Shown here in pieces: positions 1-64,000 of a DNA stretch of 64,000 nucleotides. The stretch comes from a bacterium SCSIO 12741. Lineage in GTDB: Bacteria; Bacteroidota; Bacteroidia; Flavobacteriales_G; Salibacteraceae. The position numbers and the translations under genes were made by a program. The stretch is from contig CP073749.1 of assembly GCA_024398055.1 (NCBI GenBank), positions 2,294,594 through 2,358,593 on the forward strand, given 5' to 3'. Position 1 is the first letter of the stretch, and each line of letters starts with the position of its first letter. The notes under the pieces were generated by a model. That model searched no databases. It saw only the letters and a list, made by a program, of their open reading frames with translations, and was not told where the DNA came from.

Positions 1-297
1 CAAGATGAGCTCATTAAAGAGGGACGAAAGTATTTGGGAAAACCCTACGACATCCGATTCGAGTGGAGCAACGATGCGCTCTATTGTTCAGAATTGGTTT
101 GGAAAGTATACTACGAAGTATTGGGAATTCGGGTCGGAGAAATTCAACGATTAAAAGAGCTGGATATGTCTACTCAAGTCGTTCAGGAGACCCTGTTTAG
201 ACTCTACGGCAATGAAATTCCTTACGAGGAAATGGTGGTCTCGCCGCAAGCCATTCTCGATTGTCCTTTGCTGATTGAACTACCTGTGAGTAATTAA
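1..297 (+). CDS. C-terminal part of a YiiX/C92-type permuted papain-like cysteine hydrolase (5' end outside window)
   Basis: The reading frame is open from base 1, so the start lies upstream; 98 residues are visible. They contain PYDIRFEWSND followed by YCSELVW, the block that carries the nucleophilic Cys (visible residue 29) in the YaeF/YiiX permuted-papain (C92) family. In this permuted fold the catalytic His precedes the Cys and would lie outside the window. Family members are thought to hydrolyse amide or lipid-amide bonds, often in the envelope; the substrate here is unknown. A signal peptide cannot be judged. The gene ends at TAA, 32 bases before the next gene on the same strand. Confidence 0.7.
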   Translation, partial: QDELIKEGRKYLGKPYDIRFEWSNDALYCSELVWKVYYEVLGIRVGEIQRLKELDMSTQVVQETLFRLYGNEIPYEEMVVSPQAILDCPLLIELPVSN

Positions 298-329
298 TCT
301 CTTCTGAGCCGAATGATTATCTTGGCTCT

Positions 330-2072
330 ATGGTTCACTCAATCCTCAAACACTCCTGGCTATTCCTCGGATTGGCCCTGATTTTTCTTCAAAGTTGTAG
401 TCCAAATAAACCAGCTCAAAAACCGGCTGATATGATTATTTCGGGCGGGCCAATCTATACCTCTAATGAGCTGACTCCAACCGCCGAGGCAGTGGCTGTA
501 GCCGATGGTCGAATAGTTTTTGTTGGGTCCATGCAAGAGGCTCAGGCTTTTCAAGGTGAACAGACCAAACAAGTGGACTTAAATGGAAATACATTACTCC
601 CCGGTTTTATTGAATCGCATGGCCATCTTTACAATTTTGGCTACAGCATGGTTCAGCTGGATCTACGCCCTTGCAAATCTTACGAAGAGGTCTTGGAAAA
701 GGTAGCTAATGCCACCGAAAAAATGGAGCCCGGCCAATGGATTACAGGAAGAGGATGGCATGAAGGTAAATGGGATAGCCTTCCTTCGGATCAACACAAT
801 GGATTTCCAACCCATGAGCGATTGTCGCAAGTATCCCCCTTTCATCCGGTAATGCTTACCCGAGCGGGTGGTCACGCTGGATTAATGAATGCGAGGGCCT
901 TTGAAGTAGCAGGACTAACTCCCCAAAACATAGAGGAAAAGCTCCTTGAAATGGAAGGAGGGAACATTGATCGTTATCCAGATGGGCAGTTTACCGGAAT
1001 CATTCATGATAACGCCAAAGAATGGATGAAACAGCACATGGAAAAGGTGGATTCGCCATCAGAAGTAGCTGGTGTAATGCGATTAGCTATTCGGGCCAGT
1101 CAGGCGGCTGGGGTGACCAGTTTTCATGATGCCGGAATAACGGCCCGCGAATATGAAGGCTATCAATACTTGTTGCATCAGGGAGATTTAGGCTTAAGAA
1201 TGCACGCTATGCTCTATGCCATGGATTCGGCATTTATCGAAAGTTGGTATCAACGCGGACCGATTGTGGATACAACGAACTACCTGTTTTCAGTGAGAGC
1301 GATAAAACTTCATGCCGATGGAGCTTTGGGTAACCGAGGTGCCTGGCTCTTGGAATCCTATACGGATCATCCGGGGCATTTTGGTTTGGAAACCACGTCT
1401 ATGGATTACGTGGAAACTACAGCGAAAAAGGCTCTCGAAAATGGGTTTCAATTATGTGTTCATGCCATTGGAGATCGTGCCAACCGGGAAGTGCTTGATC
1501 GTTATGAGAACGCTTTTCAGGGCTATGATGGAGATGCCTCCGCAGCCCGGTTTCGAATTGAACACGCTCAGCACTTAACTGCTGAAGATATTCCCCGATT
1601 TGCAGAACTGGGGGTTATCGCTTCCATGCAGGGTATTCACATGTCTTCCGATCGCCCCTGGGCCATTGACCGATTGGGGGAAGAACGCATTTTGGAAGGG
1701 GCTTATGTTTGGCAGAAATTGTTGCAATCCGGAGCTCGGGTGATTAATGGAACCGATGTGCCGGTTGAACCCATTAACCCTTTAGCTTGCTTCTACGCAT
1801 CGGTTACACGAAAAACTTTGCAGGGCATGCCGGAAGGAGGCTACGAAGCCGACCAGAAAATGAGTCGTCAGGAAGCCTTAAGATCCTATACCCTTGATGC
1901 AGCCTATGGCTCATTTGAGGAGTCCATTAAAGGTTCGATAGAAGTGGGCAAGCTGGCCGATTTTGTGATCCTGAACCAGGATATCATGACTATTCCAGAA
2001 GACGATATTCTTTCAACCCGGGTAGTACAAACTATTTTGGGAGGAGAAACGGTTTATGTGAACAACCAATGA
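330..2072 (+). CDS. Amidohydrolase family 3 lipoprotein (YtcJ-like)
   Basis: 580 residues. An N-terminal hydrophobic segment ends in a lipobox (LQSC, Cys23), predicting a lipid-anchored envelope protein. The rest matches Amidohydro_3 enzymes: the first metal-binding pair is in GFIESHGHL (His97, His99), followed by KLHADGALGNRG, HAIGDRAN, RIEHAQH and the late GTDVPVEP Asp motif, all in the usual order and at full family length. These metal-dependent hydrolases act on amide, formyl or cyclic imide bonds, but the substrate cannot be read from sequence. The stop overlaps the next start in an ATGA junction, so it is translationally coupled to the small membrane protein and then to the Hint protein. 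Confidence 0.85.
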   Translation: MVHSILKHSWLFLGLALIFLQSCSPNKPAQKPADMIISGGPIYTSNELTPTAEAVAVADGRIVFVGSMQEAQAFQGEQTKQVDLNGNTLLPGFIESHGHLYNFGYSMVQLDLRPCKSYEEVLEKVANATEKMEPGQWITGRGWHEGKWDSLPSDQHNGFPTHERLSQVSPFHPVMLTRAGGHAGLMNARAFEVAGLTPQNIEEKLLEMEGGNIDRYPDGQFTGIIHDNAKEWMKQHMEKVDSPSEVAGVMRLAIRASQAAGVTSFHDAGITAREYEGYQYLLHQGDLGLRMHAMLYAMDSAFIESWYQRGPIVDTTNYLFSVRAIKLHADGALGNRGAWLLESYTDHPGHFGLETTSMDYVETTAKKALENGFQLCVHAIGDRANREVLDRYENAFQGYDGDASAARFRIEHAQHLTAEDIPRFAELGVIASMQGIHMSSDRPWAIDRLGEERILEGAYVWQKLLQSGARVINGTDVPVEPINPLACFYASVTRKTLQGMPEGGYEADQKMSRQEALRSYTLDAAYGSFEESIKGSIEVGKLADFVILNQDIMTIPEDDILSTRVVQTILGGETVYVNNQ

Positions 2073-2449
2073 GTATGAAGGAATCTATAGATGACGAATT
2101 ATTTGATAGGCCTGAACATCGAAGTATTAGTGTTCTGCCCATCATTTTTTGGGTTTTATTGATTGCCTTGGGAGGTATAATGAAACTGCAACATTATCCA
2201 GGTTCTTCATTCACGATGATCACAGGTACAGGAGCTCTGTTTGGATACGGATTGTGGAAAGGGTTTTACCTAAAGTGGGAAAATGGGATGAGTTTAGTAC
2301 TGGTCGTTGTTTCGGCTGCATGGATGCTGTTTGCTATGTATCGATTGTTTTTTGCCCTTCCCGCGTTTATCATCCTTACCATGGCTGCACTCATTTCTTT
2401 TATGCTATATCGTTGGGTGGATCGAAGAAAAAGAAAGACTCAATCATGA
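2069..2449 (+). CDS. Small four-helix membrane protein with GldL-like first helix
   Basis: 126 residues with four hydrophobic segments at about 22-41, 47-66, 73-93 and 95-113 and a basic C-terminus (RRKRK). The first helix runs into GGIMKLQHYPGSS, which resembles the start of GldL-type membrane proteins and related small Bacteroidota proteins; this is a resemblance only, since the long cytoplasmic tail of GldL is absent. Function unknown. Both ends overlap neighbours by four bases (ATGA), so translation is coupled to the amidohydrolase before it and the Hint protein after it. It may be an inner-membrane partner of one of them. Confidence 0.65.
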   Translation: MSMKESIDDELFDRPEHRSISVLPIIFWVLLIALGGIMKLQHYPGSSFTMITGTGALFGYGLWKGFYLKWENGMSLVLVVVSAAWMLFAMYRLFFALPAFIILTMAALISFMLYRWVDRRKRKTQS

Positions 2450-3723
2450 ATTGGAGGCAAGCACTTTGGATAGGTACCCTGATTTTTTTAGGGTGTTTGG
2501 TACCTGGTCTCGGTTTAGCGCAGGAAGTCCTTGATTTATATCCAGAAGTTGAGCCATTATTACTTAGCGAGGCAAATGCACAAAAGTTTGAACAGAAAAT
2601 TGCCAGGGCCGAGAAGCTTTGGAAGGAATTGGGCGAAGGGAAATCTATGGATGACCTTGCTCCTGAAGATCGTCAGCTGCTCAATGAAATAGATGAAACC
2701 ATGACCAGCTATTGGGATATCATCGGAGGCGGTTGTAGTTGGTATTGTGGCGGTGGTCCCAAAGAAGTAAAAGCTTCTTCCGAATTGAAAAGTCAGGGAA
2801 GTATCAATTATCAGGCGGGTAATGCTCATGATCTTGATTACAAAACCGTTTGGGTCGAAGGGGTACCTGGAAATGGAATCGGAGAATACTTACTGTATGA
2901 ATTTGAAGCCATGGCTCCCCGAATCAATCAAATCTCAGTGGTTAATGGTTATGTGAAATCAGATAAAACCTGGCGTCAAAATGGCCGGGTTAAAACGCTT
3001 AAGGTTTGGCTAAAGGACAAGCCCTTTGCCATTCTGCATTTGGAAGACTCAAGGTCTGCCCAACATTTTACAGTGCCTTTGATTGGTGAAGAACCGGGTG
3101 GCGAGAAAATTGATCGCAGGAATTGGACCCTGAAATTTGAAATCGTAGAGGTATACCCTGGTGAGGTGTATGAAGATGTTGTCATTTCCGAAATCTACTT
3201 TGACGGGATAGATGTGCATTGTTTTAAAGCGGGCACACCTATTTGGATGGGGGACGGAAGTGAACGTCCTATTGAAACGATCAAAGCTGGAGATTTGGTT
3301 TGGTCAATGAACGACTCCACCGGGGAGCTTGAAATAGATACGGTGGTTCATACAATGACCCGTGGCCATCGGCACATGGTTGACTTGATCTTCAACAATG
3401 GTGATACCCTTACCTGTACCCCAGATCACCCCATTAAATCCAGTGATGGCAGTTGGCTTTCTTGTGCTCCGGCTAAAACAAGTTTTCTCTACGATTTAGA
3501 ATCTGTGGATTCTTTGACCGTTGGAATGGAGGTAGGGAGTAAAAATGGCCCATTAAAAGTGGTAGAGTTAAGGGTGTTTGAAGATCCACAACTTACCTAC
3601 ACCATTACTAAGCTCAAAAACAACCGAACTTTCTTTGCTCGAGGTATTCAAGTAGGAACCGAACCCCAGGACCGGAGCAAGCAGCAATTCTGGTGGTGGC
3701 GGGAAATCCATGCCAGGAAGTAA
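2446..3723 (+). CDS. Secreted protein with NADase-type/discoidin-like domain and C-terminal Hint (Hedgehog/intein) domain
   Basis: The ATG at 2446 gives 425 residues and overlaps the preceding stop (ATGA); the frame is open further upstream, but only this start is followed by a signal peptide (hydrophobic 7-23, then LAQ). Residues about 95-257 begin with a GGCSWYCGGGP block (Cys97, Cys101) and continue as a beta-sandwich module like those attached to NAD glycohydrolases. From Cys259 a Hint domain starts: CFKAGTPIWMGDGS with IKAGDLVW (block A), then TCTPDHPI (block B, His328). No terminal His-Asn or C-extein exists; the protein stops about 167 residues after Cys259. Hint Cys1 performs an N-to-S acyl shift in characterised proteins, so self-cleavage of the N-terminal part is plausible but unproven. 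Confidence 0.82.
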   Translation: MNWRQALWIGTLIFLGCLVPGLGLAQEVLDLYPEVEPLLLSEANAQKFEQKIARAEKLWKELGEGKSMDDLAPEDRQLLNEIDETMTSYWDIIGGGCSWYCGGGPKEVKASSELKSQGSINYQAGNAHDLDYKTVWVEGVPGNGIGEYLLYEFEAMAPRINQISVVNGYVKSDKTWRQNGRVKTLKVWLKDKPFAILHLEDSRSAQHFTVPLIGEEPGGEKIDRRNWTLKFEIVEVYPGEVYEDVVISEIYFDGIDVHCFKAGTPIWMGDGSERPIETIKAGDLVWSMNDSTGELEIDTVVHTMTRGHRHMVDLIFNNGDTLTCTPDHPIKSSDGSWLSCAPAKTSFLYDLESVDSLTVGMEVGSKNGPLKVVELRVFEDPQLTYTITKLKNNRTFFARGIQVGTEPQDRSKQQFWWWREIHARK

Positions 3724-3834
3724 TTGGTCGGGCAAAAGGGGCCGTTGGTCGAAGGAGCAAAGCCTTTGCTCGTCTTTCCTGTACATTTGAATCGGAGAGA
3801 TATTAATTCAGTTGCACGTATTAATCTGGAGTTG

Positions 3835-4440
3835 ATGGGGCAAAGAGAAACTTTGCAAAAACTGGAACAGCTGCTGCATCTGGCGAATAACGGATTGCGA
3901 TTTTCCGTGGATGGTTACAACAGTTCACGGTACGGTCAGATCAAAGAAATTACCGAGGAATTTTACAAGCAAATTCCCGAGCTTAAAGACATTGATCTTG
4001 AATCACCAGACCAGCAAGGGTACCTAACCCCAAAAGTTGGGGTAAATGCATTGATTGTAAATGATCAGGGAGCTATCCTTATGGAAAGAAGGGTAGATGA
4101 TAAACTTTGGGGCCTTCCCGGTGGCTGGGCGGATGTAGGCGCTTCGGCCGAAGATAATGTCGTTCGCGAGGTTCGCGAAGAAACGGGACTGGAGGTGAAG
4201 GTAAAGCGTCTTCTGAAGGTAATCAGCCGTACGCCAGATCAGCGGAGTATTGTTACTTCCTACCACCTGTTGTTTCATTGCGAGATTGTGAGCGGCGAGC
4301 TCAAGGCATCTCATGAAAGCCTGGAAGTAGGATGGGTAAATTTAGCGAACACCGAACCTTGGCATTGGGATCATCGAGAATGGGTAGATAGCCTTCAGGA
4401 AATGGAGCTTCCCCAAGAATTACAAGGCCTTTTTTCCTAA
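3835..4440 (+). CDS. Nudix hydrolase with N-terminal Nudix_N helical domain
   Basis: 201 residues from the ATG at 3835, chosen because MGQRETLQKLEQLLHLA aligns with the usual N-terminus of the Nudix_N family; the frame is open back to 3724 with a TTG, but that extension looks unlike the family. The helical N-terminal domain covers about residues 1-60. The Nudix box starts near residue 95 (GGWADVGAS, then REVREETGL); the metal-binding REUXEE part is intact, but the first Glu of the consensus (GES) is Ala. Members hydrolyse nucleoside diphosphates linked to other moieties, such as ADP-ribose or CDP-choline; the substrate is not predictable. It lies 12 bases before a GNAT gene on the same strand. 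Confidence 0.82.
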   Translation: MGQRETLQKLEQLLHLANNGLRFSVDGYNSSRYGQIKEITEEFYKQIPELKDIDLESPDQQGYLTPKVGVNALIVNDQGAILMERRVDDKLWGLPGGWADVGASAEDNVVREVREETGLEVKVKRLLKVISRTPDQRSIVTSYHLLFHCEIVSGELKASHESLEVGWVNLANTEPWHWDHREWVDSLQEMELPQELQGLFS

Positions 4441-4452
4441 TTTTCAATCCTG

Positions 4453-4956
4453 ATGGTTCATCCAGTCAGGGTTCATACTGAAGAACATATTCGGCATGTT
4501 GAAAGGCTTGCTCGGGAAATTTATTATCCCACTTACAGCCCTTATGTGCACCAAGATCACATTGAGTATTTTTTAGTAACCTTTCAATCTTTTGAGGCTA
4601 TCAAAAGGCAGATTCAATCCGATTTTGTCTATTACTTATGGATGGATAAGGAAAAGGCCATTGGCTACTTGGGTATTCAATTTGAAGCGAAACTGGCTCA
4701 TTTGAGTAAGCTCTATTTTTTGCCTGACCACAGAAGGCTGGGCTTAGGGAAAGAGGCGATGAATTTGACTTTTCAGGAGGTAAGGGAAAAACACCTGAGT
4801 CAAATCCGGGTGGTGGTCAATGAAAACAACCACGGAGCGATTCGATTTTACCAAAAGCATGGTTTCTTTATTCAGGAATCGGTTACCCATAGTTTTGAAA
4901 ACGGTCACTCCGTCCAGGATCTAATCTTGCTATTGAGTCTTTCATCCCAAGAATGA
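4453..4956 (+). CDS. GNAT family N-acetyltransferase
   Basis: 167 residues, a single GNAT domain. The acetyl-CoA pyrophosphate-binding motif A is visible as LPDHRRLGLGKEAM (R-x-x-G-x-G/A type) near residue 95, followed by VNENNHGAIRFYQKHGF, the typical motif B where Asn and Tyr contact the cofactor. Such enzymes move an acetyl group from acetyl-CoA to an amine on a small molecule or protein; nothing here identifies the acceptor. It follows the Nudix gene by 12 bases and probably shares its transcript. tyrS downstream has its own promoter-like element. Confidence 0.83.
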   Translation: MVHPVRVHTEEHIRHVERLAREIYYPTYSPYVHQDHIEYFLVTFQSFEAIKRQIQSDFVYYLWMDKEKAIGYLGIQFEAKLAHLSKLYFLPDHRRLGLGKEAMNLTFQEVREKHLSQIRVVVNENNHGAIRFYQKHGFFIQESVTHSFENGHSVQDLILLLSLSSQE

Positions 4957-5005
4957 TTAGCCAGGAGTTGGCGAGTAATTTTCTCAATCCATCCAAACAA
5001 CCTAT

Positions 5006-5013
5006 TATCTTTG
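5006..5013 (+). promoter_or_regulatory. Bacteroidota -7 promoter element for tyrS
   Basis: TATCTTTG matches the Bacteroidota sigma-A -7 consensus TANNTTTG and ends 19 bases before the tyrS ATG. No convincing -33 TTTG is seen at the expected spacing. Confidence 0.6.
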
Positions 5014-5032
5014 CCGCCCAACAAAAAGGACC

Positions 5033-6304
5033 ATGAATTTTATTGAAGAGTTGAGATGGCGTGGAATGATCCACGATATGATGCCAGGAACGGAGGATGC
5101 ACTGAATAAAGAATCGGTATCCGGGTATATTGGTTTTGATCCTACGGCCGATAGTTTGCACATCGGTAGCTTGGTTCAGATTATGATTTTGGTCCATTTT
5201 CAGCGTGCTGGTCACAAACCTGTCGCTTTGGTGGGTGGTGCTACTGGTATGGTGGGCGATCCTTCTGGAAAATCCAAGGAGCGTAACCTGTTGACCAAAG
5301 AACAAATTGATCACAACGTAGCTGGAGTAAAGGCCCAGTTGGAGAAGTTTTTGGACTTTGAAGGAGAAAATGCGGCAGAGATTGTAAACAACTACGACTG
5401 GTTTGGAAACATGTCCTTCCTTGAGTTTATTCGCGATGTGGGTAAACACATTACGGTGAACTACATGATGGCCAAGGACTCGGTGAAAACCCGAATGGAA
5501 ACTGGAATTTCATTCACGGAATTCTCCTACCAACTCGTTCAGGGATTTGACTTTTACTGGCTCAATAAGAACAAGAATTGCAAAATTCAATTGGGTGGAT
5601 CCGATCAATGGGGAAACATTGTTACCGGAACTGAACTGATCCGTCGAATGGGCGGCGGCGAGGCTTACGCAGCTACCACTCCCTTAATTACCAAGGCAGA
5701 TGGAACCAAATTTGGAAAGACTGAAGGTGGCAATGTTTGGTTGGATATTAACCGAACCAGCGCCTACAAATTCTACCAGTACTGGTTGAATGCTTCGGAT
5801 GAGGATGCGAAGAAGTACATCAAGATATTCACCTTGAAGTCCAAAGAAGAAATTGTGGCTCTCATTGAAGAGCACAACCAGGCTCCTCATGCCCGTTTGT
5901 TGCAAAAGGAATTGGCCAAGGACATTACATCACGAGCTCATTCTCCGGAAGATTGTGAGTTGGCCATTCAGGCCAGCAACTTGTTGTTTGGAAAAGGCGA
6001 TTCTGAGGTCTTGAACAAGATGAGCGAAGAGGATATTCTCGATATTTTTGACGGTGTTCCACATGCAAGTGTTGAGCGTTCTTTGATTGAAGAAGGTGCA
6101 GGAATGATTGACTTGCTGGCTGGTAAAACAGGATTTCTAAAGTCAAATGGAGAGGCACGTAGAGCTTTGAAAGAAAACTCCGTGAGTCTGAATCGCAACA
6201 AGGTTAAGGAAGACCGGATTGTAACAGTTGAGGACCTGGTGAAGGATAAATACCTGCTGCTACAAAAAGGGAAGAAAAACTTTTATCTGATCAAGGTCGA
6301 CTAA
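5033..6304 (+). CDS. tyrS: Tyrosine--tRNA ligase
   Basis: 423 residues, the full length of bacterial TyrRS. It charges tRNA-Tyr with tyrosine using ATP in the cytoplasm. The class I signatures are visible: HIGS at residues 43-46 (HIGH motif) and KFGKT at 226-230 (KMSKS equivalent), plus [10 protein letters not shown] for tyrosine and ATP binding. The last about 70 residues, including [17 protein letters not shown], form the S4 RNA-binding domain. It has its own TANNTTTG element. Its stop overlaps the convergent LuxE-like gene by four bases, with no terminator between them. Confidence 0.97.
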
Positions 6305-7272
6305 ACGACCATTAGGTTACATCCTCTTACATCACTGTTATCAAATCGCCCGAGAATGGCGAAGTTGTCGTCTGGAAGAATGCGACCCAAATCCTGTGTG
6401 GACAGAAAGGCACAACTATCTTGATTGGCGAGGTCAATGATATTGATTCCACCCGATTTACCTTTGGGAAGGAGACTTAGTGGATCCGTACTGCTTCGAA
6501 CGCTGATTTTCATCCAGGGTGGGGTACGGTAAATTCCATTTCCATCTGAATACGCTTGAGACATCAATTCTGTCATTCCATATTCCGAATGGATGGGTGA
6601 GGATCCAAAACTTTGCTGAAGTAATTCATGAACTTCTTGCCGGATCAACTCCTTGCGTTTTCCCTTCATGCCTCCTGTCTCCATAATGACGGTATGCTTG
6701 AAGTTGAGCGAGAATTTTTCCGCAAAATCAAGCAGGCCAAAGGTGACCCCAAGTAGAAGGGTTTTCCGACCCTCTCCTTCCAATTGAGAAAGCGTTTGAT
6801 AAAGTTCCTCGTGGTTGTACAGATAGAACCCACTCTCGTGGGCCTGGCTTCGCTCAATGAGTTTTTCGGCCATGTAGACCAGGGATGATCCTTGGCGCTC
6901 TAAATAGGAGGGAAGTAAGGCCAAAACGGTCCAATCTTCCACTCGTCCGTAGAATTGCTCAAAGGCTCTAAAGAAAGTTTCTTCGTAGAGTTTCAAACTT
7001 CTCACCTCATGTCGGGAAGGAGTTTGTCCGGTGGTGGAGGAACTGGTAAATACTGCTTCCGGTTCAAACTCTCCCGTTTTAAGTGAATGAGATTTGAAAA
7101 AGGAAACTGGTAAATAGGGAATGTCTTCTAATCGCTGAACCGGACGATTGCCCATCAAGCGGTCCTTAAATTCACCATATACAGCATTGGATTGAACCTG
7201 TTTGTGATAAAGGGAAAGGGCTTGCTCCTCAAAATCCTGAGGAGATCGAATGTCCAGAAAATCCAGGGACAT
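6301..7272 (-). CDS. LuxE-like acyl-protein synthetase / ANL-type adenylating enzyme
   Basis: 323 residues resembling the LuxE acyl-protein synthetase family. [14 protein letters not shown] looks like the ANL-superfamily phosphate-binding loop, and [14 protein letters not shown] and DLGRI match later adenylation motifs. LuxE in luminous bacteria activates fatty acids as acyl-AMP and passes them on as thioesters; this protein lacks luxC or luxD partners nearby, so its role here is unknown. It could load a fatty or aromatic acid in envelope or pigment metabolism (inference). A lipoprotein gene lies 14 bases upstream on the same strand, probably in one transcript. The end overlaps tyrS by four bases. 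Confidence 0.75.
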
Positions 7273-7286
7273 GAATGGTAAATTGA

Positions 7287-7562
7287 TTAAATACGTGCGC
7301 GGTTTATCGGGGTGTCGGCCATGACTTCGTCTTCGGTGACCTCATTGTGCAGTAACTCACCGCTTTCGTTTTTGAAAACAACCTTATACCGTTTTTCCCC
7401 TTTTTTGTAAATCCGCTTATCAATAAGCATGGGTTGATGGTTGGTCTTGTAATAAACGATTTCGCCTACTTCAAACTTGTATTCTTCTCCCTCAGGCAAG
7501 GCACTACCGAAGATGCACGAACTCATCAGTACTACTAACAGAATATAAAGCCAGTTTTTCAT
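7287..7562 (-). CDS. Small lipoprotein of unknown function
   Basis: 91 residues. The N-terminus MKNWLYILLVVLMSSC has a hydrophobic core and a lipobox-like Cys16, so a lipid-anchored envelope protein is predicted. The mature part contains EVGEIVYYKTNHQPMLIDK and a basic KKGEKRYKVVF stretch, reminiscent of small SH3-like beta barrels, but I do not recognise the family. It has a TANNTTTG element 14 bases upstream of the ATG and is followed by the LuxE-like gene. Confidence 0.6.
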   Translation of the reverse strand: MKNWLYILLVVLMSSCIFGSALPEGEEYKFEVGEIVYYKTNHQPMLIDKRIYKKGEKRYKVVFKNESGELLHNEVTEDEVMADTPINRARI

Positions 7563-7576
7563 CGCGACGCTTTGAA

Positions 7577-7584
7577 CAAATGTA
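7577..7584 (-). promoter_or_regulatory. -7 promoter element for the lipoprotein/LuxE-like pair
   Basis: Read on the minus strand this is TACATTTG, a perfect TANNTTTG match, ending 14 bases before the start codon of the small lipoprotein. Confidence 0.55.
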
Positions 7585-7747
7585 ACGGATTAGATTGAAT
7601 ATTACAGCCTCAAATTTTTATCGCCCAGATGACAAGAAGGGCCAATCGAAGTTTCAAAAATGAAAAGCCATTTGGTGGCCATCGGATTCAATATTCAATT
7701 AATTTTTCCGTTCAGCAATTGGTTGGAAATGGATTTAAAATGATCCG

Positions 7748-7755
7748 TACATTTG
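7748..7755 (+). promoter_or_regulatory. -7 promoter element for lipoprotein gene 7763-8299
   Basis: TACATTTG ends only 7 bases before the ATG. A TTGG at 7723-7726, 21 bases upstream, could be the -33 element. The leader would be very short or absent. Confidence 0.6.
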
Positions 7756-7762
7756 CTACACC

Positions 7763-8299
7763 ATGTTTAATCGTAGAAACATAGCTCTTTTCGTTTTGGC
7801 ACTTGGTCTGCTTTCCTGTCAAAAGGAAACTTGCGAGGATCCTATCCCGTCGATTTCCTTTAAAGAGATTGAGCGTTCTACTACCAATACCATTGTCAAG
7901 ATCAATACCCGTGATTGCGATGGTGATATTGGGTTGACTCAGGCAGATACTGCTGGGGAATTTAAGTACAACGCCTTTGTGGATATTCGAGGATTTCAAA
8001 ATGGCAAATGGAACGATACCGTGCACATTTTTCAGGATATCCGTTACGTAGATATTTTGGACGATTCGGGCCGGGTAATTGGTGTGGAAGAGATTCGTGA
8101 AGAGTTGAACTATTACTACCGGGTTCCTGTGGTGGACAACAACAGTCGTTCTGATTTGTACGAAGCAGTCATTGAATTGGACATGGGAGCTTCTTATTTT
8201 GGCTTTGATACTTTTCGCTTAGAAGTAAAAATCAAGGATCGGGCCCTTAACGAAAGCAACACCATTATTTCTCAGACCTTGCTTGGGTTTCCCCAATAA
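7763..8299 (+). CDS. Lipoprotein of unknown function
   Basis: 178 residues. The N-terminus MFNRRNIALFVLALGLLSCQKE gives a lipobox with Cys19. The mature part has an acidic INTRDCDGDIGLTQADT stretch and a long beta-rich tail, ending LLGFPQ; such proteins are common in Flavobacteriales but uncharacterised. It is a single-gene transcript with its own promoter element and a terminator directly after the stop, convergent with the Na/Pi transporter gene. No catalytic motif is visible. Confidence 0.65.
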   Translation: MFNRRNIALFVLALGLLSCQKETCEDPIPSISFKEIERSTTNTIVKINTRDCDGDIGLTQADTAGEFKYNAFVDIRGFQNGKWNDTVHIFQDIRYVDILDDSGRVIGVEEIREELNYYYRVPVVDNNSRSDLYEAVIELDMGASYFGFDTFRLEVKIKDRALNESNTIISQTLLGFPQ

Positions 8300-8303
8300 A
8301 AAA

Positions 8304-8328
8304 AACGGCTGAATTTCTTCGAGCCGTT
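8304..8328. terminator. Bidirectional hairpin terminator
   Basis: AACGGCT (8304-8310) pairs with AGCCGTT (8322-8328) around an 11-base loop. An A-run lies on the left and a T-rich stretch on the right, so it can stop transcription from both convergent genes (lipoprotein on plus, Na/Pi transporter on minus). Confidence 0.75.
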
Positions 8329-8368
8329 CTTTACTTTATTTCTTAGAATGTAATCCCTTATTGAAGGG

Positions 8369-10117
8369 TTATTCCAGGTTTTGCCCTTTGGTCGCCTCGC
8401 TTACATTGATAACATGATCACCAAGCTTTTCAGCGGTTGAAATTAGATCCACAAAAATGAGTCCCGCCCGAATGTTGTAGTCACCCTTCTCAATGCTCTT
8501 CAGGTGTGACTTCCGGTATTTGTTTCTCATTTGATCCAGTTCCTTCTCAATCTTAACAGCCTCTTCCAAATCAGCTTCTTCGTAGGGGCCATCCAGGTTT
8601 TTGTTCATGCACTCCAGGGCCTCATCCACCTTGTCGAACATGGCGTTGATGCTGTCTCGCTGCTTAGGCGTGAACCATACCTTGCTCTCCATCTTACGCT
8701 CCATGGTTTTAGACATTTGGTAAATAATGTCTCCCTGACGTTCGATATCGTTGATAATGCTGAGCATGGATTGAATCCGAGCTGAGGTTTGTTCGGTCAA
8801 TTCATTTTTGGCAACCTGAATCAGGTAATCAGATACTTCCAATTCAATGTTGTCAGTGATCTGCTCGTATTTCTCAATGCGCTGTAGGTTGTGCTTAATG
8901 GACTTTGGATCTTTCTCGGTTACAATGGCGCTTAAGAATCCCATCATCTTACGAACCAATCGGCCATAGTTGGAGATCTCCTTTTGGGCTTCCATTAAAG
9001 AAAGCTCAACCGATGAAGTCATACCCCCACTAATGTATTCAAGCGAGTATTTTTCGTCATCTGTGTCCTTAGGCTTAACCATTCTCACGGCGATGTCAAC
9101 CAATTTTTGGGCAAAACCAATCAGCAAGAGAACGTTCACCAAATTAAACAGAGTGTGGAAGGTCGATAATCCGAAAGTAACGGAGTCTTTTCTTGCTTTA
9201 AGCTGTTCAGGTGTGAAGGCAGCTAACTCTTCTGAAGAATAGTTGGTAAGAGGGCTATTCAAGTCAAACAAGGTCATCGTAACATAGTTCACCGCTTCCA
9301 GGAAGAAGGGGAACAAAACGAGGATCCAAACGACACCAATGATGTTGAACATCGAGTGAATCCGAGCCGCTCGCTTAGCATGAACATTTCCAACCAAGGA
9401 AGCGATCCAGGCGGTGATCGTCGTACCAATATTCTCACCGAGTACCAATGCCGCAGCAATCTCAAAATTGATCCACCCTTCAGCCAAAAGAATCAAAGTA
9501 ATCGTCATCGAGGCACTCGAGGATTGAACAATAATGGTAATCAGGGTTCCAATCAGAATAAAGAACAAGTAAGAACCATAACCCCAGTTAGTAAACCCTT
9601 GCAAGAACTCAAGCATACCGGCATTGCTTTCCACGTCGGGAACCGAACTTTTGAGCAAATCGAGTCCATAAAACAGGAGGGCAAATCCGATAAAAAACTC
9701 AGCCCAAAAACGCCAATTGCCCTTTTGAATAAACAACATGGGCAAGCCGATGGCGATGATAGGTAGGGTAATGTCTACAATGTCAAACTTAAATCCGAAG
9801 TAGGTTACCAGCCACGCTGTAACGGTGGTTCCCACATTTGCTCCCATGATGATACCTGCCGATTGAATGAGGGACAGTAGCCCGGCATTCACAAAGCTTA
9901 CCGTCATTACAGTGGTAGCCGAAGAAGATTGAACCAAAGTAGTGATGAGTAACCCGGAGAATACCCCTAAGTAGCGGTTTTTGGTCATCGATCCCAAAAT
10001 GCTTTTCAATCGATTACCTGCTGCTTTTTGGATACCCTCGCTCATGACCTTCATTCCGTAGATAAAGAGGCCTAGGGAACCGATCAAATTGAGCAGGTTT
10101 AAAAAACCATATTCCAT
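8369..10117 (-). CDS. Na/Pi cotransporter family protein (NptA/PNaS type) with PhoU-like tail
   Basis: 582 residues. The N-terminal two thirds carry two inverted Na_Pi_cotrans repeats with the hallmark QSSS motifs (TLVQSSSATTV and IIVQSSSASMTI) in re-entrant segments among about nine hydrophobic helices. The C-terminal roughly 200 residues are helical and charged and resemble PhoU. Characterised relatives couple sodium entry to inorganic phosphate uptake at the inner membrane. It is monocistronic, with a promoter element upstream and a shared terminator downstream. Length and domain order are normal for bacterial members. Confidence 0.9.
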   Translation of the reverse strand: MEYGFLNLLNLIGSLGLFIYGMKVMSEGIQKAAGNRLKSILGSMTKNRYLGVFSGLLITTLVQSSSATTVMTVSFVNAGLLSLIQSAGIIMGANVGTTVTAWLVTYFGFKFDIVDITLPIIAIGLPMLFIQKGNWRFWAEFFIGFALLFYGLDLLKSSVPDVESNAGMLEFLQGFTNWGYGSYLFFILIGTLITIIVQSSSASMTITLILLAEGWINFEIAAALVLGENIGTTITAWIASLVGNVHAKRAARIHSMFNIIGVVWILVLFPFFLEAVNYVTMTLFDLNSPLTNYSSEELAAFTPEQLKARKDSVTFGLSTFHTLFNLVNVLLLIGFAQKLVDIAVRMVKPKDTDDEKYSLEYISGGMTSSVELSLMEAQKEISNYGRLVRKMMGFLSAIVTEKDPKSIKHNLQRIEKYEQITDNIELEVSDYLIQVAKNELTEQTSARIQSMLSIINDIERQGDIIYQMSKTMERKMESKVWFTPKQRDSINAMFDKVDEALECMNKNLDGPYEEADLEEAVKIEKELDQMRNKYRKSHLKSIEKGDYNIRAGLIFVDLISTAEKLGDHVINVSEATKGQNLE

Positions 10118-10133
10118 GCGGTTAAATTTTGCG

Positions 10134-10141
10134 CAAAATTA
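10134..10141 (-). promoter_or_regulatory. -7 promoter element for the Na/Pi cotransporter gene
   Basis: Minus-strand TAATTTTG (TANNTTTG) ending 16 bases before the ATG. Confidence 0.55.
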
Positions 10142-10178
10142 TCAGAACACGCCCGGCATACAGGTATGCGGGTGTTAA

Positions 10179-11906
10179 TTATATGTTAGCTTTTGGAGCC
10201 GTTTGAAGGGTCTTTTTAGAATCGGCAGGAGTGGGTTTCGCTACCCAGGAATTGTCGTAGTCTTTGAACGCTTCAGAACTCAAAATGCGCTTCAAAGATA
10301 TTTTTCCATCCATATAATCGGCTAGTAATCGGAAGGCTTTGGGATTTTTTTTGCGAAGCACCAATAAAGACGCGTTGGCAGCAGATTTAACGGCAATGGG
10401 TACGCCACCTCCCAGTTCGGCCCAATGTCCGCCCAATACGAGGCCTTCCACGGGAGTTTGGTAGTGGGCAATTTTGGCTTGCATGTTTTCCCGGCCAGTT
10501 CGAGCTCCCATCATGGTTCCATCTCGATTTCCGGTATAGCGCCAATGGGTAACGGGGGTGGCAACGTCGATGTAGGTGATGTGCTCTCGTAATCCTGGTG
10601 CCAACGTTGATTCTACGCGATCGATAATGGTATCGGCGTAGTCGGATTTGAATTTTTTGTAGGCTTCTCCACGAACGATATTGCCCTCTTCATCCTTTTC
10701 CGTGTGCCAGAAGTTGTCCTGGTGCATAAAGGCTGGTACATAAAGCGTGAGGGTGCCCATGCCTTCAGGGGCCAAAGATTTGTCTCGAAAGGTGGGGGCC
10801 AGAATACTGATTCCACTCGTTTCAGGACTACCGTTGCTTTGTTCTTCCCGGGAAATGTCGTCGCGGGAAAGAAAGATCAGTTCTTCGTTGAAACCTAATT
10901 CCTCGGCCGTACAATCCAGCGCCAACGATATGGTTACCGAGGAGCTATAAAGCTTGGCATCTTTGAGTTTTTTCTTTTTGAGTTCGGGGACAGAATGCGT
11001 CGGCAGCATCTTTTCGTACAAGGTTTCCACATCACAGCAGGCAATTACGTAATCGCTTCTGATTTCCAATGGTTTTTTCTTGTGAACCACCCGGAGACCT
11101 TTACAACGGTCGTCTTCAAGAATGATATCCTGCACCTTGGCTCGGGTGAGCACCGTTCCGTCAAAGTGTTCAATAATGTGATGTAGCCATTCTGGAATCA
11201 CCTGGCTTCCACCCTTAGGTGGGCTCTGGAAATCGCCAATGTACGCCCAAGCTATGGGGACCAAAACCGATAGTAAATCAGGCTCAGAACAAAAGATGGC
11301 ATGTAATTCTGGTTCCTTGAAGAAGCGATTAAGTCCTTTTTTTAAACCTGCTTCACCCGTGTATCCAATGTACCGAAGGAAGGGAGTGGCAAATTTTAGT
11401 AGTTGCAATTTGTGGCGCCCCTTTTCCAAAACAGTCATCGTTTCCTCGGAACGGAACATGTTGGAGTAATTGTCAAACGAGTGAGCAATCTTTCGGGCGG
11501 CTTTAAAAAACTTCTCGATCCCCTTTTTCTCGTGCGGGTATTTTTGGATCCATTCTTTCTTAAGATCATCCGGATGATTCGTGAGCAGGTAGTCAAAGGA
11601 CTCACCCTTGAATCGACGAATGCGTTTTTGGGGAACGGTTTGTGGGTAGTCACTTCCTAAGAATTCGAACATTTTGGTGACCATGCCCTCAGGACCGGTT
11701 TGATTTAACCAGTGGATGGCTGTGTCAAAACGAAAGTCTTTGCGCCGAAAACCAGCCAGGTAACCCCCGATTCGCGATTCCATCTCAAGCACACAAACCG
11801 AATAGCCAGCCTTGCTCAAAATAGCAGCAGACATTAATCCACTGACGCCGGATCCAATAATGGCCACGTCAAATTGCTGGTTACCGTTTTCTCCGTCCTG
11901 GTTCAT
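10179..11906 (-). CDS. FAD-dependent oxidoreductase of the phytoene desaturase / CrtISO / retinol saturase family
   Basis: 575 residues. A Rossmann FAD-binding motif is at the N-terminus (VAIIGSGVSGLMSAA, Gly18-x-Gly20-x-x-Gly23), followed by the acidic end of beta-2 and RIGGYLAGFRRKDFRFDTAIHW, as in carotenoid isomerases and retinol saturases. The C-terminal flavin-contact block is GLVLGGHWAELGGGVPIAVKSAA. Family members desaturate, saturate or isomerise polyenes or related lipids; the true substrate is open, and no carotenoid genes are adjacent. It is flanked by unrelated genes, and a perfect 9-bp inverted repeat lies just before its start. Confidence 0.78.
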   Translation of the reverse strand: MNQDGENGNQQFDVAIIGSGVSGLMSAAILSKAGYSVCVLEMESRIGGYLAGFRRKDFRFDTAIHWLNQTGPEGMVTKMFEFLGSDYPQTVPQKRIRRFKGESFDYLLTNHPDDLKKEWIQKYPHEKKGIEKFFKAARKIAHSFDNYSNMFRSEETMTVLEKGRHKLQLLKFATPFLRYIGYTGEAGLKKGLNRFFKEPELHAIFCSEPDLLSVLVPIAWAYIGDFQSPPKGGSQVIPEWLHHIIEHFDGTVLTRAKVQDIILEDDRCKGLRVVHKKKPLEIRSDYVIACCDVETLYEKMLPTHSVPELKKKKLKDAKLYSSSVTISLALDCTAEELGFNEELIFLSRDDISREEQSNGSPETSGISILAPTFRDKSLAPEGMGTLTLYVPAFMHQDNFWHTEKDEEGNIVRGEAYKKFKSDYADTIIDRVESTLAPGLREHITYIDVATPVTHWRYTGNRDGTMMGARTGRENMQAKIAHYQTPVEGLVLGGHWAELGGGVPIAVKSAANASLLVLRKKNPKAFRLLADYMDGKISLKRILSSEAFKDYDNSWVAKPTPADSKKTLQTAPKANI

Positions 11907-11914
11907 ATCATAGT

Positions 11915-11935
11915 TTGTCTTCAGAATGAAGACAA
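11915..11935. repeat. 9-bp perfect inverted repeat upstream of the CrtISO-like gene
   Basis: TTGTCTTCA (11915-11923) and TGAAGACAA (11927-11935) are separated by GAA and sit 8 bases before the start codon of the minus-strand oxidoreductase gene. It could be a repressor operator or an mRNA hairpin blocking the ribosome. No T-run follows, so a terminator is unlikely. Confidence 0.5.
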
Positions 11936-12020
11936 CTGTCGTTTAACCTTCCCCTATTGAAAGATAAGTGCAATATCCAAAAATTAGGTTAGCAAGCAAA
12001 GAATAGTGCCTATATTTTGA

Positions 12021-13241
12021 TTATTCGACGACCTCTGCTACAACAAAGGTGCTTCCTCCGATGTAAATCAGATCCTCAGACTGGGCGGCTTCCTGGGCTG
12101 CCTTCCAGGCATTTTTGACCGAACCCCAGCTATTTCCATTTAGGCCTAATTGATGGGCCTTTTCTACCAGGATTTTTTCGTTCAAAGCTCTCGGAATAGA
12201 AGGTTGACAGAAGTAGTACTGAGCATCTTTTGGAAAAAGTCCGAGGGCGTCTTCTACATTCTTGTCATCAACCATTCCGATGACAAAATGTTTGGTCTTA
12301 ACATCCAATCGGCTTACCTGATCCATTACCGGAATCAGTCCATGCGTGTTATGGGCAGTGTCGCAGATCGTTAGCGGGGCTTCGGAAAGCTTCTGCCATC
12401 GCCCCATCAACCCGGTATTTTGGGATACCCTTCTCAAGCCTTGCTCAATACCGTCTTTAGAAACTGGAAAGCCGGTCTGGCCTAATAGGGAGATAGCTGC
12501 TAAAGCCGTTTTTTGATTTTCTTGCTGGTAGCTCCCCAATAAATCGGAGGGATAAGTCGGTAGGTCTCTCTCACTGGAATCGATGCAGGCACTGTTCAAT
12601 TCTTCTGCTCGGGAGCGGATGACCTTTTGGGCCTGCTCGTTCATTTTTCCCAATACAACGGGTATTTCGGCCTTTATGATCCCTGCTTTTTCTGCCGCAA
12701 TTTTTTCAATGGTATCACCCAAAAACCGGGTATGATCCAGTCCAATATTGGTGATAATGGAAACCAATGGAGTAATAACATTCGTGGAGTCCAGGCGTCC
12801 GCCCATACCGGTTTCTATGACGGCAATATCCACCTTTTCATCTTTAAAGTAGGAGAATGCAAGACCTACCGTCCATTCGAAAAAGGAGAGTTGAAGCGCT
12901 TCAAAAGATTTCCGATTCAGCTCAACAAAATGCACCACTTTATCTTGGGGGATCATCTCCCCATTGATCTTGATCCGTTCTCTAAAGTCCTTTAAGTGCG
13001 GGGAGGTGTATAATCCCACCCGGTATCCTTCTTCCTGAAGCATCGAAGCCAGCATGTGGGCCGTACTTCCCTTACCATTGGTTCCAGCCAAATGAATACT
13101 TGGAAAGTCGCGGTAGGGATGATTTAAAACCTCCATTAGGTCTTCAGTGGTCTTAAGATCTGCTTTGTAGGCCGCTTTTCCCACCCGTTGATACATGGGT
13201 AATTGTTGAAACAGGTATTCCAGCGTTTGCTCGTAGGTCAT
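12021..13241 (-). CDS. folC: Bifunctional folylpolyglutamate synthase / dihydrofolate synthase
   Basis: 406 residues from the ATG at 13241, chosen because MTYEQTLEYLFQQLPMYQR matches the family N-terminus; an in-frame ATG at 13274 would add 11 residues. The ATP-binding loop is GTNGKGSTAHM, followed by LYTSPHLKDFRERIKING, and VAVIETGMGGRLDSTNV marks the Mur-ligase-like core. The enzyme adds glutamate to dihydropteroate and to reduced folates in an ATP-dependent reaction. It is the last gene of the exbB-exbD-tonB-folC run. An association between TonB-system genes and folC is common in Flavobacteriales gene order, without a known functional link. Confidence 0.94.
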   Translation of the reverse strand: MTYEQTLEYLFQQLPMYQRVGKAAYKADLKTTEDLMEVLNHPYRDFPSIHLAGTNGKGSTAHMLASMLQEEGYRVGLYTSPHLKDFRERIKINGEMIPQDKVVHFVELNRKSFEALQLSFFEWTVGLAFSYFKDEKVDIAVIETGMGGRLDSTNVITPLVSIITNIGLDHTRFLGDTIEKIAAEKAGIIKAEIPVVLGKMNEQAQKVIRSRAEELNSACIDSSERDLPTYPSDLLGSYQQENQKTALAAISLLGQTGFPVSKDGIEQGLRRVSQNTGLMGRWQKLSEAPLTICDTAHNTHGLIPVMDQVSRLDVKTKHFVIGMVDDKNVEDALGLFPKDAQYYFCQPSIPRALNEKILVEKAHQLGLNGNSWGSVKNAWKAAQEAAQSEDLIYIGGSTFVVAEVVE

Positions 13242-13292
13242 GCTTTGCATTTGACGCAAAATAAAAGCATTCACAAAAAAGAGAAGGGTAAA

Positions 13293-14147
13293 TTATCGCT
13301 CGATGCTGAAATTATAAGTCACCGTTCCGATTTGGTATTCGGGGGCGCTATCATCCGCTTGCCAGCGGGTTTGTAAGGCGGCTTCTTTGGCTTTTCTTAC
13401 CAGGCAATCGGCCAGGTTGGTGGATCCTTTGGGGCGAACCTTCGCATCCACAGTGGTACCCGTACGATCAACTTTCACGGTCATTACAACGATTCCGTAT
13501 TCGTCGCATTCGTACTCGGGCTTTTCCTTGACCAGCGCCAGGCGGTTTCCTAAGGAGTAATTTCCGTTCCCTCCATCACCATCTTGATCGCCATCTCCAG
13601 GGGTTCCGTGGTAGTTAGGCCCATCGTCGCCATCAGGTTCGCCTGCATTACCAGGTACATGATCATCGGGGCCTTCAGAACCTTCACCTTGTTGGGTTTT
13701 CATGCGATTGAGTGCCTGCGATAGATTGTCACTGATTTGAGGTTTTGGTTCTTCAACCGGTTCGGTCACCTCTTCCGGTGGTTCAGTGGTTTCGGTAGGT
13801 TGAGTAGTCGTTTCTTCTTCCTGCTGAGGAGTGGTCAGAGTCTCAACCTGATCTTGAGTAATGACTGGCTCTTCAGCTACCTCTGTAGGAGTAGGCTCGG
13901 GAGCTGATGTAGCTTGTTCAGGTTCCATGGTTTCGGTTTCTACCGGTACCGGTTCTCCCGCATTTTGAGGATTTTCATCGCCACTTCCCATATCTGTGGT
14001 CCCGAAGTTTACCGGAATACCTACAGAAGGTAGGGGGATGGGATGAGTAAGTCCATAAATGGCAAACAAAATGAGCAGAATAAGGTGAATAATGATCGTA
14101 CCGATCAGTCCTCGTCTTCTACTTTTTATGTCTACCGGAATGTTCAT
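13293..14147 (-). CDS. TonB family energy transducer protein
   Basis: 284 residues. A short basic N-terminus (KSRRR) precedes one transmembrane helix (about 14-33). A long Pro/Glu/Thr-rich spacer (about 55-145) and a Gly/Asp-rich linker (about 160-195) would span the periplasm. The last 85 residues (from EYECDEYGIVVMTVKVD) form a TonB C-terminal-like domain. With ExbB and ExbD it would carry proton-motive energy to outer-membrane transporters. The start overlaps the exbD stop (TAATG), so translation is coupled. It could instead serve a TolA-like role. Confidence 0.85.
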   Translation of the reverse strand: MNIPVDIKSRRRGLIGTIIIHLILLILFAIYGLTHPIPLPSVGIPVNFGTTDMGSGDENPQNAGEPVPVETETMEPEQATSAPEPTPTEVAEEPVITQDQVETLTTPQQEEETTTQPTETTEPPEEVTEPVEEPKPQISDNLSQALNRMKTQQGEGSEGPDDHVPGNAGEPDGDDGPNYHGTPGDGDQDGDGGNGNYSLGNRLALVKEKPEYECDEYGIVVMTVKVDRTGTTVDAKVRPKGSTNLADCLVRKAKEAALQTRWQADDSAPEYQIGTVTYNFSIER

Positions 14148-14539
14148 TACTTGGCTCGGGTGGCTAATATAAATTCGTAGTGGTGACGGTTGGCAATGTC
14201 CATCACTTTTACCGCATATTCCAAAGTAGAGCGTTGATCTCCGCTAAGAATGATTCCCTTTTTCTCAGCCTGACCCATTTCGCTTACTATTTTACTTTCC
14301 AGATTTTCTGGAGAAACCAGCTGGTTGTTGACGTAAAACTTATTGTCCTCAGAGATAGCCACGGCAACGGTTTTCGGCGAGGTAGCCTTAGATGCACTCT
14401 TAGGCAACAAAACCTTCAAGGCATTAGGAGTAACCATGGTGGACACGATGATGAAAAAGATGAGCAGCAAGAATACGATATCGGTCATCGACGACATCGA
14501 GAAGGCTACACTGACTTTATTTCTGGAGCGAATGGCCAT
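14147..14539 (-). CDS. exbD: ExbD/TolR family biopolymer transport protein
   Basis: 130 residues with one N-terminal transmembrane helix (about 17-37, MTDIVFLLLIFFIIVST), including the conserved Asp that takes part in proton flow, followed by a periplasmic domain. Full length for ExbD/TolR. It forms the inner-membrane stator with ExbB encoded 26 bases upstream and acts on the TonB protein encoded immediately downstream. ExbD and TolR cannot be told apart firmly by sequence alone; the TonB neighbour favours ExbD. Confidence 0.88.
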   Translation of the reverse strand: MAIRSRNKVSVAFSMSSMTDIVFLLLIFFIIVSTMVTPNALKVLLPKSASKATSPKTVAVAISEDNKFYVNNQLVSPENLESKIVSEMGQAEKKGIILSGDQRSTLEYAVKVMDIANRHHYEFILATRAK

Positions 14540-14565
14540 AGTTTGTTAACTCGTTATAATCCGTT

Positions 14566-15276
14566 TTATTTCACTGGGTCTTGCAACATGTCGATGAACT
14601 CGATGGAGGTAGCCTCCATTTTGTGAACCACTTTGTCCACCTTGGCAACGAGCAGGTTATACCCAACGTAAGCAATAATTCCGATCACCAATCCAGCGGC
14701 TGTAGTTACCATGGCCTGCATGATACCTCCGGCCAAATTTGAAATTTCCACAGCGTTTCCAGCTGCATACATTTCATGGAATGTGTTGATCATTCCAATA
14801 ACTGTACCCAAAAATCCAATCATGGGTGCAGCACCAGCAATGGTAGCCAGAGTTGAAAGTGATTTTTCGAGGTTGTAGACCTCCAGTTTTCCAGCATTTT
14901 CGATGGATGCACTGATCTCATTCAAGGGCTTTCCGATGCGGTTAACACCTTTGAACAACATACGGGAAAAGGGAGTTTGATTCTTTTTACAGAGATCCCG
15001 GGCTGCATCCATTTTTCCATCGTAGATGAAATCTTTCATTTGATTCATGAAAGTAGGATTGAGTTTCTGGGATTTTTGAATGGCTAAAAACCGTTCGATG
15101 AAGATATAAACCGCCACTACGGACAAAATGCCGAGAGGTCCCATTATGTACCAGCCCCCATTGGCAATTAATTCCAAAATTGAAATTGTTCCTTCAGTTG
15201 GAGCCTCTGTGGCAAGTGAATCGGATGCTGCGGCATCAGCACCCATGGATACCTGCTGCAATAAGGTGTATATCAT
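14566..15276 (-). CDS. exbB: ExbB/TolQ/MotA family proton channel protein
   Basis: 236 residues with three transmembrane helices: one near residues 35-65 (GGWYIMGPLGILSVVAVY) and two in the C-terminal MotA/TolQ/ExbB domain (IAGAAPMIGFLGTVIGMI and TTAAGLVIGIIAYVGYNLL). It builds the proton-conducting channel with ExbD and drives TonB. It is the first gene of the exbB-exbD-tonB-folC run. Upstream, minus-strand CATCTTTG is a 7 of 8 match to the -7 consensus. Confidence 0.9.
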   Translation of the reverse strand: MIYTLLQQVSMGADAAASDSLATEAPTEGTISILELIANGGWYIMGPLGILSVVAVYIFIERFLAIQKSQKLNPTFMNQMKDFIYDGKMDAARDLCKKNQTPFSRMLFKGVNRIGKPLNEISASIENAGKLEVYNLEKSLSTLATIAGAAPMIGFLGTVIGMINTFHEMYAAGNAVEISNLAGGIMQAMVTTAAGLVIGIIAYVGYNLLVAKVDKVVHKMEATSIEFIDMLQDPVK

Positions 15277-15348
15277 GATTTGTCTTTGTTTTAAAGCTCA
15301 ATGCGATAAACAAAGATGTTCGGAATGAACCCCCACCCATAAGGGGCG

Positions 15349-15363
15349 GAGTATTTAATACTC
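15349..15363. repeat. 15-base perfect palindrome between nhaD and exbB
   Basis: GAGTATTTAATACTC, next to a weaker CCCC/GGGG hairpin at about 15331-15346, in the 127-base gap between the nhaD stop and the exbB start. It could be an operator or part of a weak terminator for nhaD; no T-run supports the latter. Confidence 0.35.
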
Positions 15364-15403
15364 ACAAGGTTCTGTTGATAGTGCTCTAAGGCACTTCAGG
15401 CAT

Positions 15404-16744
15404 TTAGTTAATCAAGAGGTAGGTTGCAGCTCCACACAGGTAACCAACTAGGGCAAGTAGGGAGATTTTCTTGATGTACCACAGGAAGTCAATTTTCAAA
15501 ATCCCCATAATAGCTACACCAGCTGCAGACCCGATAATCAAACAGCTTCCTCCGGTACCGGCACAGTAGGCCAAAAATTCCCAGAAGGCACCATCTTGAG
15601 CAAAGTCACCTGTAGCCGCAATCGGATACATACCGCTTGCCGCGGCTACCAATGGCACGTTGTCCACGATGGAAGAAAGAACTCCAATCACGATGTTGAT
15701 CACGTAGATATTCCCCACTGTTTCATCCAACCAAACGGCCAGCTGTCCCAATTGTCCGGCAGACTGAAGACTCGCTACAGCCAATAGAATACCAAGGAAG
15801 AACAATACACTGGGGGTATCAATTTTGGTCAAAACACCTTCAACGGTAGTTTCGTTCAAGCTATACTTAGGTTTGTTTCTGTTGAGTACTGCGGTAACCA
15901 TCCAAAGGAAACCAAGACCCATCAAAATTCCCATGAATGGAGGAAGGTGCGTCAAGGTTTTAAAAAGGGGAACAAACAACAATGCACCTACTCCTAAACT
16001 GAATACCAGGTTTCTCTCCCAATCCTCAATCTTCACGTGTAGATGTTCTTCTTTATTCTCCGGTTCCATGGGCCTCATCACATCTCCTTTCAAACGGAAG
16101 GTAAGGATGATTAATGGAACCAGCATACAAACCAAACTCGGTGTAAACACACCAACAATAATGTTCATAGCCGTTACCTGACCACCGATCCAAAGCATGA
16201 TGGTGGTTACGTCACCGATAGGAGACCAGGCACCACCGGCATTGGCCGAGATAATGATCATACCCGCAAACAGCCACATCACCCTTCGGTTACGTATTAG
16301 CTTTTTGAGCAGGGCAGCCATCACAATGGCCGTGGTAAGGTTATCCAGTACAGCGGAGAAAAAGAAAGCAACAATACACAAGGTCCACATCAGGGTGACC
16401 TTCTTCGTTGTTTTAATCCGTTTGGTAACTACGGCAAAACCTTCATAAGCATCGATCAATTCCACTACCGTCATTGCTCCTAAGAGGAAGAAGAGGATGG
16501 AAGCGATCTCACTCAAATGGTAGAGTAGCCCTGCCTTATGGTGGTGATCATGAACAATGTAATGATAGAAGTCTCCATCAGGAACGTTGGCCGGATCCAC
16601 GATGGTAGGACCACTTACGATGTAGATGGTCCAACAAAGTACACCGGTCACCATTGCCGTGGCCGCTTTATCTATTTTCAATGGGTGTTCCATGGCTATA
16701 GCGAGATAGCCCAACACAAAGATGACGACCATTAATATTTCCAT
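15404..16744 (-). CDS. nhaD: Sodium:proton antiporter NhaD
   Basis: 446 residues, nearly all hydrophobic helices, with ion-transporter superfamily features such as SAVLDNLTTAIVMAALL, NAGGAWSPIGDVTT and the mirrored SSIVDNVPLVAAASGMYP, the two half-helix motifs typical of NhaD. It exports sodium in exchange for protons at the inner membrane and fits a marine or saline habitat. It lies 20 bases after gdhA on the same strand and is probably co-transcribed with it. The length is normal for the family. Confidence 0.92.
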   Translation of the reverse strand: MEILMVVIFVLGYLAIAMEHPLKIDKAATAMVTGVLCWTIYIVSGPTIVDPANVPDGDFYHYIVHDHHHKAGLLYHLSEIASILFFLLGAMTVVELIDAYEGFAVVTKRIKTTKKVTLMWTLCIVAFFFSAVLDNLTTAIVMAALLKKLIRNRRVMWLFAGMIIISANAGGAWSPIGDVTTIMLWIGGQVTAMNIIVGVFTPSLVCMLVPLIILTFRLKGDVMRPMEPENKEEHLHVKIEDWERNLVFSLGVGALLFVPLFKTLTHLPPFMGILMGLGFLWMVTAVLNRNKPKYSLNETTVEGVLTKIDTPSVLFFLGILLAVASLQSAGQLGQLAVWLDETVGNIYVINIVIGVLSSIVDNVPLVAAASGMYPIAATGDFAQDGAFWEFLAYCAGTGGSCLIIGSAAGVAIMGILKIDFLWYIKKISLLALVGYLCGAATYLLIN

Positions 16745-16764
16745 AAGGAGCTTGTTCTATTCTT

Positions 16765-17994
16765 TTAAACTAATTGAGTCAATGCGATTTCAAAAGCAGT
16801 CTTAGCAATGTTGGTTTTGTTCTCACTTTTGGCATAAACGTCTTCCAAAGCCTTACGGATGATGTTGGACGTATCATCAAAAATTCCCTTATCCGACATG
16901 TCCACGTGATCGTTACTCATTAAGTAACCAAAAACCCGAGCCATTCCACAGTTGGAAATAAAGTCAGGAATAATGGAAATGTGGTTGTCCGTGTAATCTG
17001 CAATCGGACCGAAGAAGATTTCTGGATCTGCAAAGGGTACGTTGGCACCAGCAGCAATAACTTCCATTCCGGAAGCTTTCATGCGATCTACTTGATCACG
17101 AGTAATCAAACGAGAAGCGGCACAAGGAATGAAAACCTCGGCTTTCAAATCCCAAATCTTGGCGTTTACTTCATCAAAAGAAAGCATGTTTTCAGCGGCC
17201 AGCTTGTTTCCGTCTTTATCCAGGAAAAGCTGACGGATTTCTTCTGCACTAAATCCGTCTTCCTTGATCAATCCACCGGGACGATCGATGATTCCGACAA
17301 CTTTGGCGCCATTCTGGCTAAGGAAATAAGCTCCTGCAGAACCTACATTTCCCCATCCTTGAACGATTACTCTTTTTCCTTCCAAAGATCCACCCCAGAT
17401 ATCGTAGTAGTGTCTTACCGATTCAGCTACACCAAATCCAGTAATCATATCAGCTACGCAATACTTGCGGCTTGGCTCAGGAGAGAAATAATTATCTTCA
17501 ATTTCTTTCAACACACCGCGACGCAATTGTCCGATGCGGTTAATTTTTTGAGGTTCAGTAGGCTGGAAGTGTCCATTGAAAACCCCTTCTTGTGGGTGCC
17601 AGATTCCGCAATCTTCGGTAATGGGAATAACTTCGTGAATTTCGTCCACGTTAAGGTCTCCACCGGTTCCGTAGTAATGCTTGAGCAAAGGAGTTACGGC
17701 TTTGTACCATCTTCTAAGCACACCTTCTTTTCTCGGATCGTTCGGATCAAAGTTGATTCCCGATTTGGCACCACCAATAGCAGGTCCGGCTACAGTGAAT
17801 TTCACTTCCATCGTTTTGGCAAGTGATTCTACTTCACGTTTGTCCAGTCCAACACGCATACGAGTTCCACCACCCGCTGCTCCACCACGCAAAGAATTGA
17901 TTACAACCCATCCTTTGGCTTCGGTTTCGGCATCATGCCATTCAAAAACAATCTCAGGAGTTTTGTTTTCGAATTTATCGAGAAGATCTTTCAT
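16765..17994 (-). CDS. gdhA: Glu/Leu/Phe/Val dehydrogenase (glutamate dehydrogenase)
   Basis: 409 residues. The dimerisation domain holds GGAAGGGTRMRVG and the lysines of the active site region (VAGPAIGGAKSGINFDP). The Rossmann domain starts at VIVQGWGNVGSAGAYFL, the dinucleotide-binding fingerprint. Such enzymes interconvert glutamate and 2-oxoglutarate plus ammonia with NAD(P). The NAD or NADP preference and the amino-acid preference are uncertain. It is the first gene of a two-gene unit with nhaD and has a clear -7 element. A 281-codon open frame on the opposite strand is treated as a shadow. Confidence 0.9.
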   Translation of the reverse strand: MKDLLDKFENKTPEIVFEWHDAETEAKGWVVINSLRGGAAGGGTRMRVGLDKREVESLAKTMEVKFTVAGPAIGGAKSGINFDPNDPRKEGVLRRWYKAVTPLLKHYYGTGGDLNVDEIHEVIPITEDCGIWHPQEGVFNGHFQPTEPQKINRIGQLRRGVLKEIEDNYFSPEPSRKYCVADMITGFGVAESVRHYYDIWGGSLEGKRVIVQGWGNVGSAGAYFLSQNGAKVVGIIDRPGGLIKEDGFSAEEIRQLFLDKDGNKLAAENMLSFDEVNAKIWDLKAEVFIPCAASRLITRDQVDRMKASGMEVIAAGANVPFADPEIFFGPIADYTDNHISIIPDFISNCGMARVFGYLMSNDHVDMSDKGIFDDTSNIIRKALEDVYAKSENKTNIAKTAFEIALTQLV

Positions 17995-18011
17995 GGTCTT
18001 AAAATTTCGGG

Positions 18012-18019
18012 CAAATGTA
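18012..18019 (-). promoter_or_regulatory. -7 promoter element for gdhA-nhaD
   Basis: Minus-strand TACATTTG (perfect TANNTTTG), ending 17 bases before the gdhA ATG. Confidence 0.6.
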
Positions 18020-18079
18020 AAAAAATGACAACCATTTCTACCTTGATTGGTGAGCTATTTCCATGATTTTTCCACGGTA

Positions 18080-19156
18080 TTAAGGATCGAAGATGACTCC
18101 ACCCGAATTGTCCCGTTTTGCACCGGTTACGTCACTTAAGCAATTTGCTTGATTATGAAGCCTTAACCAACCCAAATAGGCAAAGATGATGGCTTCCTTA
18201 AATTCAATGATTTGAGCCTCCGGAAGAGTCCATTTTCCAGGAGATGATTGGTTTAATAGCTCCAATAAATAGCTGTTGTAGGCACCGCCTCCTGTGACCA
18301 GAATGGAATCTAATTCGTACGCTTCTGCCACCCGCTTGAGTTGCCGAAAAATGTGCTGGGTCATGGTGGCAATGGCCTCTTCAGGTTTTAGGTCGAAGGA
18401 ATCGATGAGCGGAAAAATCCATTTTTCAACCCATTCTCTGCCGAGCGATTTGGGAGGAGCGCTGGTATAGTAGGGTAATGATTCTAACTGGTCAAGCAGA
18501 GCTTCATTGACCGAATGTCGCCGGGCAATTTCTCCCGATTTGTCATAAGGTAGGCCCAGTTTTCGGGCATAGTGGTTAAGTACATAATTGGCCGGACAAA
18601 TGTCGAAAGCCAAGCGTTGCCCCTTTCTTGAAAAACCAATATTGGCAAATCCTCCGAGATTAAGGCAGGCCTCATAGGAAGAAAATAGATCTCGATCGCC
18701 GATGGGAACCAATGGAGCCCCTTGTCCGCCAAGTGATACATCCTTACTCCTAAAATCGGCAACGGTTTGCATGCCGGTTATTCGAGCTATTTCTTGACCA
18801 CAGCCGGCTTGAAACGTATACCCCAGGTCGGGTCGGTGAAACAACGTATGCCCATGGGACGCGATTAAGTCAACGGACCGATTGCCTAAAAAAGCCTGTG
18901 CTTGTTGTCCAAGATATCGACCAAACTCCTTGTGATATTGCCAGAGTTTTTCCCCATTGTATTGCTCCATTTGCCGCAGTTGTGTCAACCAGTATTCCGG
19001 GTAGGGAATGGTTTGGCAGGATAAGAGCTGAAAGGAAGATTTTGAAGGATCGTTATCAATTTGGACCAGGGCAAGATCTAACCCGTCCAGGGAGGTTCCG
19101 GACATCATGCCCAAAACAATCTTGGATTTGCTGGAAGTAGGCATTAACTGCGACAA
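18080..19156 (-). CDS. anmK: Anhydro-N-acetylmuramic acid kinase
   Basis: 358 residues. The family signature GMMSGTSLDGLDLAL is at residues 16-30, followed by DLIASHGHTLFH, ADFRSKDVSLGGQGAPLVPIGD and VTGGGAYNSYL, all sugar-kinase/AnmK motifs. The enzyme converts 1,6-anhydro-MurNAc, released during peptidoglycan turnover, to MurNAc-6-phosphate with ATP, in the cytoplasmic cell-wall recycling route. It is divergent from the acyl-CoA dehydrogenase gene, 62 bases apart. An alternative start at Met5 is possible. Confidence 0.93.
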   Translation of the reverse strand: MSQLMPTSSKSKIVLGMMSGTSLDGLDLALVQIDNDPSKSSFQLLSCQTIPYPEYWLTQLRQMEQYNGEKLWQYHKEFGRYLGQQAQAFLGNRSVDLIASHGHTLFHRPDLGYTFQAGCGQEIARITGMQTVADFRSKDVSLGGQGAPLVPIGDRDLFSSYEACLNLGGFANIGFSRKGQRLAFDICPANYVLNHYARKLGLPYDKSGEIARRHSVNEALLDQLESLPYYTSAPPKSLGREWVEKWIFPLIDSFDLKPEEAIATMTQHIFRQLKRVAEAYELDSILVTGGGAYNSYLLELLNQSSPGKWTLPEAQIIEFKEAIIFAYLGWLRLHNQANCLSDVTGAKRDNSGGVIFDP

Positions 19157-19183
19157 GGATAGTAATTTATCGCGACAAAAAGA

Positions 19184-19191
19184 TACCTTTG
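19184..19191 (+). promoter_or_regulatory. -7 promoter element for the acyl-CoA dehydrogenase gene
   Basis: TACCTTTG, a perfect TANNTTTG, ending 27 bases before the ATG at 19219. It supports 19219 as the start, because a TTG at 19189 lies inside the element. Confidence 0.6.
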
Positions 19192-19218
19192 CGCCTCGAA
19201 AAAAATAGACTTCAAGGT

Positions 19219-20361
19219 ATGGATTTTCAATTAACAGAAGAGCAATTAGCGGTTAGAGAAGCAGCCAGAGATTTTACCCAAAATGTTTTGGCTCCCGGAG
19301 TGATTGAGAGAGACGAGAAAATGGAATTCCCAGCCGAGCAAATCCGTCAGTTAGGCGAGCTTGGATTTTTGGGAATGATGGTCGATCCCCAATATGGTGG
19401 GGGCGGAATGGACGCTCTTTCTTACGCAATTGCGATGGAGGAATTTTCTAAAATGGATGCCTCTTCTTCTGTTTGTGTGTCTGTATGTAACTCTTTGGTG
19501 AACTACGGCCTTGAGCAGTATGGAACGGAAGAGCAAAAGCAAAAGTACCTGGCGCCAATTGCACGAGGTGAAAAAATCGGTGCGTTCTGTCTTTCTGAGC
19601 CAGAAGCTGGATCTGATGCTACTTCACAGCGTACTACCGCCATCGACATGGGAGATTACTACCTGTTGAATGGAACTAAAAACTGGATTACAAACGGAAA
19701 CTCTGCATCTACTTACTTGGTAATTGCCCAAACAGATGCTGATAAAGGTCACCACGGTATCAATGCCTTCATCGTTGAAAAAGGAATGGAAGGTTTTGTA
19801 GTGGGAGCCAAGGAAAACAAAATGGGAATCCGTGCTTCCGATACGCATACCTTGTTGTTTAACGACGTAAAGGTTCCTAAAGAGAATAGAATTGGTGAAG
19901 ATGGATTTGGATTCAAATTCGCTATGAAAACCTTGGAAGGTGGTCGTATTGGAATCGCTGCCCAAGCTTTGGGAATTGCACAAGGTGCTTTTGAATTGGC
20001 TACTGCCTATGCCAAGGAAAGAAAAGCTTTCGGAAAAGAAATTGGAAAGCACCAAGCCATTCAATTTAAGTTGGCTGATATGGCTACTTCTATTGAAGCC
20101 GCTCGTTTGTTGGTTTACCGTGCCGCTTGGATGAAAGATCAAGGCCTTCCTTACGGACACGCCAGTGCAATGGCTAAGTTGTTCGCTTCACAAGTTGCAA
20201 TGGAAGTAACGGTAGAAGCTGTTCAGGTTCACGGTGGATACGGATACGTTAAAGAATACCACGTTGAGCGTTTGATGCGTGATGCGAAGATTACTCAGAT
20301 CTACGAAGGAACTTCCGAAGTTCAGAAAATCGTAGTTGGAAGAGGAGTTCTTAAAGACTAG
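19219..20361 (+). CDS. Acyl-CoA dehydrogenase (short-chain / butyryl type)
   Basis: 380 residues from the ATG at 19219 (MDFQLTEEQLAVREAARDF), the standard family start and length. Motifs present: CLSEPEAGSDA (FAD and substrate contact), MGIRASDTHTLLFNDVKVP, and near the C-terminus QVHGGYGYVKEYHVERLMRDAKITQIYEGTSE split across two blocks, where the Glu in IYEGT is the catalytic base of short-chain enzymes. It oxidises acyl-CoA to trans-2-enoyl-CoA with FAD, passing electrons to ETF. It is monocistronic, followed by two hairpins. The exact chain length preference is not certain. Confidence 0.92.
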   Translation: MDFQLTEEQLAVREAARDFTQNVLAPGVIERDEKMEFPAEQIRQLGELGFLGMMVDPQYGGGGMDALSYAIAMEEFSKMDASSSVCVSVCNSLVNYGLEQYGTEEQKQKYLAPIARGEKIGAFCLSEPEAGSDATSQRTTAIDMGDYYLLNGTKNWITNGNSASTYLVIAQTDADKGHHGINAFIVEKGMEGFVVGAKENKMGIRASDTHTLLFNDVKVPKENRIGEDGFGFKFAMKTLEGGRIGIAAQALGIAQGAFELATAYAKERKAFGKEIGKHQAIQFKLADMATSIEAARLLVYRAAWMKDQGLPYGHASAMAKLFASQVAMEVTVEAVQVHGGYGYVKEYHVERLMRDAKITQIYEGTSEVQKIVVGRGVLKD

Positions 20362-20385
20362 GAGAATTTTAAATCTTAAGGATAA

Positions 20386-20412
20386 ACTCTAAATTTTTAA
20401 TCTTTTTAGAGT
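20386..20412. terminator. AT-rich hairpin, possible auxiliary terminator
   Basis: ACTCTAAA (20386-20393) pairs with TTTAGAGT (20405-20412) around an 11-base T-rich loop. It precedes the stronger GC-rich terminator by five bases. Confidence 0.45.
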
Positions 20413-20417
20413 ACTTG

Positions 20418-20442
20418 AAGCGGGCTTTGGCCCGCTTTTTTT
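20418..20442 (+). terminator. Rho-independent terminator after the acyl-CoA dehydrogenase gene
   Basis: AAGCGGGC (20418-20425) pairs with GCCCGCTT (20430-20437) around a TTTG loop, followed by a T-run to 20442. Strong GC stem and U-tract on the plus strand. Confidence 0.85.
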
Positions 20443-20486
20443 GTTCCTATTAAGATTTAAGATTTTGCCTTAAGATTTATGATTGA

Positions 20487-21674
20487 TCAGTACAGATAAT
20501 GCTGATAAGGATATTTTTCCTCATAAACCTTTTGCACTTCTCGGTAGAGAATTTTACGGAACTCGTCCCAGTTTTTCTTTTCCTTGGCGGAGATGAATAC
20601 GGCGTGAACATTCTCACGAGCCATCCAGGTACGTTTTAGTTCAGAGAGCGCTACGTTTTGTTTGGTATTCGCGGTATAATCAAACTCTCCATCTTCCATT
20701 TGACGATATTGATCAATCTTATTAAAGAGGAGTAGAGTAGGCTTATTTTCAGCACCAAGTTCGGTCAAGGTCTGGTTCACCACACGGATGTGATCTTCAA
20801 ACCGCGGATGGGATATATCCACCACATGGATCAAAATGTCAGACTCACGGGCTTCATCCAGGGTAGATTTAAAAGACTCTACCAATTGGTGAGGTAATTT
20901 GCGAATAAATCCTACCGTGTCAGAGAGCAGGAAGGGGAGATTCTCGATCACCACCTTTCTTACTGTAGTATCCAGTGTAGCAAAAAGCTTGTTCTCTGCC
21001 AATACATTCGACTTACTCAAGCGATTCATAATGGTCGACTTACCCACGTTGGTGTACCCAATCAAGGAAACCCGGGCCATTTTTTGCCGGTTTTTACGCT
21101 GAACTGCATTCTGCTTATCGATCGCCTTGAGCTTTTCTTCAAGCAGAGTGATCTTTTTGCGAATGATCCTACGGTCGGTTTCAATTTCTTTTTCTCCTGA
21201 TCCACCCCGAGTGCTGGTTCCTCCTCGCTGCCTTTCTAAGTGAGTCCACATTCGGGTCAATCGAGGAAGTAGGTATTGGTAACGCGCTAACTCTACCTGA
21301 GTTTTGGCCTGTGCCGTTTGAGCACGGAATTGGAAAATATCCAGAATCATTAAGCTCCGGTCGTAGATCTTAACCTTGAGCTCTTTTTCAATATTGCGCA
21401 ATTGACTGGGAGACAAGTCATCGTCAAAAATCGCAACATCAATGTCGTTTTCCTTGATGTATTCTTTGATGTCGAGCAATTTTCCTCGACCCACAAAGGT
21501 TCGGATATCTGGGGTGTCTAACCGTTGGGTAAAACGTTTAACAGAATCAATACCCGCTGTTTTTGCCAGAAATTCCAGCTCATCCAGGTATTCGGTCAGC
21601 TCTTCGTCACTTTGTCCTTGCTGGCCAAGGCCAATGAGGACTGCTCTTTCTGCTGTTCCTTTCGTTTCGATCAA
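20487..21674 (-). CDS. hflX: GTPase HflX
   Basis: 395 residues. The N-terminal HflX-specific domain (about 1-195) has FVGRGKLLDIKEYI and FDDDLSPSQLRNIEK. A coiled glycine-rich linker contains RGGTSTRGGSGEKEIE. The G domain begins at GYTNVGKSTIMNRL (Walker A), with SDTVGFIRKLPHQLVESF (DxxG) and LLFNKIDQ (NKxD). HflX binds the 50S subunit and splits stalled or heat-damaged ribosomes. It follows the cytochrome b561-like gene by 11 bases and is probably co-transcribed. The length is normal. Confidence 0.95.
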   Translation of the reverse strand: MIETKGTAERAVLIGLGQQGQSDEELTEYLDELEFLAKTAGIDSVKRFTQRLDTPDIRTFVGRGKLLDIKEYIKENDIDVAIFDDDLSPSQLRNIEKELKVKIYDRSLMILDIFQFRAQTAQAKTQVELARYQYLLPRLTRMWTHLERQRGGTSTRGGSGEKEIETDRRIIRKKITLLEEKLKAIDKQNAVQRKNRQKMARVSLIGYTNVGKSTIMNRLSKSNVLAENKLFATLDTTVRKVVIENLPFLLSDTVGFIRKLPHQLVESFKSTLDEARESDILIHVVDISHPRFEDHIRVVNQTLTELGAENKPTLLLFNKIDQYRQMEDGEFDYTANTKQNVALSELKRTWMARENVHAVFISAKEKKNWDEFRKILYREVQKVYEEKYPYQHYLY

Positions 21675-21685
21675 TAGTCAGGATA

Positions 21686-22117
21686 TTAAGGCATGAGTTT
21701 GTCCCATGGCACTCTTGAAAGAATCAAGGCGAAACCAATCAGGTAGAACAAGCTCATCATTTTGAATTTGTTTTTGGAAGTTTCTGCTCTTTTGGCTTTG
21801 GAATATCCCATGGTAATAACCACAGCGGCCAAAATCATCATCACCGGGTGCTCCACCGTTACAAAGCGTAGCGCAGCCATTCCTTCACCCATAGAGGCTC
21901 CAATTCTCGAAAAATGACCGAGAACAGCGTACAAAACAATACCCAACAGCAGTTGAATATGTACAGCAATCATTGAAAATAAAGCCAGTTTTCGATCCCC
22001 AGAGGTGTATTCTTTGTTGTTGAGAAAACCGAAAAGGGATTTCAACAATGCCACAAAGACCAAAATAAGGACCAAATAAGCAACGGTGCGGTGTAAGTGT
22101 AAAAAGCCAACTTCCAT
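21686..22117 (-). CDS. Small cytochrome b561-like membrane protein
   Basis: 143 residues from the ATG at 22117 (MEVGFLHLHRTVAYLVL); a longer reading from 22147 would run through the promoter element. Four hydrophobic helices with conserved His residues in LHLHRT, AVHIQLLLGIVLY and VEHPVMMIL are arranged like haem-b ligands, as in small Bacteroidota proteins usually called cytochrome B. A membrane electron-carrier role is plausible but not shown. The gene heads a two-gene unit with hflX and is divergent from a lipoprotein gene. Confidence 0.7.
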   Translation of the reverse strand: MEVGFLHLHRTVAYLVLILVFVALLKSLFGFLNNKEYTSGDRKLALFSMIAVHIQLLLGIVLYAVLGHFSRIGASMGEGMAALRFVTVEHPVMMILAAVVITMGYSKAKRAETSKNKFKMMSLFYLIGFALILSRVPWDKLMP

Positions 22118-22135
22118 ATTCCTATATTTAGGCTG

Positions 22136-22143
22136 CAAATGTA
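22136..22143 (-). promoter_or_regulatory. -7 promoter element for cytochrome b561-like gene and hflX
   Basis: Minus-strand TACATTTG, ending 18 bases before the ATG at 22117. The divergent plus-strand lipoprotein gene has TATATTTA (7 of 8) at 22123-22130. Confidence 0.58.
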
Positions 22144-22154
22144 GCAAAGAGCAA

Positions 22155-22529
22155 ATGATTTGGACTCAGATATTCCGTAATTCCCTCTACCTGATTGGGA
22201 TCTTTCTTTTAATAGCCTGTCAAAAAGAGGATGAGGAACTGTTTACCTTACAATATCAAGTGCTGCAAACGGGAGGAAATCGAGCTACCTTTTCTTTGAA
22301 TTACCTCGATCCATCCAATGCCACAGTGTCCACAGGAATTCTTGGACCTTCGAGTTGGGAATCCACAGAATATAAAAATGTAAAGGCTGGAATTCCGATT
22401 CGAATGGAACTCAAGGTAGAATCAGGAAGCCCAAAATTGAGGATGACTGTACTAAAAAATGGCTCTTTGGTGGCCGAGCAGGTCGTATCATCTGATAATT
22501 CTCAGAACCTTATATCCGTTAGATTGTAA
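22155..22529 (+). CDS. Small lipoprotein of unknown function
   Basis: 124 residues from the ATG at 22155, chosen because it starts a lipoprotein signal (hydrophobic core, then LLIAC with Cys22). The mature domain is about 100 residues, beta-rich, with NYLDPSNATVSTGILGPSSWES and a final VSSDNSQNLISVRL. It looks like a small Ig-like or transthyretin-like fold similar to other uncharacterised Bacteroidota lipoproteins, but no family is recognised. It is transcribed divergently from the cytochrome gene and sits 164 bases before rpoD. Confidence 0.6.
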   Translation: MIWTQIFRNSLYLIGIFLLIACQKEDEELFTLQYQVLQTGGNRATFSLNYLDPSNATVSTGILGPSSWESTEYKNVKAGIPIRMELKVESGSPKLRMTVLKNGSLVAEQVVSSDNSQNLISVRL

Positions 22530-22592
22530 CGTTTTTCGATGGTTTACGTATGAATTAGCAAAATTTTAGGTAAATCAAAGGAAAATTACCAG

Positions 22593-22600
22593 TACTTTTG
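22593..22600 (+). promoter_or_regulatory. -7 promoter element for rpoD
   Basis: TACTTTTG (TANNTTTG) followed by GCAGCCCG-like bases, as also seen before panD. It ends 93 bases before the rpoD ATG, giving the longest leader seen in this window. Confidence 0.55.
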
Positions 22601-22693
22601 CAGCCCGAAAAGTGCTAATAGACAAACTATTTGCATTTTAGGACAATTATTGTAATTTAACTGGTTGTTTAAAGTTCAGTTTTTTATTCGCCT

Positions 22694-23554
22694 ATGAGAC
22701 AGCTCAAAATCTCCAAACAGCTTACCAATCGTGATTCCAAATCCATTGACAAATACCTAAGCGATGTTTCCAAAGAGGAAATGATCACCGCTGAGGAAGA
22801 AGTGGAACTGGCAAAACGGATTAAGCAAGGTGATGAGAGAGCTCTTAACAAATTGGTTAACGCCAACTTGAGGTTCGTTATTTCTGTTGCCAAGCAATAC
22901 CAAGGTCATGGTTTGACATTAGAAGATTTGATTGCAGAAGGTAATATTGGTCTAATTACAGCGGCCAAACGATTTGACGAAACGAAAGGGTTTAAGTTCA
23001 TCTCTTACGCAGTTTGGTGGATACGTCAGAGTATTATGCAGGCCATTGCAGAAAACTCACGAGTGGTACGGCTACCACTTAACAAAGTTTCTGCTATACA
23101 AAAGGTGGCAACTGCTTATTCCAAATTAGAGCAGGAATTCGAGCGGGCTCCGTCCCACGAAGAAATTTCCGAGCTCCTGGAAACCAATGCCGAAAGTGTC
23201 GGAGACCTGGTGACTTACTCACAAAAACAGGTTTCAGTAGACGCACCCCTTATTGACGGTGAAGAGAATTCACTGTTGAATGTATTGTCTAACAATAATT
23301 CCAAAAACCCAGCAGATGAAATGATGCGCGAATCTTTGTGCAAAGACATCGAACGGGTATTGGTTTCTTTGAAGCCAAGAGAAGCGGAAGTGATTCGTTT
23401 GTCCTTCGGGCTCGGCGGCCGCACTCCGATGACTTTGGAAGAAATTGCTAACAGTCTGGGATTGACCAGAGAGAGAATTCGTCAGATTCGCGAAAAAGCC
23501 CTTAGAGGTCTTCGCAAAAAGACAAATTCAAATTTCCTGAAACACTATCTGTAA
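22694..23554 (+). CDS. rpoD: Housekeeping RNA polymerase sigma factor (sigma-70/sigma-A)
   Basis: 286 residues, the short form typical of Bacteroidota: no region 1.1 and little non-conserved insert. Region 1.2 starts near residue 15 (DKYLSDVSKEEMITAEEEV). Region 2 contains LRFVISVAKQYQGHGLTLED and GFKFISYAVWWIRQSI (2.3-2.4, -7 element recognition), and region 4 ends with LEEIANSLGLTRERIRQI (helix-turn-helix for the -33 element). It recognises the TANNTTTG promoters found throughout the window. It is monocistronic with a strong terminator. Confidence 0.96.
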   Translation: MRQLKISKQLTNRDSKSIDKYLSDVSKEEMITAEEEVELAKRIKQGDERALNKLVNANLRFVISVAKQYQGHGLTLEDLIAEGNIGLITAAKRFDETKGFKFISYAVWWIRQSIMQAIAENSRVVRLPLNKVSAIQKVATAYSKLEQEFERAPSHEEISELLETNAESVGDLVTYSQKQVSVDAPLIDGEENSLLNVLSNNNSKNPADEMMRESLCKDIERVLVSLKPREAEVIRLSFGLGGRTPMTLEEIANSLGLTRERIRQIREKALRGLRKKTNSNFLKHYL

Positions 23555-23581
23555 ATAGCATCAGGTATTAGATATAAAGAG

Positions 23582-23611
23582 ACCTCTTCGCTTTGCGAAG
23601 GGGTTTTTTTT
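23582..23611 (+). terminator. Rho-independent terminator after rpoD
   Basis: ACCTCTTCGC (23582-23591) pairs with GCGAAGGGGT (23595-23604, one T-G pair) around TTT, then eight T to 23611. Confidence 0.88.
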
Positions 23612-23662
23612 ATGCCCTATTCGATCGTAATCAAGGGGGAAATAAAAAGGAGAAAGGGAGGA

Positions 23663-24781
23663 CTATTTCTTTAATATCCAGGCGTCACCAAAACCTGCAG
23701 ACCGGATTCGATCGAGATCTCCTTTAGCCTCATTCAAAGTAGTGTATTGTTCTATACCTACACGGTACAACCCTTTGTGCTGATCAATGATAACCGCGCC
23801 AAATCCTTGCTGTTGCAAACGTGCGACCAATCGAGTGGCGTTATCCCGCTCACGGAAACATCCTCCAATGGCGTAGTAACCTTGGTAGCTTGTAGGCGGA
23901 AGTAACGACTTAACCCGAAGCGAATCCGGGCGAAGGGCCAGCTCTCTTACTTTAATGGTAATGAGTTCGGTAGGATCGAAATAGGGGTCGTTGCGGTCAA
24001 AAAAGGAGGTTTTTACATAATCCTTTCCAGACAATACCCATTTTTCAAATGCATCGGGCCGAGCGATGTCATCGGCGTCAACTACTTCTGGTAATCCTGT
24101 TCTTGCTGTATACATAGCGCAAACCTGAGGGCTAAAAGGATTAAGTTCCGAAAGTTGGAAATTTTTGTCCTTAAATACCATAGAGCCTGTTGGGAGCCAG
24201 ATTAAATAGAAAAGCAAAGGAACGCAGGCCACAACGACAGCCGCTGTTTTCCAGTTTTTGAGCCTTTTGCGGTATTCCCGAATGTCAATAATCGGAGTAG
24301 ATTCTTTGGGCTCTTCTTTTGCCTCCGCCGCCAATTCCACAACAGGAGTTTCAACTGGTTTGGCCAAGGGGATGAGCTGAACGGGCTCTAAACCAAATAG
24401 GCCAGGAGCGAAGTTTACCGTATTTAGCGGTTTAAATCGCAACGAACGGTTATGGTCATAGTAGAACGTACCGATTTTTGGAAAAACAATTTTGCCCTTA
24501 CTTCTCAGTTCCTGACGGATATCCTGAACAAAGGCATTCAGCTGTTTTTGGGCTTCGGCAAATGGGATTTGTTGTTCTTCGGCTATCGTGTGGGCCAATA
24601 AGCCATCACTTTTGGTAAGCCTGGAGTTAAATCCTATCTCTTTATAAGGAGGTAAAATGCGGGAACGCAAACGGTCTAATCGAGCCGAATGAGGGTTGCC
24701 CACAAAACCGCCAAACCCTGGAACGATTACACAATCGTGGGAAAAAAGCAGCTGCTCGATATGTCGGAAAATACCTTCCAT
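23663..24781 (-). CDS. HU-CCDC81 and SPOR domain protein
   Basis: 372 residues. The N-terminal half holds two HU-CCDC81-type domains (VIVPGFGGFVGNPHSARL, then FPKIGTFYYDHNRSLRF). A transmembrane helix lies near 194-214 (AAVVVACVPLLFYLIWLP). The C-terminal about 75 residues form a SPOR domain (YYAIGGCFRERDNATRLV, ending AWILKK), which in other proteins binds denuded peptidoglycan at division sites. The arrangement predicts a cytoplasmic HU-like part and a periplasmic SPOR part. Its function is unknown, perhaps linking nucleoid or cytoplasm to the septum (inference). The start is close to a 7 of 8 promoter match. Confidence 0.85.
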   Translation of the reverse strand: MEGIFRHIEQLLFSHDCVIVPGFGGFVGNPHSARLDRLRSRILPPYKEIGFNSRLTKSDGLLAHTIAEEQQIPFAEAQKQLNAFVQDIRQELRSKGKIVFPKIGTFYYDHNRSLRFKPLNTVNFAPGLFGLEPVQLIPLAKPVETPVVELAAEAKEEPKESTPIIDIREYRKRLKNWKTAAVVVACVPLLFYLIWLPTGSMVFKDKNFQLSELNPFSPQVCAMYTARTGLPEVVDADDIARPDAFEKWVLSGKDYVKTSFFDRNDPYFDPTELITIKVRELALRPDSLRVKSLLPPTSYQGYYAIGGCFRERDNATRLVARLQQQGFGAVIIDQHKGLYRVGIEQYTTLNEAKGDLDRIRSAGFGDAWILKK

Positions 24782-24876
24782 TATAATTCGACTAAAGTAA
24801 AAAAATCAAGACACTCCGGGCGATGCAAGCAAGGATTAATCCTTTACTTTCGGTTTCTCGTGAAATTCAGAATCTT

Positions 24877-25392
24877 ATGGCGCTAATTAAGACAGTACGG
24901 GGCTTTACGCCTCAGGTTGGAGAGAATTGTTTTTTGGCTGAGAACGCCACTTTAATCGGAGATATCCAGATGGGAAAGGATTGTAGCATCTGGTATCAGG
25001 CCGTAGTTCGAGGGGATGTAAACAGCATTCGAATCGGTGATCAGGTCAATATTCAGGATGGTGCAGTGGTTCATGGAACGTATGAAAGAGCGGCTACTAC
25101 TATCGGGAATAAAGTGTCTATTGGGCATAATGCTTTGGTGCATGGTTGCACCATTCACGATCACGTGTTGATCGGTATGGGAGCTATTGTTATGGACAAT
25201 GCCGTTATCGAATCCAATTGCTTGATTGCTGCTGGTGCGGTTGTTTTGGCCAATACGGTGGTAGAATCGGGATCAGTGTACGCCGGAGTTCCCGCCAAAA
25301 AGGTAAAAACGCTGAGTCCTGAATTGTTTCAGGGAGAGGTTTCCCGAATTGCGGAAAACTACATGCTATACTCCAGCTGGTTTAAAGAGTAA
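24877..25392 (+). CDS. Gamma carbonic anhydrase family protein
   Basis: 171 residues from the ATG at 24877 (MALIKTVRGFTPQVGENCF), the usual family start; a longer reading from 24823 is not supported. It is a left-handed beta-helix made of hexapeptide repeats. The three zinc-binding His are visible at 66 (VVHGTYE), 84 and 89 (SIGHNALVHG), as in YrdA/CaiE-type gamma carbonic anhydrases. It may hydrate CO2 or act as an uncharacterised acyl-like enzyme; activity in this branch is often unproven. TACTTTCG upstream (24845-24852) is a near match to the promoter element. A strong terminator follows. Confidence 0.9.
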   Translation: MALIKTVRGFTPQVGENCFLAENATLIGDIQMGKDCSIWYQAVVRGDVNSIRIGDQVNIQDGAVVHGTYERAATTIGNKVSIGHNALVHGCTIHDHVLIGMGAIVMDNAVIESNCLIAAGAVVLANTVVESGSVYAGVPAKKVKTLSPELFQGEVSRIAENYMLYSSWFKE

Positions 25393-25394
25393 AA

Positions 25395-25430
25395 AAAACA
25401 CCCGATCCTCCATTTGGAATCGGGTGTTTT
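25395..25430. terminator. Bidirectional terminator between gamma carbonic anhydrase and T9SS cargo genes
   Basis: AAAACACCCGAT (25395-25406) pairs perfectly with ATCGGGTGTTTT (25419-25430). A-runs and T-runs on both sides let it serve both convergent genes. Confidence 0.88.
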
Positions 25431-25451
25431 AACTGTATTAAACTAAAGATA

Positions 25452-28400
25452 CTAATACTTAATAACCGTAGATCTCCAGCTGCGTTCTTCCAATCGCATT
25501 TCCAGGAAGTAGGTGCCTGCCTCCAGGTTATCGATGGATAAGGTTTCAAGCTGAGAACCTTGAGCTACACGAACCCATTGTTCAACGATTTTACCAGAAA
25601 CATCAGTCATGGATAGGGTTACCGTTTCACCCGAGAGGGATTCTGGCCATTGGATGTTGATTTGACCACTACTTGGATTCGGGTAAATGGACAACTCCTC
25701 ATTAACATCTTGGATTTCAGAAGAACTCAAGTCGTCTCCTTTTTTATAGAACTGACCGGTGATGCCGGTGTATGCTTCTCCAAAGCGCAGAACAAATCCT
25801 GCATCGGTAAATGTTCCGGCGTTGTGGTGGGTCAAACTTCCGGCTACCATTTCCAATTCCAGGTTATGCTGGAAAATTCCACTGGCATAACTGCTACTGG
25901 ATCCACTAACTAATGCCACTCCACTGGCTGGATCAGATCCAGAGGTACACTTGGCGCTTAGGGTCCAGTTCAAATCCTGATTCGGATCAAAGGAGGCTAA
26001 CCAGAGAGCGGTTGTGCTATTGTTCCCAGGAGAATCGTCTTGAAAGCTACCGGAGGTAATTTCGATGTTATCACCTTGGAAAGTTCCAACGACCATGATG
26101 TTTCCATCTTCGTCAATGCTCAAGTCATTCGAGTTGGCCCATTGAATTCCCATGGTTTCATTCACGTCTGAAGACCATTTGAATCCGAGGTCAGCTTCCT
26201 TGAGCTTAAGGATGTAGGCATTGTTCATTCCAGTACTCAGGTTGTTCCAGTTGCTGAGGATACCTTGATAGTTTCCGGTGATGTACAACATTTGGTCGTC
26301 GTCCCACTCTAAGCTTAGGCCGGTTGCAAGGTCTCCAGTAATGCCGCTGTGGGTTTGATGGGTATACGTCCAGTTGGCACAACCGGTCATTGTTCCTCTA
26401 ACCACAAAAGCATCAGAGCTGGAGGTGAGGTACATGGTGTTTATCGCGTTTCCGGAAAATTCGGCATCGGCATACATGGTTCCTACAGCGTATAGAACTC
26501 CGTTAGCGTCATCAAATTCGATATCTCTGAATTCACTGTTTGGAGTTCCGGCCTGATCTTGAAGCAGGGTAAATACGTTTCCGTTGCCGAAGTTTACTCG
26601 GTATACGGTGGCAGCATTTGTTCCGCCATCTCGTCCAGCTAGGTAGAAACGGTTGTTTGAACAATGTACTTCCATATCATAGATTTGATCCGCTCCGGAA
26701 AGGTTGGAGTTCAAGCCTCGGTTATTGGTCATTACTCCGGTGTTTTGATTCACCTTGAGCATAAACCAGCGATTGGTGGTGGATACATTGGAGGCAGGGA
26801 CTCCTGCAAATCGGAATGAACCTAAACCCTGTTGTTTACCTAACAAGAACACGTGATTACCCAAGAGAGTAATGTCAGCCACTTCAAAGTCTTGCGGAAC
26901 CTGATCGAAATCTGAGTTTACTACCCATTGCATAATTCCACATTCGTCGTACTTCACGATGAATATACCTTGATCGCCGTTGGCGTTCGCTCCAGCTACA
27001 ATAGGTTGACCATCAAACATGGTTTGCCCTTTGAAATTGCCAGCCATGTATACGTTACCGGATGCATCAATGGCCATAGCAACGGGCTCATCTTTTATAG
27101 GGCCGTTGTTTCCACCGGTCACTTTTTGCCAATCTTCCGGACCAGCCGATACCAGGGAGTAAACACCTGTTTCTTTACAGCCCATAAAGTCCGTCATGGT
27201 TAGGGAGTAATTGCCATCAGGAAGATCGGAAAGGGTAGCGGTGTTTTGACCACTGCCCCAGTTGTAGGTGTAAGGTGACATATTTACCCCATTGAAGGTT
27301 CCGGTAATTTCACCATCAGGGATACCATTACAGGTAGGCGGTGTAATTCCGGTAAAGTCTACGTCCCACAAAGCGGGATTCGTTTCTCCAATATTATAGG
27401 GGCCAGCGATAATGGTACAACTACCATTTTGATCCGTTACTGTAACCCAATAATCATGGGGACTGGTAGCAAGTCCACTGATGGTGTATTGGTTGCTGGA
27501 TTGAGTTACATTTCCAGATCCAGGATTCCATTTATAAGTGTAGTTGGGTGTGCCACCAGTAAGTTGAATGTCGATGGAACCGTTGTTTAGTCCCACACAG
27601 GTGGCATCAGTACTTTGCGGATATCCGGAGGCAAAATCCAGGTCGTTTTGAGAGTTAACCGTAAAGTTGACTGTTCCCTGACATCCTTGAACATCTTCGA
27701 TGGTAACCGAATGAGGTTCTCCAGTTGGGTTGATGGTGTAGGTGGAACTAACCGGGCCAAAAGCACTTCCTCCATCTATACTCATATAATACGGAGCACC
27801 AGCACCACCTGAAAAAGTGATATCCGCTTCCCCATACTGATTCGACCAGGATGAAGGAGAACAAAGGGCATCGGCAACCACGGTAGCATTGACGATAACT
27901 TTACCATGCTCTCCAATCGTGAAGCTTTCGGAATTGGTACATCCGTCGTCATCCACAACTGACACGGTACCGCTTCCTGTAGCCAGGCCTTCAACATCTT
28001 TGCTGGCATTGCTGTAAACCGGAGAACTTCCAGCTGGAACATTCCAGGAAGGAATAGAAAAAGGTCCATTACCCGTAGGAGCTATGGATGCACTTCCCGT
28101 AGCACTGTTGAAGCACGCATTTACCGTTGTTAAGTCCAAATCAGAAGGTTTGTGATAAGTCAGTGAAAAGGATTCGGAAGCTTGGCAGCCTTGAGCCGTG
28201 GTATAGGTATAGGTCATGGAGGAAAAACCATAGGAGTAGCTCCATCCGCTAACATTACACCCATTGCCAATAGGATCAAAAACTCCGGCCGAAGTCACCG
28301 CACAGGAAGAACCGGTCCAAACACCGGTACCTCCCGTTGGGACTGCAGCGGCTTGAAGTTGAAGAGGTGTAGCATTATCACATACATCCGTTGGGTTTGA

Positions 28401-29414
28401 GGATACATCGATGGTTGGAGTTTGATTTACGGTTAGCAGAGCAGTGGCTGGTACCACGCAGTTGTCGGTGCTACTAACCGTATATTGGATCGAGTTGCTG
28501 GGATTAACGGCAGTTACGCTCGAGCCTGTGTTTCCACCGGATAGGTAGGTCGATGGGTTCCACACCAGATTTGAGGCACCGGTAGCCGTCATGGTAATAT
28601 TGTTGCCGGTACAAACCGAGTAGTTGCTTGTACTAATCGTTTGGGTGTTGGTGTTGTGAATTTTGATGGAATGAGTGGCCATCGGAAAAAAGGTGTGGAG
28701 TATCAATCGGTAATTCGTGTTATTTAAAAAGGTGTATCCCATGGAGTTGAAGTCGAATCCATCGGTGGTGGCAAAAGTGAAGTTTCCTTGAGCCACGTAG
28801 TCTGGAGTGGAAAATGAGTTTCCGTTCGCATCCAGACGCTCAATCAGTGGTCTGAATTGAGTTTCACAGCCATTCGTGCTTACTGTTTTGGGAGAGCCTG
28901 AGCATATCTGATGGATCCCATTGGAGAAGGCATAGGTGGCTCCCGTATAATTCAGATTTAGGTTTGTGGCATTGGGATGCACCAAGGTGACGGTGTTGCT
29001 ATTGCTGAGGTGATTGTTCTCAGCACAAGCAACATCGCAATTCATTCCATTCCAACCCGTTTCTCCTTCCCACAACTGAACCGTGTAGGATTCGGGCGCA
29101 TTGGGTACGGTGAATGTTAGATTGTAGGTAATGTTGGCGGAAGTAGTTAAGGCCGGAGAGAACTGTTGGTCCACTTCATCTCCATTTCCATCAACGAGGC
29201 GAAACCGAAGGTCTCGGTGTACTGAACATCCACAGTTTTGCGGATCTCCTACAGTGATCGTATAATCCAAGTCGATGGTTGGAGTATTCGGTGTATTACC
29301 ACAGGCAAAGAATATGAATCCGGAATTTCCATTAAAGGTAAGGGACCCTTGAGCGAGAGTAACAAAGGGGGCGAGCAGTCCTAATAGGATGCCCAAAAGT
29401 TTTCGATTGTTCAT
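25452..29414 (-). CDS. Large secreted T9SS cargo protein with SprB-like repeats and sorting domain
   Basis: 1320 residues with a signal peptide (MNNRKLLGILLGLLAPFVTLAQ). The N-terminal half has Ig-like and PKD-like modules and SprB-type repeats, for example around NNGSIDIQLTGGTPNYTYKW and CNGIPDGEITGTFNG. The middle (about 770-1190) has beta-propeller SBBP-like repeats such as AMAIDASGNVYMAGNF. The last about 80 residues are a type A T9SS sorting domain (LSIYPNPSSGQINIQW ... LEAGTYFLEM). Export would use the PorU/PorV system encoded in this window. It is Ser/Thr/Asn-rich and probably a surface adhesin; its specific role is unknown. A near-match promoter, TAAATTGG, lies at 29437-29444 on the minus strand. 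Confidence 0.9.
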   Translation of the reverse strand: MNNRKLLGILLGLLAPFVTLAQGSLTFNGNSGFIFFACGNTPNTPTIDLDYTITVGDPQNCGCSVHRDLRFRLVDGNGDEVDQQFSPALTTSANITYNLTFTVPNAPESYTVQLWEGETGWNGMNCDVACAENNHLSNSNTVTLVHPNATNLNLNYTGATYAFSNGIHQICSGSPKTVSTNGCETQFRPLIERLDANGNSFSTPDYVAQGNFTFATTDGFDFNSMGYTFLNNTNYRLILHTFFPMATHSIKIHNTNTQTISTSNYSVCTGNNITMTATGASNLVWNPSTYLSGGNTGSSVTAVNPSNSIQYTVSSTDNCVVPATALLTVNQTPTIDVSSNPTDVCDNATPLQLQAAAVPTGGTGVWTGSSCAVTSAGVFDPIGNGCNVSGWSYSYGFSSMTYTYTTAQGCQASESFSLTYHKPSDLDLTTVNACFNSATGSASIAPTGNGPFSIPSWNVPAGSSPVYSNASKDVEGLATGSGTVSVVDDDGCTNSESFTIGEHGKVIVNATVVADALCSPSSWSNQYGEADITFSGGAGAPYYMSIDGGSAFGPVSSTYTINPTGEPHSVTIEDVQGCQGTVNFTVNSQNDLDFASGYPQSTDATCVGLNNGSIDIQLTGGTPNYTYKWNPGSGNVTQSSNQYTISGLATSPHDYWVTVTDQNGSCTIIAGPYNIGETNPALWDVDFTGITPPTCNGIPDGEITGTFNGVNMSPYTYNWGSGQNTATLSDLPDGNYSLTMTDFMGCKETGVYSLVSAGPEDWQKVTGGNNGPIKDEPVAMAIDASGNVYMAGNFKGQTMFDGQPIVAGANANGDQGIFIVKYDECGIMQWVVNSDFDQVPQDFEVADITLLGNHVFLLGKQQGLGSFRFAGVPASNVSTTNRWFMLKVNQNTGVMTNNRGLNSNLSGADQIYDMEVHCSNNRFYLAGRDGGTNAATVYRVNFGNGNVFTLLQDQAGTPNSEFRDIEFDDANGVLYAVGTMYADAEFSGNAINTMYLTSSSDAFVVRGTMTGCANWTYTHQTHSGITGDLATGLSLEWDDDQMLYITGNYQGILSNWNNLSTGMNNAYILKLKEADLGFKWSSDVNETMGIQWANSNDLSIDEDGNIMVVGTFQGDNIEITSGSFQDDSPGNNSTTALWLASFDPNQDLNWTLSAKCTSGSDPASGVALVSGSSSSYASGIFQHNLELEMVAGSLTHHNAGTFTDAGFVLRFGEAYTGITGQFYKKGDDLSSSEIQDVNEELSIYPNPSSGQINIQWPESLSGETVTLSMTDVSGKIVEQWVRVAQGSQLETLSIDNLEAGTYFLEMRLEERSWRSTVIKY

Positions 29415-29588
29415 GATTTTAAAGAATTAGTTTACCCCAATTTAGGGAGGACTAAAACCTTAAAAAATAGCCCGGGAGTTTTTGGAAGAGTCCGGTGAGA
29501 ATTTGGCGCATTCGGGTTAGAATTTGGTCAATACCGAATCAGCCGGAAAAATTCCGGAAAAATGGAAGAAATAAAGGGGTAGAATGGC

Positions 29589-29783
29589 TTATTGCAGCGT
29601 GTCGCCTTCCAATGCCAGTGAATCCGGTTTGGTAGAACTTGCAGGCATTTCAGGTACCGGCTTTGGATCTAATATCTCGTGATATTTCTGCTTTAAAACC
29701 TCTTGCTCGCTGTTAGGCGGTTGCTCCATAGAACAACTCAAGGCGAAGAGACCAGCGAGGCCAATCAATATCCAGTTTTTCAT
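29589..29783 (-). CDS. Small lipoprotein downstream of glmS
   Basis: 64 residues from the ATG at 29783, nine bases after the glmS stop; a TTG three codons upstream is less likely. The N-terminus MKNWILIGLAGLFALSC carries a lipobox with Cys17, and the short mature part is Pro/Glu/Ser-rich (PKPVPEMPASSTKPDSL) without domains. It probably belongs to the operon of the glycogen-synthase-like protein, DUF4270 and glmS. Function unknown; it could be a periplasmic tether or regulatory peptide. Confidence 0.6.
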   Translation of the reverse strand: MKNWILIGLAGLFALSCSMEQPPNSEQEVLKQKYHEILDPKPVPEMPASSTKPDSLALEGDTLQ

Positions 29784-29792
29784 GAGGCTCAA

Positions 29793-31631
29793 TTATTCTA
29801 CAGTAACGGATTTTGCCAAGTTACGCGGTTGATCCACGTTACAGCCTCTCATTACAGCAATGTGGTAAGACAATAACTGAAGTGGAATAACAGATAAGAA
29901 GGGAACAAGGGATTCATCAATGGCAGGAATCTCAATTACGTGATCTGCTGTTTGGCGAACTTGAGTATCACCTTCCGTTACAATCGCGATAACAACACCT
30001 TTGCGAGCTTTTACTTCCTGAATATTGCTCAACACCTTTTCATAAGATGGGCCCTGCGTTGCAATAACAACTACCGGCATTTCTTCGTCGATCAAGGCGA
30101 TAGGTCCGTGCTTCATCTCGGCAGCCGGATAACCTTCTGCGTGGATGTAGGAAATCTCTTTCAATTTAAGAGCCCCTTCTAAAGCCACCGGGAAGGATAC
30201 GCCACGACCTAAGTAAAGGAAGTTGCGAGCATCCTTAAATTCACTGGATATAGCATGAATGATTCCATCTGATTCTAAGCAACGCTCCACGAATTCAGGA
30301 ATCATTTCAATTTCAGTCAACAACTGGCGGTATCTGGAAGAAGCGATCGTACCTTTTTTCTTAGCTACTGAAAGTGCCATTAAGGTAAGAACGGTAATCT
30401 GAGCCGTAAATGCTTTAGTTGAAGCAACACCGATTTCCGGTCCAGCATGCGTATAACTTCCGGCATGCGTAGTTCTGGCTATGGTAGATCCTACCACATT
30501 GCAAACCCCAATTACCGTGGCTCCTTTGGACTTAGCCAAATCGATAGCGGCTAAGGTATCTGCCGTTTCTCCAGATTGACTTACCGCGATAACGATATCA
30601 TCTTCATAAATGATAGGGTTACGGTAGCGGAATTCACTGGCATATTCTACTTCTACGGGAATACGGGCAAATTCTTCAAACAGGTATTCGCCTACTAAAC
30701 AGGCGTGCCAACTGGTTCCACAAGCCACGAAAATGATTCGTTTGGCATTGTCGAGCTTTTGCTGGTAATCGGCAATTCCACCCAAGGATACAATTCCCTG
30801 TTTGGCACGAAGCCGACCTCGCATACTGTCTTTGATGGATTGAGGCTGCTCATAAATTTCTTTGAGCATGAAGTGGTCATAGCCTCCTTTTTCAATCGCC
30901 TCCAGTTGCATTTCGAGCTCTTGGATGTAAGGCGTTTTTTCTTCCTTGCGGATGTCAAAAAGGTGGATAGGCGACCCCGGTTGTACAACCGCAATTTCCT
31001 CATCCTCCAGGTAAACTACATTCTTGGTGTATTCCACAATTGGAGTTGCATCAGATGCCAGGTAAAATTCATCCTGTCCAATACCAATTACCAAGGGGCT
31101 ACTTTTTTTGGCAGCAATCAATCGGGAAGGATCGTTTCGATCCATGATCACGATGGCATAGGCTCCAACCACGTGGTTAAGCGCCTTTCTTACTGCTTCT
31201 TCCAAGGCAATGTCTTCCTGGGTATAAATATCTTCGATGAAGTTGATTAAAACTTCAGTATCGGTCTCACTTTGAAATTCGAAACCGCGATTTCTAAGTT
31301 CTTTTTTGAGAGGGGCGTAGTTTTCAATGATTCCATTGTGAATCATTACCAAGTCGCCCGATTGGGAAGTGTGAGGATGAGAATTTACATCACTTGGTTC
31401 ACCGTGAGTAGCCCATCTGGTGTGACCAATTCCGGTTGAACCACTTAGGTCTTTACCAGAAGTATGGTTTTGAAGGTCACTTACTTTTCCCTTGCATTTG
31501 TAGAGTCGGATTCCGTCATTGGCCAATGCTACCCCTGCACTATCATAACCTCTGTACTCCAGGCGTTGCAACCCTTTAATGATCACCGGGTAGGCGTCCT
31601 TGTTTCCAACATATCCAACAATACCACACAT
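29793..31631 (-). CDS. glmS: Glutamine--fructose-6-phosphate transaminase (isomerizing)
   Basis: 612 residues, full length. The N-terminal glutaminase domain begins MCGIVGYVG, with Cys2 as nucleophile after Met removal, and has RWATHGEPSDVNSHPH. Two SIS isomerase domains follow (ACGTSWHACLVGEY, VSQSGETADTLAAI and GVASTKAFTAQ), and the C-terminus ends AKSVTVE, which forms the active-site loop. It makes glucosamine-6-phosphate, the first step to UDP-GlcNAc for peptidoglycan and LPS. It sits two bases after the DUF4270 gene. Confidence 0.97.
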   Translation of the reverse strand: MCGIVGYVGNKDAYPVIIKGLQRLEYRGYDSAGVALANDGIRLYKCKGKVSDLQNHTSGKDLSGSTGIGHTRWATHGEPSDVNSHPHTSQSGDLVMIHNGIIENYAPLKKELRNRGFEFQSETDTEVLINFIEDIYTQEDIALEEAVRKALNHVVGAYAIVIMDRNDPSRLIAAKKSSPLVIGIGQDEFYLASDATPIVEYTKNVVYLEDEEIAVVQPGSPIHLFDIRKEEKTPYIQELEMQLEAIEKGGYDHFMLKEIYEQPQSIKDSMRGRLRAKQGIVSLGGIADYQQKLDNAKRIIFVACGTSWHACLVGEYLFEEFARIPVEVEYASEFRYRNPIIYEDDIVIAVSQSGETADTLAAIDLAKSKGATVIGVCNVVGSTIARTTHAGSYTHAGPEIGVASTKAFTAQITVLTLMALSVAKKKGTIASSRYRQLLTEIEMIPEFVERCLESDGIIHAISSEFKDARNFLYLGRGVSFPVALEGALKLKEISYIHAEGYPAAEMKHGPIALIDEEMPVVVIATQGPSYEKVLSNIQEVKARKGVVIAIVTEGDTQVRQTADHVIEIPAIDESLVPFLSVIPLQLLSYHIAVMRGCNVDQPRNLAKSVTVE

Positions 31632-31633
31632 AC

Positions 31634-32953
31634 TTAATTCAAATTTGTTTCGTTGACCGGCGTATAGGATACCACCAATTTCATTGGGCGATCCGCGCTT
31701 GCAGGCCCATTGATAATGGATCGGCCGTTATATTCTCCTAAATCCATTACTATTAATCCATTGTCCTCAAAATCTCCATTGAGTACAGCTTGGAAATAGC
31801 GATTCAAGCCAAATTTATATTCAAAATTGTCATCAAGCACTCCTCCGTAGAAAGTTTCTGTCCAATCGGGTACTCTAAAGGCTTCTCCATCGGCGGTAAG
31901 TCCGAAGACAAACAGCTGAGGGATTGGCGCATAGGGCACTGCCGTGTTGGTTTTAACTGGAAGAATCAATTGAGCCTTATTGATGACAACTGGTCCGTTT
32001 TCTTTGAGTTTTTTGATGTTTGGAACCTTGATTTCAACGTTGGTTCCGCCCAAAGTCTGCACATAAACTGTTTGTTGGCCAGCTGCAGGATTGTCTAATG
32101 CCATTCCCACTTCTGAGCCTGTGTAATCCGCTTTTGAAGTGCTAAACCGCTTACTGTTTGAGTTAATGACGTAGTCCAGCTTGCCTCTTTCACCGATATT
32201 GTTTTTGTAAAAAACAGTGAGTCGGGAATACTCGCTTAGCAGGTCAAACAGAATGGTAGCCCCCTCACCAGAGGATTGACTTGGATTGTTGGTAGTGATG
32301 TACAATCCTTTAAATACATCCAAAAAGTTTTCATTGCTGGAATACACAGATGCACCGGCGTCAAACAACTCTCTACCAAAAGCGCTGTCAATCGGAATTC
32401 GCAGTTCTGGCACTTCTTCTTCTCCATCCACCGAAATAACCAAAGAAGTATTGGGTTTGTGATCCTTCAGCAGACCAATTGGAGTGGACTCAACCTGAGC
32501 CACGTGATTGGAGTAGAAGGTGTCGACTCCCAGGTCCTCGGTGAGTCTGTAAACTTCAAAAGTCTGAGGATCAAACTCTCCGTACAAGGAGAAGTAAGCC
32601 AAGGACAGAACCACTGAATCCACTTGGAAGGTGGAAAGCAGATCTGCATCAATCGTTTCAGAAGATAATCGGATTTGAGCCACGGTAGAGTGAGCTACTT
32701 TGCCGAATACAGGATCGTGGTAAGAACCAATCGAATTTACATCCGCTTGATCCGAACGAATAGAATCCATGTCTTTGGTTACACAGGTAATTGAAAAGGT
32801 ATCTGTGATTTCAAAACCCAGTAACTGATCCTCAGGTTGCACCTCGATACCTGCGGCATTACCGTCTTGTTTGCGGCAGCCAGCAGCAAGGACCAAAAAG
32901 AAGGCGACCCCAATAAGGGGCCGCACAATATGATAGTTTTTAAGAACTTTCAT
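31634..32953 (-). CDS. DUF4270 family lipoprotein
   Basis: 439 residues from the ATG at 32953, chosen because it directly precedes a lipoprotein signal (hydrophobic core, then AAGC with Cys26) and lies after the stop of the upstream gene; the frame stays open farther upstream without sense. The mature part is beta-rich, with FSITCVTKDMDSIRSDQ near the start and SADRPMKLVVSYTP at the end, matching the Bacteroidota-specific DUF4270 family of unknown function. It is sandwiched between the glycogen-synthase-like gene and glmS; this order is typical of the phylum. A surface or outer-membrane role is inferred only from lipidation. Confidence 0.8.
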   Translation of the reverse strand: MKVLKNYHIVRPLIGVAFFLVLAAGCRKQDGNAAGIEVQPEDQLLGFEITDTFSITCVTKDMDSIRSDQADVNSIGSYHDPVFGKVAHSTVAQIRLSSETIDADLLSTFQVDSVVLSLAYFSLYGEFDPQTFEVYRLTEDLGVDTFYSNHVAQVESTPIGLLKDHKPNTSLVISVDGEEEVPELRIPIDSAFGRELFDAGASVYSSNENFLDVFKGLYITTNNPSQSSGEGATILFDLLSEYSRLTVFYKNNIGERGKLDYVINSNSKRFSTSKADYTGSEVGMALDNPAAGQQTVYVQTLGGTNVEIKVPNIKKLKENGPVVINKAQLILPVKTNTAVPYAPIPQLFVFGLTADGEAFRVPDWTETFYGGVLDDNFEYKFGLNRYFQAVLNGDFEDNGLIVMDLGEYNGRSIINGPASADRPMKLVVSYTPVNETNLN

Positions 32954-32972
32954 TCGATACGTTTGGCACGGA

Positions 32973-33800
32973 TTATTGAGCCAAAACTTCTTCCGACTCA
33001 ATAACCTCATCATAGAAATTATTGTATCGGTCAACGTAATCTTCAGAGCCTTCGTATTCAAGTACCAATTTATTTTGATCCTTTACCCAGCTAACCAGGC
33101 TTTCGTCAACCTGATCATCGGCGATAATCACTCCATCGGCAAAAGAAACACCGATTTTGTGAAGCTCTTCGTTCGTTGGATTTTTCAACGATTCAATACC
33201 CTCAGCCTCGATACTTTCGAAAAGTAGCTTGTCGTAAATCTTAGGATTTACACCGTGTTTTGAACCACTTCCGTAGATGGAATAAACCACTTTGGAGTTG
33301 GCAAACAAAGGCTCGTTTTTAAATACTTTTTTGATGAACAACGGCAAAAGTGAAGAGAACCAGCCATGGCAGTGGATTACATCCGGAGCCCAGCCCAATT
33401 TCTTAACCGTTTCAGCAACACCTTTACAGAAGAAGATCATACGCTCATCGTTATCCGGGTGAGCTTCGCCATTGGCATCTTCGAAGGTGGATTTTCTTTT
33501 GAAGTATTCTTCATTGTCGATGAAGTATACCTGCATCTTAGCTTGTGGGATGGAAGCGACTTTAATAATCAGGGGGTGGTCGTGGTCGTCAATTACAAGG
33601 TTCATTCCCGAAAGACGAATCACCTCATGTAATTGGTGCCTTCTTTCGTTAATGCTGCCATATCGAGGCATAAAATTTCTGATTTCCTTTCCCTTCTCCT
33701 GAATAGCCTGCGGTAACTGTCGGCAAATGCTGGTTACTTCATCTTCCGGCAAATACGGCATCATGGCCTGCGTCACGTATAAAACCCTCGCTTTCGACAT
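32973..33800 (-). CDS. Single-domain glycogen/starch synthase-like protein (GT5 N-terminal half only)
   Basis: 275 residues, about half of a true glycogen synthase. It matches only the N-terminal GT5 domain: VLYVTQAMMPYLPEDEV, FMPRYGSINERRHQL and DVIHCHGWFSSLLPLFI. The C-terminal GT-B nucleotide-sugar domain is missing, and the K-x-G-G-L acceptor loop near the start is replaced by EDEVTSICRQLP. It therefore probably does not make glycogen alone. The stop lies 19 bases before the DUF4270 start, and the gene diverges from panC. Similar short proteins occur widely in Bacteroidota next to panC and glmS; their function is unknown. Confidence 0.82.
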   Translation of the reverse strand: MSKARVLYVTQAMMPYLPEDEVTSICRQLPQAIQEKGKEIRNFMPRYGSINERRHQLHEVIRLSGMNLVIDDHDHPLIIKVASIPQAKMQVYFIDNEEYFKRKSTFEDANGEAHPDNDERMIFFCKGVAETVKKLGWAPDVIHCHGWFSSLLPLFIKKVFKNEPLFANSKVVYSIYGSGSKHGVNPKIYDKLLFESIEAEGIESLKNPTNEELHKIGVSFADGVIIADDQVDESLVSWVKDQNKLVLEYEGSEDYVDRYNNFYDEVIESEEVLAQ

Positions 33801-33828
33801 AATAAAAGAACATTTTTTAAAATCTCTG

Positions 33829-33836
33829 CAAAATTA
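33829..33836 (-). promoter_or_regulatory. -7 promoter element for the GlgA-like/DUF4270/glmS operon
   Basis: Minus-strand TAATTTTG, ending 28 bases before the ATG at 33800. It lies back to back with the panC promoter. Confidence 0.57.
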
Positions 33837-33866
33837 CGAAAAAAATGGTAATTTTCTCTCTTTGAC

Positions 33867-33874
33867 TACTTTTG
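33867..33874 (+). promoter_or_regulatory. -7 promoter element for panC
   Basis: TACTTTTG, ending 28 bases before the panC ATG, 30 bases from the divergent minus-strand element. Confidence 0.58.
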
Positions 33875-33902
33875 AAGCCCTTGGTTTTATTGGATTTGAT
33901 CG

Positions 33903-34748
33903 ATGATGAAGGTAGTACAAAATTCAGCTGAAATAGCGAAATTGTCTGCAGAGGCGAAGGAATCAGGAAAGTCAGTAGGCTTTGTTCCGACAATGGGAGC
34001 CCTGCATCCCGGGCATATATCTTTGGTAGAAAGAGCACGGAAAGAGAACGATGTGGTGATCTGCTCCATCTTCGTAAATCCAACCCAGTTCAACAACTCA
34101 GACGATCTGGAAAAATATCCTCGAACCTTCGAAAAGGATTCTGCTCTACTCGAAAGCGCTTTGTGCGATTATGTCTTCTATCCGGATGTGGAGGAGATGT
34201 ACCCGGAAGGCTTTAAAGGTGGGCCCCAGGTTAATTTGGACGGATTGGATGAGGTGATGGAGGGCAGTTTTCGTCCGGGACATTTTGATGGGGTCATTAC
34301 GATCGTTAACAAGTTTTTTGAAATTGTGTCGCCCAACAAGGCCTATTTCGGGCTCAAGGACTACCAGCAATACTTGGTTATTGACCGACTGGCTCAACAA
34401 TATCATTCGGATTTGGAAGTGATTCCATGCGAGATTGTGCGGGAGGAAGGTGGTTTAGCTATGAGTTCGCGTAATGCAAGGTTGTCGTCTAACCATTCCA
34501 AGGCATCCCGCTACCTGTTTTCTCAATTAATTAAGGCCCGGGAGTATTTGAAGCGCCATGGGGTGAAGGAAACGGAAAGGAGAATCCGCGAAAACTTTAA
34601 AAAACGCCCTGAGTTTAACCTGGAATATTTCAAAATCGCGGATAGCCAAAGCTTGAGGGCCCCTCGAAACAACAGGAAGAATAATCTTAGAGCATTTGTG
34701 GCGGCTCACATTGGTGGGGTTCGGCTTATTGATAATATTGAACTTTAG
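33903..34748 (+). CDS. panC: Pantothenate synthetase
   Basis: 281 residues. VGFVPTMGALHPGHISLV holds the class I adenylating motif (His35-Pro-Gly-His38); later motifs are FVNPTQF, KDYQQYLVIDRLAQQY and LAMSSRNARLS (KMSKS-like). The enzyme joins pantoate and beta-alanine through pantoyl-AMP. panD just downstream supplies beta-alanine. The tandem Met start leaves Met2 as an alternative. It is divergent from the GlgA-like gene. Confidence 0.95.
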   Translation: MMKVVQNSAEIAKLSAEAKESGKSVGFVPTMGALHPGHISLVERARKENDVVICSIFVNPTQFNNSDDLEKYPRTFEKDSALLESALCDYVFYPDVEEMYPEGFKGGPQVNLDGLDEVMEGSFRPGHFDGVITIVNKFFEIVSPNKAYFGLKDYQQYLVIDRLAQQYHSDLEVIPCEIVREEGGLAMSSRNARLSSNHSKASRYLFSQLIKAREYLKRHGVKETERRIRENFKKRPEFNLEYFKIADSQSLRAPRNNRKNNLRAFVAAHIGGVRLIDNIEL

Positions 34749-34826
34749 GAATTCTGAATTCTGAAAATTGATTTTCGAAATTTGAGGCTTGTGATTAAGA
34801 TTAGTGGTTCAAATTTTAAGAATGCT

Positions 34827-34834
34827 TAATTTTG
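34827..34834 (+). promoter_or_regulatory. -7 promoter element for panD
   Basis: TAATTTTG followed by CAGCCCG, ending 9 bases before the panD ATG at 34844. It rules out an upstream TTG start that lies inside the element. Confidence 0.6.
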
Positions 34835-34843
34835 CAGCCCGAT

Positions 34844-35194
34844 ATGCAGATTCAAGTTTTAAAATCGAAGATTCACCGGGTAAAGGTGACGGAAGCCGAT
34901 CTCAACTACATCGGTAGTATCACGATCGACCCGGTATTGTTGCGGGCCTCCAATATGATTGAAGGCGAAAAGGTTCAGATTGTTAACATCAACAATGGTG
35001 AGCGTCTCGAAACCTATATTATTACGGGTGAAGAAGGATCCGGAGACGTTTGTTTGAACGGACCGGCGGCCAGACGTGTAGCAGTAGGAGATATTATTAT
35101 CATTATATCCTATGCACTTATGGATTTTGAAGAAGCCAAAACATTTAAACCTGCTGTCATCTTTCCAGATGAAACCACTAACAAACTAGCTTAA
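34844..35194 (+). CDS. panD: Aspartate 1-decarboxylase (pyruvoyl enzyme)
   Basis: 116 residues from the ATG at 34844 ([20 protein letters not shown]), family length. The self-cleavage site Gly24-Ser25 (YIGSITID) is present; cleavage yields a beta chain and an alpha chain with an N-terminal pyruvoyl group. It also has [17 protein letters not shown] and [14 protein letters not shown], which build the active site. It decarboxylates aspartate to beta-alanine for PanC, encoded just upstream. The next gene starts five bases after the stop. Confidence 0.96.
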
Positions 35195-35198
35195 GCTC

Positions 35199-36193
35199 TT
35201 GAAGAAAAAGTTAATCGGTGCCCTGAAAATCATTATTCCCTTTGCTATTGGGGATACTTGGTTTGGTTTTTTTACGACAGTCTGGATGCCGAAGGAAAGT
35301 CCCAACTCTTTTGGGCGATCAAACATGCCGACTATACCTGGATTCTATTTTCGATGGTATTGGGTTGGTTCAGTCACATTAGTCGGGCCATCCGCTGGCG
35401 GTATCTGCTGGAACCCTTGGATTATCATCCCAAATTTTGGAATGCCTACCACGCTACCATGATCGGTTACGTGATAAACCTCACCATTCCGAGGTCGGGG
35501 GAGGTGAGTCGGGCTGGCTTTTTGGCACGCTACGAGGGTGTTCCTGTGGCTAAGAGTTTTGGTACCATCATTGCCGAACGGGTGATTGATCTTTTGATGC
35601 TCGGGCTCATTTTTCTAATCGCTCTTTCCCTGCGTTATGACAAAATCATGGCCATCATTAATGGAGGTGGTAGTGCTGCGGTTTCTGGTGAAGAGAAAGG
35701 ATCGAATCTATACCTCTGGATTGGTGCTGGAGTAGTAGCTGTTGGAATTGCTGGATTGGTGGTTGTCCTGAAAAATGAAAAGCTAAGAAATCGAGTTTGG
35801 GGAATGATTAAAGGTTTTCTCAATGGTGTTTTAACGGTTTTCTCCCTTAAAAAGAAATGGGCCTTTATTGGTCATACCTTCCTGATCTGGTTTTTGTACG
35901 TAGCCATGTTTGCCGTTTGTTTTCAGGCATTGCCACAAACAGAAGGCGTGGCGCTTGAAGGTATTCTCGCCGGGTTTATCGCCGGTACCATTGGCGTAAT
36001 TGTTACTCCGGGCGGACTTGGTGTTTATCCAGGATTAATTGCCCTTGCCATTGTAGAATTTGGTGTGAGTAAGGGGCACGGGCAAGGCCTGGGCTGGATC
36101 ATTTGGGCCTCTCAAAACCTTCTCCTTGTTGTTGCCGGGTTAATCTCTCTTATCTTTATGCCCATCTACAATAGAAACAAAGAGAATGCGTAA
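35199..36193 (+). pseudogene. LPG-synthase-TM (UPF0104) flippase-like membrane protein, one-base frameshift near the start
   Basis: The TTG at 35199 opens a frame encoding MKKKLIGALKIIIPFAIG, the usual family N-terminus, but this frame then departs from the family. From 35258 the next frame continues as LVWFFYDSLDAEGKSQLF and goes on for about 310 residues with many hydrophobic helices and TIPRSGEVSRAGFLARYEGVP, matching the family. Adding one base just after GGGG at 35250-35253 would restore G-x-Y-L-V-W-F-F-Y-D-S-L. So either the gene is inactivated or the sequence has an indel error. Relatives are multi-helix proteins with DedA- or MprF-like flippase architecture. It overlaps rfaE2 by eight bases and follows panD. 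Confidence 0.8.
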
Positions 36194-36707
36194 TCTGGAT
36201 CGTGTAAAGGGCAAAGTACTCAACGCAGAACATCTTCGAAAACAAATTAAATCCTGGCAAGAGTTGGGGGATCAAGTGGTGTTTACCAACGGAGTATTCG
36301 ACCTTCTTCATGCCGGACACATCGATTACCTGGCTAATGCCTCTGATTTAGGGCAGCGGTTGGTTATTGGTGTTAACAGTGACGAATCTGTTCGCCAGCT
36401 TAATAAAGGACCAGCACGACCTATCAAGGACGAGGATTCAAGAGCACTTATTTTGGCTTCACTCGAGTTTGTATCTGGAGTGGTTATTTTCGGAGAGGAT
36501 ACACCCTATGAACTCCTTCAAATTTTGCAACCTGACGTTTTGGTAAAGGGAGGTGATTACGATCCTGCCGAAACAGATCGAGATTCGAAGGCCTATATTG
36601 TGGGATCAGACTTGGTTCGTAACCGCGGAGGTAGGGTAGAAGCCTTGGCCTTCTTGCCGGGTCATTCAACAACCCGATTGGAGCAAAAAATCAAGAACGC
36701 AAACTGA
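36186..36707 (+). CDS. rfaE2: D-glycero-beta-D-manno-heptose 1-phosphate adenylyltransferase
   Basis: 173 residues, the nucleotidyltransferase half of HldE as a stand-alone protein. VFTNGVFDLLHAGHIDYLA carries the HxGH motif (His42-Ala-Gly-His45), and VKGGDYDP near residue 118 is another family block. It adenylylates heptose-1-phosphate to ADP-heptose for LPS core, with gmhA encoded at 58383-58958 making sedoheptulose-derived heptose-7-phosphate. The kinase half (HldA type) is not in the window. It overlaps the membrane protein gene by eight bases and precedes radA by one base. Confidence 0.9.
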   Translation: MRNLDRVKGKVLNAEHLRKQIKSWQELGDQVVFTNGVFDLLHAGHIDYLANASDLGQRLVIGVNSDESVRQLNKGPARPIKDEDSRALILASLEFVSGVVIFGEDTPYELLQILQPDVLVKGGDYDPAETDRDSKAYIVGSDLVRNRGGRVEALAFLPGHSTTRLEQKIKNAN

Positions 36708-36708
36708 T

Positions 36709-38061
36709 TTGGCTAAATCAAAAAGCATATTTTATTGCCAGAATTGTGGAGCCAGTTCTCCCAAGTGGATGGGCAAATGTACCTCCTGTGGCGAGTGGAA
36801 TACGTACGTAGAGGAGGTAGTTAGTAAACCTACGGCCAAGCAATTGCCAGGTGATCAACAACGGCAACCCGAGTTGCTGGTAGATGTTCAAGTTGACAGT
36901 CAGCCTCGTATTGAGGTAGGCATTCACGAACTTCACCGTTTATTAGGTGGTGGTCTTGTACCTGGATCTTTGACTTTGGTTGGCGGTGAGCCGGGTATTG
37001 GAAAATCCACCCTTTTGTTGCAACTGGCTAACGAGTTAAAAGGGCAGGTGCTTTATGTATCGGGTGAGGAAAGTGCGGCGCAGATTAAGCTAAGAGCGGA
37101 TCGTCTTCCACAGGCCAATCCCAATTGCTACGTACTGGCAGAAACACAACTGATTAAAATATTAAACCACGCCGAAAAAATTAAGCCCGATCTGCTGATC
37201 ATCGACTCGATCCAAACCCTGCATTCAGACGATTTGGATAGTGCGCCAGGCAGTATTTCTCAAATCAGAACCTGTACCTCCGATTTGTTGCGATATGCCA
37301 AGTCCACAGGAGTGCCGGTATTTCTAATCGGTCACATTACCAAAGATGGAGCACTGGCCGGGCCGAAGGTGTTGGAGCACATGGTAGACACCGTGTTGCA
37401 ATTTGAGGGAGATAGAAATCACGTATACCGCATATTGAGGGCGGTTAAAAACCGCTTTGGATCCACCAACGAATTGGCCATTTTTCAAATGGACCAGTCA
37501 GGGTTGAGAGAAGTTTCTAATCCTTCCGAAATACTCATTAGCAACCGTGATGCACATTTGAGTGGTGTTGCCATTGCCGCAAGTATTGAAGGGGTTCGTC
37601 CCCTGTTGATCGAAACGCAGGCCTTGGTGAGCAGTGCGGTTTATGGTACACCTCAGCGGTCCTCTACCGGGTTTGATTTGAGGCGTCTGTCCATGTTGTT
37701 GGCCGTTTTGGAAAAACGTTGTGGTTTTCGTCTGGGAGCCAAGGATGTATTTCTGAATATGGCCGGAGGAATCAAAGTAGACGACCCGGCTACGGATTTG
37801 GCTGTAGTGAGCGCCATATTATCTTCTAACGAGGATTTTCCGATTGATCCAGGCACTTGTTTTGCCGCCGAGGTTGGATTGTCTGGTGAAATTCGACCAG
37901 TCAATCGAGTGGAGCAACGGATTCGGGAAGCTCAAAAAATCGGTTTCGAACGAATCATCGTTTCTTCCTATTCGGTAAAAGGTTTGGACCTTAAGCAATT
38001 TGATATTCAGGTTATCGCCGTTCGGAAAATCGAAGAAGTATTTAACGAACTCTTTGGTTAA
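36709..38061 (+). CDS. radA: DNA repair protein RadA (Sms)
   Basis: 450 residues with a TTG start at 36709, fitting the RadA N-terminus. A zinc finger has Cys10, Cys13, Cys24 and Cys27 (FYCQNCGASS ... GKCTSCGEW). Then come the Walker A loop GGEPGIGKSTLLLQ, the RadA signature VKNRFGSTNE, and a Lon-like C-terminal domain (VFLNMAGGIKVDDPATDLA). RadA is a hexameric helicase-like ATPase that helps branch migration in recombination. It is one base after rfaE2, and its stop abuts the next start. Confidence 0.94.
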   Translation: MAKSKSIFYCQNCGASSPKWMGKCTSCGEWNTYVEEVVSKPTAKQLPGDQQRQPELLVDVQVDSQPRIEVGIHELHRLLGGGLVPGSLTLVGGEPGIGKSTLLLQLANELKGQVLYVSGEESAAQIKLRADRLPQANPNCYVLAETQLIKILNHAEKIKPDLLIIDSIQTLHSDDLDSAPGSISQIRTCTSDLLRYAKSTGVPVFLIGHITKDGALAGPKVLEHMVDTVLQFEGDRNHVYRILRAVKNRFGSTNELAIFQMDQSGLREVSNPSEILISNRDAHLSGVAIAASIEGVRPLLIETQALVSSAVYGTPQRSSTGFDLRRLSMLLAVLEKRCGFRLGAKDVFLNMAGGIKVDDPATDLAVVSAILSSNEDFPIDPGTCFAAEVGLSGEIRPVNRVEQRIREAQKIGFERIIVSSYSVKGLDLKQFDIQVIAVRKIEEVFNELFG

Positions 38062-38699
38062 TGGAGTTTAAGAACTTTGTCGATAATCTTCGCAGTGCCT
38101 ATGAGCAGGGACTCCCTGGTGAAGCAGAGCAAATGAAGATGTCCCCAATGGGACGGGGAAGTTCCAAAGAAGCTTTGGCTAAACATCCCAATCCTAAAGA
38201 AAGTGCTGTTCTCATGGCTATGTATCCTTTGGAGGGAAGAGCTCATACCGTTCTTATGGTGCGAAACTCTTATCCAGGAGTGCACAGCGCTCAGGTAAGC
38301 TTTCCTGGCGGTAAACAAGAATTAGAGGATACGAATTTGGAAAGTACCGCTTTACGGGAATTTGAAGAAGAAACCGGAGTTTCATCCAGTCAGGTGGAAG
38401 TTCTTGGGCCCATGAGCGATCTTTTTATTCCTCCCAGTGGATTCCACGTAACGCCCTATTTGGGAATCCTTCATGAACGACCGCAATTTGAACCCGACCC
38501 CGAAGAGGTAGCCAAGCTACTTCATCCGTCCATTCATCAGCTACTTCACGAGGAAACCAAAGCTGAACGAACCGTCGTTGCATCAGGAAAATACAAGATC
38601 AAAACACCTTGTTACCTGGTCGAGGAAGAGATTGTTTGGGGTGCCACTGCGATGATGATCCGGGAGTTCGAAACTCTTTGTAAAAGATTTCTTCACTGA
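38061..38699 (+). CDS. Nudix hydrolase, CoA pyrophosphatase (NudL/YeaB-type)
   Basis: 212 residues. The CoA-type Nudix motif is visible: SFPGGKQELEDTNLESTALREFEEETGV, split here as SFPGGKQELED and LREFEEETGV, with the preceding VRNSYPGVHSAQV, a block typical of CoA-specific members. Such enzymes cleave CoA to phosphopantetheine and 3',5'-ADP. The ATG at 38061 overlaps the last base of the radA stop, so translation is probably coupled. Then comes a 54-base gap to glyS. Confidence 0.85.
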   Translation: MEFKNFVDNLRSAYEQGLPGEAEQMKMSPMGRGSSKEALAKHPNPKESAVLMAMYPLEGRAHTVLMVRNSYPGVHSAQVSFPGGKQELEDTNLESTALREFEEETGVSSSQVEVLGPMSDLFIPPSGFHVTPYLGILHERPQFEPDPEEVAKLLHPSIHQLLHEETKAERTVVASGKYKIKTPCYLVEEEIVWGATAMMIREFETLCKRFLH

Positions 38700-38753
38700 C
38701 CGATTCGTCCTCGCCTAAAATCGTCGTAAACTTGCAGCCAAATTGAATGCAAC

Positions 38754-40301
38754 ATGGCGAACAACGAAGATCCACTAAAGAAAATCGTATCCCACGCTAA
38801 GGAGTACGGTTTTGTTTTTCCTTCCAGCGAAATTTATGATGGTTTGAGTGCTACCTACGACTATGGTCAATATGGTGCTGAGCTCAAAAACAACATCAAA
38901 GCCTATTGGTGGAAAGCTATGGTGCATGCCCATGAGAACATTGTGGGATTGGATGCTGCCATTTTTATGCATCCCACTACTTGGAAGGCTTCGGGCCACG
39001 TGGATGCATTCAATGATCCGATGGTGGACAACAAGGACTCCAAAAAAAGGTATCGCGCTGATGTTTTGATTGAAGATTACATCGAAAAAATCCGCATTCA
39101 AAAAATCCAAAAGGAAATCAAGAAGGCGGCCAAGCGTTTTGGCGATAGTTTCGATGAGGAACAATTTGTTCAAACCAATCCGAGAGTTGTAGGTTACCTC
39201 GAGAAAATCGAGAACATCCAAAATTCCATGCGCGAAGCTTTGGAAAACGAGGATATGGAAGGCCTTAAAAACCTAATTCTGGATTTGGGTATTGTTTGTC
39301 CTATTTCGGGTACTTCCAATTGGACAGACGTTCGTCAGTTTAACCTGATGTTCAAAACCGAATTGGGGTCTACCTCTGATGACGCCAGTGCGGTTTATCT
39401 TAGACCGGAAACTTGCCAGGGAATCTTTGTCAATTTTCTAAACGTTCAGAAAACGGGAAGGATGAAAGTGCCATTTGGGATTGCTCAAATTGGTAAGGCT
39501 TTCAGAAACGAAATTATTGCTCGTCAGTTTATTTTCCGCATGCGTGAATTTGAACAAATGGAGATGCAGTTTTTCGTGAAGCCAGGCGAGGAAATGAAGT
39601 GGTATGAATACTGGAAAGAGCAACGTATCAACTGGCACCACAATGTAGGTACCGATCCTGATAAATACCGAATTCACGACCACATTAAGCTTGCTCACTA
39701 TGCTAACGCTGCTTGTGATATTGAGTTTGATTTCCCCATGGGCTTTAAAGAGTTGGAGGGGATTCACTCCAGAACCGATTTTGACCTGAAAAACCATGAA
39801 GAGTTCTCAGGTAAAAAACTTCGCTACTTCGATCCCGAGGAGAATCAGAGCTACATTCCTTACGTTATTGAGACTTCAATTGGAGTAGATCGTATGTTCT
39901 TGGCTGTCCTTTCCTCTTCGTTTGAAGAAGAGACGCTGGAAGACGGTTCTCAGCGTGTTGTATTGCATCTTCCACCGGCGTTGGCTCCGGTAAAATGTGC
40001 GGTTCTTCCTTTGGTGAAGAAAGATGGTTTACCTGAAATGGCTCGTTCTATTCTGGATGACCTAAGATTGGAATTCAACGTTCAATACGACGAGAAGGAT
40101 GCCATCGGAAAACGTTACCGTAGACAAGATGCTATCGGTACACCTTATGCTGTAACGGTGGATCATCAGTCTTTGGAAGATGGCACCGTTACCCTACGTG
40201 AAAGAGATAGCATGAGTCAGGAACGTATTCCTGCCGAACAAATAGCTACCATTCTACGTGAAAAGACGCAGATTAGCTCTTTGGTGAAGAAGGCGAAGTA
40301 G
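38754..40301 (+). CDS. glyS: Glycine--tRNA ligase (dimeric type)
   Basis: 515 residues, the bacterial alpha2-type GlyRS used in Bacteroidota rather than the alpha2-beta2 form. Class II signatures are present: YGFVFPSSEIYDGLSATYDYG near the start, FNLMFKT then YLRPETCQGIFVNF (motif 2 region), and GVDRMFLAVL (motif 3). It charges tRNA-Gly with ATP. TAAACTTG at 38727-38734 (7 of 8 to the -7 consensus) ends 19 bases before the ATG. It is convergent with murF three bases later, with no terminator between them. Confidence 0.96.
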   Translation: MANNEDPLKKIVSHAKEYGFVFPSSEIYDGLSATYDYGQYGAELKNNIKAYWWKAMVHAHENIVGLDAAIFMHPTTWKASGHVDAFNDPMVDNKDSKKRYRADVLIEDYIEKIRIQKIQKEIKKAAKRFGDSFDEEQFVQTNPRVVGYLEKIENIQNSMREALENEDMEGLKNLILDLGIVCPISGTSNWTDVRQFNLMFKTELGSTSDDASAVYLRPETCQGIFVNFLNVQKTGRMKVPFGIAQIGKAFRNEIIARQFIFRMREFEQMEMQFFVKPGEEMKWYEYWKEQRINWHHNVGTDPDKYRIHDHIKLAHYANAACDIEFDFPMGFKELEGIHSRTDFDLKNHEEFSGKKLRYFDPEENQSYIPYVIETSIGVDRMFLAVLSSSFEEETLEDGSQRVVLHLPPALAPVKCAVLPLVKKDGLPEMARSILDDLRLEFNVQYDEKDAIGKRYRRQDAIGTPYAVTVDHQSLEDGTVTLRERDSMSQERIPAEQIATILREKTQISSLVKKAK

Positions 40302-40304
40302 GCC

Positions 40305-41585
40305 TTACCAGATTTCTAAAACTTCTTCTAAGCGGATCCCACGGGAACCTTTTATGAGCAATTGACTTCCGGGAAGCGGATTGGCTTTGAGGTAGTCCAT
40401 CAATTCGTGTCGGTCGGCAAAGGCCTTCATTTTCTCGGAAAGTTTCGTTTGCCCAAATTCCTGGCCTACAAGCAAGGCTTGGATATCCAAAGTCTTGATT
40501 TGATCAACGATTCCCTGGTGTTCGGATAGGCTTTCCTCTCCGAGTTCCAGCATGTCGCCTAAAATGACGATTCGGTGTTCCTTTAAGTTTTGTTTTACGA
40601 AGCTTTCCAAAGCCAATTCAACCGATGAAGGGTTGGCATTGTAGGCGTCCAGAAATATGACATGCTCTCCCTTTTCCAGGTATTGTGACCGGTTGTTGGA
40701 AGGGCGATATTCGGCTATGGCTTCGTGAATGTTTTGGGCTTCAACTTCAAAGTACATTCCCAGGGCATAGGCCATTTCGATGTTTTTGAAATTGTAGTCT
40801 CCGATGAGCTGTGAGGTGGTTTCTGTTCCTTGAGAGTCCATGTACCTCACAAAGGGAGAAGAGCCTGTAAATTGCAGGCTAAAGCGATCCTCAGGAGATC
40901 CAAAGCGAACTTCTCGTGCTCCATTTGGAACAAGGGGTAGTAAATCGGTTTCAAACGTGGGAACGAAAAGTTCTCCATCGTGGTTGACCAGGTAGTCGAA
41001 CAATTCTTTTTTGGCCAACTTGTTGTTTTCAAAGGAGCCAAATCCTTCAATATGATCCTTTCCTACATTGGTAATTAATCCATGAGTAGGCGCGCCAATT
41101 TGACTTAGAAAGTCGATTTCTCCAGGATGATTATCGCCCATTTCCAAAATGGCAATTTCGGTATCCTCAGGCATGGAAAGTAGGGTGAGAGGCAGGCCAA
41201 TGTGGTTGTTGAAGTTTCCGGGTGTAGCATGCACCCGATAACGTTTCGCAAGAACGGCGGTGATTAACTCCTTAGAAGTGGTTTTGCCGTTCGACCCGGT
41301 GATACCAATAATAGGAATGGAAAAGGTGTTGCGATAGGCGTGGGCTAACTCTTGAAGTGCTTTTAGAGCATCATCTACGAGCGTGGTTTTTCCTTCAATG
41401 TGGTATTCAGCCTCATCAATTAAGGCATGTTTGGCCCCGGTCGTCAAGGCTTGTTCGACAAACTTATTACCGTTAAACCGTTCACCTTTTAAGGCAACGA
41501 ATAAAGAACCAGGGGAAATTTTTCGGGTATCGGTGCATATGGTCCTGTTGCAGGACTTGTACAGGGCAAGTAGATCAGTGCTCAT
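40305..41585 (-). CDS. murF: UDP-N-acetylmuramoyl-tripeptide--D-alanyl-D-alanine ligase
   Basis: 426 residues. The Mur-ligase ATP-binding motif is GITGSNGKTTSKELI, followed by ATPGNFNNHIGLPLTLL, AILEMGDNHPGEIDFL and LDAYNANPSSVELAL, all MurF landmarks. It adds D-Ala-D-Ala to UDP-MurNAc-tripeptide in cytoplasmic peptidoglycan synthesis. It lies downstream of gldJ on the same strand, a gene order typical of Flavobacteriales, but a strong terminator separates the two, so the promoter is uncertain. Confidence 0.95.
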   Translation of the reverse strand: MSTDLLALYKSCNRTICTDTRKISPGSLFVALKGERFNGNKFVEQALTTGAKHALIDEAEYHIEGKTTLVDDALKALQELAHAYRNTFSIPIIGITGSNGKTTSKELITAVLAKRYRVHATPGNFNNHIGLPLTLLSMPEDTEIAILEMGDNHPGEIDFLSQIGAPTHGLITNVGKDHIEGFGSFENNKLAKKELFDYLVNHDGELFVPTFETDLLPLVPNGAREVRFGSPEDRFSLQFTGSSPFVRYMDSQGTETTSQLIGDYNFKNIEMAYALGMYFEVEAQNIHEAIAEYRPSNNRSQYLEKGEHVIFLDAYNANPSSVELALESFVKQNLKEHRIVILGDMLELGEESLSEHQGIVDQIKTLDIQALLVGQEFGQTKLSEKMKAFADRHELMDYLKANPLPGSQLLIKGSRGIRLEEVLEIW

Positions 41586-41600
41586 AGTACCAAAAAAAGA

Positions 41601-41631
41601 AAACCCCTACTTGACTTTCAAGTAGGGGTTT
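41601..41631 (-). terminator. Strong terminator between gldJ and murF
   Basis: AAACCCCTACTTG (41601-41613) and CAAGTAGGGGTTT (41619-41631) pair perfectly over 13 bp with loop ACTTT. Read on the minus strand, a T-rich tail follows, so it ends the gldJ transcript. Confidence 0.88.
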
Positions 41632-41657
41632 CAAATCTTTTCAACGTTGTTTCGGGG

Positions 41658-43142
41658 TTATCGTCCTCCTAAACCAACAGGGCTTCCTACGCGGTCCATT
41701 GCACAGCGGAATCCAATCCAGGCTGTACGTTGAGTTTCTTCCAGGAAGCGACGAGTTCCAGGGTTCATGTAGTAAGCACGGTCTCTCCAGCTACCACCTT
41801 TATATACCCGGGTATCATCATTGATCAAGGACTTTTGACCATACTCATACATGTAAGTGGTCTCAGTCAACTTGTCATCTGAATTTTCAAAATCTTCCCA
41901 GTGGGTACGATCGATGTGCGATTCATACTCACCATCTTTAAAGTTAATGTTGTTTGAACGCTGGTAGTTACGACGATCCAGGTTCTCTTCTTCAGTAACC
42001 TCTACACGTTGTAGACGACCCAAGGAATCTTTCTCATCGATAAATCCATCGATATCTACTTTCAATTTGGTGTAAACATTACCTCTAAAAGGACGGAAAT
42101 CATCATTATCCTCAGAGTTCAACGGACGGTAAACATCCATTACCCACTCACTTACATTACCAGCCATGTTATATAGACCGTAGTCGTTAGGCCAGTAAGC
42201 GTAAACTGGGTTAGTGATATCAGCGTTATCGTTTAGTTTTCCAGCGATACCCATGTTATCACCTCGTCCACGCTTGAAGTTTGCCATCATAGATCCGATG
42301 TACTTCTCTTCAGGGTTACGAACAGCGTGTCCATTCCATGGCCACATTCTACGTTCGATTACACGTTCACCCAATGAGTTTCCAATCAAACCATAGGCGG
42401 CGTATTCCCATTCTGCTTCAGTTGGGAGACGATACTTAGGTAATAGGATACCATCTTCCATCTTTACACGACGGAAGCCTGTGCTGTTCGGGCTAAAGTC
42501 TGGAAGACCTTCAATTTTCTTTCCACTTTCATACTGTCCTACCAAATAGGCATCAGTGTTGAAGTTATCTTCACCTACCTGATCGGTGTAGTGCTCAAGA
42601 ATACCTTCACGAATCAAGATGTGCTCATTCACACGGTCTGTTCTCCACAGACAGTAGTCATTGGCTTGCAGCCAAGTAACACCAACTACCGGATAATCAC
42701 GGTAAGCAGGGTGACGTAGGTAATAATCAACGTAAGGTTCAGAGTAGGCCAGTTTACTTCTCCATACCAAGGTATCAGGAAGAGCTTTGGCATAAACTTC
42801 TGGGTAATCCAGACCGAACACGCGGTTAATCCAGTAAAGGTATTCCAACCAGTGTAGGTTAGTTACCTCAGTTTCATCCATGTAGAATGAAGAAACACTC
42901 ACCCTTCTCGGGTAATTGTTCCACTGGTGCATGAAGTCATCTTCTACTCGTCCCATGGTGAACGTACCCCCCTCGATCAAAACGAGGTTAGGCCCGGTTT
43001 CCTGCTCTTCGAAAGGCATTTTTTGGAAACCACCGTTCTTAGGATCGTTATAGTTCCAACCTGTGGCAGACGAAGATTCGTAACCGCAGGAGTACATCGC
43101 TAACAGCGATCCCAGTACTATGCTTAACTTAAGAATTTTCAT
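41658..43142 (-). CDS. gldJ: Gliding motility lipoprotein GldJ (SUMF1-like fold)
   Basis: 494 residues from the ATG at 43142 (MKILKLSIVLGSLLAMYSC); the lipobox places the lipidated Cys at 19. The mature part has the formylglycine-generating-enzyme (SUMF1) fold: LIEGGTFTMGRVEDDF, FYMDETEVTNLHWLEYL, GVTWLQANDYCLWRTDR, YRLPTEAEWEYAAYG, NMAGNVSEWVMDVY and GGSWRDRAYYMNPG. GldJ is an outer-membrane-associated lipoprotein needed for T9SS-driven gliding in Flavobacterium. Location next to porU and a PorP/SprF gene supports GldJ over GldK. It has its own -7 element. Confidence 0.88.
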   Translation of the reverse strand: MKILKLSIVLGSLLAMYSCGYESSSATGWNYNDPKNGGFQKMPFEEQETGPNLVLIEGGTFTMGRVEDDFMHQWNNYPRRVSVSSFYMDETEVTNLHWLEYLYWINRVFGLDYPEVYAKALPDTLVWRSKLAYSEPYVDYYLRHPAYRDYPVVGVTWLQANDYCLWRTDRVNEHILIREGILEHYTDQVGEDNFNTDAYLVGQYESGKKIEGLPDFSPNSTGFRRVKMEDGILLPKYRLPTEAEWEYAAYGLIGNSLGERVIERRMWPWNGHAVRNPEEKYIGSMMANFKRGRGDNMGIAGKLNDNADITNPVYAYWPNDYGLYNMAGNVSEWVMDVYRPLNSEDNDDFRPFRGNVYTKLKVDIDGFIDEKDSLGRLQRVEVTEEENLDRRNYQRSNNINFKDGEYESHIDRTHWEDFENSDDKLTETTYMYEYGQKSLINDDTRVYKGGSWRDRAYYMNPGTRRFLEETQRTAWIGFRCAMDRVGSPVGLGGR

Positions 43143-43170
43143 ATTCACGCTTTTTGCATTAACGGCGAAC

Positions 43171-43178
43171 CAAATATA
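43171..43178 (-). promoter_or_regulatory. -7 promoter element for gldJ
   Basis: Minus-strand TATATTTG, ending 28 bases before the gldJ ATG and lying in the short gap after the PorP/SprF stop. Confidence 0.58.
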
Positions 43179-43193
43179 ATAGTATTTAGACAA

Positions 43194-44198
43194 TTAGAAT
43201 TTAGGGCAGGAGATCGGGCGGAAGCGCTTTCTTGGTTGCTTACAGTTAAATAGTAAGGCCAGCGATACTTCGTGCGACCCACCTGATTTGTTGGTCAGCT
43301 TCGAGGTTGTGATGTCATAGCTGTATCCAAATCGGACATGATCGGTATGAATACCCACCAATACGATAAAGGCATCTCCTGCACGGTACCAAAGTCCACC
43401 TACGATAGGCCCTTTATAACCGTACATTCCAAGGAAAAGTTGACGAGCATTAGGCTGGAAGCTAAATTCCTGTCCTTGTTGCTGGTACAAAATGTTGGGT
43501 GAAATGGCTCCCTCTTTCGGGAATCTCTTATTAATAGGAATTACAAAACCTGCGTGCATGGTTAATTTACGCGGAAGCTCTGTTTCCGTTCCCAACAAGA
43601 AAGTTTCTTTAGGTTCAGTAAGGTGATGTACGGCAACTCCACCATAAAAATTCTTGGTGTAGGCCAACGCACCTGCCGAGAAATCTACTCCGGTTACATT
43701 ATCGGTTACCGGTGTTTCATTGGTCGGATAAATAAATCCGTAGCGCTCATCAATCATGTCTCCAAAGGTCAACTGACTCCAGTCAATTGATTTTTGGAAA
43801 TAAGCCGCTTCTAAACCAAATCGGATTGATAACTTTCGGTTAACGGGCAGATTATAGGAGTAAATAAGGGCGGCACGCGTAGTTTGAAAAACACCATTTA
43901 CGCCTTCGCGGTCATGGGTCACCAATCCGCCAAGTCCTCCGCTTAATGCATCAACGTGCTGATCATACGAAGCACTGTAGGTTACATAATTACCTAAGCC
44001 ATTCGCCACTGCTGGCCATTGACTTCTGAAATTCATAATAAATCGGGGACACCTTTCAACTCCGGCCATGGCTGGATTGAGGTATAGTGGGTTAGCGTAA
44101 AACTGAGTGTATATGGGATCTTGCGAATATCCAAACTCAGCCACACTTATCAACCCTACGAGGAATAACGTTATCTTCCAAAAATACCTCAGCGACAT
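43194..44198 (-). CDS. PorP/SprF family type IX secretion outer membrane protein
   Basis: 334 residues with a signal peptide (cleavage after about residue 25, GYSQ). The family signature YTQFYANPLYLNPAMAG follows directly, then beta-rich sequence with FNFRSQWPA-like (here MNFRSQWPAVANGL) and an aromatic barrel-like C-terminal region ending in a Cys-containing tail. PorP/SprF proteins sit in the outer membrane and pair with cargo such as SprB. It is upstream of gldJ and divergent from porU. The start is backed by an unusually good Shine-Dalgarno. Confidence 0.85.
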   Translation of the reverse strand: MSLRYFWKITLFLVGLISVAEFGYSQDPIYTQFYANPLYLNPAMAGVERCPRFIMNFRSQWPAVANGLGNYVTYSASYDQHVDALSGGLGGLVTHDREGVNGVFQTTRAALIYSYNLPVNRKLSIRFGLEAAYFQKSIDWSQLTFGDMIDERYGFIYPTNETPVTDNVTGVDFSAGALAYTKNFYGGVAVHHLTEPKETFLLGTETELPRKLTMHAGFVIPINKRFPKEGAISPNILYQQQGQEFSFQPNARQLFLGMYGYKGPIVGGLWYRAGDAFIVLVGIHTDHVRFGYSYDITTSKLTNKSGGSHEVSLALLFNCKQPRKRFRPISCPKF

Positions 44199-44201
44199 AG
44201 A

Positions 44202-44207
44202 CCTCCT
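44202..44207 (-). promoter_or_regulatory. Strong Shine-Dalgarno before the PorP/SprF gene
   Basis: Minus-strand AGGAGG ends three bases upstream of the ATG at 44198. Most genes here lack such a site, so this may mark strong initiation. A near-match -7 element, TATAATTG, lies upstream at 44221-44228. Confidence 0.5.
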
Positions 44208-44330
44208 GCTTATCGGTAGGCAATTATACGAATTATTTTAATTTTTATTCAGTTAACTACTGAATCTGCCGGTCAATTGATAAATCTCAATTTGTGCAAT
44301 ATTCAAAATCAATTAACGTTTCGGCCGTAT

Positions 44331-44338
44331 TATTTTTG
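44331..44338 (+). promoter_or_regulatory. -7 promoter element for porU
   Basis: TATTTTTG (TANNTTTG), ending 16 bases before the porU ATG. Confidence 0.57.
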
Positions 44339-44354
44339 CCTAAAGAAATAACAC

Positions 44355-47300
44355 ATGCTTCAAAGTGGTAGTACCCTTCGCTATTTGTTGGGGTTGGGAT
44401 TAATATTTACAATGTTTCACTCGTTCGCCCAAGAACGTGTGAATTTGCAGTGGACAGGCATTCAAATGGATCGCTCCCTGGACGGCTTGCCCGTTGACTA
44501 TTTAAATTTTGTGGGAGCAGCATACCAACTTCCCGACGACTTTACGCCGCGCTATACCAAGCGCATAGCCGTACCCCAAAACACGACAGCCCTTAACGTA
44601 ATTATATCCGATCTGGAATTAAGCCCGCTATCTGCTGCTGAACAAAAAACGCTGAATCTGAATCTTCTTTCTGAAATTCCTCAACCGAGCTACCGCATTT
44701 ATGAGGATCGTGGTAGAAAGTTTGCCAGTATTTCATTCATACCTCTATTAAAGAGTGGAAGTACCGTTCGCCGCATTGATGGATTTGTCCTAACCGTTGA
44801 AACGCAGCAAGGTTTTAATTCTGCCACACGATCCACCCGCAGTGATTGGAAGGAAACATCAGTTTTGGTTTCGGGAGATTGGTACAAAATTCAGATTACC
44901 AAAACAGGAGTTTATAAAATTGACTATGATTTTTTGAAGGGAATGGGAATAAGTCCCGAGTCGGTCAATTTTGGAGGTATGAGAATTTTTGGAAACGGCG
45001 GCGGTCGCCTGCTGGAACCCAATACGGCTGAGCGCCAAGATGACCTGAAAGAGAACCCTATTGAACTATTTGGTGCAGAAGACGGACGCTTCGATAAGGG
45101 CGATTTTGCACTCTTCTATGCGGAACATGCCCACCGATGGAATGAACAAAATGGAGAATACTTTTTTGAAGTCAATCCTTACTCCGATACCAATTTTTAT
45201 TTCCTGACCTTTAATGGTGGAGATGGAACACCAGCCCGAATTCAAAAAGAAACAGCCCAGTCCAATCCGGTGAAAACCATTACCGAATTCAACGATTACG
45301 CCGTTCATGAATTGGAACAATCCAATCTTATTGGTTCAGGTCGTGTTTGGTACGGGGAGTCCTTTAATGTAAAGACAACCTACTTCATCGAGTTTGATTT
45401 TCCCTATATCGTTACCTCTTCGGAGGCCAAGCTTGATTCCTATTTTGCCATCCGATCTGTTAACTCAAACAGTACCATGAGTATTAATGCCTCGGGATTA
45501 GGATCTTCTTCGGTTACCGGAGGTAATGTGGCTGGAACCTATACCGCGCCTTATGCCAGGGATTTGTACAATAGAATAAAGGGAAACCCATCATCCTCAA
45601 AAATTGGGGTGACCCTCAATTTTTCCAAAGCCAATGGTGAGGCCAATGCCTGGCTGAACCGGCTTCAAGTGAATTGCCGTCGTCAATTGCGGTATGTAGG
45701 ATCTCAAATGAATTTTAGATCCTTTGATGCCTATATGGAAGTGGTTAACTATGCCAATGTGAGGTATTCGGTTTCCAATGCCAATTCCAATTTGCGCGTT
45801 TGGAAGGTGTCTGAGCCGAGGGCTGCCGTTGAGGTAAATGCCAGCTTTAGCGGATCTAACCTCGAATTTGTAACCAAAGGCGATACTACTCTTCCTTCTG
45901 AATTTGTTGTTTTTTCTCCCTTCGACGTGCCTACTCCGGATGGAGGGTATTCGATCGAAAATCAGAACTTACATGGAGTGGCTGTGACTTTTCCAGAAAT
46001 GGTGATTCTGAGCCATCCGAGTTTTTTGTCCTACGCGGAAAAAGTGGCTGAGCACCACACTCAATTTGATGGTTTAACGGTTTATGTAACCACGCCGGAT
46101 AAAGTATACAATGAATTTTCCAGTGGACGCCAGGATATTACGGCGATCAAAGATTTTATGCGGATGTTCTATGAGCGTGCTGCGACGCCGGATGACTTGC
46201 CCAAATACTTATTGCTGTTTGGAGATGCTTCCTATGATTATAAGGATAGAGTGACGGGTAACACGAATTTCGTTCCTATATACCAAACTACGGAGTCATT
46301 GCGCCCTACGGGTTCGTTGGCTTCGGATGATTACGTTTCATTCTTGTCTCCCGATTATGATGGACGCCTTGATTCTGGTGTAGCTCAAATTGGTGTGGGG
46401 CGTTTTCCAGTAAAGGATTTGCGCCAAGCTTCCAACGCGGTGACCAAGTTGTTGCGGTATACTTCAGAATCATCTTTTGGACCTTGGAGAAATTCAGCGG
46501 TTTATGTTGGGGATGATGAAGATCGGAACGAACACATGGATAAGTCCAATAAATTGGCCGACACTACTGATTTTCTGTACCCAGATTACAATGTATCCAA
46601 AGTATTTTTGGATGCCTACCCTCAACGATCTACTCCGGGAGGTCAGCGATATCCAGATGTGAATATTGCAATCGATGACGCGGTGCAACGAGGGTCGCTT
46701 ACCATCAATTATTTGGGACACGGAGGAGAATTAGGCTGGGCTCATGAACGTGTTCTCGAGGTTTCCCAGATTAACAAATGGAGGAACCCCACGAATATGC
46801 CGTTGTTTGTAACGGCCACTTGTGAGTTTAGCCGTTTTGATGACCCAAGGAGGACCTCAGCTGGTGAATTTGTTTTCTTGAATCCGGATGGAGCTGGAAT
46901 CGGACTATTGACCACGACCAGGTTGGTTTATTCTTCTCCAAATTATGCCCTGGCCTCTGCGTTCAATCGACTGGCTTATGGTGAAATCGATGGAGAAACA
47001 CCTCGCCTCGGAGATATTTTGAGATTAACCAAAACCCATCCAAGAAACTTTAATGGCAATACCCGGGTGTTTGCTCTTTTGGGAGATCCGGCTATGAAAT
47101 TGGCCTATCCGCGGGAAAAGGTAGTAACCACTGCTCGCCCGGATACTATTGGCTCGCTACAAAAGGTGACCATTGAGGGGGAAGTGCAAAACCGGAAAAC
47201 CGGAGAACTGCTCACCGGATTTAATGGCGTTGTTTTCCCAACGATTTATGATAAAAAGAGAACCATCGAAACTTTAAATAACGACGGTAAAGGCGCCTTT

Positions 47301-48170
47301 ACCTTCGACGCTCGGATAAATGTTCTGTTCCGTGGGAAGGTAACTGTTACCAACGGGAAGTTTAGTTTTACTTTCGTCGTTCCAAAGGACATTAACTTTA
47401 ACTTCGGACAAGGTAAAATCAGCTACTACGCCCATAACAATGTGTATGATGCGGCTGGATTTGATACAACTCTGGTTGTAGGAGGGCAATCGGGAGATGC
47501 TTCTTCGGATCAAGTAGGGCCTCAGGTCGATCTGTATATGAACGATTCCACTTTTGTATTTGGTGGGATGACTAATGAGAGCCCTTCCATTTATGCCCGA
47601 CTTTATGATGACAATGGAATCAATACCAGTGGTGGGGGTGTAGGCCATGATATTGTGGCCGTGTTGGATGAGAATACAGCAAATGAGATTGTTTTGAACG
47701 AATATTACGAGGCAGAATTGAACTCCTACCAAAAGGGAGTGGTCAATTATCCCCTCAAGGATCTGTCAGATGGAAAACATACCTTGAGATTAAAGGCTTG
47801 GGATGTTTACAACAATTCGGGCACGGCCAATACCGAATTTGTGGTTTCGGAGAGTGCAGAACTGGCTTTGGATCATGTTTTGAACTACCCCAATCCATTT
47901 ACCACTAACACAGAATTTTACCTGGAACACAATTATCCGAGCCAAGATCTGTTTGTACGTATACAGATCTTTACCGTTTCGGGTAAGATTGTGAAAACCT
48001 TGGATGGCTATTTTAACTCCAAGGGCTTTCGGATAGGTCCAATTAAATGGGATGGTTTGGACGATTTTGGAGACAAAATAGGAGTTGGAGTCTATGTCTA
48101 CAAAGTTGAAGTCAAAGCACCCAATGGTGAACTGGCCGAAAAGTTCGAGAAGTTGGTCATTCTTAACTAA
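44355..48170 (+). CDS. porU: T9SS sortase PorU (C25 family peptidase)
   Basis: 1271 residues with a signal peptide (FTMFHSFAQ). The gingipain-like C25 catalytic region has NYLGHGGELGW (His789) and FVTATCEFSRFD (Cys823), the expected His/Cys dyad. A FlgD-Ig/CTD-like domain closes the protein (NYPNPFTTNTEFYLEH ... VYVYKVEVKAPNG). PorU cleaves C-terminal sorting domains of T9SS cargo and transfers them to lipopolysaccharide, acting with PorV at the outer membrane. The T9SS cargo at 25452-29414 is a candidate substrate. porV follows after 47 bases. Confidence 0.93.
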   Translation: MLQSGSTLRYLLGLGLIFTMFHSFAQERVNLQWTGIQMDRSLDGLPVDYLNFVGAAYQLPDDFTPRYTKRIAVPQNTTALNVIISDLELSPLSAAEQKTLNLNLLSEIPQPSYRIYEDRGRKFASISFIPLLKSGSTVRRIDGFVLTVETQQGFNSATRSTRSDWKETSVLVSGDWYKIQITKTGVYKIDYDFLKGMGISPESVNFGGMRIFGNGGGRLLEPNTAERQDDLKENPIELFGAEDGRFDKGDFALFYAEHAHRWNEQNGEYFFEVNPYSDTNFYFLTFNGGDGTPARIQKETAQSNPVKTITEFNDYAVHELEQSNLIGSGRVWYGESFNVKTTYFIEFDFPYIVTSSEAKLDSYFAIRSVNSNSTMSINASGLGSSSVTGGNVAGTYTAPYARDLYNRIKGNPSSSKIGVTLNFSKANGEANAWLNRLQVNCRRQLRYVGSQMNFRSFDAYMEVVNYANVRYSVSNANSNLRVWKVSEPRAAVEVNASFSGSNLEFVTKGDTTLPSEFVVFSPFDVPTPDGGYSIENQNLHGVAVTFPEMVILSHPSFLSYAEKVAEHHTQFDGLTVYVTTPDKVYNEFSSGRQDITAIKDFMRMFYERAATPDDLPKYLLLFGDASYDYKDRVTGNTNFVPIYQTTESLRPTGSLASDDYVSFLSPDYDGRLDSGVAQIGVGRFPVKDLRQASNAVTKLLRYTSESSFGPWRNSAVYVGDDEDRNEHMDKSNKLADTTDFLYPDYNVSKVFLDAYPQRSTPGGQRYPDVNIAIDDAVQRGSLTINYLGHGGELGWAHERVLEVSQINKWRNPTNMPLFVTATCEFSRFDDPRRTSAGEFVFLNPDGAGIGLLTTTRLVYSSPNYALASAFNRLAYGEIDGETPRLGDILRLTKTHPRNFNGNTRVFALLGDPAMKLAYPREKVVTTARPDTIGSLQKVTIEGEVQNRKTGELLTGFNGVVFPTIYDKKRTIETLNNDGKGAFTFDARINVLFRGKVTVTNGKFSFTFVVPKDINFNFGQGKISYYAHNNVYDAAGFDTTLVVGGQSGDASSDQVGPQVDLYMNDSTFVFGGMTNESPSIYARLYDDNGINTSGGGVGHDIVAVLDENTANEIVLNEYYEAELNSYQKGVVNYPLKDLSDGKHTLRLKAWDVYNNSGTANTEFVVSESAELALDHVLNYPNPFTTNTEFYLEHNYPSQDLFVRIQIFTVSGKIVKTLDGYFNSKGFRIGPIKWDGLDDFGDKIGVGVYVYKVEVKAPNGELAEKFEKLVILN

Positions 48171-48191
48171 ATTGAAAGTAAGATAAAGCAG

Positions 48192-48199
48192 TATATTTG
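48192..48199 (+). promoter_or_regulatory. -7 promoter element for porV
   Basis: TATATTTG, ending 18 bases before the porV ATG. porV can therefore be transcribed apart from porU. Confidence 0.57.
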
Positions 48200-48217
48200 T
48201 AACCTCGATAAATCGAT

Positions 48218-49560
48218 ATGATACTCGCATACAATAAGTTTTTAACCGCGCTGGGCGTTTGTTGCCTTTTTGGCTCTTCGGCCATGGCACAGCTTTCCAC
48301 CCAGCAAATCAACGGAACACCAGTCGACGATCGACTTAATACCATTACCACAGCCGTTCCGTTTTTGATGATTGCTCCAGAATCCAGAGGGGAGCCCTCG
48401 GTGATGCTGGTGTAGCTACATCACCAGATGCAAATTCATTGCACTGGAATGGATCCAAATTGGCCTTTGTAAAAGATAAGTCTGGAGTTACACTGGCTTA
48501 CACGCCTTGGCTTCGCAACTTGGTTCCGGATATTAGTTTGAGTTATTTAGCTGGTTACTATAAGGTAAACAAGATTGTTACTGTAGCTGGGGGCTTGAAA
48601 TACTTTTCTCTTGGAGATATTCAATTTACCGATGAGTTCGGAAACGACCTCAGAAAGTTTAACCCTAATGAGTTTTCTATCGATTTAGGAATGGCTGCTA
48701 AATTGGGCCGGGATATCTCGGGTGGTTTCACTTTGAAATACATTCACTCCAACCTTTCAGGTGGGCTTGATGTGCAAGGGGTAGATACTAAGCCGGGTAA
48801 CATGGTAGCTGCTGACCTTTCTCTTTATTGGGTGAATGACCGGATGAAGATTGGAGATAGAGATATTGAGGTAGCGGCTGGTTTGGCCATCTCCAATATC
48901 GGTGGTAAGATGTCTTATTCCAGTACACGTAATGGAGACTTCCTTCCAGTGAATTTGCGCTTAGGCCCAAGATTTACCTACAAGTTGGATGATCACAACT
49001 CTATCGGAATTAATGTAGACATCAACAAGCTTTTGGTTCCTACTCCTCCTATTTATAAGGTAGACAGTACTGGTCAACCTATCCGTGATGGAGATCAATT
49101 GGTGATTGGCGCCGGTAAAGATCCTGAGAGACCTTTGATTGAGGGAATGATTAGTTCTTTCTATGATGCCCCAGGTAACCCGATTGCTGATGAGAATGGA
49201 AACTACATCGAGAACGAAGATGGAACCTATCAGATTGAGAAAGGAAGCCGTTTTCGTGAAGAGATGAGAGAAATTAATATTGGTGTTGGTTTAGAATACT
49301 GGTACGATGAGCTATTGGCTCTACGCGCTGGATATTTCTGGGAGCACGAATTGAAAGGTAACCGGAAGTACTTCACTTTAGGTGCCGGATTCCGCTACAG
49401 CGCCTTTGGATTAGACTTTTCTTACCTGATTCCTGCCTATTTCAATCAAACTGGGCAGCAATCACCTTTGCAAAATACACTGCGTTTCACGCTTTTGCTT
49501 AATTTCGGGAAAGACGGAGTTAAGAGAACTGGAGCAGGCAGCACCCCTGCTGAAGGTTAA
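48218..49560 (+). pseudogene. porV: T9SS outer membrane protein PorV (LptO), one-base frameshift
   Basis: The ATG at 48218 starts a signal peptide (MILAYNKFLTALGVCC ... AMAQ) and NTITTAVPFLMIAPESRG, the family N-terminus, but the frame then stops at TAG 48413-48415. In the next frame ALGDAGVATSPDANSLHWNG and LAYTPWLRNLVPDISLSYL continue the PorV sequence to a TAA at 49558-49560. Restoring one base at the GGGG run (48389-48392) rejoins them into about 447 residues. PorV is the 14-strand outer-membrane shuttle that hands cargo to PorU. Without repair the protein would be cut to 65 residues. The stop overlaps the ispF ATG. Confidence 0.88.
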
Positions 49561-50039
49561 TGGATATTCGAGTTGGATTTGGGTATGACATTCATCGCTT
49601 AGCCGAAGGAGAATCTCTTTGGTTAGGAGGAATTGAATTAGAATATGTCAAAGGTACCGTTGGGCATTCCGACGCTGACGTATTGATTCATGCCATTTGT
49701 GACGCCCTTTTGGGATCACTAAATCTACGCGATATCGGCTTTCATTTTCCAGATACAGATCCTCAATACAAAGGCGCAGATAGCAAAAAGCTACTGGCCG
49801 GAGTCATGGAATTGATTCGTGATAAAGGATTTGAATTAGGAAACGTGGATGCCACCGTGGTTATGGAGCTTCCGAAACTGAATCCTCATATTCCCGAAAT
49901 GCAACGCTGCTTGGGAGAAGTGATGGGGGTAGACAGTGATCGGATATCCATAAAAGCCACAACCAGCGAAAAATTGGGCTTCGTTGGAACAGAAGATGGG
50001 GTGAAAAGCTACGCCACCGTCTTGGTAAAAAAATCCTGA
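49560..50039 (+). CDS. ispF: 2-C-methyl-D-erythritol 2,4-cyclodiphosphate synthase
   Basis: 159 residues. Metal ligands Asp10 and His12 (GYDIHRL) and His44 (LIHAICDALLG) are in place, with the GHSDADVL block and a C-terminal KATTSEKLGFVGTEDGVKSY. It cyclises CDP-ME-2P to MEcPP in the non-mevalonate isoprenoid route. It overlaps the porV stop by one base (TAATG) and abuts cdd, so porV-ispF-cdd are translationally linked. It is unusual that an isoprenoid gene sits inside the porV-cdd-pdh order, though such local insertions occur. Confidence 0.95.
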   Translation: MDIRVGFGYDIHRLAEGESLWLGGIELEYVKGTVGHSDADVLIHAICDALLGSLNLRDIGFHFPDTDPQYKGADSKKLLAGVMELIRDKGFELGNVDATVVMELPKLNPHIPEMQRCLGEVMGVDSDRISIKATTSEKLGFVGTEDGVKSYATVLVKKS

Positions 50040-50528
50040 ATGGGCTCTACCAAAGAGTATATCAACGCCAGTTACGATCGCTACGATCGATGGGAAGATC
50101 TTCCTGAGGATTACCTTTTGCTATTAGAAAAGGCGAAGGAAGTGTCTGTCACTGCCTATGCCCGCTATTCCGATTTTCAGGTAGGGTCAGCTTTGAAACT
50201 GGACAATGGTCAAATTGTTTCCGGCACCAATCAGGAAAATGCGGCTTATCCTTCAGGTTTGTGCGCTGAACGAGTAGCGTTATTTGCTGCACATTCTACT
50301 TATCCGGACAGTAAGGTCCAAAGCATTGCCGTTTTTGCTCGTCATCAGGGCGAAGCCCTTGAATCCTTAGTTGCTCCATGCGGTTCTTGTAGGCAAGTTA
50401 TGGCCGAGTATGAATCCTTAGCCAAGGAGCCTCTCACCATCATTCTGGCCGATGGAGATGGAGCCGTTGTTATCGAAGGAACGCAGACCTTGTTGCCCTT
50501 TGGATTTCAGTTCCCTGAAAATAACTGA
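50040..50528 (+). CDS. cdd: Cytidine deaminase
   Basis: 162 residues. Zinc ligands and the catalytic Glu are visible in CAERVALF (Cys75, Glu77) and PCGSCRQV (Cys114, Cys117), plus the substrate block ARYSDFQVGSAL. It deaminates cytidine and deoxycytidine to uridine forms in pyrimidine salvage. The ATG directly follows the ispF stop with no gap. cdd-pdhA order is common in Flavobacteriales. Confidence 0.94.
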   Translation: MGSTKEYINASYDRYDRWEDLPEDYLLLLEKAKEVSVTAYARYSDFQVGSALKLDNGQIVSGTNQENAAYPSGLCAERVALFAAHSTYPDSKVQSIAVFARHQGEALESLVAPCGSCRQVMAEYESLAKEPLTIILADGDGAVVIEGTQTLLPFGFQFPENN

Positions 50529-50569
50529 GAAATCGGAGCACCATCCCATTTTTCTATCCTCCAATTGTA

Positions 50570-50577
50570 TAAATTTG
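50570..50577 (+). promoter_or_regulatory. -7 promoter element for pdhA-pdhC
   Basis: TAAATTTG, ending 22 bases before the pdhA ATG. Confidence 0.58.
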
Positions 50578-50599
50578 CCGCTTTCAGAAGCGATAAACT

Positions 50600-51598
50600 A
50601 TGGCAAAACGATCGAAGTTTGGAAAAGAAACTTATCTCAAGTGGTATGAGTCCATGCTCTTGATGAGAAAGTTTGAAGAGAAGGCTGGCCAATTGTATAT
50701 CCAGCAGAAATTTGGTGGATTTTGTCACCTTTATATTGGCCAAGAGGCTGTAGTAGCCGGAACGGCTTCAGCTTGCGAGCCAGGTGATAAACACATTACC
50801 GCTTACCGCGACCACGCCCATCCACTCGGATTTGGAATGGAAGCCAAGTATGTAATGGCCGAACTTTACGGAAAGAGCACAGGTTGTTCTAAGGGTAAAG
50901 GTGGATCCATGCACATGTTTGACAAGGAGCGAAATTTTATGGGTGGTCACGGAATCGTTGGAGCTCAAATTCCAATGGGAGCCGGAATCGCATTCGCTGA
51001 AAAATACCAGGGAACCAAAAACGTAGCCTTTTGTTCATTTGGAGATGGTGCTGCTCGGCAAGGAGCTTTGCATGAAACCTTCAACATGGCTATGAATTGG
51101 AAATTACCTGTGATTTTCATCATTGAGAATAACAACTATGCGATGGGAACTTCCGTTGAGCGGACTTCCAACGTTACTGATATGTCTAAGTTAGGAGCCT
51201 CCTATGAGATGCCTGCTGAGTCGGTTGATGGAATGACTGTAGAAGCAGTTCATGATGCCATCGAGCGTGCAGCGAGTCATGCTCGCAGTGGAAAAGGTCC
51301 TTACCTTTTGGATATCCGAACTTATCGTTACAAAGGTCACTCCATGTCTGACCCTCAGAAGTACCGGACCAAAGACGAGGTAAAATCTTACCAGGAGCAA
51401 GATCCTATAAATAAGGTGTTGGAAACCATCAAATCCAAGAAATACGCCACTGCGAAACAGCTTGAAGCAATCGTTCAACGCGTCAAAGATCAAGTGGAAG
51501 AATCTGTTCGCTTTGCTGAGGAATCTCCAAAGCCAGAAGCAGCAGAATTGTACAAAGATGTCTACATGCAAGAGGATTATCCTTTTGTAACTGAATAA
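50600..51598 (+). CDS. pdhA: Pyruvate dehydrogenase E1 component subunit alpha
   Basis: 332 residues. The thiamine-diphosphate motif starts FGDGAARQGALHET and ends ENNNYAMGTS, with Mg-binding Asp and Asn in place; the phosphorylation-loop-like YRYKGHSMSDPQKY is present. It pairs with an E1 beta subunit (pdhB), not encoded here, to decarboxylate pyruvate and reductively acetylate lipoyl-E2. Nine bases separate it from pdhC. The N-terminal LKWYESMLLMRKFEEK is standard. Confidence 0.94.
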   Translation: MAKRSKFGKETYLKWYESMLLMRKFEEKAGQLYIQQKFGGFCHLYIGQEAVVAGTASACEPGDKHITAYRDHAHPLGFGMEAKYVMAELYGKSTGCSKGKGGSMHMFDKERNFMGGHGIVGAQIPMGAGIAFAEKYQGTKNVAFCSFGDGAARQGALHETFNMAMNWKLPVIFIIENNNYAMGTSVERTSNVTDMSKLGASYEMPAESVDGMTVEAVHDAIERAASHARSGKGPYLLDIRTYRYKGHSMSDPQKYRTKDEVKSYQEQDPINKVLETIKSKKYATAKQLEAIVQRVKDQVEESVRFAEESPKPEAAELYKDVYMQEDYPFVTE

Positions 51599-51607
51599 AG
51601 GAGTAAA

Positions 51608-52861
51608 ATGGCAGAAATCGTTAGAATGCCGAAACTGAGCGACACCATGGAAGAAGGTGTGGTAGCAGTGTGGCACAAGCAAATTGGAGATTCGGTCGAA
51701 TCAGGTGAATTGTTGGCAGATATCGAAACCGATAAGGCCACGATGGAATTTGAATCCTTTCAGGATGGGGTTCTCCTTCACATTGGAGTGGAGGCAGGAA
51801 AAGCCGCTCCTGTAGATAGTATTCTCGCTATTTTGGGTGAGAAAGGGGAAGATGTTTCGGCCTTGTTGGCCGCTGAAGAATCTGCTCCAGCACAACCCGC
51901 AGCTGAGCCTGAAGCTCCTCAAGCAGCTCCGGCTCCGGTAGCAGCGCCTGCTCCTGAAGTAAAAGCGGCACCAGTAGCGGCGGCAGCCCCTGCCCCGTTA
52001 GTTGCTTCAACGAATGGCCGGGTTAAGGCTTCTCCTCTGGCTAAGAAAATGGCGGAGGAAAAAGGAATTGATTTGAATACCTTGGCCGGTACAGGTGAAG
52101 GCGGACGAATTGTAAAAAGAGATATTGACAACTATCAACCGGTAGCTGCTCCAGTTGCTGGTACAGCTATCTTGGGTCAAGAGAGTTTCCATGAGGAGCC
52201 CGTTTCTCAGATGCGTAAAACCATTGCAAGAAGACTAAGCGATAGCAAGTTTACGGCGCCTCATTTCTACCTGACCATGGAGATTGATATGGATCAGGCG
52301 ATTCAAGCCCGTAAAGCCATTAATGCCTCCATTGAAGGAAAAGTTTCGTTCAATGATTTGGTGATTAAGGCGGTTTCCATGGCTTTGAAAAAGCACCCAG
52401 CTGTTAATTCTTCCTGGCAAGAAACTTCTATCCGTTACAACGATCACGTTCACATTGGTGTGGCTGTGGCAGTATCAGAAGGTTTGTTGGTTCCTGTAGT
52501 TCGTTTTGCTGACAGTAAGCCTCTCACTCAAATTAGTGCAGAAGTAAGAGATATGGCTCAGCGTGCTAAGGACAAAAAACTTCAGCCGGAAGAATGGGCA
52601 GGTAACACATTTACCATTTCGAACTTGGGTATGTACGGTATCGAGGAGTTTACGGCCATCGTAAATCCACCGGATAGCTGTATTATGGCTGTAGGTGGAA
52701 TTCGCGAAGTACCGGTTGTAAAAGACGGTCAAATCGTACCTGGAAACAGAATGAAAGTAACCCTTTCTTGCGACCACCGGGTTGTGGATGGTGCTACTGG
52801 TTCTGAGTTCTTGCTTTCCTTTAAGCAGTTCTTAGAGAATCCTGTGACTATGCTTGCCTAA
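51608..52861 (+). CDS. pdhC: Pyruvate dehydrogenase E2, dihydrolipoamide acetyltransferase
   Basis: 417 residues. A single N-terminal lipoyl domain has the lipoylated Lys43 (ETDKATME). An Ala/Pro-rich linker (about 95-135) and a peripheral subunit-binding domain (about 136-175, SPLAKKMAEEKGIDLNTL) follow. The catalytic core ends with SCDHRVVDGATG (His390), the acetyl-transfer site. It moves the acetyl group from lipoate to CoA and forms the complex core. The end overlaps the convergent glycosyltransferase gene by four bases. Confidence 0.94.
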   Translation: MAEIVRMPKLSDTMEEGVVAVWHKQIGDSVESGELLADIETDKATMEFESFQDGVLLHIGVEAGKAAPVDSILAILGEKGEDVSALLAAEESAPAQPAAEPEAPQAAPAPVAAPAPEVKAAPVAAAAPAPLVASTNGRVKASPLAKKMAEEKGIDLNTLAGTGEGGRIVKRDIDNYQPVAAPVAGTAILGQESFHEEPVSQMRKTIARRLSDSKFTAPHFYLTMEIDMDQAIQARKAINASIEGKVSFNDLVIKAVSMALKKHPAVNSSWQETSIRYNDHVHIGVAVAVSEGLLVPVVRFADSKPLTQISAEVRDMAQRAKDKKLQPEEWAGNTFTISNLGMYGIEEFTAIVNPPDSCIMAVGGIREVPVVKDGQIVPGNRMKVTLSCDHRVVDGATGSEFLLSFKQFLENPVTMLA

Positions 52862-53856
52862 TTTGATGTAGGAAATAGCGATTCAATCGCTTCCATATAG
52901 AAAGAAGTCCACCTCGTGTGGACTTTTTTGTTTTCGGGCTCCCAGTCTACCCATCGATCATCAATCTCATTTTGCTGAATGACCTTAAACGAACAATCAT
53001 TTTGGAACCATTTGCCCAAATAGAGCTGCTCGTCTTGTCCAGGAGTGGGCACCAAGATGGCGGGTTTCTGGTGCAGGGCCAGATCCATTATACTTGAGTA
53101 GCCGGAGCGGCAAATAATTTTTTGAGCACGATTCCAAAGTGGAGTCAGTTCCTTTTGGCTAAGACCTCTGGCAAGGGTTATGCGCAGCGGATGCTTAGCT
53201 TGAATTTTCAGCAAGGCTTGATAGAACAAGGATTGTTGTGGCTCAGGCCCAGATACAATACCCAGCCATTCAAGGTCTTTTTTGCCAGGCTTTACGGGAA
53301 GGTTAGAGAGTGGACCAATGTATTCAACCGGAAGAGATTCAGCTTTAGGGTGAGACAAATCACCACTTAAGTTTATTTCTGGATTCTCCACATCCGGAAC
53401 CCAGATTCGATGGAAGGGTTTAAGGTAATTTTTGATCACTTTGTTAACCAGAAAGGAGGCAAATGGCGCAGCGATGTTTAATTGATGAGTGATCAATATG
53501 GAGGGAATCTTTGGGTGGTGACAGCCATATCGATTATCGGAAATGATGTAGTCAAAGCTTTCGGCCTCTATCCATTGCTCCACCACTTTTCGCTCTTGTT
53601 CTATAGTGGATTTAATTCCCGGACTGCTTTGGACCAATTGTAGTCGGGTAGCCATTGCCGATTTGCCGTATTTGATCGGGTAAGAGGGGAGTTCTCTTAT
53701 TTCCAAACCCGGAAAGCTATCATGCAAATAACTTTTGGAGTCACCGTCACCTGCCAGGATTACTTGAGCCCCTCGTTCCGTAAGTGCCCGAATTAGCGGT
53801 GCACTTCGAGTCGCATGGCCCAATCCCCAGTTTAAAACGGTGAATAAGATTTTCAT
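52858..53856 (-). CDS. MurG-like GT-B glycosyltransferase family protein
   Basis: 332 residues. The N-terminus is MKILFTVLNWGLGHATRSAPLI, the GHATR-type acceptor/phosphate loop of MurG-like and MGT-like GT-B enzymes; ICRSGYSSIMDLALHQKPAILVPTPGQDEQ is the nucleotide-sugar-binding C-terminal half. It lacks a signal peptide and probably works at the cytoplasmic face of the inner membrane. The donor and acceptor are unknown. It has a -7 element just five bases before the ATG. Convergent with pdhC. Confidence 0.78.
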   Translation of the reverse strand: MKILFTVLNWGLGHATRSAPLIRALTERGAQVILAGDGDSKSYLHDSFPGLEIRELPSYPIKYGKSAMATRLQLVQSSPGIKSTIEQERKVVEQWIEAESFDYIISDNRYGCHHPKIPSILITHQLNIAAPFASFLVNKVIKNYLKPFHRIWVPDVENPEINLSGDLSHPKAESLPVEYIGPLSNLPVKPGKKDLEWLGIVSGPEPQQSLFYQALLKIQAKHPLRITLARGLSQKELTPLWNRAQKIICRSGYSSIMDLALHQKPAILVPTPGQDEQLYLGKWFQNDCSFKVIQQNEIDDRWVDWEPENKKVHTRWTSFYMEAIESLFPTSN

Positions 53857-53861
53857 TCCTT

Positions 53862-53869
53862 CAAATATA
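53862..53869 (-). promoter_or_regulatory. -7 promoter element close to the MurG-like gene start
   Basis: Minus-strand TATATTTG, ending only 5 bases before the ATG, which predicts a leaderless or nearly leaderless mRNA. Confidence 0.55.
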
Positions 53870-53959
53870 CTTTAGAAGAATAGGTAGGGGCTATGGCTGT
53901 TGTAAAACCTACTCGTTCAATTTTCGAAAAGCAACCTTCAACCATGTGACTGGTAATCT

Positions 53960-53967
53960 TAAATTTG
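53960..53967 (+). promoter_or_regulatory. -7 promoter element for the SDR-trmB unit
   Basis: TAAATTTG, ending 7 bases before the SDR ATG; a very short leader is predicted. Confidence 0.57.
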
Positions 53968-53974
53968 TAATTCG

Positions 53975-54670
53975 ATGAAGGCAATTGTTACTGGAGCAAC
54001 CAAAGGAATCGGCCGTGCAATCACCCTGGCCTTAGCTGGACAGGGCTATGATTTAGGAATTGGAGCGAGAAATCTGGAAGAGATGGATTACCTGAGAAAG
54101 GAAATCATGTCCATTTACCCAGACCTTGAAGTAATTACCAAATCTGCTGATTTCTCCAGAAAATACGAGACTACCAATTTTGCCGAAACCTTTATCAATT
54201 ATTGGGGAGACATTGATGTCTTAGTCAATAATGTTGGGGTATATGAGGAGGATGAATTGGATAACATCTCGGAAGAGCAGTTGATGTATATGCTTAATAT
54301 CAATTTCCTCAGTGCCTTTCGTTTGACGCAGCCTTTCATTCCTGAATTTAAACGTAGAAAGAGAGGACATATCATCAACGTATGTTCCGTACTTAGCAAA
54401 AAAGTGCGTCGCCAGGCGGTGTCCTACACTTTGACCAAGCAGATGTTGTATACCTATACCAAGGTGTTGCGCTCTGAGTTGAGAAATTACGATGTAAAGG
54501 TGACTGCTATCCTTCCAGGATCGACCAATACTTCGAGTTGGGAAGGGTTGGACGCTCCAGTTGAAGATTTTGTACAGCCCAAGGACGTGGCCGATGGCGT
54601 TGTTCTTGCCTTAACCAGTAATGGGATGGTTGAGGAATTGGAAATAAAACCCGTTAATCCCAAATTGTAG
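53975..54670 (+). CDS. Short-chain dehydrogenase/reductase (3-ketoacyl-ACP reductase-like)
   Basis: 231 residues. VTGATKGIGRAITLALA is the classic NAD(P)-binding TGxxxGxG motif, NNVG the helix-stabilising block, and YTLTK the catalytic Tyr-x-x-x-Lys, preceded by a Ser-containing NVCSVLSKK. Alternative substrates (sugars, sterols, acyl chains) cannot be ruled out. The stop is six bases before trmB and the unit continues with an alkyltransferase-like gene. Confidence 0.85.
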   Translation: MKAIVTGATKGIGRAITLALAGQGYDLGIGARNLEEMDYLRKEIMSIYPDLEVITKSADFSRKYETTNFAETFINYWGDIDVLVNNVGVYEEDELDNISEEQLMYMLNINFLSAFRLTQPFIPEFKRRKRGHIINVCSVLSKKVRRQAVSYTLTKQMLYTYTKVLRSELRNYDVKVTAILPGSTNTSSWEGLDAPVEDFVQPKDVADGVVLALTSNGMVEELEIKPVNPKL

Positions 54671-54676
54671 AACCCT

Positions 54677-55384
54677 ATGGGTAAGAAAAAGAAGTTGATC
54701 CGTTTTGCGGACATGAAGACTTTTTCCAATGTCTTGCAACCTGGACTATGTGAAGTGTTTGATTCGGAGAATAAATCCATTCTACCGCATAAGTTGGCCG
54801 GAAAGTGGCGTGAGGAAGTGTTCCAAAATGACAATCCCATTGTCATTGAATTGGGTTGCGGAAAAGGCGAGTACTCGGTAGGAATGGCTCGTAAGTTTCC
54901 CAACAAAAATTTTATTGGGGTTGATATCAAGGGAGCCCGAATTTGGTATGGTGCCAAAGATGCACTGGATGAAGGCCTTAACAATGCTTTTTTTCTCCGA
55001 ACCCGAATCGACTTCATTACCTCTTTTTTTGCACCCGGCGAGTTGGACGAGATTTGGATAACATTTCCGGATCCACAACCTCAGGAAAACAGAAGAAGAA
55101 AGCGATTGACCAATAAGCTGTTTACCGACCGCTACAAAACGATTCTCAAGCCAAATGGTCTCGTACACCTTAAAACCGATAGTGCCTTTTTACACGAGTT
55201 TACCTTGGACGAAATTCAGGAGAACGGTTACGACCTGTTGGAAACTACAGCCGACTTGTATGGCGAAAAGGTGGATGAGGTAGATCCCGATACCCGTGAG
55301 ATTTTGAGTATCAAAACCCATTACGAGCAGTTGTTTTCTGCCCAGGGATATAAGATTACTTATACTAAATACCGAATCCATTAA
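54677..55384 (+). CDS. trmB: tRNA (guanine-N7)-methyltransferase
   Basis: 235 residues. The SAM-binding motif I is VIELGCGKGEYSVGMA, followed by FIGVDIKGARIWYGAKDA and the TrmB hallmark WITFPDPQP. It methylates G46 in the variable loop of several tRNAs. It is six bases after the SDR gene and two bases before the alkyltransferase-like gene, in an apparent operon. Confidence 0.93.
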   Translation: MGKKKKLIRFADMKTFSNVLQPGLCEVFDSENKSILPHKLAGKWREEVFQNDNPIVIELGCGKGEYSVGMARKFPNKNFIGVDIKGARIWYGAKDALDEGLNNAFFLRTRIDFITSFFAPGELDEIWITFPDPQPQENRRRKRLTNKLFTDRYKTILKPNGLVHLKTDSAFLHEFTLDEIQENGYDLLETTADLYGEKVDEVDPDTREILSIKTHYEQLFSAQGYKITYTKYRIH

Positions 55385-55386
55385 CG

Positions 55387-55725
55387 ATGGATCAGTACAC
55401 CTTTTTCGATAATGTATACGATGTCGTTCGGCAGATTCCTTCCGGGCGGGTAACCAGCTATGGTGCGATTGCGAAATACCTGGGTGCAGCCCGTTCTTCC
55501 CGAATGGTGGGGTGGGCGATGAATGCTGCCCATTCACAGGATCCTCCAGTGCCGGCACAACGGGTGGTCAATCGATTGGGTTTGTTGACCGGGAAACACC
55601 ATTTTGAAACCCCATACCGGATGCAGGAATTGTTGGAAATGGAAGGTGTAGAGGTGAAAGAAGACAAAGTGGTCAACTTTAAGGAATTGTTTTGGGACCC
55701 ACAGGTAGAATTGGGTGAACTCTGA
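55387..55725 (+). CDS. Alkyltransferase-like protein (MGMT family without the acceptor cysteine)
   Basis: 112 residues matching the DNA-binding domain of O6-alkylguanine methyltransferases: VYDVVRQIPSGRVTSYGAIAKYLGAARSSRMVGWAM. The acceptor site, PCHRV in active MGMT, reads VPAQRVV, so it cannot accept alkyl groups. Such ATL proteins bind alkylguanine lesions and hand them to nucleotide excision repair. The size is normal for ATLs. It follows trmB by two bases. Confidence 0.85.
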   Translation: MDQYTFFDNVYDVVRQIPSGRVTSYGAIAKYLGAARSSRMVGWAMNAAHSQDPPVPAQRVVNRLGLLTGKHHFETPYRMQELLEMEGVEVKEDKVVNFKELFWDPQVELGEL

Positions 55726-55747
55726 ACCGGGGTAAGCCCTTAAGCGT

Positions 55748-55755
55748 TACCTTTG
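55748..55755 (+). promoter_or_regulatory. -7 promoter element for mrp
   Basis: TACCTTTG, ending 23 bases before the TTG start of mrp. Confidence 0.57.
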
Positions 55756-55778
55756 CAACGCCTAAAAAAATCGAAAAG

Positions 55779-56840
55779 TTGACAGAAAAAGAGGTACTCC
55801 ACGCTCTCTCCTTTGTGATTGAGCCTGATCTAAAAAAAGACCTGGTTTCCTTAGGTCTGGTAAGCATTAAATCTATCTCCGATAACAAGGTGTCCATTCG
55901 GGTGCAAACGAGCAATCCGGCCATGCACAGTAAGAAAAGGCTGGAAGAGGCTTGTGTCCACCAGGTGCAGACCAAAATTGGAGGTGATGTTGAGGTTGAA
56001 GTTGAAGTCGTGCCTTTGGATAAGAAGGATGGCGAGAATACCGAACTCAGAAAAGTATTACCTGGCGTAAAGCACATTGTTGCCATTGCTTCAGGTAAAG
56101 GTGGAGTAGGGAAATCGACGATTACCTCCAATCTGGCTGCTGGATTGGCCGCAGAAGGATACAAAGTAGGTCTAATCGATGCTGATATTTATGGGCCATC
56201 CGCTCCTTTGATGTTTGATGTTCAGGATCAAAAACCTGGAATGATTGAAGTAGGTGGAAAGCAGATGATGACTCCGGTGGAATCTTACGGAGTGAAAATC
56301 TTGTCTATCGGTTTCTTTGCAGACATTAACCAGGCGATTGTTTGGAGAGGTCCTATGGCTTCTAAGGCATTGGATCAAATGATTAACGATGTACACTGGG
56401 GTGACCTCGATTATATGTTGATTGATCTTCCTCCAGGTACCGGTGATGTTCACCTTTCCATTGTTCAGGCGGTACCGCTGTCCGGAGCTATTGTGGTAAG
56501 TACTCCTCAGCCGATTGCCTTGGCCGATGCCCGAAAAGGGATTGGTATGTTTAAGTTGGACTCCATTAACGTTCCTGTTTTAGGTCTGGTTGAGAACATG
56601 TCTTGGTTTACTCCAGCCGAGTTGCCCGATAACAAATACTACATCTTCGGAAAAGACGGAGCCAAAGATTTGGCCGACTCCATGGGAGTTGATTTGTTGG
56701 GACAGATTCCATTGGTCCAGAGCATTCGTGAAAGCGGCGATGTAGGTCGCCCGGCAGTTTTGCAGGATAACACTCCACAGGCTTTGGCCTTCAAAGACTT
56801 GACTCAGAAGTTTAGCGAGTGCCTGTTGCAGAAATCGTAG
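55779..56840 (+). CDS. mrp: Mrp/ApbC family iron-sulfur cluster carrier ATPase
   Basis: 353 residues with a TTG start at 55779. The N-terminal MIP18/DUF59-like domain (about 1-85) precedes the P-loop ATPase domain: AIASGKGGVGKSTITSN (loop 106-113), VGLIDADIYGPSAPLM, IDLPPGTGDVHLSIVQ and VENMSWF. The usual CxxC of many Mrp/Nbp35 proteins is not visible near the C-terminus. It carries or assembles Fe-S clusters. nfu-type scaffold 41 bases downstream supports this. Confidence 0.92.
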   Translation: MTEKEVLHALSFVIEPDLKKDLVSLGLVSIKSISDNKVSIRVQTSNPAMHSKKRLEEACVHQVQTKIGGDVEVEVEVVPLDKKDGENTELRKVLPGVKHIVAIASGKGGVGKSTITSNLAAGLAAEGYKVGLIDADIYGPSAPLMFDVQDQKPGMIEVGGKQMMTPVESYGVKILSIGFFADINQAIVWRGPMASKALDQMINDVHWGDLDYMLIDLPPGTGDVHLSIVQAVPLSGAIVVSTPQPIALADARKGIGMFKLDSINVPVLGLVENMSWFTPAELPDNKYYIFGKDGAKDLADSMGVDLLGQIPLVQSIRESGDVGRPAVLQDNTPQALAFKDLTQKFSECLLQKS

Positions 56841-56852
56841 GACTTTGTGTAT

Positions 56853-56860
56853 TAACTTTG
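56853..56860 (+). promoter_or_regulatory. -7 promoter element for the NifU-C-domain gene
   Basis: TAACTTTG, ending 21 bases before the ATG at 56882. Confidence 0.55.
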
Positions 56861-56881
56861 TAGCTCAATTGTTTCGCATTC

Positions 56882-57133
56882 ATGTCAAAGTCAGAATTGT
56901 TTGATCGCGTTAATGACGCGCTGGGGGATTTGAAAAAGTTTGTTAGGGAAGATGGGGGTGATCTTGAATTGGTCGAAATTACCTCTGAAATGGTTGCCCG
57001 GGTGGAACTCAAAGGAGCCTGCCTGGATTGTTCCATGAACAACATGACCTTCCGTGCAGGAATTGAAGAAGCCATCCTAAAGGATGTACCCCAAATCGCC
57101 CGGGTAGAGAGCGTTACTCCACTCAATAATTAA
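56882..57133 (+). CDS. NifU C-terminal-domain (Nfu-type) Fe-S scaffold protein
   Basis: 83 residues, a bare NifU C-terminal domain. The cluster-binding CxxC is CLDC (Cys47, Cys50) after RVELKGA, as in Nfu and IscA-independent scaffolds. Two subunits would hold a bridging 4Fe-4S cluster for transfer to targets. With Mrp upstream it forms a small Fe-S maturation locus. No terminator follows; instead the 152-bp hairpin repeats begin about 24 bases downstream. Confidence 0.9.
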   Translation: MSKSELFDRVNDALGDLKKFVREDGGDLELVEITSEMVARVELKGACLDCSMNNMTFRAGIEEAILKDVPQIARVESVTPLNN

Positions 57134-57157
57134 GAGAACACATTTTCAACTCAAACT

Positions 57158-57309
57158 CTTTCGGATATGTTATCCGAAAGCGATAGCTGCGGATTTGAAA
57201 TCGGCAACCTGTTACATTCGGATTCCAAATCCGAATGAGGTTCTATGAAAGATGAAGGTTGAGGAGCCTACTGACTGTATCTTATTAGAATTACACGAAC
57301 TCACTGACT
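57158..57309. repeat. Hairpin repeat unit 1 (152 bp)
   Basis: Hairpin A at 57158-57180 has 10-bp arms (CTTTCGGATA / TATCCGAAAG) around TGT. Element B at 57189-57205 is GCGGATTTGAAATCGGC, degraded by one base. Element C at 57216-57236 is ATTCGGATTCCAAATCCGAAT. A spacer of about 70 bases follows. Confidence 0.88.
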
Positions 57310-57461
57310 CTTTCGGATATGTTATCCGAAAGCGATAGCCGCGGATTTGAAATCCGCAACCTCTTACATTCGGATTTCAAATCCGAATGAGGTTCTATGA
57401 AAGATGAAGGTTGAGGAGCCTACTGACTGTATCTTATTAGAATTACACGAATTCACGAACT
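57310..57461. repeat. Hairpin repeat unit 2 (152 bp)
   Basis: Same order, with all three palindromes perfect: A at 57310-57332, B at 57341-57357 (GCGGATTTGAAATCCGC) and C at 57368-57388 (ATTCGGATTTCAAATCCGAAT). It differs from unit 1 at only a few positions, including in the spacer. Confidence 0.88.
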
Positions 57462-57546
57462 CTTCCGGATATGTTATCCGAAAGCGATAGCCGCGGATTT
57501 GAAATCCGCAATCCCTTACATCCGGATTTCAAATCCGAATGAGGGT
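57462..57546. repeat. Hairpin repeat unit 3 (truncated, about 85 bp)
   Basis: Contains A at 57462-57484 (one arm has CTTCCGGATA, one mismatch), B at 57493-57509 (perfect) and C at 57520-57540 (first arm ATCCGG, one mismatch). It then loses similarity at GAGGG, with no spacer. Confidence 0.85.
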
Positions 57547-57576
57547 GAAAATTGAAGATTGAAATTTGACCGTTGC

Positions 57577-58326
57577 CTAAGCCGGCTTTCTAAAGATCTT
57601 AGATTTAGCCATTCCCAATTTATTCAGGAAGTACATCCAAGAGGTCCAAAGAACACCTAATCCATAAACCGAACTTCTCTTGAAGTTGATCGAAGAGGCC
57701 TCTTCAAAATACTTCGTTGGACAAGTCACTTCTCCAATTTCAAATCCGGCATAGAAAATCTGGGCCAACATCTGATTATCGAAGACGAAGTCATCTGAGT
57801 TCACATTGTAATCGATCGATTGCAACACCTCTTTCGAAAAAGCCCGGTATCCCGTGTGGTATTCCGAAAGCTTTTGATTCATCAACAAGTTTTGGGTCAA
57901 GGTGAGGAATCGGTTGGCGATGTACTTATAAATAGGCATTCCCCCTTTTAAAGCTCCTTTTCCTAAGATCCGGGAGGCAAGTACCACCGGGTAAAGATCG
58001 TTGGCAATAATGTGCGCAATAGAAGGAATAAGAAGGGGCGTGTACTGGTAATCCGGGTGCACCATGATCACGATGTCGGCACCGATTTCGAGAGCTTTGT
58101 TGTAGCAAGTCTTTTGATTACCGCCATAGCCCTTGTTCTGCTCGTGACGAATGACATGCTTAATACCAATCTTTCGAGCGATTTCTGAGGTGTTGTCAGG
58201 ACTGTGGTCATCTACGAGGATTACGTCGTCCACCAGGTCAAAGGGAATCTCCGCATAGGTTTTCTCTACCGTTTTTGCCGCATTGTAGGCCGGCATGACC
58301 ACTACCACTTTTTTTCCGTTAATCAT
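57577..58326 (-). CDS. Glycosyltransferase family 2 (polyprenyl-phosphate sugar synthase-like)
   Basis: 249 residues from the ATG at 58326 (MINGKKVVVVMPAYNAAK); a TTG at 58347 overlaps the promoter element and is rejected. GT2 features: VVMPAYNAAKTVEKTY, ILVDDHSPDNT (nucleotide-binding Asp) and NKGYGGNQK. The later HPDYQYTP stands where the DxD sugar-donor motif would be, and the tail RSSVYGLGVLWTSWMYFLN resembles dolichyl-phosphate mannose synthases. A membrane-linked polyprenyl-P-sugar role is probable. It ends at the repeat array and has its own promoter. Confidence 0.85.
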   Translation of the reverse strand: MINGKKVVVVMPAYNAAKTVEKTYAEIPFDLVDDVILVDDHSPDNTSEIARKIGIKHVIRHEQNKGYGGNQKTCYNKALEIGADIVIMVHPDYQYTPLLIPSIAHIIANDLYPVVLASRILGKGALKGGMPIYKYIANRFLTLTQNLLMNQKLSEYHTGYRAFSKEVLQSIDYNVNSDDFVFDNQMLAQIFYAGFEIGEVTCPTKYFEEASSINFKRSSVYGLGVLWTSWMYFLNKLGMAKSKIFRKPA

Positions 58327-58344
58327 CGGATCATGAATTTGCGG

Positions 58345-58352
58345 CAAATGTA
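58345..58352 (-). promoter_or_regulatory. -7 promoter element for the GT2 gene
   Basis: Minus-strand TACATTTG, ending 18 bases before the ATG at 58326. Confidence 0.58.
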
Positions 58353-58382
58353 GGAAAGTTGTTTCGTCTGAAAAAACCTAGA

Positions 58383-58958
58383 TCAGAGGACGTTCTCTTC
58401 CACGTACCCAATTAGGGCATGAATTACTTTAATATGGATTTCCTGAATTCGATCGGCATAACCAAAATGGGGCACACGAACTTCTACGTCGCATTTACCT
58501 GCCATTTTTCCACCGTCCTTTCCAGTGAGGCCGATAACCTTCATTCCTCGTTCATGAGCTACATCAATGGCCTTGACAATATTCGCGGAATTTCCACTGG
58601 TAGAAATGGCAAACAATACATCTCCAGATTGACCCAGGGCTTCTACCATTCTCGAAAATACGTCCTGATAACCGAAGTCATTAGCAACGCAGGTCAAATG
58701 CCCGCTATCCGAAATGGCCAGAGCAGGCAATGCCTTACGATTATCCCGGTAGCGGCCCGATAGTTCTTCGGCAAAGTGCATGGCATCGCTCATCGAACCT
58801 CCGTTTCCACAGCTCAGGATTTTGCCTCCGTTTTGAATGCAGGAAACTAAAACCTTACCCGCTTCCTCCACCGATTCCAGGTGGGCCGGATCGGCCAGAA
58901 ATTGCTCCAATACCTGACGGGCTTCGTCAAATTGGGCTTGGATGGATTGTGCTGCCAT
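58383..58958 (-). CDS. gmhA: Phosphoheptose isomerase (sedoheptulose 7-phosphate isomerase)
   Basis: 191 residues with a single SIS domain. [20 protein letters not shown] and [16 protein letters not shown] are the SIS/GmhA signatures, and [23 protein letters not shown] near the C-terminus is family-specific. It makes D-glycero-D-manno-heptose 7-phosphate, the first step of the ADP-heptose route that ends with RfaE2 (36186-36707). The start overlaps the dsbD stop by one base, suggesting translational coupling. The GT2 gene downstream has its own promoter. Confidence 0.92.
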
Positions 58959-61435
58959 TAGTGCTTTCCTTTTTCGAATGCTTTTTTGCCTCGATCTAAC
59001 CAGTCTACGAATAGTGCAACATCGGGATCGTAAGATGCACTTTCCACCAACTGATTTTCATCATGGTCAATAATTACGTAGTAGGGTTGAGTGTTTGACT
59101 CGTAACGAGTGATTTGAAAATCACTCCATTTATTTCCGACTGTCTTAATTGATTTGCCTGTGGCATCACTAACATATTTTTCCGATTCAGGCAGCTCTTT
59201 TTTCTCATCGACATACAGGGAAATAAGGACCACATCTTTTCTAAGTCTTTTGAGTACAGGCTCTTCAGACCAAACTTGCTCCTCCATCCTTCGGCAGTTT
59301 ACACAAGCCCAACCTGTGAAGTCTAACATTACAGGTTTGCCCACTTTTTTGGCATAGGCCATGCCTTCATCGTAATCGTGGAAGCAATTTAAGTTATGCG
59401 GACAAGTGCCACTATGCCCACCGGATCCGGCATGATCTTCTTCCGAATTGCTGGAGGAGACAATAGTTGCGGTTTTCCCAACGCCTTGAGGAGATTCAGA
59501 ATAGAACATGGGAGGTGGGAATCCACTAATCAACTTCAAAGGAGCGCCCCACAAACCTGGTATCAGGTAGATTGTGAAGGCGAGCGTCAAGGTCGCTAAG
59601 AGCGACCGACCGACCGATATTTTCTCCGTAGGACTATCATGGGGAAGTCGATATACGCCTAATAAATATAAGGCAAGCATAAAGGAAACGGCAATCCAGA
59701 TAGCAATAAATACTTCACGTGTCAATAGACCAGCTTGAACTACTAAATCTGCATTGGACAGGAATTTAAATGCAAAAGCCAATTCGAGGAATCCGAATAC
59801 TACCTTTACCGAGTTCAACCAGCCACCTGATTGTGGAAGGGAATGTAGCCAGCCTGGGAAAGCTGCAAATAGACCAAAGGGCAGCCCTAAACCAAGTCCA
59901 AAGCCAAAGAGACCTACAGATAGATAAGTGGCTCCTCCATCCGTTGACAATACACTTCCAAGAAGTAGGCCGATGGCAGGTCCTGTACATGAAAAGGATA
60001 CTAATATTAATGTAAGGGCCATAAAGAATATCCCAACCATACCACCTTTGTCAGCGGCTCGATCTGCCTTGTTCACCCAAGAGGAGGGAAGAGTGATCTC
60101 AAAGGCACCTAGAAAGGAAACTGCGAAAATGATGAAAATGGCAAAGAACGTCAGGTTCAATATCGGGTTAGTCGAAAACTCATTGAAAATATCCGGACTT
60201 ACCGAAGTAAATAGGTGAAAAGGGACACTACATAGTACATAGATCAAAATGATAGACATACCGTAGGTTACTCCTTTTTTAATTCCTTCAACTCGAGTTT
60301 TGCTCTGCTTGGTAAAGAAACTTACAGTCATAGGAATCATCGGGAAAACACAAGGAGTAAGTAAAGCTCCTAATCCTCCTAAGAAGCTGTAAAGTAGAAT
60401 CTCCCAAAGCGATTTGCCGGATTTTTCTTTGCCTCCAGATGCAGCAGCGCTGTCTTCAACCGGAACCGCATCCTTGGTGTTAATCTCAAAAACAATTTCT
60501 TCAGGGGGTAGGCAATTTTTGTCGTCGCATACCATGAAATAAACATCTCCTTTGGCTATGCCTGGTTCACCTTCAAAGCGAATGCGCTGGGCAAAGGATA
60601 CTTCGTGCTCGTAGAAGGATAGCTCCATTTCGAAATTCGGATCGAATTCTTTGTGGATCTCTCCGCGTTCCTCCGTTTTACCAACTACTTTGAAGTTCCC
60701 GTCCTTTTCATTGAACCTGAATTGGGTAGGAACAGGGCCGTCCATCGATTCCAAGTTCTGAGAGTAGAGGTGCCATTTTGGATCCAGAGTAGCAGTGGCT
60801 ACCAAGTTGTATTCTTTGTCGGAGATCTTTTCGGCCGAAAAGCTCCACTTAATCGGTTGAAGAATTCCACCCGACGGTTGATCGTGTTGAATGCTTCCAG
60901 TCAATGAAGCTGCAGCAGTTTCGGTAGATGCTTCTTCTGAAGCGGCCTCTTCTACAAACTCTTCGCTTACCTCGATGGTGCCTGGAGCGATATCAATCTC
61001 AAATTCCAAAGCCTCTGGCGGAAGACATTGCTTGTCATCACAAACCATGTAATAGACTTCAACAATTGCTTTTCCAGGAGCGCCGGTCCATTTAATTTTT
61101 TGCTTGAAGGTGACCTCGTGCTCATAAAAAGAGAGGTCCATTTTAAAGTTGGGATCGTATTCGTTGTGTAGATCTCCAACTTCTTCGGTTTTTCCAACCA
61201 ATTGGTAATCGGAACCTGCATTTTTAAAGACTACTTCGGTGGCTACGGGGCCGTCGGCTGAGGGAAGGGTTTGGGAGTATAAGTGCCACTTATCGTCAAT
61301 CTTGGCGGTAAGTAAAACCTCAAATTCATTCTCTGAAACCTGCTTGCTCTCCTGGCTCCATTTTACGGGATTGAAAATCTGGGCCTGCGACAAGGTGGTA
61401 AAACCCAATAAAACTCCGAGTAACCAATACTTCAT
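58958..61435 (-). CDS. dsbD: Thiol:disulfide interchange protein DsbD with tandem N-terminal sensor domains
   Basis: 825 residues. A signal peptide ([11 protein letters not shown]) is followed by two copies of the DsbD N-terminal-like domain: about 20-150 ([25 protein letters not shown] with Cys132/Cys137) and about 195-320 ([25 protein letters not shown] with Cys303/Cys308). A middle DsbD/CcdA-type membrane domain has eight or so helices. The last about 130 residues are thioredoxin-like with WACVNC (CxxC). It moves electrons from cytoplasmic thioredoxin to periplasmic or outer-envelope disulfides. It runs into gmhA, whose start overlaps its stop. Confidence 0.9.
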
Positions 61436-61463
61436 AACGTCCTAACTAAAAGGTGTAAGGGCC

Positions 61464-61471
61464 CAAAAGTA
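61464..61471 (-). promoter_or_regulatory. -7 promoter element for dsbD-gmhA
   Basis: Minus-strand TACTTTTG, ending 28 bases before the dsbD ATG. Confidence 0.58.
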
Positions 61472-61550
61472 GCACTTTTCTTTTTCGAGCAAAGTCTATT
61501 TTAATTCATTAACAATAAGCGTTAAAAGGGTCTTTTTTGCGACAAAAAAG

Positions 61551-62261
61551 CTACTCGGATAGCTCTTCACCGGGTTTCAATCCGAAATAGGACCTCAGGA
61601 AATAAACCAGTCCATAAAAGATAGGCGTGTCAATTAGAGCGGCCAGGGCCTTAAACATCCAACCGTCTAATACCATATCACCAATCTCCCCAAAGCTCTT
61701 TACTCCTACGAACAAAACACCAACGACCAGAAAGGTGTCCAGAAATTGAGAGAAGATAGTGGAGGCATTGTTGCGCAGCCAAAGGTGTTTGCCCTGGGTC
61801 AACTTTTTCCAAAAATGGAAGACACGAACATCTACCAGTTGAGCCACGAGGTAAGCAGTCATACTCGCAAATATGACTCGCCAAGAATTGGCAAAAACCT
61901 GATCATAGGTCGCATTGTCCACGGGCGATCCATCGATGGAAGGAAAGTAACTGCCCAACAGGAGAATGAATAAGACGAACAAGGATGCGGCTAACCCGGT
62001 AAGAACTACCCGACTCGTTTTGCGACGGCCATAGATTTCGGACAGAACATCGGTAATGAGAAAGGTGATTGGATAGGGAAGTACTCCAGCACTTATTATA
62101 AAGGTTTTGAATCCCAGGTCAACTGAAATGAATTTGTTGGCGATCAGGTTGCAGGTAACCAGGGCGGTAATAAAAAGGGCGGCCAAGGCTAAGAAAAGGG
62201 CATCTGCCTGTTTGGCTTTTACTTTCGATTTTTCGAGAAGGTCCTGATCCAATGTGTCCAT
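61551..62261 (-). CDS. Queuosine precursor transporter (YhhQ/QPTR, VUT family)
   Basis: 236 residues with six hydrophobic helices. Family blocks include LALAALFITALVTCNLIANK, PITFLITDVLSEIYGRRKTSRVV (hallmark DVLSEIYG) and AYLVAQLVDVRVFHFWKKLT. YhhQ imports queuosine precursors such as preQ0/preQ1. The -7 element sits five bases before the ATG, right after the groEL terminator, so transcription is independent. Queuosine synthesis genes are not in this window. Confidence 0.9.
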   Translation of the reverse strand: MDTLDQDLLEKSKVKAKQADALFLALAALFITALVTCNLIANKFISVDLGFKTFIISAGVLPYPITFLITDVLSEIYGRRKTSRVVLTGLAASLFVLFILLLGSYFPSIDGSPVDNATYDQVFANSWRVIFASMTAYLVAQLVDVRVFHFWKKLTQGKHLWLRNNASTIFSQFLDTFLVVGVLFVGVKSFGEIGDMVLDGWMFKALAALIDTPIFYGLVYFLRSYFGLKPGEELSE

Positions 62262-62266
62262 TGCTT

Positions 62267-62274
62267 CAAATGTA
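62267..62274 (-). promoter_or_regulatory. -7 promoter element close to the YhhQ gene start
   Basis: Minus-strand TACATTTG ends only 5 bases upstream of the ATG at 62261, a leaderless candidate. Confidence 0.57.
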
Positions 62275-62297
62275 GGGGATAGTGGCTATAAATAAAA

Positions 62298-62326
62298 AGA
62301 CCCGTCTGCCAGGGGCAAACGGGTCT
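62298..62326 (-). terminator. Rho-independent terminator after groEL
   Basis: AGACCCGT (62298-62305) pairs with ACGGGTCT (62319-62326), with inner TGCC/GGCA pairs. Read on the minus strand, a TCTTTTTATTTA tract follows, ending the groEL transcript before yhhQ. Confidence 0.85.
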
Positions 62327-62351
62327 CTATTATTTGGTAAGACTGTCAGGC

Positions 62352-63998
<1,647 letters not shown>

Positions 63999-64000
63999 TC

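Follow-up and report, generated by a model that had tools for sequence, protein, structure and literature searches.

A REPIN-like tandem hairpin array in bacterium SCSIO 12741 and a RAYT gene bordered by copies of its repeat

Three near-identical units of hairpins lie between two convergent genes of bacterium SCSIO 12741 (Bacteroidota), and the question is what kind of element they represent and how they came to stand in tandem. The analysis started from a window of 64,000 nucleotides of contig CP073749.1; window base 1 is C1:2294594, and census positions were converted to window coordinates. An earlier note had described a three-unit array with a 152-bp period between convergent nfu and GT2 genes, and this was confirmed by the unit spacings and the Pfam matches of the neighbours. 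The units start at 57155, 57307 and 57459 (spacings 152 and 152 bp), and the period consists of an 84-bp element and a 68-bp spacer. The features are as follows.

56882..57133, + strand: NifU-like protein gene (nfu), upstream neighbour (PF01106, 66.8 bits); ends 22 bases before the first element
57156..57239: element copy 1 (REPIN-like); half A 57156-57194 (+), half C 57200-57239 (-), mismatched palindrome B at the junction (covariance-model census)
57240..57307: spacer 1, 68 bp, duplicated along with the element (unit comparison)
57308..57391: element copy 2, all three palindromes perfect; half A 57308-57346 (+), half C 57352-57391 (-) (covariance-model census)
57310..57332: hairpin A of unit 2, CTTTCGGATATGTTATCCGAAAG; in the other units at 57158-57180 and, with one mismatch, at 57462-57484
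57341..57357: hairpin B of unit 2, GCGGATTTGAAATCCGC; in the other units at 57493-57509 and, mismatched, at 57189-57205
57368..57388: hairpin C of unit 2, ATTCGGATTTCAAATCCGAAT; in the other units, with one change each, at 57216-57236 and 57520-57540
57392..57459: spacer 2, 68 bp, 61 of 64 compared bases the same as in spacer 1 (unit comparison)
57460..57543: element copy 3, spacer absent after it; half A 57460-57498 (+), half C 57504-57543 (-) (covariance-model census, unit comparison)
57577..58347, - strand: family 2 glycosyltransferase gene (GT2), convergent downstream neighbour (PF00535, 69.1 bits)

When the unit is divided into 88 + 64 bases for comparison, units 1 and 2 share 84/88 positions of the element and 61/64 of the spacer, which bears out the earlier proposal that the array grew by tandem duplication of whole units. 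The element of unit 3 is identical to unit 2 at 83/88 and to unit 1 at 79/88 bases, and the DNA that follows it differs from the spacer (17/64 identical). Since unit 3 retains the element but not the spacer, the order of the array is R-s-R-s-R. These comparisons support an ordered REPIN cluster that was probably enlarged by tandem duplication of element plus spacer. A CRISPR array, already disfavoured in the earlier note, was rejected on the grounds that the spacers are near-identical and the repeats are dispersed over the whole genome.

The three palindromes occur in the same fixed order in every unit, as had been claimed, but unit 2 is the only one in which all of them are perfect. Palindrome B of unit 1 is mismatched (TGCGGATTTGAAATCGGC) and its C carries one change; unit 3 has one mismatch in A and one in C. 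The pattern TCGGAT(2-20)ATCCGA matches five times in the window, four times within the array (0.08 in shuffles), and CGGATTTNAAATCCG with up to two mismatches matches eight times, six of them within the array (0.29 in shuffles). The uncompensated mismatches in units 1 and 3, together with the 90-95% likeness of the units in the element, would fit an array that is itself functionless, the product of one or two insertions and passive tandem duplication that is now decaying. We give this view an even chance. It does not compete with the identity of the element as a REPIN, with which it is compatible; it describes the likely fate of such a cluster.

Unit 2 folds strongly both as single-stranded DNA (z = -7.9) and as RNA (z = -5.5). 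In the best predicted fold, units 1 and 2 each form three hairpins, and in unit 3 palindrome B pairs with C. The earlier note had suggested that the left arm of A could also pair with the right arm of C in a switch-like manner. This pairing is possible because A and C are inverted copies, and it corresponds to the long hairpin of a REPIN. In the array units it lies 4.1-4.6 kcal/mol above the best fold (4.3, 4.6 and 4.1 kcal/mol in units 1 to 3), and therefore a switch is not indicated. At three other places in the genome (L013b, L014 and L011a) the long hairpin is the best or nearly the best fold, and the same is true of L015 if a few more flanking bases are included.

The strong RNA fold and the position between two convergent genes could also indicate a role at the RNA level, in which the stacked hairpins would terminate the nfu and GT2 transcripts or shield their 3' ends and the copies would be maintained by selection for this; 7 of the 19 examined element places are located between convergent genes according to a crude gene caller. 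Only one terminator-like site was found (- strand, weak T tail) compared with 1.0 in shuffles, so that a terminator was rejected for want of any excess, and the earlier idea of a terminator amplifier was dropped. The idea of a structured RNA family fared no better: no Rfam model matched at the gathering score, and the sub-threshold matches were microRNA models. An RNA-level role leaves moreover the fixed polarity of the loop dinucleotide TG and the linkage to a RAYT gene, both described below, unexplained. We regard it as very unlikely, although an RNA-level effect could arise as a by-product of element insertion.

A search at the DNA level within the own genome (a single contig of 5,103,034 bp) yielded 32 matches, the query among them. 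Comparison of these loci revealed that A and C represent the same half-element in opposite orientations, and that the 84-bp element consists of the inverted half-elements A and C on either side of the central palindrome B (GCGGATT...AATCCGC). In its own orientation the half-element reads CTC-NNNCGGAT-loop-ATCCGNNN-GNNN-GAG-NN-GCGGAT, and most copies measure 39 nt. Using a covariance model built from 25 half-elements, 41 half-elements were detected in the 5.1-Mb genome at E <= 1e-4. Almost all of them (38/41) are arranged in 19 inverted pairs of the type '+ then -' and three halves are unpaired; the orientations of adjacent half-elements are +- in 19, -+ in 4 and -- in 1 case. The start-to-start distance within the pairs is 44-45 in nine (short B), 77-78 in six (B with a longer loop) and 68, 101, 103 and 160 in the remaining four. 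The copy number is low, with about 20 elements in this genome. None of 17 element loci lies inside a called gene and one half overlaps the start of a called ORF by 26 bases, with gene positions taken from a crude codon-usage caller that missed nfu and RAYT1.

The first stem base is unlike between the halves in 18 of the 19 pairs (T against A in 16, C against T in 2), a value reached in 4 of 20000 shuffles; after collapsing the tandem and RAYT-side copies 14/15 pairs are still unlike (37/20000). With unlike halves in all but one element, whole pairs rather than single halves were apparently copied. In addition, several modules vary between the copies. A central hairpin with a 33-base longer loop (CTGAGCTTGCGACCTCATGAACGAAGTGAGTA-like) occurs in either orientation at seven loci (L211, L213, L214, L217, L221, L222 and L225), near C1:810124, 1655431, 2035817, 2423560, 3538645, 3900450 and 5072439. 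At 949040, 3328790 and 3900450 hairpin A has its loop replaced by another tip module (GCAACTGCCTCATGACCGTAGGGAATA-like), which is also present in a central position at 42586. Hairpin tips thus seem to be exchanged among elements.

Copies elsewhere, which the earlier note had proposed to look for, were found within the genome in the form of these 41 half-elements; similarity search at the DNA level detected the element in 0 of 59 related genomes. Insertion polymorphism could not be seen, because the 59 relatives lack the element in the DNA search.

The compensatory stem changes that the earlier note had asked for were detected. In the alignment of the 25 half-elements 96.4% of the stem cells pair (98% in the upper stem), 15 stem cells are changed on both sides compared with 4.5 after shuffling (0/500 shuffles), and the covariation score is 0.189 compared with 0.086 (0/500), although the shuffles overstate the significance, since the aligned copies are related to each other. 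Counted by stem pair, changes on both sides are not unusually frequent (3 compared with 2.1 in shuffles, 115/500), and the putative lower CTC/GAG helix shows no such change. In the predicted folds of several copies GAG pairs instead with CTC of the partner half, around B.

All 36 intact A and C tips contain TG in one polarity (TTTGNAA, TATGNTA or TATGTCA); all 25 halves used to build the model carry this loop TG, so that copies without it could escape the census. The loops of ten short B palindromes are variable and have no polarity (TTTGAAA, TTTTAAA, TTTCAAA, TTACAAA and TTTAAAA). The tetranucleotide at the side of the stem consists of G and three variable bases (NNNC if read on the opposite strand; a few copies have GTAG) and sits 3' in the half-element as modelled. 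The half-elements of this genome show no GTAG or GTGG foot 5' of the stem.

A Pfam search for Y1 transposases in the own genome revealed two genes, and both exceed the cut-off of 80 of the NCBIfam model REP_Tyr_transpos (RAYT1 96.4 bits, RAYT2 102.6 bits).

C1:949132-949662 (L011:1633-2163): RAYT1 (REP-associated tyrosine transposase), 176 aa, elements on both sides
C1:3965464-3966012 (L012:1965-2513), + strand: RAYT2, own palindrome GGTGCGCGTTTAAACGCGYACC upstream

The elements that flank RAYT1 are located at 949040, 949729/949773 and 949995/950039: a half-element about 30 bases past the 3' end of the gene and two full elements on its 5' side. The earlier suggestion of a REP-like protein-binding site is supported, and made more specific, by the inverted REP pairs and by a RAYT gene that carries the same repeat, with RAYT1 as the putative binding protein. 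A fragment of the 5' part of RAYT1 is present at C1:949769-949927 (L011 about 2270-2428; 51 residues, 76% identical, one stop). It overlaps the first 5'-side element and extends towards the second, as if the element and the start of the RAYT1 gene had been duplicated together.

RAYT1 contains the motifs NHLH and YIHQNP, and H59, H61, Y143, N147 and P148 are invariant across the 52 aligned rows. The AlphaFold2 model (pLDDT 91.6) has its best match among solved structures in 4er8, the E. coli TnpA_REP with REP (Z 16.0, rmsd 2.3, 140 residues), followed by IS608 (Z 11.6); a profile search with RAYT1 also placed 4er8 at the top (E 1.1e-8). The earlier statement that the repeats do not resemble a known IS end needs to be revised in so far as RAYTs share their fold with IS200/IS605 transposases. 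The palindrome GGTGCGCGTTTAAACGCGYACC beside RAYT2 occurs at about ten places in the genome and differs from the RAYT1-linked element, as expected for cognate pairs. At one site, palindromes of the RAYT2 type (C1:4735561-4735584 and 4735763-4735786) flank one element of the RAYT1 type.

With A and C as inverted repeats that end a short dispersed element, the family could also be taken for a MITE of another transposon of the DDE type, with a coincidental RAYT neighbour. The copies on both sides of RAYT1 and the repeat core beside RAYT homologues in six other genomes (see below) make such a coincidence unlikely, and we consider this explanation most improbable. A viral origin was rejected as well: the exact element pattern had 0 matches in viral_contigs, and a search for close relatives detected no relative of RAYT1 there.

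In all probability, the array is a REPIN-like cluster whose elements were spread by RAYT1 through recognition of the folded hairpins and which was tandemly duplicated after insertion. Each element comprises two inverted REP-like halves, hairpins with a putative CTC...GAG base and loop TG, arranged around B. RAYT1, as an HuH/Y1 single-strand DNA transposase, most likely recognises these hairpins in single-stranded DNA, for example in the lagging strand; according to the part of PMC6006769 consulted, HuH/Y1 enzymes have folded single-stranded DNA as their substrate, for which the lagging strand is a recognised source. By analogy, A and C would be bound via stem and loop and B would serve as a spacer hairpin. 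RAYT1 would then have cleaved the DNA and excised or copied whole elements into new intergenic sites; one copy would have been inserted downstream of nfu, and this element plus spacer then multiplied through tandem duplication.

To follow the element beyond its own genome we used 395 genomes. A scan with the covariance model, in which the best 16 candidates per genome were scored and 16 of the 41 own copies were recovered, yielded at least one match outside the own genome, a weak one (G271, E 2.6e-5). Of 394 other genomes of the phylum, 30 contain the exact core CGGATTTGNAATCCG, with 87 matches altogether, compared with 1 in all for a reversed control pattern. Homologues of RAYT1 were found in 98/394 other genomes of the phylum (99/395 with the own genome), and 15 genomes contain both core and homologue. 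In six of these (G114, G199, G263, G271, G381 and G388) core and RAYT homologue are no more than about 1 kb apart, and in seven they are not that close; G168 and G209 are in neither count, as their RAYT places are those among the matches listed. The six genomes with adjacent core belong to three other genera of the same class, their RAYTs are 42-49% identical, and the core is GGATTTGNAATCC. Neighbouring core copies 45-150 bp apart stand in the order '+ then -' in 14 of 18 cases (at loci picked for the core), with the same polarity as in the own genome.

At the level of whole genomes the association between core and RAYT is moderate, and it is not significant within the class. Genomes with at least four core copies have a RAYT in 7/9 cases compared with 91/385 (p = 0.001; within the class p = 0.058), and for any core copy p is 0.002 over 394 genomes and 0.16 within the class. 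We also analyzed the surroundings of 56 RAYT homologues chosen by protein similarity alone, with palindromes defined by arms of at least 7, a loop of 3-7 and a GC content of at least 30%. There are 95 palindromes in 44.3 kb closer than 400 bp and 35 in 94.7 kb beyond 600 bp, a 5.8-fold difference in density; the binomial p of 7e-22 treats palindromes as independent, which tandem copies are not. Palindromes were located within 400 bp at 33 of the 56 loci, at 19 of them on both sides, and 23 homologues have none by the same arm, loop and GC criteria. With arms of at least 5, the tip TTTGNAA occurs 11 times near RAYTs and twice far from them, and CTTTNAG 9 times near and 0 times far. As other tips are enriched too, this test shows an enrichment of hairpins more than of a unique tip.

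The distribution of palindrome classes over the RAYT tree is clustered (18 changes compared with 25.5 after shuffling, 0/200), also after removal of the picked loci and two near-copies (16 compared with 19.1, 1/200). The class GTC_GAC shows no clustering on this tree (5 changes, 500/500). The GGAT core occupies three separate places of the tree, so that retention, transfer or convergence are each possible. We tentatively propose, at somewhat less than even odds, that the RAYTs of this group read their REPs via core and tip (GGAT-WTGNN-ATCC, with TG kept and in fixed polarity) and not via a GTAG foot, and that the core may be recognisable between genera despite the RAYT identity given above. 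In that case a large group of RAYTs about which little is known would have its REP-RAYT recognition code in the loop, and many REPs in these genomes would belong to a single superfamily that can be traced, instead of being species-specific inventions. A REP core conserved across genera would also permit long-term tracking of REP-RAYT co-evolution, unlike species-specific REPs.

REPINs and REP-RAYT systems as a kind are already known, and what appears to be new is the anatomy of the element: no GTAG foot, a third central hairpin, the loop TG in A and C, and unlike halves in 18/19 pairs. In the portion of Bertels and Rainey consulted (PMC3116915), REPINs of Pseudomonas fluorescens SBW25 are dispersed inverted REP pairs, and ordered REPIN clusters are tandem repeats of near-identical REPINs with their flanks included. 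The elements described here share with them the inverted pairs, the compensatory changes, a RAYT beside a cluster and the ordered clusters. They differ by the third central palindrome (short or with a long loop), by about 20 elements instead of hundreds, and by the absent foot and the unlike halves. Short extragenic palindromes in inverted pairs also characterize the GTAG-tagged REPs and BIMEs of Enterobacteriaceae, Pseudomonas and Stenotrophomonas, as far as the excerpts of PMC3733652 and PMC8266576 go, but the present elements lack the GTAG or GTGG tetranucleotide 5' of the stem. The excerpts of PMC3733652 describe REP families with inverted pairs, some of them heterodimers, and with structured spacers between the partners. 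According to the parts of PMC8266576 consulted, TnpA_REP of E. coli processes REP in single-stranded form, particular loop bases are essential to group 3 enzymes, and IS608 and ISDra2 of the IS200/IS605 family use hairpin substrates of which a loop T is contacted; the loop TG may play a comparable part in recognition here. RAYT1 has the predicted HuH/Y1 transposase fold in common with IS200/IS605, whereas its gene lies outside the repeated element and the elements are far shorter than an IS.

The closest published counterpart is TnpAY1 subclass 2.6 (Quentin et al. 2018, PMC6006769). In the part of that article consulted, genes of subclass 2.6 or RAYT group 5 are mostly from Bacteroidetes, and next to them lie 'atypical secondary structures' that lack GT[AG]G, were recognized on manual inspection and recur elsewhere in the genome. 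The present locus is alike in its Bacteroidetes RAYT, in flanking structures without GT[AG]G and in dispersed copies. The motifs NHLH and YIHQNP fit NH[LIV]H and YIH[QN]NP given there for subclass 2.6, and the distance from H61 to Y143 is 82 residues, equal to the median HuH-Y distance of 82 in that subclass, although the counting in the paper may differ. RAYT1 is without the WQ of the subclass 2.6 consensus (W122 is followed by A), a region which the same source calls not conserved in subclass 2.6. By its sequence RAYT1 thus resembles subclass 2.6, and we refer to it as 2.6-like without assigning it as a member. The CTC-stem-GNNN-GAG halves, the loop TG, the central B, the inverted pairs and the cross-genus core go beyond the description in that part of the article, which gives no anatomy for the subclass 2.6 structures. 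A literature text search for the core listed three papers, none of them on REPs judging by title, and the available text of PMC2817692 contained no Bacteroidetes names. RAYT1-like RAYTs are widespread in the phylum, and in the published text seen their DNA partners in subclass 2.6 are described only as atypical structures. The locus supplies a concrete putative partner: half-element and RAYT are both defined, and a prediction can be made for the loop TG.

Several observations concern related structures in other genomes. A search of genome_contigs with the half-element pattern gave six matches, in Hymenobacter, Pedobacter, a Chitinophaga MAG, a Bacteroidales MAG, a Clostridia MAG and an Anaerolineaceae MAG; four of the six carry Bacteroidota names. 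The match in the Clostridia MAG appears to be coding DNA and not an element, and tblastn with RAYT1 detected no RAYT in the 7-8 kb covered. In Pedobacter sp. SYP-B3415 (L086:322-1670) there is a four-copy tandem array with a period of 352-356 bp, in which a third, different palindrome is followed by a B-like and then by a C-like one. A second, related family of the type CCCGATAGCGCGGATTTGCAATCCGTGCCCGCAA occurs as copies and inverted pairs in genomes of genus g41 (G084, G114, G199, G259, G263, G279, G373, G381, G400 and G432; loci L169-L206). This family adjoins RAYTs in G114, G199, G263 and G381, and the RAYT copy of G381 is broken by stop codons. The RAYT-side palindromes of G019 (83% complete) and G042 were found at 3 and 6 places, all of them within 1.5 kb of the RAYT and not dispersed; in G042 all six matches to one palindrome of locus L052 are confined to that locus. 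At L052 itself (G042 C20:418494-419922) the RAYT homologue is situated between tandem units of three palindromes with periods of 177 and 145.
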